Shown here: positions 1 to 21,482 of the stretch, piece after piece
Position numbering within the stretch: the stretch's first letter is position 1
How the letters are laid out: each line of letters begins with the position of its first letter
Source of the DNA: a virus
Reading direction: 5' to 3' (one strand)
Virus record (IMG/VR): IMGVR_UViG_3300046809_000192
Coordinates: 1 to 21,482 of that record
Length of the DNA: 21,482 bases
Translations under genes and position numbers: made by a program
The notes under the pieces: model-generated
Told to the model about the DNA's origin: nothing
Seen by the model: only the letters and a program-made list of their open reading frames with translations
Databases searched by the model: none

Positions 1-2
1 AG

Positions 3-104
3 CTCACCGCACTGGTGAAGACCCGGCTGAAACGGATGCAGTACCGGCCTCACCTCATCGAGGGGCTCATCGCCAAGACCGGACTCGACTTCCAACCGCC
101 GTAA
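3..104 (+). CDS. 3' end of an unidentified gene (5' part outside window)
   Basis: An open frame enters from the left edge and stops at TAA (102-104), giving 33 residues that begin LTALVKTRLKRMQYRP and end LDFQPP. It is rich in Arg, Lys and Leu, as in the last helix of a DNA-binding protein. I do not recognise the family. Its stop lies about 20 nt before a truncated tRNA that could be an attachment core. Integrase genes often sit in exactly that place, so an integrase C-terminus is possible, but this rests on position alone because no tyrosine or serine recombinase motif is visible in the fragment. The frame is the only one of the three plus frames that stays open with typical GC-rich codons. 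Confidence 0.5.
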   Translation, partial: LTALVKTRLKRMQYRPHLIEGLIAKTGLDFQPP

Positions 105-124
105 CCCCAGCCATTGAAGATCTC

Positions 125-178
125 TAGAGCGCTGCTCTCGTAAAGCAGAGGTCGCGCGTTCGACTCGCGCCGGGGGCT
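125..178 (+). tRNA. 3' half of tRNA-Thr(CGU); candidate attachment-site core or tRNA remnant
   Basis: A perfect anticodon arm (stem CTGCT 132-136 with AGCAG 144-148, loop CTCGTAA, anticodon CGT 139-141) is followed by a perfect T arm (GCGCG 154-158, loop TTCGACT, CGCGC 166-170). Then come a 3' acceptor strand CGGGGGC and discriminator T178. The 3' side of the D arm (TAGAGC 125-130) is present. The 5' acceptor strand GCCCCCG and a D-stem partner are missing: the best candidate at 104-110 pairs at only five of seven positions, and no D-stem forms. Phages that integrate into tRNA genes carry this kind of 3' half. A worn-out phage tRNA is the alternative. Confidence 0.6.
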
Positions 179-182
179 CTCA

Positions 183-260
183 CGGGACGTGGCCAAGTTG
201 GTTCAGGGCGCCCGCTTTGGGAGCGGGAGGGCGAAGGTTCGAGTCGCACCATCCCGACCA
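183..260 (+). tRNA. tRNA-Pro(UGG), CCA encoded, T-stem degenerate
   Basis: The acceptor strand CGGGACG (183-189) pairs with CATCCCG (250-256) except for one C-A mismatch. The anticodon stem CCCGC/GCGGG is perfect, with loop TTTGGGA giving anticodon TGG (218-220), which reads the proline codon CCA. The discriminator A and encoded CCA end at 260; most Streptomyces chromosomal tRNAs do not encode CCA, which favours a phage origin. The T-loop TTCGAGT (238-244) is normal, but its stem (233-237 with 245-249) pairs at only two of five positions. A shifted stem GCGA/TCGC (231-234 with 244-247) could form instead. It may therefore be a poorly functional or decaying tRNA. Confidence 0.7.
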
Positions 261-263
261 TAA

Positions 264-422
264 CTAGTGTCCCGCCCACCAGGTGAGTGCGGCGGTTGCA
301 ACTCCGGTAAGTGCCGACAGGGCTTTCACGGGGATGCGCTCTGCTGTGACGCGGAAGCCTCCGATGCGGAGCTCGAAGTATGGCGCTGTCTTGGCGGTGA
401 TGTCGCGCTGGCCGCTCGTCAT
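264..422 (-). CDS. Small single-pass membrane protein, 52 aa
   Basis: The start is the ATG at 422-420 (MTSGQRDITAK). It is preceded on the minus strand by GGGAGGAC about 8 nt upstream, a much better ribosome-binding site than the in-frame ATG at 455. The protein has a polar N-terminus, a segment ELRIGGFRVTAERIPVK, and a C-terminal hydrophobic stretch (residues about 34-50, LSALTGVATAALTWWA) long enough for one membrane span. I do not recognise a family. It lies just 3' of the tRNA-Pro, on the opposite strand, and is the leftmost of several short minus-strand membrane genes. A single-gene transcript is likely, with a possible promoter about 60-100 nt upstream. Its function is unknown; a lysogenic cargo gene is only an inference. 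Confidence 0.62.
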   Translation of the reverse strand: MTSGQRDITAKTAPYFELRIGGFRVTAERIPVKALSALTGVATAALTWWAGH

Positions 423-477
423 GGTGTGTCCTCCCACCGCTGCACGTGACTGCACGCGAACTGTGCCACGAGCTTCA

Positions 478-520
478 GACGGCCTGGAATCCTCTTAACG
501 AAGAGGGCGACCGGTTGCAA
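478..520 (-). promoter_or_regulatory. Possible promoter with internal inverted repeat for the 52-aa gene
   Basis: Read on the minus strand, TTGCAA is followed after 17 nt by TAAGAG, at a distance that would serve the gene starting at 422. The -10 match is imperfect. A 6-bp inverted repeat, CCTCTT-AACG-AAGAGG at 491-506, overlaps the proposed -10 and could be an operator half-site pair or a small hairpin. The call rests on spacing and symmetry only. Confidence 0.3.
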
Positions 521-573
521 GACTGGGGCACGCCGGGGAAAACTGAAGATTAGATGACTTTCACCCGAGACGC

Positions 574-610
574 AGCCCCGCCGCGGAGGACGACTCCCGC
601 GTGCGGGGCT
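574..610 (-). terminator. Strong hairpin after the 64-aa membrane gene
   Basis: AGCCCCGC (574-581) pairs perfectly with GCGGGGCT (603-610). Inside it, CGCGGAG (582-588) pairs with the following CTCCCGCG if one C is bulged. The hairpin starts 9 nt beyond the stop codon of the minus-strand gene at 619-813. No T-run follows, which is common for actinobacterial terminators. The stem is symmetric and could also act on plus-strand transcripts. Confidence 0.55.
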
Positions 611-618
611 GAGCTACG

Positions 619-813
619 TCAAGCGGAGTTGGTGCCGCGCGCCCATGCTGCAAGCTCCTTGATTACCTCGACGACGACACGTTGTCGAGGTTCGGGAAGG
701 AACGGCCAGGCTATCCAGGCAGGCGTGGACAGGGCGACGATGAGCAGGACGGGGAGGACGCGGACGGCAGTCAGCAGAGCCTCGGAGACTCCCGGTGGAA
801 CGTGCGGAACCAT
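619..813 (-). CDS. Small membrane protein, 64 aa; paralogue of the gene at 3448-3729
   Basis: The start ATG at 813-811 (MVPHVPPG) has GGGGGAG placed 6 nt upstream, so the longer in-frame start at 864 is rejected. Residues about 11-38 are hydrophobic (LLTAVRVLPVLLIVALSTPAWIAWPF in two pieces around R18), then comes a charged amphipathic tail with the sequence PEPRQR. An ungapped comparison over 50 residues with the protein at 3448-3729 gives 17 identities, including LL-A-R, P, S, PF, E, QR, E, L and W. The two are therefore paralogues separated by about 2.8 kb. I know of no named family. The topology suggests one membrane helix with a cytoplasmic or peripheral C-terminal helix. The gene has its own downstream hairpin (574-610) and an upstream inverted repeat (843-862). 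Confidence 0.65.
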   Translation of the reverse strand: MVPHVPPGVSEALLTAVRVLPVLLIVALSTPAWIAWPFLPEPRQRVVVEVIKELAAWARGTNSA

Positions 814-842
814 GTTGTGCTCCCCCGTGCTCGGAGGCGGGC

Positions 843-862
843 GCCAGTCGTTCGTAACTGGC
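843..862. promoter_or_regulatory. Inverted repeat upstream of the 64-aa membrane gene
   Basis: GCCAGT (843-848) and ACTGGC (857-862) are perfect complements around an 8-nt spacer, 30 nt upstream of the start of the minus-strand gene at 813. It could be an operator or a leader hairpin. The rest of 814-1006 contains a palindrome TTACGTAA (955-962) and no gene that I can support. Confidence 0.3.
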
Positions 863-1000
863 ACCCCTTGCTTACGTACGGGTTCTCCGCGGATGTTCTG
901 ATTCCGTTTGACGTGTGAGGGTGTCGGCTACTTCTGAGCCTGGTTAGGCGTCACGTTACGTAAATTGGTGTAGTCGTTTCGCTCGGTGCGGTTGTCACCG

Positions 1001-1019
1001 GGGCGTTTAAGCGACGCCC
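1001..1019 (-). terminator. Hairpin spanning the stop codon of the 86-aa gene
   Basis: GGGCGT (1001-1006) pairs with ACGCCC (1014-1019) around a 7-nt loop that contains the TAA stop of the minus-strand gene. The 6-bp GC-rich stem has no T-run on the minus side. It is a weak candidate for ending that transcript. Confidence 0.3.
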
Positions 1020-1267
1020 TTTGAAACGGCGCGGAACGTCAGCGTCCAATACACCTGCCGGTACCCATGCGCATTCTTCTCGCCCTCTTGCTGATGCTCC
1101 AGAGCCCAACCCGCGGCCTCGACACGGGTGATGGCCTGAGCTAGCCCGCCATCTGGCCGGCCAGGTATGGCGTGGACGATGCGGACGTAGACCTGATCCC
1201 CGCGCTTGTACGCCTTCATGGCCACCTTGTCGGGTGCCGAAGGGTCGCGCCTCGTAAAGAGCCCCAT
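1007..1267 (-). CDS. Hypothetical 86-aa soluble protein beginning MGLFTRR
   Basis: The ATG at 1267-1265 starts MGLFTRRDPSAP; later segments are YKRGDQVYVRIVHAIPG, AITRVEAAGWALEHQQ and YRQVYWTLTFRAV. The pattern (a short basic N-terminus, alternating strands, one helix, then a final aromatic strand) suggests a small alpha-beta protein. Short proteins of this MGLF type are, from general knowledge, frequent in Streptomyces plasmids and phages with no assigned function. There is no Shine-Dalgarno sequence before the ATG. Instead, a promoter sits so close that the mRNA would be leaderless or nearly so. The gene is divergent from the HNH gene, with only 29 nt between their start codons, so the two probably affect each other's expression. 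No membrane segment is visible. Confidence 0.7.
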   Translation of the reverse strand: MGLFTRRDPSAPDKVAMKAYKRGDQVYVRIVHAIPGRPDGGLAQAITRVEAAGWALEHQQEGEKNAHGYRQVYWTLTFRAVSKGVA

Positions 1268-1275
1268 GACCGAAC

Positions 1276-1303
1276 ACAGTAGCGGGAGGTGAGCGTGTGT
1301 CAG
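1276..1303 (-). promoter_or_regulatory. Promoter of the 86-aa gene, nearly leaderless, overlapping the HNH start
   Basis: On the minus strand CTGACA (1303-1298) is separated by 16 nt from TACTGT (1281-1276). The start codon at 1267 follows after 8 nt, so transcription should begin at or within about 2 nt of the ATG. The -35 box overlaps the GTG start of the divergent HNH gene, and the spacer carries that gene's ribosome-binding site GGGAGG. Confidence 0.5.
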
Positions 1304-1605
1304 CCTGGATTGGCAGCACGCGTAGAGCCCGCCTTCCGAAGGACTGGCCTCGTCGCCGGCTCCGTGTACTAAGGCGCGATAAGCACTCATGCACCATGGC
1401 GTTCTCCGACGGTCGCGTGTGTGGCGCACCTGCGAACCAGGTGGACCACATCGAGCCCGGTGACGACCACAGCATGGCCAACCTCCAGGCACTGTGCGCC
1501 TGGTGCCACACGCACAAGAGCAGCAGCGAGGGAGGCACAGCAGCCGCCCTCACGCGCGTGCGCACACACAGGCCCAAGCCCACACACCCAGCCCTGGAGG
1601 ACTGA
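1297..1605 (+). CDS. HNH endonuclease
   Basis: This 102-aa protein starts at GTG (1297), 7 nt after GGGAGG. It shows the HNH fold signature: zinc ligands C32 and C42 and then C67-x2-C70, the catalytic DH pair at D50-H51, N62 in ANLQALC, and H71/H73 in CHTHKS. The first third is basic (RRARLPKDWPRRR). Phage HNH proteins of this size nick DNA near the packaging site and work with the terminase. Here the gene lies 2.8 kb from the small terminase rather than beside it, with PrimPol and membrane genes between, so a homing or other DNA-cutting role is also possible. Its stop overlaps the next gene (TGATG), which suggests translational coupling. Confidence 0.9.
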   Translation: MSAWIGSTRRARLPKDWPRRRLRVLRRDKHSCTMAFSDGRVCGAPANQVDHIEPGDDHSMANLQALCAWCHTHKSSSEGGTAAALTRVRTHRPKPTHPALED

Positions 1606-1730
1606 TGGAGCCACGCGCAGAGGCACCCACGCAGGGCGCTACCACGTGTAGGTGGACGTGGTACGCAGGGCGTAGATGGGTGGACAACGGCAGCACGCAC
1701 CCACGTGACACGGATGGGGACGAGGCATGA
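1605..1730 (+). CDS. Small hypothetical protein, 41 aa, coupled to HNH
   Basis: The ATG at 1605 overlaps the HNH stop (TGATG) and uses GGAGG inside the HNH 3' end as its ribosome-binding site. The product starts MEPRAEAPTQGATTCRW and ends RDTDGDEA. It has a central aromatic-basic part (WTWYAGRRW) and an acidic tail. Its stop overlaps the next start (ATGA at 1727-1730), so HNH, this gene and the 83-aa gene form one coupled unit. The DNA inside it contains an inverted repeat, TACCACGT with ACGTGGTA (1640-1647, 1656-1663), and a 10-bp direct repeat ACGCAGGGCG (1629, 1663), so it may be partly a DNA site. No family is recognised. Confidence 0.5.
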   Translation: MEPRAEAPTQGATTCRWTWYAGRRWVDNGSTHPRDTDGDEA

Positions 1731-1978
1731 GTGGTGCCCATGTGGTGCTGGAGGAGGCAGACGACGCAGGCGCAGACGGAGTGATCGTCACGCGCGTGAG
1801 CATCAACGGTGTTGACGTCGGCAAGCTTGCCGGCCCTCCGAAGGTCAAGGTCGGTCACGACCGCCAGTGCACGACGGTGACCATCGTCCTCGTGCCGAGT
1901 CGCCTGGAGATCAGGGGCGAGCTTGCCGACGGCGAACGTCGCCCGCCTCGCGCCGGATTCGCTGCGAAGATCGACTAG
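1727..1978 (+). CDS. Hypothetical 83-aa protein
   Basis: The ATG at 1727 overlaps the previous stop by ATGA. The protein has an acidic N-terminus (VVLEEADDAGADG), then alternating hydrophobic residues typical of beta strands (VIVTRVSINGVDVGKL, VTIVLVPSRLEIRGEL) and a basic end. The strand-rich core resembles small phage proteins of immunoglobulin or beta-sandwich type, but I cannot assign one. It is the last gene of the HNH unit and is followed within 11 nt by a GTGA-capped hairpin. Codon use is typical GC-rich, which supports coding. Its function is unknown. Confidence 0.65.
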   Translation: MSGAHVVLEEADDAGADGVIVTRVSINGVDVGKLAGPPKVKVGHDRQCTTVTIVLVPSRLEIRGELADGERRPPRAGFAAKID

Positions 1979-1988
1979 CCCTGGACCC

Positions 1989-2004
1989 AGGGGGGTGACC
2001 CCCT
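1989..2004 (+). terminator. GTGA-loop hairpin after the HNH operon
   Basis: AGGGGG (1989-1994) pairs with CCCCCT (1999-2004) around the tetraloop GTGA, a stable GNRA-type loop. It begins 11 nt after the stop of the 83-aa gene. There is no T-run, so it could be a terminator or a transcript-stabilising hairpin. Confidence 0.45.
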
Positions 2005-2153
2005 CCGGGAGGATCTCTGAATCGTAAAGGTGCTGGGCCTCGCTGTCTGTACGGGTCTGGGGGATGCCGCCATGGCGTCCACAGGAGCCCGCTGGAGCCC
2101 CGAACCGCACCCTTCCGGGGCGCTGAGGGGCCCGAATCGGCACACGGGCACAC

Positions 2154-2167
2154 GGGGCTTCGGCCTC
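2154..2167 (+). terminator. TTCG-loop hairpin before the PrimPol promoter
   Basis: GGGGC (2154-2158) pairs with GCCTC (2163-2167), one pair being G-T, around the very stable loop TTCG. It lies 28 nt upstream of the proposed -35 box of the PrimPol gene and could insulate it from read-through. The stem is short and the call is tentative. The stretch 2005-2153 holds no gene I can support. Confidence 0.3.
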
Positions 2168-2194
2168 ACAGTGAAATGAATCATCGCAGGTCAG

Positions 2195-2224
2195 TGGACT
2201 AAAAGCGTTCGCTGCCGATAGGGT
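2195..2224 (+). promoter_or_regulatory. Promoter of the PrimPol gene, probably leaderless
   Basis: TGGACT (2195-2200) is followed after 18 nt by TAGGGT (2219-2224), a good actinobacterial -10. The ATG comes 6 nt later at 2231, so transcription would begin at the start codon. AGGGTGA could instead serve as a ribosome-binding site if transcription starts further upstream; the sequence alone does not decide. Confidence 0.45.
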
Positions 2225-2230
2225 GAACCC

Positions 2231-2833
2231 ATGCTAACGACACCCGCTAGGACGTGCGAGCACTGCTCGTTGCCCCTCCCGCTGATGGCCCGTCAGCACG
2301 CTCGGTACTGCGACACGCGGTGTCGGTCGAAGGCATTCAGGGCGCAGAAGAGCGACGCGACTCCCCGTGAGCTGACGATCCGCGCCAGGTGGATCCGGCG
2401 CACCGCGACCAAGGTCCCCGTGACGATCGGCGGCATGCCGGCGTCCTCGACGGACCTGTCGACGTGGAGCATGTACGACGACGCCGTTGCCTCCACGGTC
2501 GGCGTCGGTCTGGGGTTCGTCCTCAACGGGGACGGCATCGTCTGCCTGGACCTGGACCACTGCTTGAACCCGCTCACCGGGCGTCTTGCCCCGTGGGCCG
2601 CAGCCATCGTGCGCGACGCTGGGACTACCTACGTAGAAGTCTCACCGTCCGGCGACGGACTGCACATCTGGGGCCGTGCCGACGTCCGACAGGGACGGAA
2701 ACTCAGGCGCCCCGACGGTACGGCCGTAGAGATCTACGGGACCGGCCGCTACATCGCAATGACGGGTCGCCGGCATGGCAACGCCCCGTCGTTGCTTCGC
2801 GATCTATCCAAGCTCATCGACAGGTTGGGATGA
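2231..2833 (+). CDS. Stand-alone PrimPol (bifunctional primase/polymerase) domain protein with zinc finger
   Basis: This is a 200-aa protein. Residues 9-31 hold C9-x2-C12 and C27-x3-C31 in a basic segment, which looks like a zinc ribbon. Residues about 75-180 carry the archaeo-eukaryotic primase signature: the metal-binding DLD (D107, D109) in GIVCLDLDH, SPSGDGLHIWG with H145, and VEIYGTGRYIAMTG with E167. Family members make RNA or DNA primers and extend them, usually with a C-terminal helicase. Here the protein ends soon after the polymerase core, so any helicase partner must be separate. Its last 30 nt overlap, tail to tail, the membrane gene at 2804-3103. A broken copy of its C-terminus lies at 3383-3498. 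Confidence 0.83.
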   Translation: MLTTPARTCEHCSLPLPLMARQHARYCDTRCRSKAFRAQKSDATPRELTIRARWIRRTATKVPVTIGGMPASSTDLSTWSMYDDAVASTVGVGLGFVLNGDGIVCLDLDHCLNPLTGRLAPWAAAIVRDAGTTYVEVSPSGDGLHIWGRADVRQGRKLRRPDGTAVEIYGTGRYIAMTGRRHGNAPSLLRDLSKLIDRLG

Positions 2834-3103
2834 TGGCTCCTCCTCCGGAGTGAGCTCGGTTGGCGTTGCGTGAGTTTCGCCTTCAGGCGCTTGGGGTGCC
2901 CTGCCCCCTTCAGCTGTCGCGGGCAGGTGTGCAGATGGGTGCCGAAACTCCCTGATCAGCTTCCGCCACGCGACCAATGCGTTGTGTGCGTTCTCGAAGA
3001 TCGATTCCAGTTTGAGAAAGAGCTGGTTGATGACCTTGAACGCCGCTATGAGACTTCCGCCTGCGCTGGCGAAGAAGCTCAAGACGAGTCCGACATCCTT
3101 CAT
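2804..3103 (-). CDS. Single-pass membrane protein with Pro/Glu-rich tail, 99 aa
   Basis: The chosen start is the ATG at 3103-3101 (MKDVGLVLSFF), 12 nt after GGGAGGA; the longer in-frame starts lack a ribosome-binding site. A hydrophobic segment spans residues about 4-28 (VGLVLSFFASAGGSLIAAFK), followed by an amphipathic helix (INQLFLKLESIFENAHNALVAWRKLIREF). The last 45 residues are polar and rich in Pro, Glu and Thr (PEGETHATPTELTPEEEPSS). The layout suggests an N-terminal membrane anchor, a possible oligomerising helix and a flexible acidic tail. No family is recognised. The gene converges on PrimPol, with 30 nt of overlap. A perfect 10-bp inverted repeat brackets its ribosome-binding site. 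Confidence 0.65.
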   Translation of the reverse strand: MKDVGLVLSFFASAGGSLIAAFKVINQLFLKLESIFENAHNALVAWRKLIREFRHPSAHLPATAEGGRAPQAPEGETHATPTELTPEEEPSSQPVDELG

Positions 3104-3141
3104 CCGGTCTGACGTTCCTCCCTCGGTGTGGGTCAGACCGG
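3104..3141 (-). promoter_or_regulatory. 10-bp inverted repeat enclosing the ribosome-binding site of the 99-aa gene
   Basis: CCGGTCTGAC (3104-3113) and GTCAGACCGG (3132-3141) are perfect complements. In the minus-strand mRNA the 18-nt loop presents GGGAGGA, and the 3' arm of the stem ends directly at the AUG. The hairpin would bring a Shine-Dalgarno placed 12 nt away close to the start codon. It could also be a DNA operator. It is either a translational control structure or a repressor site. Confidence 0.5.
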
Positions 3142-3207
3142 TCGCGCAGACTCGGCCTGACCACGTGCCGATAGGCGTGATCAAACCGAGAGCTGCGACT
3201 CCACCCA

Positions 3208-3240
3208 CCTGCCGTGCAGGGGTGCCGCCAGCACGGCAGG
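3208..3240. repeat. Perfect 10-bp inverted repeat
   Basis: CCTGCCGTGC (3208-3217) and GCACGGCAGG (3231-3240) are perfect complements around a 13-nt spacer. They lie in the non-coding stretch 3104-3382, about 105 nt upstream of the 99-aa gene's start. It could be a terminator, or an operator for that gene. No T-run is present on either side. Confidence 0.4.
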
Positions 3241-3303
3241 GCCTCAGTTCTCGAAGTCTCAGTTCTGGTGCGGCCTCTCCCCCTGAGCGACGCCTCGTGA
3301 GGC

Positions 3304-3327
3304 AAGAGCCGGGGTGGACGGGCTCTT
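3304..3327 (-). terminator. Hairpin downstream of the second membrane paralogue
   Basis: AAGAGCC (3304-3310) pairs with GGCTCTT (3321-3327) around 10 nt. A smaller hairpin, GCCT-CGTG-AGGC, lies at 3292-3303. Both are about 120 nt past the stop of the minus-strand gene at 3448. The distance makes the link uncertain. Confidence 0.3.
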
Positions 3328-3382
3328 AGCACTCGCCGATACATTCAAAATAGCGCTGTGAACCGGCTGCTGAGAAGACGAT

Positions 3383-3498
3383 GGGACCGGGCGGGCTGAT
3401 TGATGAGTCGCAATGACGGGGCGCTGGCACGGCAACGCCCGTCTGCGTTAGGTGATTTGCGGAACTTGATCACCGCGTTCGTCGGTGATGGGTGCTAG
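3383..3498 (+). pseudogene. Frameshifted remnant of a second PrimPol gene 3' end
   Basis: At 3408-3439 the DNA matches PrimPol 2754-2785 at 29 of 32 positions. The translated remnant reads VAMTGRWHGNA and then breaks. Adding one C at 3440 restores APSALGDLRNLITAFVGDGC and a stop at 3498, which aligns with the PrimPol end APSLLRDLSKLIDRLG. Upstream, GGGACCGGGCGG (3383-3394) encodes GTGR, matching GTGR before YIAMTG, but a short insertion with two in-frame stops (TGATGA) separates it. Nothing further 5' is recognisable. Like the intact copy, its 3' end overlaps a minus-strand membrane gene tail to tail (3448 here, 2804 there). Confidence 0.7.
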
Positions 3499-3729
3499 CT
3501 CCTGGGCAACGCGAAGGTCGCCGTAAACCGTCCAGCGGATGAGGCGGTCGACGAGTTCGAGTGTGCCCCGTTGCTTCGTCTCTCCGACGAAGGGAAACAC
3601 CACGAACGCCAGACTCGACAAGAGGATGACGATCAGTCCGGGGATCAGTCGGAGCGCAGCAAGTAGGACGTCCCCGATGATCTGGACGATGCGCCGTGAC
3701 GAGAGTGCCTCAAAGATTTGAGTCAGCAA
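3448..3729 (-). CDS. Membrane protein, about 93 aa; paralogue of the gene at 619-813 (start uncertain)
   Basis: The frame ends at TAA (3450-3448). The part with recognisable content runs from about 3700 down: QIIGDVLLAALRLIP, then LIVILLSSLAFVVFPFV, a strong membrane helix, then TKQRGTLELVDRLIRWTVYGD and a polar end. It matches the 64-aa protein at 619-813 in 17 of 50 aligned residues and adds a 25-residue C-terminal tail. The frame stays open to an ATG at 3978, but those starts lack a ribosome-binding site, overlap the neighbouring gene and would run through a hairpin at 3872-3889. I therefore give a TTG at 3729 behind GGACAGG as a provisional start. The last 51 nt overlap the PrimPol remnant. 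Confidence 0.55.
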   Translation of the reverse strand: MLTQIFEALSSRRIVQIIGDVLLAALRLIPGLIVILLSSLAFVVFPFVGETKQRGTLELVDRLIRWTVYGDLRVAQELAPITDERGDQVPQIT

Positions 3730-3871
3730 AACCTGTCCATAACGAAACAGGGGCGTTAGTTCGCCCGCCCTGCTCCCCCACGGCGGCAACTGCCACGTAA
3801 GCGTCGCCGTCAAGAACTGTACCCGACCGGTGCGTTGGTAGCACTGGCTTTCCCCGAATCCGCAGAGCTGA

Positions 3872-3889
3872 GCACCGACTGCGCGGTGC
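3872..3889 (-). terminator. Hairpin after the 66-aa membrane gene
   Basis: GCACCG (3872-3877) pairs with CGGTGC (3884-3889) around 6 nt, starting 25 nt after the stop of the minus-strand gene at 3914. It is a plausible simple terminator without a T-run. It also argues against extending the next minus-strand gene upstream through this point. Confidence 0.4.
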
Positions 3890-3913
3890 CGGAGGGTGCG
3901 GATACCTTCTGTG

Positions 3914-4114
3914 TCATTCGCCGCTTGGCGAGTGTTGCGAGATCTCCCGCTGATCATTGGAGCCGCGGAGTTCATCACGGACTGCGCGGACAGCCCTGAT
4001 GGCCTCGATCACCGGCTCCTTGGCGTCCACGATCTTGCGCGCGACTCCCGTAACGCCCCAGGCGGCGACGCAGACCCCAGAGGTGATTGTCGCAGCCCAT
4101 CCGTACGCATCCAT
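3914..4114 (-). CDS. Small single-pass membrane protein, 66 aa
   Basis: The start is the ATG at 4114-4112 (MDAYGWAATITSG), 12 nt after GGGAAGGG on the minus strand. Residues about 5-26 (GWAATITSGVCVAAWGVTGV) form one hydrophobic span. A charged helix follows (ARKIVDAKEPVIEAIRAVRAV), then a polar end (NDQREISQHSPSGE). The length, topology and minus-strand placement resemble the other short membrane genes here, but I see no sequence similarity to them. The frame remains open upstream to 4462 into the small terminase gene, without a usable start. It is flanked by a hairpin downstream (3872-3889) and an 8-bp inverted repeat 60 nt upstream (4175-4194). Function unknown. Confidence 0.58.
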   Translation of the reverse strand: MDAYGWAATITSGVCVAAWGVTGVARKIVDAKEPVIEAIRAVRAVRDELRGSNDQREISQHSPSGE

Positions 4115-4428
4115 TTGGCCCGTGGACCCTTCCCGTTCCGGGCAGCCGGGCCAAGCAAAAAGGCGCGCTCGGCCCGACCACATACCTGTGGTCGAAACCG
4201 AGAAACGCCCTCGACGGCCGCGTGTCCGGCTCCCGAGGGGCCGTTCGCGCGAAGTGCGGATCTCGAAGTTCGTTGGTCTCAAGAAAACTTCGTCGATGGT
4301 TTCCCTGCCGACGTCAGGCCCGTCGAGTCCTGACGCCCAAAATCTCAGTGGCTTCAATTTAGCAGGGCAGCCTTCAGCAGTCCAAACGCCCTGCATGCGG
4401 GTCAAATTGTGTCTAAGGAGGAGCGCAG
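4115..4428. other. Non-coding region between the membrane genes and the packaging operon
   Basis: I find no convincing gene in these 314 nt. The region separates a minus-strand gene from the plus-strand virion operon, so it must hold divergent control signals. It contains CGGGCC/GGCCCG (4147-4152, 4171-4176), an 8-bp repeat at 4175-4194, and CGAAGTT/AACTTCG (4264-4270, 4286-4292). An AT-rich patch (CTTCAATTTAGC, about 4353-4364) lies 65-75 nt before the small terminase start and could be a late promoter, but I cannot place -35 and -10 boxes with confidence. A cohesive-end site is often found in this position; I cannot identify one. Confidence 0.5.
4175..4194. promoter_or_regulatory. Perfect 8-bp inverted repeat, candidate operator
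   Basis: CGACCACA (4175-4182) and TGTGGTCG (4187-4194) are perfect complements around TACC. The site is 60 nt upstream of the 66-aa gene on the minus strand and 235 nt upstream of the small terminase. The short spacer and position favour a dimeric-regulator binding site over a terminator. Confidence 0.4.
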
Positions 4429-4893
4429 ATGGCCGGACGAGGTCCCGCCCCGAAGGACCCAACCAAGCGCCGTCGGCGCAACGCCGCGGACCCCGAGACG
4501 GTGATCACGCCTGACGACGAGACCCGCGGCCCTGAACTGCCGGAGGGCGTCCTAGGCGTCGACACGAAGACGGGCGAACTCTACGAGTGGCACCCCATGA
4601 CCGTGGCGTGGTGGCAGACCTGGCGCGAGTCCGCGCAGGCGTCGACGTTCACCGCTACCGACTGGTCGTTCCTCCTCGACACGGCCCTCATGCACCACTC
4701 GATGTGGGACAAGGGTCAATGGACCCTGGCTGCTGAAGTCCGGCTCAGGGCAGCCAAGTTCGGCGCCACGCCGGAGGACAGGGCCCGACTGAAGCTCAAG
4801 GTCGACGAGCCCTCCGCATCCCCTCAGAAGTCCGCACAGCGCCCCAACGGGGTGACTGACATCAACTCGCGCAGGGCGCGTCTCACAGGCTAG
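4429..4893 (+). CDS. Terminase small subunit
   Basis: This 154-aa protein begins MAGRGPAPKDPTKRRRRN, an opening I associate with small terminases of Streptomyces phages. It carries a basic N-terminus, an aromatic region (YEWHPMTVAWWQTWRESAQ), then helices (TDWSFLLDTALMHHSMWDKG; LAAEVRLRAAKFG). Family members bind the phage packaging site and hand DNA to the large subunit. The start is fixed by a strong AAGGAGGA 6 nt upstream. It ends 8 nt before the large terminase, the usual operon partner. The C-terminus is disordered and basic (SRRARLTG). The assignment rests on the opening motif plus position. Confidence 0.82.
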   Translation: MAGRGPAPKDPTKRRRRNAADPETVITPDDETRGPELPEGVLGVDTKTGELYEWHPMTVAWWQTWRESAQASTFTATDWSFLLDTALMHHSMWDKGQWTLAAEVRLRAAKFGATPEDRARLKLKVDEPSASPQKSAQRPNGVTDINSRRARLTG

Positions 4894-4901
4894 GAGACCG
4901 G

Positions 4902-6611
4902 ATGCCGCACGTCACTGTGCGCGCCCCCGGTCACGACCGCTCCCGTTCGCTCGGGTGGATGGCGGTCGCATGGATGGAGTATTTCGTCGTACACGGCCCT
5001 GGCGACGTCCAGGGCGAGCCCGTACGGCACGGTGATGAGTACACAGGTTTCGTCGTCGACTGCTACGCGCTGGACGACGACCGCGGGCGAATGCTGTACG
5101 ACTCCGCGTTCTTCTCCCGACCGAAGGGTTGTGACAAGAGCGGTCTGGGTGCGCGCCTCAGCCTCTTCGAGGCGTTCGGACCCTGCCGGTTCGACGGCTG
5201 GGCGGAGGGCGGTGAGGTCTACGAGGACCCTTGGGGTCTCGGATTCGAGTACGTCTACGAGCCTGGCGAGCCGATGGGCCGCCCGGTCCGCGTTCCCTAC
5301 CTCCGCATCATGGCGACGGAGGAAGGCCAGACCGGAAATGTGTATGACACCGTCTACTTCAACCTGACTGACGAGGCGTCACTACTGTCTTTGATTCCGG
5401 GCGTTGACGTCGGGATCACACGAATAGTTCTCCCTGACGGCGGAGAGATAATGCCGTCCACTGCGTCCGCGCTATCGAAGGATGGCGGTAAAGAGACATG
5501 GGTCTGTTTTGACGAGACGCACCTCTATTACACTCCTGAGCTTCGGCGGATGTACACGACCGTTACCCGAAACCTGCGTAAGCGGAAGAAGGCAGCGCAG
5601 ACGTGGTATTTGGAAACAACGACCATGTTTGCCCCCGGTCAAGACTCCGTAGCTGAAAAGACCTACGAAGAGGCCGAAGCAATCCGTGAGGGGAAAAAGA
5701 AGCGCGGTCGCGCTCGACTCCTCTACGACCACCGGTACGGCGTCTGCAAAGACCTCAAGAACGAGGACGAACTCCGCGCCGCACTCCTCGACGCCTACGG
5801 CGACGCTATGGAGTGGATGGACCTCGAAACGCTCGTAGACGACTTCTACGACCTGCGTAACGACTCCGCGGACGGCAAACGCTACTTCCTCAACTCCCGG
5901 ACGTCGTCCTCCGATGCGTGGATGGACTCCGACGTGTGGGAGGTCTGCCGCCGGCCGGAGGAGATAGCTGCTGGTGACCTGGTCACACTCGGGTTCGACG
6001 GCTCGATCCGCGACGACGCAACGGCGTTGTGCGCCTGCCGGGTGTCTGACGGTCACCTGCAACTTCTCGGTGTCTGGGAGAAGCCCGAAGGGCCCGAGGG
6101 CGAAGGCTGGCAAGTCGACCGTGAAGGCGTAGACAACGCCGTTGCCCGAGCGTTCGACAAATACGAGGTCTGCGGTTTCTACTGCGACCCGCCGCACTGG
6201 CAGGACTACGTAGATAAGTGGACGTCGGAGCACAGTGAAGGCCTCCAGGTAAGTGCCACGCAGGCACGCCCGTTGGAGTGGTGGACCAACAGGCCAACGG
6301 CCATGGAACACGCGTTGGACCGATTTGTCGAAGCCGTTGACGACAAGGCATTGTCGTTTGCCGGCACTGAACGGTCGGACGACGAAGCAACGTTCTCCAA
6401 ACTCGGGGCAACGCTCACCCGCCACGTGCTAAACGCGAAGCGTCGCCCGATGGGCCGCAACCACATGGGCATCGGCAAGGAGCACGCGAAGTCACCGAAG
6501 AAAATCGACGCCGCCATGTCCGCCACGCTCGCTTACGAGTGCCGCGCTGATGCAGTCGCCGCCGGAATCACGAAGCGCAAAAAGCGCTCGTCCAAGCTAC
6601 ACGCCTTTTAG
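4902..6611 (+). CDS. Terminase large subunit
   Basis: This 569-aa ATPase-nuclease drives DNA into the procapsid and cuts it. The N-terminal half holds the ATPase: a Walker A-like loop SRPKGCDKSG (72-81, K79) and Walker B TWVCFDETH (199-207, D204 and catalytic E205). The C-terminal half holds an RNase-H-like nuclease with acidic residues D366 (LGFDGS), D429 (FYCDPP) and D536 (KKIDAAMS). The length is normal for the family. The Walker A loop departs from the classic GxxxxGK[ST] pattern, as is usual in phage terminases. Codons between about 5330 and 5700 are noticeably AT-richer than the rest, which could mark an exchanged segment around Walker B. The start ATG follows AGGAG and the small terminase by 8 nt. 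Confidence 0.93.
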   Translation: MPHVTVRAPGHDRSRSLGWMAVAWMEYFVVHGPGDVQGEPVRHGDEYTGFVVDCYALDDDRGRMLYDSAFFSRPKGCDKSGLGARLSLFEAFGPCRFDGWAEGGEVYEDPWGLGFEYVYEPGEPMGRPVRVPYLRIMATEEGQTGNVYDTVYFNLTDEASLLSLIPGVDVGITRIVLPDGGEIMPSTASALSKDGGKETWVCFDETHLYYTPELRRMYTTVTRNLRKRKKAAQTWYLETTTMFAPGQDSVAEKTYEEAEAIREGKKKRGRARLLYDHRYGVCKDLKNEDELRAALLDAYGDAMEWMDLETLVDDFYDLRNDSADGKRYFLNSRTSSSDAWMDSDVWEVCRRPEEIAAGDLVTLGFDGSIRDDATALCACRVSDGHLQLLGVWEKPEGPEGEGWQVDREGVDNAVARAFDKYEVCGFYCDPPHWQDYVDKWTSEHSEGLQVSATQARPLEWWTNRPTAMEHALDRFVEAVDDKALSFAGTERSDDEATFSKLGATLTRHVLNAKRRPMGRNHMGIGKEHAKSPKKIDAAMSATLAYECRADAVAAGITKRKKRSSKLHAF

Positions 6612-6623
6612 GGAGGTTCGCGA

Positions 6624-8138
6624 GTGCCTATCGATGCTACGAAGGTCGAGTCTCCCGGCTGGTGGCTTCAGCGGCTCGGTAAGAAGCTGCTCGACGAGCG
6701 AGACGACTGCCGTGACGCTGATGGTGAAACGGAGCCAGGGCTCAACACGCTCAGGCGATACGCGGAGAACAAGGCGCCGCTCCCTCACGTCCCCGGCATC
6801 GACCCCGCGGAGATCGCGGAATGGATGAAGGACGCTCGTACCAACTGGACGTCACTCGTCATCGACTCCCCGGTTGAGCGCATGCACGTCGACGGATTCC
6901 GCTTCGGATCTCCCTCCGATGGTGACAGCGCACAGGCCGCGGACGACGACGCCAACCGCATTTGGCAGGAGAACAGCCTTGACGCGGATGCCGACCTGGT
7001 CCACTACGGAGCGCTGTCCCAGCGACGCGCGTTCGTCATGGTGGAGGAGGAAAGCGGGCGCCCGGTCCTGACCCATGAGTCGCCACGCCAGGTGGCCGTG
7101 GAGCACGTCCAGGGCAGCCGGCGGAAGTTGGCCGCGGGCTTGAAGATGTGGCGCGACGACTGGACTGGCGACACCCGCGCGACGCTGTGGACGCCAGAGA
7201 GCGTGTACGACTTCGTCACGAAGTCGCAGTCCCCGGTGTTCGCTGGCAACTCGGCGTCGCTCCGTGGCTGGGATGCCTTCGCGCTCCCCAGCTCGACGGA
7301 CGGTACGCGCGCCAACCTGTTGCGTGCTGTCCCGCTCGTCCCCTTCATCAACCGGCGCAACCGACGTCTGATGGGCTTCGCGGAGCACGAGGACGTGCTG
7401 ACGATCCAGAACCGGATCACACTCTCGCTGATCAACCTGATTGCAGCCATGAAGTACGGCGCGTTCAGGCAGCGTTACGCGAGCGGTCTGGAGGTCGACG
7501 AGGACCCGATCACGGGTAAGAAGCTCACGCCCTACAAGCTCGACATCAAGAGCCTGTGGACGTCGGAGGACCCGGAGACGAAGTTCGGCGAGTTCGCCGC
7601 GACGGATCTCGCCCCATACGTGCGCGCCGTTGAATCCGCCGTGCAGGATCTCGCGGCCATCAGCCGCACGCCTCCGCACTACCTGATCGGCGCTGTAGTC
7701 AACGTCTCCGGCGACGCCCTGAAGGCCGCGGAGACCGGACTCGTCAGCAAGGTCCGGGACCGTCAGCGCACCTTCGGCGAGTCCTGGGAACAGACGATGA
7801 GATTGGCGTTCCGGGTCCTGGGGGACGAGGCGAAGGCCACGGCGTACACAGCCGAAACCCTCTGGCGTGACCCCGAATCCCGCTCCATCAGCGAGCTTGC
7901 CGACGCTGCTGTGAAGGCGGAGGCGGCAGGCGTCCCCTGGCGTCAGCGCATGGAGGACATGGGCTACACGCCCGCACAGATCGCGCGCATGGAGATCGAC
8001 CGAGCGGCCGACGCCATCACCGCGCAGGCTGCCGCAGACGCTGCGGCTCCTCAGCCGACGTCCCTGGACGCTGCCCGTGCGGCACGCGACCCGCGGACCG
8101 TGATCGGACGAGGCGCCAATGCCCCTGTCGCAGCTTGA
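6624..8138 (+). CDS. Portal protein (SPP1 gp6-like)
   Basis: This 504-aa protein starts at GTG, 7 nt after GGGAGG. The portal is a dodecameric ring at one capsid vertex through which DNA enters and leaves. The sequence has the hallmark of gp6-type portals: a long helix segment followed by PPHYLIGAVVNVSGDALKAA (about 350-369) and ETGLVSKVRDRQRTFGESWE. The N-terminal part (NTLRRYAENKAPLPHVPG) and the middle (LTIQNRITLSLINLIAAMKY) also fit. The C-terminus is Ala-rich and flexible. The gene sits between terminase and the MuF-like protein, the standard order, and overlaps the latter by 20 nt. Confidence 0.92.
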   Translation: MPIDATKVESPGWWLQRLGKKLLDERDDCRDADGETEPGLNTLRRYAENKAPLPHVPGIDPAEIAEWMKDARTNWTSLVIDSPVERMHVDGFRFGSPSDGDSAQAADDDANRIWQENSLDADADLVHYGALSQRRAFVMVEEESGRPVLTHESPRQVAVEHVQGSRRKLAAGLKMWRDDWTGDTRATLWTPESVYDFVTKSQSPVFAGNSASLRGWDAFALPSSTDGTRANLLRAVPLVPFINRRNRRLMGFAEHEDVLTIQNRITLSLINLIAAMKYGAFRQRYASGLEVDEDPITGKKLTPYKLDIKSLWTSEDPETKFGEFAATDLAPYVRAVESAVQDLAAISRTPPHYLIGAVVNVSGDALKAAETGLVSKVRDRQRTFGESWEQTMRLAFRVLGDEAKATAYTAETLWRDPESRSISELADAAVKAEAAGVPWRQRMEDMGYTPAQIARMEIDRAADAITAQAAADAAAPQPTSLDAARAARDPRTVIGRGANAPVAA

Positions 8139-8928
8139 TCGTCGCTACGGGTCGGCCGTGCGGAGCGTCTGGACGAGCGTCCTCGGCCGAACTGATCAGT
8201 CCTGGATGGGACTTCGGTCCTGGCGTGATGCCGACATGCGCGCCTTCCAGCGGCGGACGCTCCCGATCATCCTGGCCGGCGAGCGACAGGTAGCGACGCT
8301 CACGGCGTCCTACCTGGAGCAGCTCTACAAGGAGATTGACGACAAGGCGAAGCGCGTAGCCCTCGACTTGGACGCTGTAACGGGCAAGTCCCTTCGCGGC
8401 GTAGACCCCATCGAGGTCTACGGACGCCCCTTTACCGAGGTGTACACGGCGCTCTCCAAGGGGACGCCGCTCGACGCAGCAGTAAGTCAGGGTGCGCACC
8501 GCCTGGAGACCCTCGTTAAGACCGATCTTCAGTTGGCGCGGACGCACACCGCGCGCGACGTGGCTGACGACATGCCCAAGTTCACATACACCGTGCGCGA
8601 GCTGCAAGGCGAGTACGACTGTGCACTCTGCATCGTCGCCTCGACTCAGCGCTACCTCAAAAAGGATCTAGCCCCGATCCACCCCGGCTGCGACTGCCTG
8701 ATCAAGACGGTCACCGCGGACGAGGATCCCGGGCAGGTCATCGACGAGGAGAAGCTTCGGCAGATCCACGACGCGGTGGAAGCGGCGCTAGGCCAGTCCG
8801 ACCGCGGAGGCCGCGCGCTGGACTACCGCAAGATCCTCGTCACGAACGATCACGGTGAACTCGGCCCCGTTCTCGGGTTCGCGGGACAGCACTTCACATC
8901 CCGCACCGACATCAACATCCCGACCTGA
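8119..8928 (+). CDS. MuF-like minor head protein
   Basis: This 269-aa protein is encoded directly after, and overlapping, the portal gene. MuF-type proteins are minor capsid components that attach to the portal and help head assembly or DNA entry. The C-terminal half shows the MuF cysteine-histidine pattern: YDCALCIVASTQRYLKKD (C168, C171) then IHPGCDC (H188, C191, C193). The N-terminal half is helical (FQRRTLPIILAGERQVATLT). The last 30 residues (ILVTNDHGELGPVLG and so on) form a separate short module; no toxin domain, as some MuF proteins carry, is visible. The ATG at 8119 has a weak AGGCG site and is probably translationally coupled to the portal. Confidence 0.85.
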   Translation: MPLSQLDRRYGSAVRSVWTSVLGRTDQSWMGLRSWRDADMRAFQRRTLPIILAGERQVATLTASYLEQLYKEIDDKAKRVALDLDAVTGKSLRGVDPIEVYGRPFTEVYTALSKGTPLDAAVSQGAHRLETLVKTDLQLARTHTARDVADDMPKFTYTVRELQGEYDCALCIVASTQRYLKKDLAPIHPGCDCLIKTVTADEDPGQVIDEEKLRQIHDAVEAALGQSDRGGRALDYRKILVTNDHGELGPVLGFAGQHFTSRTDINIPT

Positions 8929-8970
8929 CGCCCGGCATGGGCCGACGACTCCCGACAGGGGAAAACACGC

Positions 8971-9621
8971 ATGCCTCGACGCACTCTTGCGCGCCGTAAC
9001 GCCCTCCTGACCCTGGCTCACGAGCCGTGGATGCTCTTCGAGACCGACCCGAACAACCAGGGCGGTGGAGGCGGAGGCGCTCCGGCCGTCAACGAGCACG
9101 GCTATCCCGACGGTAAGCCCGTCGCGGAGATGACATCGGAACACCAGGTCGCCTACTGGAAGCACCACGCCCGCAAGCACGAGCAGCGTGCGAACTCGGG
9201 GCCCGACGCCGCCGAAGTGGAACGCCTGAAGACCCGTGACGCAGCGCTGAAGAAGATCGAGGACGAGAAGCTCACCGCGGACGAGCGAGCCGCTCAGGAG
9301 CGTCAGGAACTCGCGCAGGCGCGGGACACCGCCACCTCGACCGCGACGACGCTGACCGATGAGAACACCCGCCTGAAGGTGGCCCTGTCGAAGGGGCTGA
9401 CCCTGGCGCAGGCGAACCGGCTGAGCGGCTCCACTCAGGCGGAGTTGGAGGCCGACGCGGATGCCTACCTCGCTGAGGTCGGCCAGACCGGCAACCAGGG
9501 CGGGGGCAACTCCGGAGGCGCTCAGCGTTCCGGCGGCAACCGCGGAGGCGACGTCAACGGCGGAGCCAAGACCGTAGCGGCCGGCGCGGACCTCTACAAG
9601 CAGCGCCACGCGAAGGACTAA
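8971..9621 (+). CDS. Capsid scaffolding protein
   Basis: This 216-aa protein has a Gly-rich linker near residue 30 (NNQGGGGGGAP), a long charged helical region (about 55-165, with EVERLKTRDAALKKIEDEKL and QERQELAQARDT) and a Gly/Ser/Asn-rich C-terminus (NQGGGNSGGAQRSGGNRGG). Coiled-coil, low-complexity proteins between the minor head protein and the decoration or capsid genes are scaffolds that guide coat assembly and then leave. No protease motif is present here or nearby, so the scaffold may exit intact or be cut by an unknown enzyme. The start follows AGGGGA by 8 nt. Its identity comes from composition and position. Confidence 0.82.
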   Translation: MPRRTLARRNALLTLAHEPWMLFETDPNNQGGGGGGAPAVNEHGYPDGKPVAEMTSEHQVAYWKHHARKHEQRANSGPDAAEVERLKTRDAALKKIEDEKLTADERAAQERQELAQARDTATSTATTLTDENTRLKVALSKGLTLAQANRLSGSTQAELEADADAYLAEVGQTGNQGGGNSGGAQRSGGNRGGDVNGGAKTVAAGADLYKQRHAKD

Positions 9622-9645
9622 CGACCACCCCTCAACGGAGGACCC

Positions 9646-10044
9646 ATGAACCTCGGACTCATCACGGAGAGCTTCTCCCAGGACAAGCGGGATTGGCTCG
9701 GCCACGAGCACGGTACCGACTTCGCCGTCAGCGTGACTCTCGACGTGTCCACCTTCACCGCCGGCACCCACTACCCGGACGGCTACATCAAGAGCGGCAT
9801 CCCGCTCGGCAAGATCACCGCGTCCGGCAAGTACGGCCTCTACGACGACACGAAGACCGACGGCCGTCAGACGTGCGTGGGCTTCCTGTTCACGAGCGCG
9901 GAGGTCGTCACGCGACGTGGCGCGACCCTTCCCAGCGCCGTCGGCTCGATGCTCCTCCACTGCGTGATCAAGGAAGCCAAGCTTCCTGCCGCCGTGGACG
10001 CCGCGGGCAAGACCGATCTCGGCGCCCGCGTCATCTTCATCTGA
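9646..10044 (+). CDS. Head decoration protein
   Basis: This 132-aa protein lies directly before the major capsid gene, the place of lambda D-like proteins that trim the capsid surface and stabilise it after expansion. The sequence is beta-rich (FAVSVTLDVSTFTAG, CVGFLFTSAEVVTRRG, LGARVIFI). It includes SGIPLGKITASGKYGLYDD, a run I recognise from actinophage decoration proteins. The ATG follows GGAGG at a good distance, and the capsid gene starts 13 nt after its stop. Confidence 0.85.
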   Translation: MNLGLITESFSQDKRDWLGHEHGTDFAVSVTLDVSTFTAGTHYPDGYIKSGIPLGKITASGKYGLYDDTKTDGRQTCVGFLFTSAEVVTRRGATLPSAVGSMLLHCVIKEAKLPAAVDAAGKTDLGARVIFI

Positions 10045-10057
10045 GAGGTAACCACTC

Positions 10058-11074
10058 ATGCAGCTCATTGACGAGTTCGCGACTCCCGCGGAACTCACGG
10101 GCTACGCGCGGGCGGCTCTGGCCGACCGTCCGGAGAACGCGGAGACCCTGGACCGCTGGCTCCCGAACCGCACCATCAACGATCTCAGCTACCGGTTCAC
10201 CCGGGGTGGCGGAGGCCTGACGGAGGCTGCGGTCTTCCGCGCCTACGACGCCAGTTCTGACGTCGCCGTGCGTCCTGGTGGCGCGCGCGTGAGCGGCGAA
10301 CTGCCGCCCATCTCGCGCAAGATCCCCGTGGGCGAGTACGAGCGCATCAAGCGCCGAAACGTGGACACGCAGAACGCGGAGATCCGTGACGCCATGCTCG
10401 ACGACGGCGTCCGTCTGGCCCGTCAGATCGAAGCCCGGCTTGAACTCGCTCGTGGTGAGGCGCTCTTCTCCGGCGCCGTGAACCTGAACGAGAACGGCGT
10501 CCAGGCGTCCGTGGACTTCGGTCGCAACGCTGCGCACAACGTGACGGCCTCGACCCCGTGGAGCACCTTCGCCACGGCGGACGCGTACGGCGACCTGTCG
10601 GCCTGGCTCGACGTCTACAACGCGACGAACGGCCGTCTCCCGGCTTACACCCTGATGTCTCGCCTGGCCTACAACTGGCTGCGACGGAACACGGGCCTGA
10701 CGAAGCTCGCGAACACGCAGAACCCGCCCACGGTCCTCACGCGTGATGCGCTGAACACCGTCCTCGGGGACTACGACATCCCGCCCGTCGTCATCTACGA
10801 CGCGCAGGTGTCCGTGAACGGCACGGCAACGCGAGTCACTCCCGTGGACAAGATCCTGTTCCTCCCGGAGTTCGGCGACGCCGTGGGCCAGACCCTGTGG
10901 GGCGTCCCGGTGGAGGCGGACGACCCGCGGTACGGGCTGGGCGGTGACGCTGCCGGCGTTGCGGTCGGTGGCTACAAGAGCGAGGACCCGCAGACCGTGT
11001 GGACCCGCGCCGTCGCCATCGCGCTTCCCGTCGTGGCTGCGCCCGACCTCACTTTCCAGGCCGACGTACTCTAA
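10058..11074 (+). CDS. Major capsid protein (lambda E-type, HK97 fold)
   Basis: This 338-aa coat protein matches the lambda gpE-type family in length and wording: it opens MQLIDEFATPAELTGYARAA, then has VSGELPPISRKIPVGEYERI, a helix DAMLDDGVRLARQIEARLEL and VDPRYG-like text near the end (EADDPRYGLGGDAAGVA). It forms the capsid shell of hexamers and pentamers. There is no N-terminal delta domain long enough to act as a built-in scaffold, which fits the separate scaffold gene. The start has AGAGGT upstream. The codons are uniformly GC-rich, as expected for a highly expressed gene. The flanking decoration and neck genes support the call. Confidence 0.93.
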   Translation: MQLIDEFATPAELTGYARAALADRPENAETLDRWLPNRTINDLSYRFTRGGGGLTEAAVFRAYDASSDVAVRPGGARVSGELPPISRKIPVGEYERIKRRNVDTQNAEIRDAMLDDGVRLARQIEARLELARGEALFSGAVNLNENGVQASVDFGRNAAHNVTASTPWSTFATADAYGDLSAWLDVYNATNGRLPAYTLMSRLAYNWLRRNTGLTKLANTQNPPTVLTRDALNTVLGDYDIPPVVIYDAQVSVNGTATRVTPVDKILFLPEFGDAVGQTLWGVPVEADDPRYGLGGDAAGVAVGGYKSEDPQTVWTRAVAIALPVVAAPDLTFQADVL

Positions 11075-11097
11075 CCCGAAGCGCGAGGCATTCACGC

Positions 11098-11343
11098 ATG
11101 GCAACCCTGACAACGAACGTCCACGTGACGGACGCAGAGGGCACGGCCCACGTGTTCGGCCCCGCGGACGAGGTTCCGGAGTGGGCCCAGTCGCTCATCA
11201 CGAACCCGAAGGCGTGGGCGGAGGCCGCACCGACCTCCGTCAGTCGACTGACGGAACCCGCTCCGGCGCGGAAGGCTACGCCCGCCAAGCGGACCCCCGC
11301 GCGGCGAAAGGCGGCTGACGGTGGCGCTGTTCAGTCCGACTGA
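11098..11343 (+). CDS. Small head-region protein, 81 aa
   Basis: The ATG at 11098 follows GAGG by 9 nt and starts MATLTTNVHVTDAEGTAHVFG. The first 45 residues form a compact fold (VPEWAQSLITNPKAWAE). The rest is a basic, Ala/Pro/Lys-rich tail (ARKATPAKRTPARRKAADGG). Small proteins of this type commonly sit between capsid and connector genes in Streptomyces phages; the function is not established. The basic tail could contact DNA or the acidic capsid interior. The 3' end overlaps the next gene by 23 nt. The frame continues open upstream to 10999 inside the capsid gene without a better start. Confidence 0.75.
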   Translation: MATLTTNVHVTDAEGTAHVFGPADEVPEWAQSLITNPKAWAEAAPTSVSRLTEPAPARKATPAKRTPARRKAADGGAVQSD

Positions 11344-11701
11344 GCTTCGGACACTGCTGAAGCAACCCCTCACCGACGCTGAGTGCGCCCTCGCCCAGGA
11401 CCTCACCGACGATGCCTTTTACGGAGAGGTGGGGGAGCGGCTGACCGACCCGCCTCAGCGCGGAGTCAAGTCGGTCGCACTCATGGTCGCCGCACGCATC
11501 CTGACGAACCCCGGCGGACTTCGGTCCGAACAGGCGGGCGGCATGCTCCAGTCCTACGCGGATTCGGAGACTGGCGTCGTCCTGTCCGACGATGAGCGTC
11601 GCCGGCTACGTCGCGCGGTAGGCCTGTCGACGGGGGCGTCCTCTCTGGACATCGGTCCGGAGGACACAGCACCGCCCATGCCAGTCTGGCGGCCGACGTG
11701 A
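11321..11701 (+). CDS. Head-tail connector (adaptor) protein
   Basis: This 126-aa protein starts at GTG (11321), inside the previous gene. It is helical: FSPTELRTLLKQPLTDAECA, then GVKSVALMVAARILTNPGG, then LSDDERRRLRRAVG. This pattern (short helices, a hydrophobic VALMVAARIL helix, a conserved NPxG turn and a charged C-terminal helix) is that of the HK97 gp6 or SPP1 gp15 adaptor, which forms the ring below the portal. It is the first of four neck genes in the standard order. Its stop overlaps the next start (GTGA), so translation is coupled. The exact family is inferred from order and helix pattern. Confidence 0.75.
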   Translation: MALFSPTELRTLLKQPLTDAECALAQDLTDDAFYGEVGERLTDPPQRGVKSVALMVAARILTNPGGLRSEQAGGMLQSYADSETGVVLSDDERRRLRRAVGLSTGASSLDIGPEDTAPPMPVWRPT

Positions 11702-12054
11702 GTCTCTTCGGGCAGATCTTCAACGAGACGATCACTATCGAGCGCCCCGGCACACCGACTCGGGACTCAACAGGGTCTGAGGTGCCGGGATCGCCCGTGC
11801 GCGTGGACGTCGACTTCTGCGCCGTCATGCCGCCCTACGGTGTGACGGTGGGCAGCTCGACGGAGACGCACGACGCGTCGACGACCATCGAGACGCGCCG
11901 TGTCCTCTTCGCCCCGCTCGGAACCGACGTCCGCCCCGCGGACCGAATCATCCGGAGCAACGGCGAGATCTGGCAGGTGCAGGGCCGACCCAACACCCTG
12001 CCTGCGACGTCTCTTGCCCACCTGGAAGCGAATCTGACGGAGGTGACCGGCTGA
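11698..12054 (+). CDS. Head-tail joining (stopper-like) protein
   Basis: This 118-aa protein begins at GTG with MSLFGQIFNETITIERPGTP and is strand-rich (VRVDVDFCAVMPPYG, TIETRRVLFAPLGTDVRPAD, NGEIWQVQGRPNT). The phrase on writing a rate-limiting quantity from design units (VRPADRIIRSNGEIWQVQG) is the typical core of neck stopper proteins, which close the portal channel and bind the tail. It overlaps both neighbours by a few bases (GTGA before, TGATG after), so the neck genes are translated as a chain. The assignment is by position and fold pattern. Confidence 0.75.
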   Translation: MSLFGQIFNETITIERPGTPTRDSTGSEVPGSPVRVDVDFCAVMPPYGVTVGSSTETHDASTTIETRRVLFAPLGTDVRPADRIIRSNGEIWQVQGRPNTLPATSLAHLEANLTEVTG

Positions 12055-12413
12055 TGGCTTACCGCTCGCGCTACACCGGTCGCTACTCCGGCATCGGCTC
12101 GATGCTCTCGCGCCCGTGGCTTCAGGCCCCGTGCCTGGCTGCGGCGGAGAAGTTGAAGACGATCGCGGAGGCACGCTCTCCAGTCGGCGACCCCGTGGAG
12201 GACAAGCACCCTGGCCTGTACGCGGCGTCATTCGCAGTTGTACCGATCACGAAGAACGTGCCTTTCCGGGGGAAGCCCCGAAGGCGATCGGGTGCGCGAC
12301 TCGTCAACGGCGTGAACTACGCCTGGCGTATCGAGAAGGGTGATGGCCGCGTCCCGCGGTACGCAGTGCTCTCGAAGAGCATTGACGACCTGAAGGCGGC
12401 CCACCGTGCCTGA
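12054..12413 (+). CDS. Neck / tail-completion protein (HK97 gp10-like)
   Basis: The ATG overlaps the previous stop (TGATG). This 119-aa basic protein has LAAAEKLKTIAEARSPVGDP, then ASFAVVPITKNVPFR and RLVNGVNYAWRIEKGDG. HK97 gp10-type proteins share this plan: an N-terminal helix, a SPVGTGHLRDS-like turn and a strand carrying an aromatic pair near a conserved VEFG or NYAW. Such proteins help join the head and the tail. Unusually, the first 20 residues are rich in Arg, Tyr and Ser (MAYRSRYTGRYSGIGS), so they may bind DNA or stay flexible. The stop lies 8 nt beyond the start of the next gene. Confidence 0.68.
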   Translation: MAYRSRYTGRYSGIGSMLSRPWLQAPCLAAAEKLKTIAEARSPVGDPVEDKHPGLYAASFAVVPITKNVPFRGKPRRRSGARLVNGVNYAWRIEKGDGRVPRYAVLSKSIDDLKAAHRA

Positions 12414-12771
12414 CGTCGAAGCCGTGTTGGCGCCGTGGGCAGAGTCGACCTTCGGTGTCTTCAGCGCTGCGGAGACCCCCGCAGATCTGGAGACGCGCCT
12501 CCCCGTCATCCGCATTGAGCGGGGCGGGGGAGCCGACGACCGATTCAGTAAGAGCCCGCGGGTGTTCGTCGACGTCTTTGCGGAGACGGAGGACGAGGCC
12601 CGAACGCTCGCGAACCGCGTGCGTGACGCGCTGCTGTTCCTCCGCGGACCCGTGAACGGCGCCGTCATCCGTGACGTCCGATGCGACTCCGGTCCCTCCC
12701 GGCAGCCGTGGGTGAACGAATCCGTTTACCGTCGCGGAGCCACGTACACCGTGAGCCTCCGGGACGCCTAA
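12406..12771 (+). CDS. Tail terminator protein
   Basis: This 121-aa protein starts at GTG (12406), overlapping the previous gene by 8 nt. It fits the tail terminator family (lambda U / SPP1 gp17 type), which caps the tail tube and docks to the neck: VEAVLAPWAESTFG, RLPVIRIERGGGADDRF, then PRVFVDVFAETEDEARTLAN, a strand-helix pair found in this family, and a C-terminal strand RRGATYTVSLRDA. It directly precedes the major tail protein, as expected. There is no strong sequence motif, so order carries much of the evidence. Confidence 0.75.
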   Translation: MPDVEAVLAPWAESTFGVFSAAETPADLETRLPVIRIERGGGADDRFSKSPRVFVDVFAETEDEARTLANRVRDALLFLRGPVNGAVIRDVRCDSGPSRQPWVNESVYRRGATYTVSLRDA

Positions 12772-12835
12772 ACCACTAACCACCTGACCCGACGTCGACG
12801 AGGCGCGCGGGTCCCTCGCATGCCCTGGAGGGCAC

Positions 12836-13429
12836 GTGCCCGATACCCGGAATGCCGACCTGACGTTCGGCGCAACCGACTACCTGATGTACCTGGCGCC
12901 CCTGAACACCGTCGCCCCGACCGCTTTCGCGGACCCCGCAACGGCGTGGATCAACCTTGGGTGGGTGACCACCGACGGCGGACTCTTCAAGATCGACGAA
13001 GAGACGAAGGACGTCGACGCCGCGGGCAGTCTGGAGCCGATCCGGACCCTGATGACCAAGTCGACGAAGAGCCTTCAGGTCACCTTCCTGGAGGGTCTGA
13101 ACCCGGTCGTCCGGTCGCTCTACGACAACGTCCCGGTCGCATCTCTGGAGCCGACGACCGGCGTCACGTCGTACGAGCTGCCCGACAAGCCGGCCGACCT
13201 GCGGTACGCGTTCATCGCCGACACGATGGACGGCGACAAGCGCATGCGCTTCTACATGCCGAACGGCAAGGTGACGGAGCGCGGCGACGAGCAGCCCCAG
13301 ACCAGCGACGTCATGAACGTGCAGATGACGTTCAAGTTCTACAAGGGCGCGAGTGGCGCGGCCGTGAAGCGCTTCATCGACTACGGCGACGTGGACGTCT
13401 CGGGCTTCTTCCCCTCGTCCGGCGGCTGA
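12836..13429 (+). CDS. Major tail (tube) protein
   Basis: This 197-aa protein starts at GTG (12836) close behind GGAGG. It is beta-rich with the pattern of tube proteins: WINLGWVTTDGGLFKIDEE, then a lone helix-strand core (STKSLQVTFLEGLNPVVRSL), then MRFYMPNGKVTERGDEQ, the N-G-x-V turn common in siphovirus tube subunits, and QMTFKFYKG. The subunit stacks in hexameric rings to make the tail tube. Its position after the terminator protein and before the chaperone pair is standard. A perfect 11-bp hairpin follows within 22 nt of its stop, which fits high expression of this gene with reduced read-through. Confidence 0.88.
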   Translation: MPDTRNADLTFGATDYLMYLAPLNTVAPTAFADPATAWINLGWVTTDGGLFKIDEETKDVDAAGSLEPIRTLMTKSTKSLQVTFLEGLNPVVRSLYDNVPVASLEPTTGVTSYELPDKPADLRYAFIADTMDGDKRMRFYMPNGKVTERGDEQPQTSDVMNVQMTFKFYKGASGAAVKRFIDYGDVDVSGFFPSSGG

Positions 13430-13450
13430 TCCATCAGTCCCTCATGAACC

Positions 13451-13486
13451 AGCGGGGCCCGTATCTGCGCGGGTCCGGGCCCCGCT
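13451..13486 (+). terminator. Perfect 11-bp hairpin after the major tail gene
   Basis: AGCGGGGCCCG (13451-13461) and CGGGCCCCGCT (13476-13486) are perfect complements around a 14-nt loop. The hairpin lies between the major tail gene and the tail chaperone gene. It lacks a T-run. A partial terminator here would set a high ratio of tube protein to chaperone and tape measure; it could also protect the upstream mRNA from decay. Confidence 0.75.
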
Positions 13487-13549
13487 CGCACTACACCACT
13501 GACCCGCGCTAGTCGACTGACGCACCCCTGACATAGGAGACCCGCGCGC

Positions 13550-13873
13550 ATGACCACTGAGATCACCCCCGCTGAGGCGCAGGAGACGGAAGCGACCGAG
13601 GAGTACGTCACGGCGTCCCTCGCCGGAAAGCCGATCCGCGTCAAGACCGTCGAATACTGGCGACCGTCGTTCCTGCGCGCGCTGCGCCAGGGCGACTACG
13701 ACATGTGGGCGGAGGGCGCGATCCACCCCGACGACGTGGACAAGTTCGTCGACGCGGACGCGACCTTCAAGGAGATCAACGAGTTCACGTCGGAGGCCAT
13801 GAGCGCCGCGGGCGAGGCCCCGGGAAAGTCTGGCGGACCCTCGCGACCCTCGACGCGCACCCGGAAGCGCTAG
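13550..13873 (+). CDS. Tail assembly chaperone, short form (G-like)
   Basis: This 107-aa protein starts at ATG after AGGAG. An acidic N-terminus (ITPAEAQETEATEEYV) is followed by a strand-rich core (ASLAGKPIRVKTVEYWRPSF), then helices (VDKFVDADATFKEINEFTSE). It ends in a basic tail (RPSTRTRKR) read only when no frameshift occurs. In long-tailed phages the short chaperone and its frameshifted extension coat the tape measure while the tail tube forms. The slip site GGGAAAG is at 13822-13828, fifteen codons before the stop. The position immediately upstream of the tape measure is standard. Confidence 0.86.
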   Translation: MTTEITPAEAQETEATEEYVTASLAGKPIRVKTVEYWRPSFLRALRQGDYDMWAEGAIHPDDVDKFVDADATFKEINEFTSEAMSAAGEAPGKSGGPSRPSTRTRKR

Positions 13874-14280
13874 AGGCAGACCTCCTCCGCTACTTCAACG
13901 TCGACGTCCTCGACGTTTACCGCGGGCGGATGTCCATGCGCAGGCTGCGGGTGCTCATCGAGCATCTGCCGTCGGAGAGCGCGACATTGACCGCGATTCG
14001 CCGGGAGATGCCTGCAAGCGCGCTGGAGCGTGCGACCGAAGAGCACCGACCGGACCTCGCTCCCTGGAGCGGTACCGAGGTGCTTCTCGCGACGCTGACG
14101 GACGAGGTCCGTCTCCTCCGCATGATCACGATTGCTGCTAACGGCGGGACGCCGGAGCCGTTCACACCAACGCCACGACCGGGCATTCCCCCGAAGTCCG
14201 CGCAGCAGCGCAAGGGACTTACAGACGAGCAGCGCCGCGCGCTTGACCCGCGGCTGAGAAATCAGACGCAGGAGGCGTGA
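13550..14280 (+). CDS. Tail assembly chaperone, frameshifted long form (GT-like)
   Basis: Reading 13550-13828 and then slipping back one base to continue from 13828 gives a 243-aa fusion: 93 residues shared with the short form, then VWRTLATLDAHPEALEADLL and so on, to a TGA at 14280. The second part has no start codon or ribosome-binding site of its own close to its beginning, and it is helix-rich (MRRLRVLIEHLPSESATLTA; EVLLATLTDEVRLLRMITIA) with a polar C-terminus (KSAQQRKGLTDEQRRALDPR). In lambda the equivalent extension binds the tape measure. Its stop overlaps the tape measure ATG, so the long form and tape measure are coupled. Confidence 0.84.
13822..13828 (+). promoter_or_regulatory. -1 ribosomal frameshift slip site GGGAAAG
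   Basis: The heptamer has the X-XXY-YYZ form in the correct phase: the zero frame reads GGA AAG from 13823. Slipping back one base gives GGG AAA, so both tRNAs keep most of their pairing. The -1 frame is then open for 150 residues. Confidence 0.88.
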
Positions 14281-17200
14281 TGGCGGGCGACCTTGACATC
14301 GTCGGTGGGGCAGCGGTCGACGTTGTCCCCATCGTCCCCAACTTCCACAACAAGCTGAAGGCCCTAGTCCTTCCCATCGCGGATCGGGTCGGCGAGGAAG
14401 CCGGCAGGCGCATGGGGGAGGCGATATCGAAGAACATCGTGATCGCCATCCCCGACGCGATCAACGAGGGTGGCAAGGTCGGTGTCCGGCTCGCTGGCCG
14501 ACAGGGTGACGACGCGGGCGGGGCGTTCGCGCGCTCCATCCGGCGGAAGCTCGAAGCCGCCTTCAAGGCGATGCCCAAGCTCGACGTCAGACTCGGAGAC
14601 ACAGGCGTTGACGCTGAACTCGCCCGCATCCGCGCCAAGTTGGAGCAGCTCTCCAACAAGAGGGTCGGCATCGACGTCTCGGCGGAGGACGCTGAAGCCG
14701 AGATAACGCGCCTGGAGGCCAAGCTCCAGGAGCTTGGGGCGCAGCACCCGAACGTAGCGGTCCGTGCAGACACAGCAGCCGCTCGCGCTGCTCTCGCGGA
14801 GATCCGCGCGGAGATCGCGGCCGTCGGCGGTCGCAAGACGATCGCCCTGGAGGTGGACGGGGCTTTCGGCGCGAAGCTGCGTGCGGTCGTGGCGGAAGCT
14901 CAGGCGTCCATTCCGAACATCAACATCGACGCTGACACATCTCCTGCACGCGCTGAGGTTCAGGCGCTACGCGAACGACTGGCACTGCTGTCGGACGTCC
15001 GCGTCGGAATCGACGTCGACGCCGGCGAGGCACTGGCAGAGATCCAGGCCATTCAGACGCGGCTAGAGATCCTCGCGATTCAGCACCACGACATCGACGT
15101 TCGGGTAGATGCTGCCCGCGCGGCTGCACAGCTCGCCGCACTGGACGCCGAAGTCGATTCGGTCAAGATCATGCACATCAAGGCTCTGGCGGATACGTCC
15201 GGAGCCTCGTCGGCCCTCATGGGGCTCGGTGTGCAACTGGCCATCCTGACGGCCATCCCGCTCGGTCCGGTCCTCGCTGCTGGCATCGGCGCAATCGCCT
15301 CCGCAGCTGTTGCGGCTGGAGCTGGTGTCGGCGTCCTGGCGCTGGCAGCTGTACCCGCCATCAAGGGCGTCACGACGGCGATTCAGGCGAAGACAGCCGC
15401 GGACAAGGAAGCTTCCACAGCGTCGGACAACTCCGTCGCCGCGAGCAACCGAGCCGCACAGAGCGCCCTCCAAATGGTCGGCGCACAACAGGCGCTGACC
15501 GCTGCTCACCGCAACGCAGCACGTTCGATCGCTCAGGCCAACGCGCAGATCGAGAGCGCGGAACGCGCCGTGGCACAGGCCTCTCAGCGTGCCGCGGAAC
15601 AACGCCGGCAGGCTGCCGAGAGCGTTGTCCAGGCGGAGCGGTCCCTCGCCGACGCTCAGCGCCAGGAGCAGCAAGCACAGACGGATCTGACGCAGGCTCG
15701 GAAGGACGCCGCCCAGCAGCTCGCCGACCTGAACGACAAGCTGACTGACGGAAAGCTCGCAGAGCGCGACGCCACCCTCCGTGTGACGGAGGCTGAAGAG
15801 CAGCTCAACCAGACGCGGCAGGCGTACGACGCCGGCACCGCGTCTGACACGGACCTCGCGCGCGCCCAACTGTCGTACGACCAGGCGGTGCAGGCTCAGA
15901 AGGAACAGTCCAAGAGCTACAAGCAGTTGCAGATCGACGCGAAGGCAGCGGAGAAGGCGGGCGTCAACGGCAACGCCAACGTCAAGACGGCTGCACAGCA
16001 GCTCGCCGACGCGCAGCAGAACGTAAAGGACCAGGTCAAGGGGCTCGCGCAGGCTCAGAAGGACGCTGCCCGAGCGGAGGTGGACGCCGCACAGACCGTT
16101 GCCGACGCACAGCGGAACCTCGCGGACGCAGTCCAGAACGCGGCGAACACTCAGGTCGACGCCGCGGACTCGATCGCGACTGCGGAGCGTGGTGTCGAGT
16201 CGGCTCGTCTGTCCAGCAGCAACGCCACGAGCACAGCGACCACGAAGGCCGACGAGTACAAAAAGGCCCTCGCGAAGCTAACGCCGGATCAGCGTGACCT
16301 CTACGGCTCGCTCGCCGGCCCGAAGGGTCTGACGAAGGCCTTCAAGGACTGGTCGACGTCGCTCCAGCCGGACGTTCTGCCGCTCTTCACGCGGGGCGTC
16401 GACGGGGCGAAGAACTCATTGCCGGGACTGACGCCGCTCGTCAAGACCGCAGCGGACGCCGTGGGGATCCTCATCGACAAGGCGTCGACGTCGCTGAAGT
16501 CGCCTTTCTGGACTGGATTCAAGGACGACATCAACGAGAACGCGAAGCCTGCGATCCTCGGACTCGGAATTTCGTTCGGCAACGTCCTTGCAGGGATGGC
16601 CGGAATTGTCGACGCCTTCCTCCCGCACATGGATGGAATATCGTCGACGATGGAGCGGATAACGGGGCGGTTCGCCAACTGGGGGAAGAGTCTCAAGGGC
16701 AGCCCGGACTTCGAGAAGTTCCTGAAGTATGTTAAGGATGCGTCGCCCGGACTTGCCGAATTCCTGGGGGACTTGCTGTCGACGACGCTCGACGTAGCTC
16801 AGGCGCTTTCGCCACTGAGCCAGTTGGCATTCCAGGTCTTCAAGCCGGTACTCGACGGCCTGTCGTGGCTCGCGATCCACGCTCCTGGGGTTATTCAAGT
16901 CCTGTGGGGGCTCTACACCGTCAACAAGGCGATCCAACTTGGTATGGCTGCATTCGCCATTGCCATGGGAATCTACGAAATCGCCGTTGCTGGCGCGACG
17001 TTGGTGACGAGCGGGTGGGCGGCAGCAATCCAGGCGACGGGCATTGTCCCACTGATCGAGGCAATCGTCCTCGTCGTGGCGCTGCTCGTCCTCGGAATCA
17101 TCTGGGCGTACAAGAATGTCGGGTGGTTCCGCACTGCCGTTGACACCTCCTGGCACTTCATTCGCGACGTCACGGTCTGGCTCTGGGAAAAGGCGCTGAA

Positions 17201-19307
17201 GCCGGTATTCCAGGGCATATGGATGCTGATCAAGCTGGTCGGCGACATCGCCGTCTGGTTGTGGCAGAAGGCGATATCCCCGGCGTTCGAAGCTATCTGG
17301 CTAGCGGCGCGAATCCTCTTCGCGATAGTCGTTACGGCCGTTCTGGCACCCATGTGGCTCGCCTTCCAAGCTCTCGGCCTGATCTCCATGTGGCTATGGG
17401 AGAAGGCACTAAAGCCGTCTCTGGGGTTCATCGGAGCGTTGGCGGTATGGATTTGGAAGAACCAGCTTCAGCCGTTCTTCCAAAGCATGTGGGACGCGAT
17501 CCAGTGGGTCGGCGACAAGTTCAAGTGGATGTACGACCACGCGATCAAGCCGGTATCCGAATGGATCGGCAGCAAGGTGAAAGCCCTATGGGACAGCTGG
17601 CTTTCCCCGGCATTCTCGTCTATCTGGGACGGAATCCAGTGGCTCGGAGGCAAGTTCAAGTGGCTGTACGACAAGGGCGTCAAACCCATCGTCGACGACA
17701 TAGCCAGCGCCTTCAAGTCGATGGGCAAGAGCATCAAGGCGGCGTGGGATGACGTAGTTGACCACTCCAAGACGCCCGTCAACTTCATCATCAAGTGGGT
17801 GTACACCAACGGCATCAAGGCCGTTTGGGACAAGGTGGCTTCCTTCGTCGGACTCGACAAGCTGCCTGCCGCACCGAAACTCCTCGCGGCCGGCGGAACC
17901 GTCGGCAACGGCTGGGGTCCCGCAGTCCCGATGAAGACGAACCGTCCGACGGCAATCGTCGGCGAGGGAAACCCGCGGTACCCGGAGTACGTCATCCCGA
18001 CGGATCCGAAGTACCGGGGCCGCGCGCAAGCGCTGCACCGTCAGGCGGGTACGCAGCTCCTCGAATCAGGCGGAGTTCTCGGGGGCGTCTGGGACTGGAC
18101 CCGGGACACTGTTTCTGACGTCGTAGGAAAGGGCGTCGATTGGGCGAAGACCGGAGCGGATCTCCTCACCGACCCCTCGTCGGTCTGGAAGAAGCTCACG
18201 GGCCCGATCCTCAACAAGGTCTCGGACGGCGTCGGCTCGTCCCGCATGGGCAAGGCGCTGACGCAGTACCCGACGAAGATGGTCGCGGGTCTGAAGGACA
18301 AGATCGTCACTGCCGCGGAGTCGTTCCTCTCCAGCGGGAGCGGCGGAGGCGGACAGTGGATCAAGCCCGTCAACGTCCCTTACGGCACGCGCTTCGGTGT
18401 CTCCGGACCCATGTGGTCGTCCGGCCATCACACGGGCCTGGACTTCCCGGCGTCGATCGGGACTCCGGTCCACGCGGTGGCCGACGGTGACGTAACGGGT
18501 GCCGCGAGCGGAGGCCCGTACGGCAACCACGTGATCGTCTCCCACGGCGGGGGCCTGGCGTCGCTCTACGCCCACATGTCGAAGATCCTGACGGCAGTCG
18601 GCAAGCACGTGACGCAGGGCCAGGAGATCGGCAAGGTCGGCGCGACGGGCAACGTCACCGGTGCACACCTCCACCTGGAGGCACGCGTCAACGGCGCGGC
18701 CGTCGACCCGATGCCATACCTGACGGGATCGAAGGGCTTCACCGCTGGCGCAGCCGGTACGGCGCAGAAGTACGCGAAGGGCATGCTCGGCCAACACGGC
18801 TGGGACGCAGGGCAGTTCGGTCCGCTCAAGTCGCTGTGGCAGGGCGAGTCCGGTTGGAACTACCGGGCGAAGAACCCCTCGTCGGGTGCGTACGGCATCC
18901 CGCAGGCGCTCCCCGCGTCGAAGATGGCGTCCGCCGGCTCCGACTGGCTGACGAACTACGCGACGCAGATCCGTTGGGGTCTCGGTTACATCGACGACCG
19001 GTACGGCACGCCGGCCAACGCCTACTCCAAGTGGATGGCACGCAGCCCGCATTGGTACGACGACGGAGGCATGCTCCCGACGGGCCTGTCCCTCGTCGCG
19101 AACGGAACCGGCTCCCCGGAGCCCGTGTTCACCGGATCCCAGTGGTCCGACATCCGCGCGGCGAAGAGCGGTGGCGGGACGAGCACGATCCACGCGGACG
19201 TGAAGGTCTTCATCGGAGACCGCGAGATCACGGACATCGTCGACACCCGCATTGAGCTGCACGAGGACTCGACAGCTTCGGCAATCACTACTGGAAGGTG
19301 GGTCTGA
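14280..19307 (+). CDS. Tape measure protein with M23 peptidase and lytic transglycosylase domains
   Basis: The 1675-aa protein sets tail length. The ATG at 14280 (GGAGG 4 nt upstream) is preferred to the GTG at 14277. In order: seven tandem units of about 28 residues (100-297; strand such as VGIDV then helix such as AEAEITRLEAKL); a hydrophobic segment (about 312-361); an Ala/Gln-rich coiled coil (about 366-660); a second hydrophobic part; Trp-rich repeats (967-1173, WLWEKALKP and variants). Next is an M23 metallopeptidase with all zinc ligands: H1384-xxx-D1388 and HLH (H1463, H1465). Last is a transglycosylase-like domain with catalytic-type E1523 in WQGESGWN and GAYGIPQ. The two wall-cutting domains would open peptidoglycan during DNA entry. 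The C-terminal tail (about 1600 on) resembles tail-tip anchors. Confidence 0.94.
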   Translation: MAGDLDIVGGAAVDVVPIVPNFHNKLKALVLPIADRVGEEAGRRMGEAISKNIVIAIPDAINEGGKVGVRLAGRQGDDAGGAFARSIRRKLEAAFKAMPKLDVRLGDTGVDAELARIRAKLEQLSNKRVGIDVSAEDAEAEITRLEAKLQELGAQHPNVAVRADTAAARAALAEIRAEIAAVGGRKTIALEVDGAFGAKLRAVVAEAQASIPNINIDADTSPARAEVQALRERLALLSDVRVGIDVDAGEALAEIQAIQTRLEILAIQHHDIDVRVDAARAAAQLAALDAEVDSVKIMHIKALADTSGASSALMGLGVQLAILTAIPLGPVLAAGIGAIASAAVAAGAGVGVLALAAVPAIKGVTTAIQAKTAADKEASTASDNSVAASNRAAQSALQMVGAQQALTAAHRNAARSIAQANAQIESAERAVAQASQRAAEQRRQAAESVVQAERSLADAQRQEQQAQTDLTQARKDAAQQLADLNDKLTDGKLAERDATLRVTEAEEQLNQTRQAYDAGTASDTDLARAQLSYDQAVQAQKEQSKSYKQLQIDAKAAEKAGVNGNANVKTAAQQLADAQQNVKDQVKGLAQAQKDAARAEVDAAQTVADAQRNLADAVQNAANTQVDAADSIATAERGVESARLSSSNATSTATTKADEYKKALAKLTPDQRDLYGSLAGPKGLTKAFKDWSTSLQPDVLPLFTRGVDGAKNSLPGLTPLVKTAADAVGILIDKASTSLKSPFWTGFKDDINENAKPAILGLGISFGNVLAGMAGIVDAFLPHMDGISSTMERITGRFANWGKSLKGSPDFEKFLKYVKDASPGLAEFLGDLLSTTLDVAQALSPLSQLAFQVFKPVLDGLSWLAIHAPGVIQVLWGLYTVNKAIQLGMAAFAIAMGIYEIAVAGATLVTSGWAAAIQATGIVPLIEAIVLVVALLVLGIIWAYKNVGWFRTAVDTSWHFIRDVTVWLWEKALKPVFQGIWMLIKLVGDIAVWLWQKAISPAFEAIWLAARILFAIVVTAVLAPMWLAFQALGLISMWLWEKALKPSLGFIGALAVWIWKNQLQPFFQSMWDAIQWVGDKFKWMYDHAIKPVSEWIGSKVKALWDSWLSPAFSSIWDGIQWLGGKFKWLYDKGVKPIVDDIASAFKSMGKSIKAAWDDVVDHSKTPVNFIIKWVYTNGIKAVWDKVASFVGLDKLPAAPKLLAAGGTVGNGWGPAVPMKTNRPTAIVGEGNPRYPEYVIPTDPKYRGRAQALHRQAGTQLLESGGVLGGVWDWTRDTVSDVVGKGVDWAKTGADLLTDPSSVWKKLTGPILNKVSDGVGSSRMGKALTQYPTKMVAGLKDKIVTAAESFLSSGSGGGGQWIKPVNVPYGTRFGVSGPMWSSGHHTGLDFPASIGTPVHAVADGDVTGAASGGPYGNHVIVSHGGGLASLYAHMSKILTAVGKHVTQGQEIGKVGATGNVTGAHLHLEARVNGAAVDPMPYLTGSKGFTAGAAGTAQKYAKGMLGQHGWDAGQFGPLKSLWQGESGWNYRAKNPSSGAYGIPQALPASKMASAGSDWLTNYATQIRWGLGYIDDRYGTPANAYSKWMARSPHWYDDGGMLPTGLSLVANGTGSPEPVFTGSQWSDIRAAKSGGGTSTIHADVKVFIGDREITDIVDTRIELHEDSTASAITTGRWV

Positions 19308-19308
19308 C

Positions 19309-19488
19309 GTGCCCGACGAGCCAACGACTGACGACGAAGGTGAAGGCGAGGTCGTTCCGCCCATCGTCGACTACACGCCGGAGGAGGTGGACCCCGATCC
19401 GGTGATCGTTCCGAGCACGCCAGAGAGCGACGACGGATCGTCCATCATCAACGACGGCCCGACGTACCCGGCACCCGGGGAGGGCTAA
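19309..19488 (+). CDS. Small acidic protein, 59 aa
   Basis: GTG at 19309, one base after the tape measure stop, follows AAGGTGGG by 6 nt. The product starts VPDEPTTDDEGEGEVVPP and ends NDGPTYPAPGEG. It is made mostly of Asp, Glu, Pro, Val and Ser, has no Lys or Arg, and is probably disordered. It lies where a distal tail protein gene often starts, but is far too short for one. It might be a flexible tail-tip peptide or a chaperone for the next protein. The next gene's ribosome-binding site lies in its last codons, so it belongs to the same operon. No family recognised. Confidence 0.62.
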   Translation: MPDEPTTDDEGEGEVVPPIVDYTPEEVDPDPVIVPSTPESDDGSSIINDGPTYPAPGEG

Positions 19489-19491
19489 GCA

Positions 19492-21482
19492 GTGGCCATC
19501 ACTGGCAACCTTCTGTCGGCCAACGCGGAGAGCATCGAGACGGATGCCTCCGCGTGGTCGGCGCTGGTCAACGCGGCGACCCTCGCGCAGGGCTCAGGGG
19601 GCACGCTCGGTACCCATTGCCTGTCGTTCAAGTCCGTTGCGGCGGGGGACTGCCAAGTCGGTCTTGCCGCTCGGGTCGCAGTGACGCCAGGTGTCGAGCA
19701 CTGGAGTTGTGCCTCGATCTTCCCGCCGGCGAGTGGCGCCACGGCGTGGCTTGAGATCCGCTGGTACACATCCGACGGGACGCTGATCAGTACGACGACG
19801 GGGCCGACGATCGCCGCCCCGGCCGCAACCTGGTTCCAGATAGCGGCAGTTGGAACCGCCCCTGCCACGGCGGCAACTGCGCTAGTCGTTTTGCGCGTCA
19901 CGGCAACGGCCGCTACTCAAAGCTGGTTCGCCGACAGGATCTTCCTGGGGCAGACGATCCGGTCGACGGGCAACCTGTTGCCGTGGAGCACGGAGACGAT
20001 CGAAGTCGACCGCTCCGGATGGGCTGCGGACACGAACTGCACGCTCGGCATCTCCACGACGTCGTACACGTGGTATCAGTCGATGATCCTCACGTCGTCC
20101 GCGGCCGGCGCATGCCTAGCGCGGAATGCGGTGGCGGACACTCCAGCAGTGACGCCAGGCGTCGAGTACGCAGCGCAGGTTCAGGTGTCACCCGGAGTCA
20201 GCGCGCTGTCCTTCGCGATTCAGATCCGGTGGAGGGACGCGTCAGGGACGGAGATCGGAACCTCCTCCGCAGCCTTCACGCCGGCGAGCGGCCAATGGAC
20301 GCGGTGCACAGTCGCGGCGACCGCCCCGGTCGGTGCCGTGACTGCACGCGTTGCACTGGCACCCACGGCAACAGCCGCAGGGCAACAGTGGGTCCTCGAC
20401 CGCATGCTCCTCGCGCCGACGAGCGCGCTCATGACGTCCGGGAACCTACTTCCCTACAACACGAGCGACATCGAACAGGACTCGACCGGTTGGACGGTGA
20501 CCGGCGGGACGGCCACGCAGACGACGGAGCAAGTCCTAGGCGGTGCCTACGCCTTGCGAATCGCCGCTACTGGCGGCGACGTCGTGGCAACGATCACCGT
20601 ACCTGTTGGCGGCGCGCAAGAGGATCTCGGCTATCAGTTCGCTCCCTGCGTCTACAAGCCCGTCACTCGCGTCTACCAAACGCGCATCGAGTGGTTGAAC
20701 TCCGCAGGCGATGCGGTGCGGACGAGGTGGCAGTCCTGGACCGGCGCCGTGGGTGGGTGGGCCGTCGCACGCATGGGCGACCTGGCCCCCGAGGGAGCCG
20801 TCTCCGCTCGCCTGAGCCTGCTAGTCCCCGGCGCTGCCGCCGGCGAAGTCTGGTACGTCGACCGAGCCGAGTGGCTCGTAGGTGGCCTGACGGCTCTGGC
20901 GGAGGCAGCGAGCGGCGGAGGAGCGGCAATCACCCTGCGCGGACTGACGACGGGCGGACCCACCTATACGTGGTCCCTTGTCCGCATCGTGTCCGGCATG
21001 GCGGCACAGCCCGTTCGAGGATGGCTCGGCGATCTGACGTCTCAGACCATCACTGGGGACATCGCCGTTGCCACAGACTACGAGGCTCCGCTAGGAGTTC
21101 CCGTGCAGTGGCGCGTCATTCTCCTGGATCCCAGTGGCGTAGCCCGCATGAGCTACACCTCCGATCCGGTGACGCTGGACGCTGAGACAACGGACGTGTG
21201 GCTGAAGGATCCCGGCCTACCCCAGCGATCCGTCCGAGTGACCGTCGCAACCCCGATGCCGACGTGGTCGCGTGCCGCTCGGCAGGGCGTGAACCAGGTT
21301 AGGGGACGCGCTCTTCCCGTCGCCATCAGCGACGTCCGCGCTGGCAAGACCGGGGATCTCACCGTCGTCACGGAGACGGACGCAGACCGAGAGGCCCTGT
21401 GGTGGGTGCTCGAATCCGGAAGCACACTGCTCATCCAATGGCCTCCGGCGTGGGGTGAGGACGACATCTACGTCTCGGTCGG
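19492..21482 (+). CDS. Large minor tail protein with three carbohydrate-binding-like modules (3' end outside window)
   Basis: A frame starting at GTG (19492), 8 nt after GGAGG, stays open for 663 codons to the window edge. Three modules of about 156 residues begin at G5, G160 and G317, each opening with GNLL and then an acidic stretch and Trp (NLLPWSTETIEVDRSGW; NLLPYNTSDIEQDSTGW). Each ends with W-x-x-DR (SWFADRIFL, QWVLDRMLL, VWYVDRAEW). This is the jelly-roll carbohydrate-binding (CBM4/9-like) pattern, suggesting contact with host surface glycans. After residue 470 a different part follows, ending DLTVVTETDADREALWWVLE and WGEDDIYVSV, wording familiar from actinophage minor tail proteins. 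The complete gene must be longer. Confidence 0.82.
   Translation, partial: MAITGNLLSANAESIETDASAWSALVNAATLAQGSGGTLGTHCLSFKSVAAGDCQVGLAARVAVTPGVEHWSCASIFPPASGATAWLEIRWYTSDGTLISTTTGPTIAAPAATWFQIAAVGTAPATAATALVVLRVTATAATQSWFADRIFLGQTIRSTGNLLPWSTETIEVDRSGWAADTNCTLGISTTSYTWYQSMILTSSAAGACLARNAVADTPAVTPGVEYAAQVQVSPGVSALSFAIQIRWRDASGTEIGTSSAAFTPASGQWTRCTVAATAPVGAVTARVALAPTATAAGQQWVLDRMLLAPTSALMTSGNLLPYNTSDIEQDSTGWTVTGGTATQTTEQVLGGAYALRIAATGGDVVATITVPVGGAQEDLGYQFAPCVYKPVTRVYQTRIEWLNSAGDAVRTRWQSWTGAVGGWAVARMGDLAPEGAVSARLSLLVPGAAAGEVWYVDRAEWLVGGLTALAEAASGGGAAITLRGLTTGGPTYTWSLVRIVSGMAAQPVRGWLGDLTSQTITGDIAVATDYEAPLGVPVQWRVILLDPSGVARMSYTSDPVTLDAETTDVWLKDPGLPQRSVRVTVATPMPTWSRAARQGVNQVRGRALPVAISDVRAGKTGDLTVVTETDADREALWWVLESGSTLLIQWPPAWGEDDIYVSV

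Follow-up and report, generated by a model that had tools for sequence, protein, structure and literature searches.

A dead PrimPol 3′-end fragment in a variable island of small reverse-strand membrane genes between PrimPol and the terminase of a Streptomyces-phage contig

Results

The analyzed stretch of DNA (hereafter, the window) is an entire IMG/VR virus record (IMGVR_UViG_3300046809_000192, 21,482 bases) and represents a tailed-phage genome fragment, in which a tRNA gene is followed by the small reverse genes S, D, and E, an HNH endonuclease gene, a conserved small gene (1727), the PrimPol gene, a variable region, the terminase small (terS) and large (terL) subunit genes, and head and tail genes. 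Among named phages, Streptomyces phage Samy (OR263580) is the nearest, with a PrimPol and a TerL that are 70% and 89% identical to those of the window. A probable cos sequence, CGTAAAGGTGC, lies on the plus strand at 2023–2033, about 200 nt before PrimPol, and is one base off the Samy cos, published as CGTTAAGGTGC (PMC11302927). It is the single match to the cos-like motif CGTnnAGGTGC in the whole window, and downstream of it TGGGCCTCGC..TGTACGGGTCTGGGG resembles the left end (the first bases) of the Samy record. In 28 of 62 loci, the window counted, the same motif precedes the PrimPol match by 208 to 238 nt, and in one further locus by 347 nt. Since a cos-like sequence precedes PrimPol both in the window and in many of these loci, the cohesive end is probably followed by PrimPol as the first gene. 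Furthermore, the record crosses the cos site and is therefore of prophage or concatemer type. The contig belongs to a cos-type Streptomyces phage or prophage, and both the cos–PrimPol–terS–terL order and the shared proteins place it among the Samy-like phages. Its terS gene (4429–4893, plus strand) matches Pfam Terminase_7 with E = 1e-38. At 110–178, a second tRNA-like gene, detected by Rfam (35 bits) and not called by ARAGORN, adjoins tRNA-Pro.

The intact PrimPol gene (2231–2833, plus strand) encodes a small protein of 200 amino acids with a zinc-finger-like N-terminus and an AEP domain. It matches phrog_8643 (E = 1e-64) and is homologous to characterized AEP primases, as indicated by the solved primase chains 6a9w/7rr4 (E about 4e-19); the Pfam Prim-Pol match (E = 3e-4) scores slightly below the cut-off (21.8 vs. 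22.8). The AEP motifs hDhD, sxH, and hE were assigned by inspection to D107/D109, H145, and E167. In a search of defense families, the sole match was a sub-threshold resemblance of the intact protein to CRISPR-PrimPol. A literature search for a primase adjoining the terminase in actinophages retrieved no relevant paper.

Downstream of the intact gene, the window carries a broken second copy of the PrimPol 3′ end (3379–3498, plus strand). Its best preserved part is a direct repeat of 33 nt (2754–2786 and 3408–3440) with 30 of 33 bases identical (91%), which includes the 29 of 32 bases at 3408–3439 that a preliminary description of this DNA had pointed out. The local alignment score of the repeat was 52. 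Among 500 dinucleotide-shuffled versions of the spacer none scored above 32, and for the remainder of the window 60 shuffles gave at most 35. When the window was searched with an nhmmer profile made from the PrimPol 3′ ends of 35 relatives, the intact gene was found and then the segment 3379–3466 (E = 7.2e-6), with no further match below E = 0.25. The homology extends about 29 nt upstream of the stretch noticed previously (GGGACCGG.CG) and is interrupted there by 9 extra bases carrying two in-frame TGA codons. The claim that restoring a single C lets the remnant read through to its own stop also held: compared with the intact gene, the remnant lacks one C, and past this gap the frame reads APSALGDLRNLITAFVGDGC up to the stop at 3496–3498. 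The remnant begins at about residue 170, past all AEP motifs, and includes none of them. Because a base has been lost, two stops lie in the 9-base insertion, and the homology starts after all the catalytic motifs, 3379–3498 is a dead PrimPol pseudogene fragment. Alignment of the two PrimPol ends, which had been suggested at both levels, gave a significant result for DNA, whereas the remnant fragments alone gave a weak protein signal (E about 1.7) because the frame is broken. We therefore did not retain a protein-level proof for so short and frame-broken a stretch, and the evidence is that of the DNA.

Past the conserved block, the tail of the remnant (ALGDLRNLITAF) and that of the intact gene differ at most positions and also in length. 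A GGGGCGC stretch of the remnant agrees with the closest relative of the window, contig L066, and not with the intact copy; a search for a donor with the motif in the form seen in the remnant gave none. The second PrimPol copy of the window stands alone among 101 spacers downstream of PrimPol homologs, none of the others having one at E < 1. A candidate third PrimPol end behind gene C (3894–3945, similar to the L066 tail ADVSEVIRRLT) was rejected, as its score was reached by 69 of 500 shuffles and, for the portion outside gene C, by 421 of 500; the resemblance is therefore explained by the conservation of C itself. The remnant most likely derives from a PrimPol 3′ end and marks a recombination joint.

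Five reverse-strand genes of the window, A, B, C, D, and S, encode short proteins with one hydrophobic segment each and with no convincing family match, and PADLOC and NCBIfam searches also gave no match for A–D or S. Gene A (2804–3103, 99 amino acids) is convergent with intact PrimPol and overlaps it by 30 nt, while the C-terminal extension of gene B (3448–3729, 93 amino acids, TTG start) overlaps the remnant, sharing 51 nt with this PrimPol end. Both PrimPol ends thus meet a minus-strand gene tail to tail, in agreement with the preliminary description. No homolog of A was found in the viral contigs or in 393 Streptomyces genomes. Gene A weakly resembles the C type, and its leader (3104–3361) is similar to C-type leaders (CTCGGCCTGACCACGTGCC..AAACCGAGA), with local alignments to the C leaders of L012, L092, and L026 that score above shuffles at a modest level of similarity. 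Gene B is a paralog of gene D (619–813, 64 amino acids, 28% identity), which is located on the same contig away from PrimPol, and it is 40% identical to a reverse gene in L012, the only viral contig in which its family was found; 27 of the 393 Streptomyces genomes contain the B/D family. Homologs of gene C (3914–4114, 66 amino acids) are placed tail to tail with PrimPol in relatives, and those of gene S (264–422, 52 amino acids) are found near tRNA-Pro and also, in the case of L024 and L098, immediately downstream of PrimPol. A palindrome-like sequence, GACCACATACCTGTGGTC, is present in the leader of C (4178–4200), with a looser version in the leader of A (3158–3185), and is a possible repressor operator. 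No sigma-70-like promoter was found for these genes, and the two terminator-like sites seen do not exceed chance expectation. The GC content of the island that holds A, B, and C is 0.62 vs. 0.654, and the GC3 of these three genes is 0.66 to 0.73 vs. 0.76 to 0.87 in phage core genes.

The interval between PrimPol and terS was then compared across 64 loci whose PrimPol identity is 60% or more. It measures 44 to 947 nt in these relatives vs. 1,596 nt in the window, and it is filled with alternative contents in different relatives. About half of the loci, 35 of 64 when counted by pattern, have forward genes that are separated from the PrimPol stop by a conserved spacer. The element concerned, CTCCCGACATGGGACGGC..GCCGT..CCGGGAGG (e.g., L007:2476–2530, L009:5591–5645, and L010:5159–5205), has the ribosome-binding site of the following gene at its end and is absent from the window; it could be a hairpin hiding that site or a packaging element. 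More distant relatives have CCCGACACGGG twice. A reverse gene lies tail to tail with PrimPol in several other relatives, being of the C type in L066, L026, L012, and L092, of the S type in L024 and L098, and of another type in L002. A convergent small membrane gene directly behind PrimPol is thus a recurrent arrangement, in support of the preliminary description. The search for relatives in which PrimPol faces a homolog of A or B was less rewarding: an intact PrimPol facing B was seen in no phage, and one facing A in the window alone.

The comparison with L066 was the most informative, and it covers the DNA from within PrimPol rightward, as this contig begins inside that gene. The PrimPol cores of the window and L066 are 91% identical up to codon ≈189, after which the identity drops to background, and the last ≈12 codons of the window gene (2797–2833, plus strand), which overlap gene A, are a replaced tail unlike that of L066. 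In L066, a single convergent C gene takes the place of A, the scar, B, and C, and its identity to the body of the window's C is 65%, close to the shuffled level of 50–62%. To the right, the start of C and the leader up to terS (4091–4428) are conserved (leader, 86% identity) and form the boundary of the variable island, and terS itself is 97% identical. The extra genes A and B and the remnant of the window lie within a bounded island.

If the primase and a membrane gene travelled as a unit, PrimPol cores should cluster by partner, and such clustering was not seen. C-type partners are scattered on the PrimPol tree with 3 changes, at least 2 of them forced by well-supported branches, in a tree whose bootstrap is not fully settled and in which L066 is too short to be placed. 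The TerL tree, moreover, is incongruent with that of PrimPol. In 24 host-genome loci (about 1.5 kb on each side), no PrimPol was found beside a B/D gene. A lone reversed B/D gene is located between portal and scaffold in L184 and between the head morphogenesis and major head protein genes in L188, and those of L189 and L191 are directly upstream of terL. Prophage L098 has the S-type gene twice (3152–3259 and 5640–5747), near tRNA-Pro and directly behind PrimPol. In decayed prophages of Streptomyces genomes (L161, 1269–1541; L172, 1312–1482; L171; and L158), a PrimPol fragment faces a C-like gene that is still open in L172, L161, and L158 and broken by a stop in L171. Because of the scattered C-type partners, the conflict between the two trees, the B/D genes without PrimPol in other phage types, and the different partner of the L066 core, we conclude that what moves is the small membrane gene, accompanied at most by the final ≈12 PrimPol codons that overlap it, and that the primase does not travel with it.

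Discussion

The reading that we consider probable is that the region is a moron hotspot, in which membrane genes are swapped by recombination between the PrimPol end block and the terS leader, and that the scar is a trace of this process. Small reverse-strand membrane genes would be gained or exchanged between PrimPol and the terminase, with the left joint tending to fall at the last conserved PrimPol block (GRYIAMTGRRHGNAPS) and the right joint at the conserved leader before terS. As to the order of events, we infer an L066-like ancestor with PrimPol, one convergent gene, leader, and terS, in which A, together with a new PrimPol tail, and B, together with the PrimPol 3′ end of another phage, may have been acquired by unequal joining, so that this second end would remain as a dead scar. 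What we observed directly is the dead fragment, the break at codon ≈189, the conservation of both flanks, and the changing gene content of relatives. With a single such scar known, it is chiefly the comparison of the window with L066 that speaks for a general joining role of the PrimPol end block.

The preliminary description had ascribed the scar to recombination in which a PrimPol–A pair displaced a PrimPol–B pair, the primase and its membrane gene being a swappable unit. The first part of this claim stands, since the scar does come from a PrimPol 3′ end and likely marks a joint, while the arrival of a PrimPol together with its new partner is not supported, the core being 91% identical to that of L066, which has a different partner, and neither is the unit itself. 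In its favor, two PrimPol ends in the window each face a reverse membrane gene, and the PrimPol tails of the C-type group are alike (VIRRLT/VVRRLT) where they overlap C. Nevertheless, the window and L066 already provide one pair with a shared core and different partners, C-type partners sit on scattered cores, and B/D and S genes occur away from PrimPol, which makes the swappable unit an unlikely explanation. Local duplication of the phage's own PrimPol 3′ end, with B inserted or already present downstream, would account for two ends that are 30/33 identical and both of the GNAPS type. However, the two tails past the block mostly differ and are of unequal length in a gene whose core is conserved at 91% with L066, and the GGGGCGC stretch matches L066 and not the intact copy, so we hold duplication to be just as unlikely. 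It is rather improbable, too, that the PrimPol end block next to cos serves as a recurrent entry site for cassettes, each bringing a tail and a membrane gene and leaving dead ends that stack up. Insertion of a cassette by a dedicated recombinase, comparable to integrases that act at the 3′ ends of tRNAs or genes, with a replacement tail each time, would fit the 33-nt direct repeat that brackets a 0.65-kb segment and the restored gene end with its new tail, but the segment has no recombinase gene, the repeat pair is the only one among 101 spacers, and the conservation of the repeat is explained by its coding for protein; we regard it as very unlikely. Chance similarity in place of a PrimPol remnant, to which the weak protein-level matches of the separate fragments might point, is refuted at the DNA level (E = 7e-6, with all shuffles at least 17 points below the score).

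The hotspot reading agrees with what is known of phage morons, which are likewise small opposite-strand genes in the structural/packaging module, patchy in relatives, and different in base composition. The genes of the window lie on the opposite strand and are differentially present among close relatives. Given their lone orientation, patchy presence, and persistence, A, B, C, D, and S are most likely putative prophage-expressed morons, perhaps superinfection-exclusion or host-benefit proteins. Samy-like temperate phages share the order cos–PrimPol–small genes–terS–terL and a near-identical cos, but in Samy two forward genes occupy the place taken in the window by A, the scar, B, and C. Similarly, Streptomyces phage VWB has the same PrimPol family just before terS/terL, but with 57% PrimPol identity, a forward gene in the gap, and no scar found. 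We read the window as a case of ordinary phage mosaicism at a moron hotspot with an unusually legible scar. It makes an actinophage mosaic joint visible at near base level and identifies the small membrane gene, not the primase, as the mobile part. Two of the gene families (B/D and C) recur in Streptomyces genomes, with C-type genes that have in several instances stayed open next to decayed prophage genes, and the cos–PrimPol–terminase interval is a place to seek prophage-expressed genes in Samy-like Streptomyces phages.
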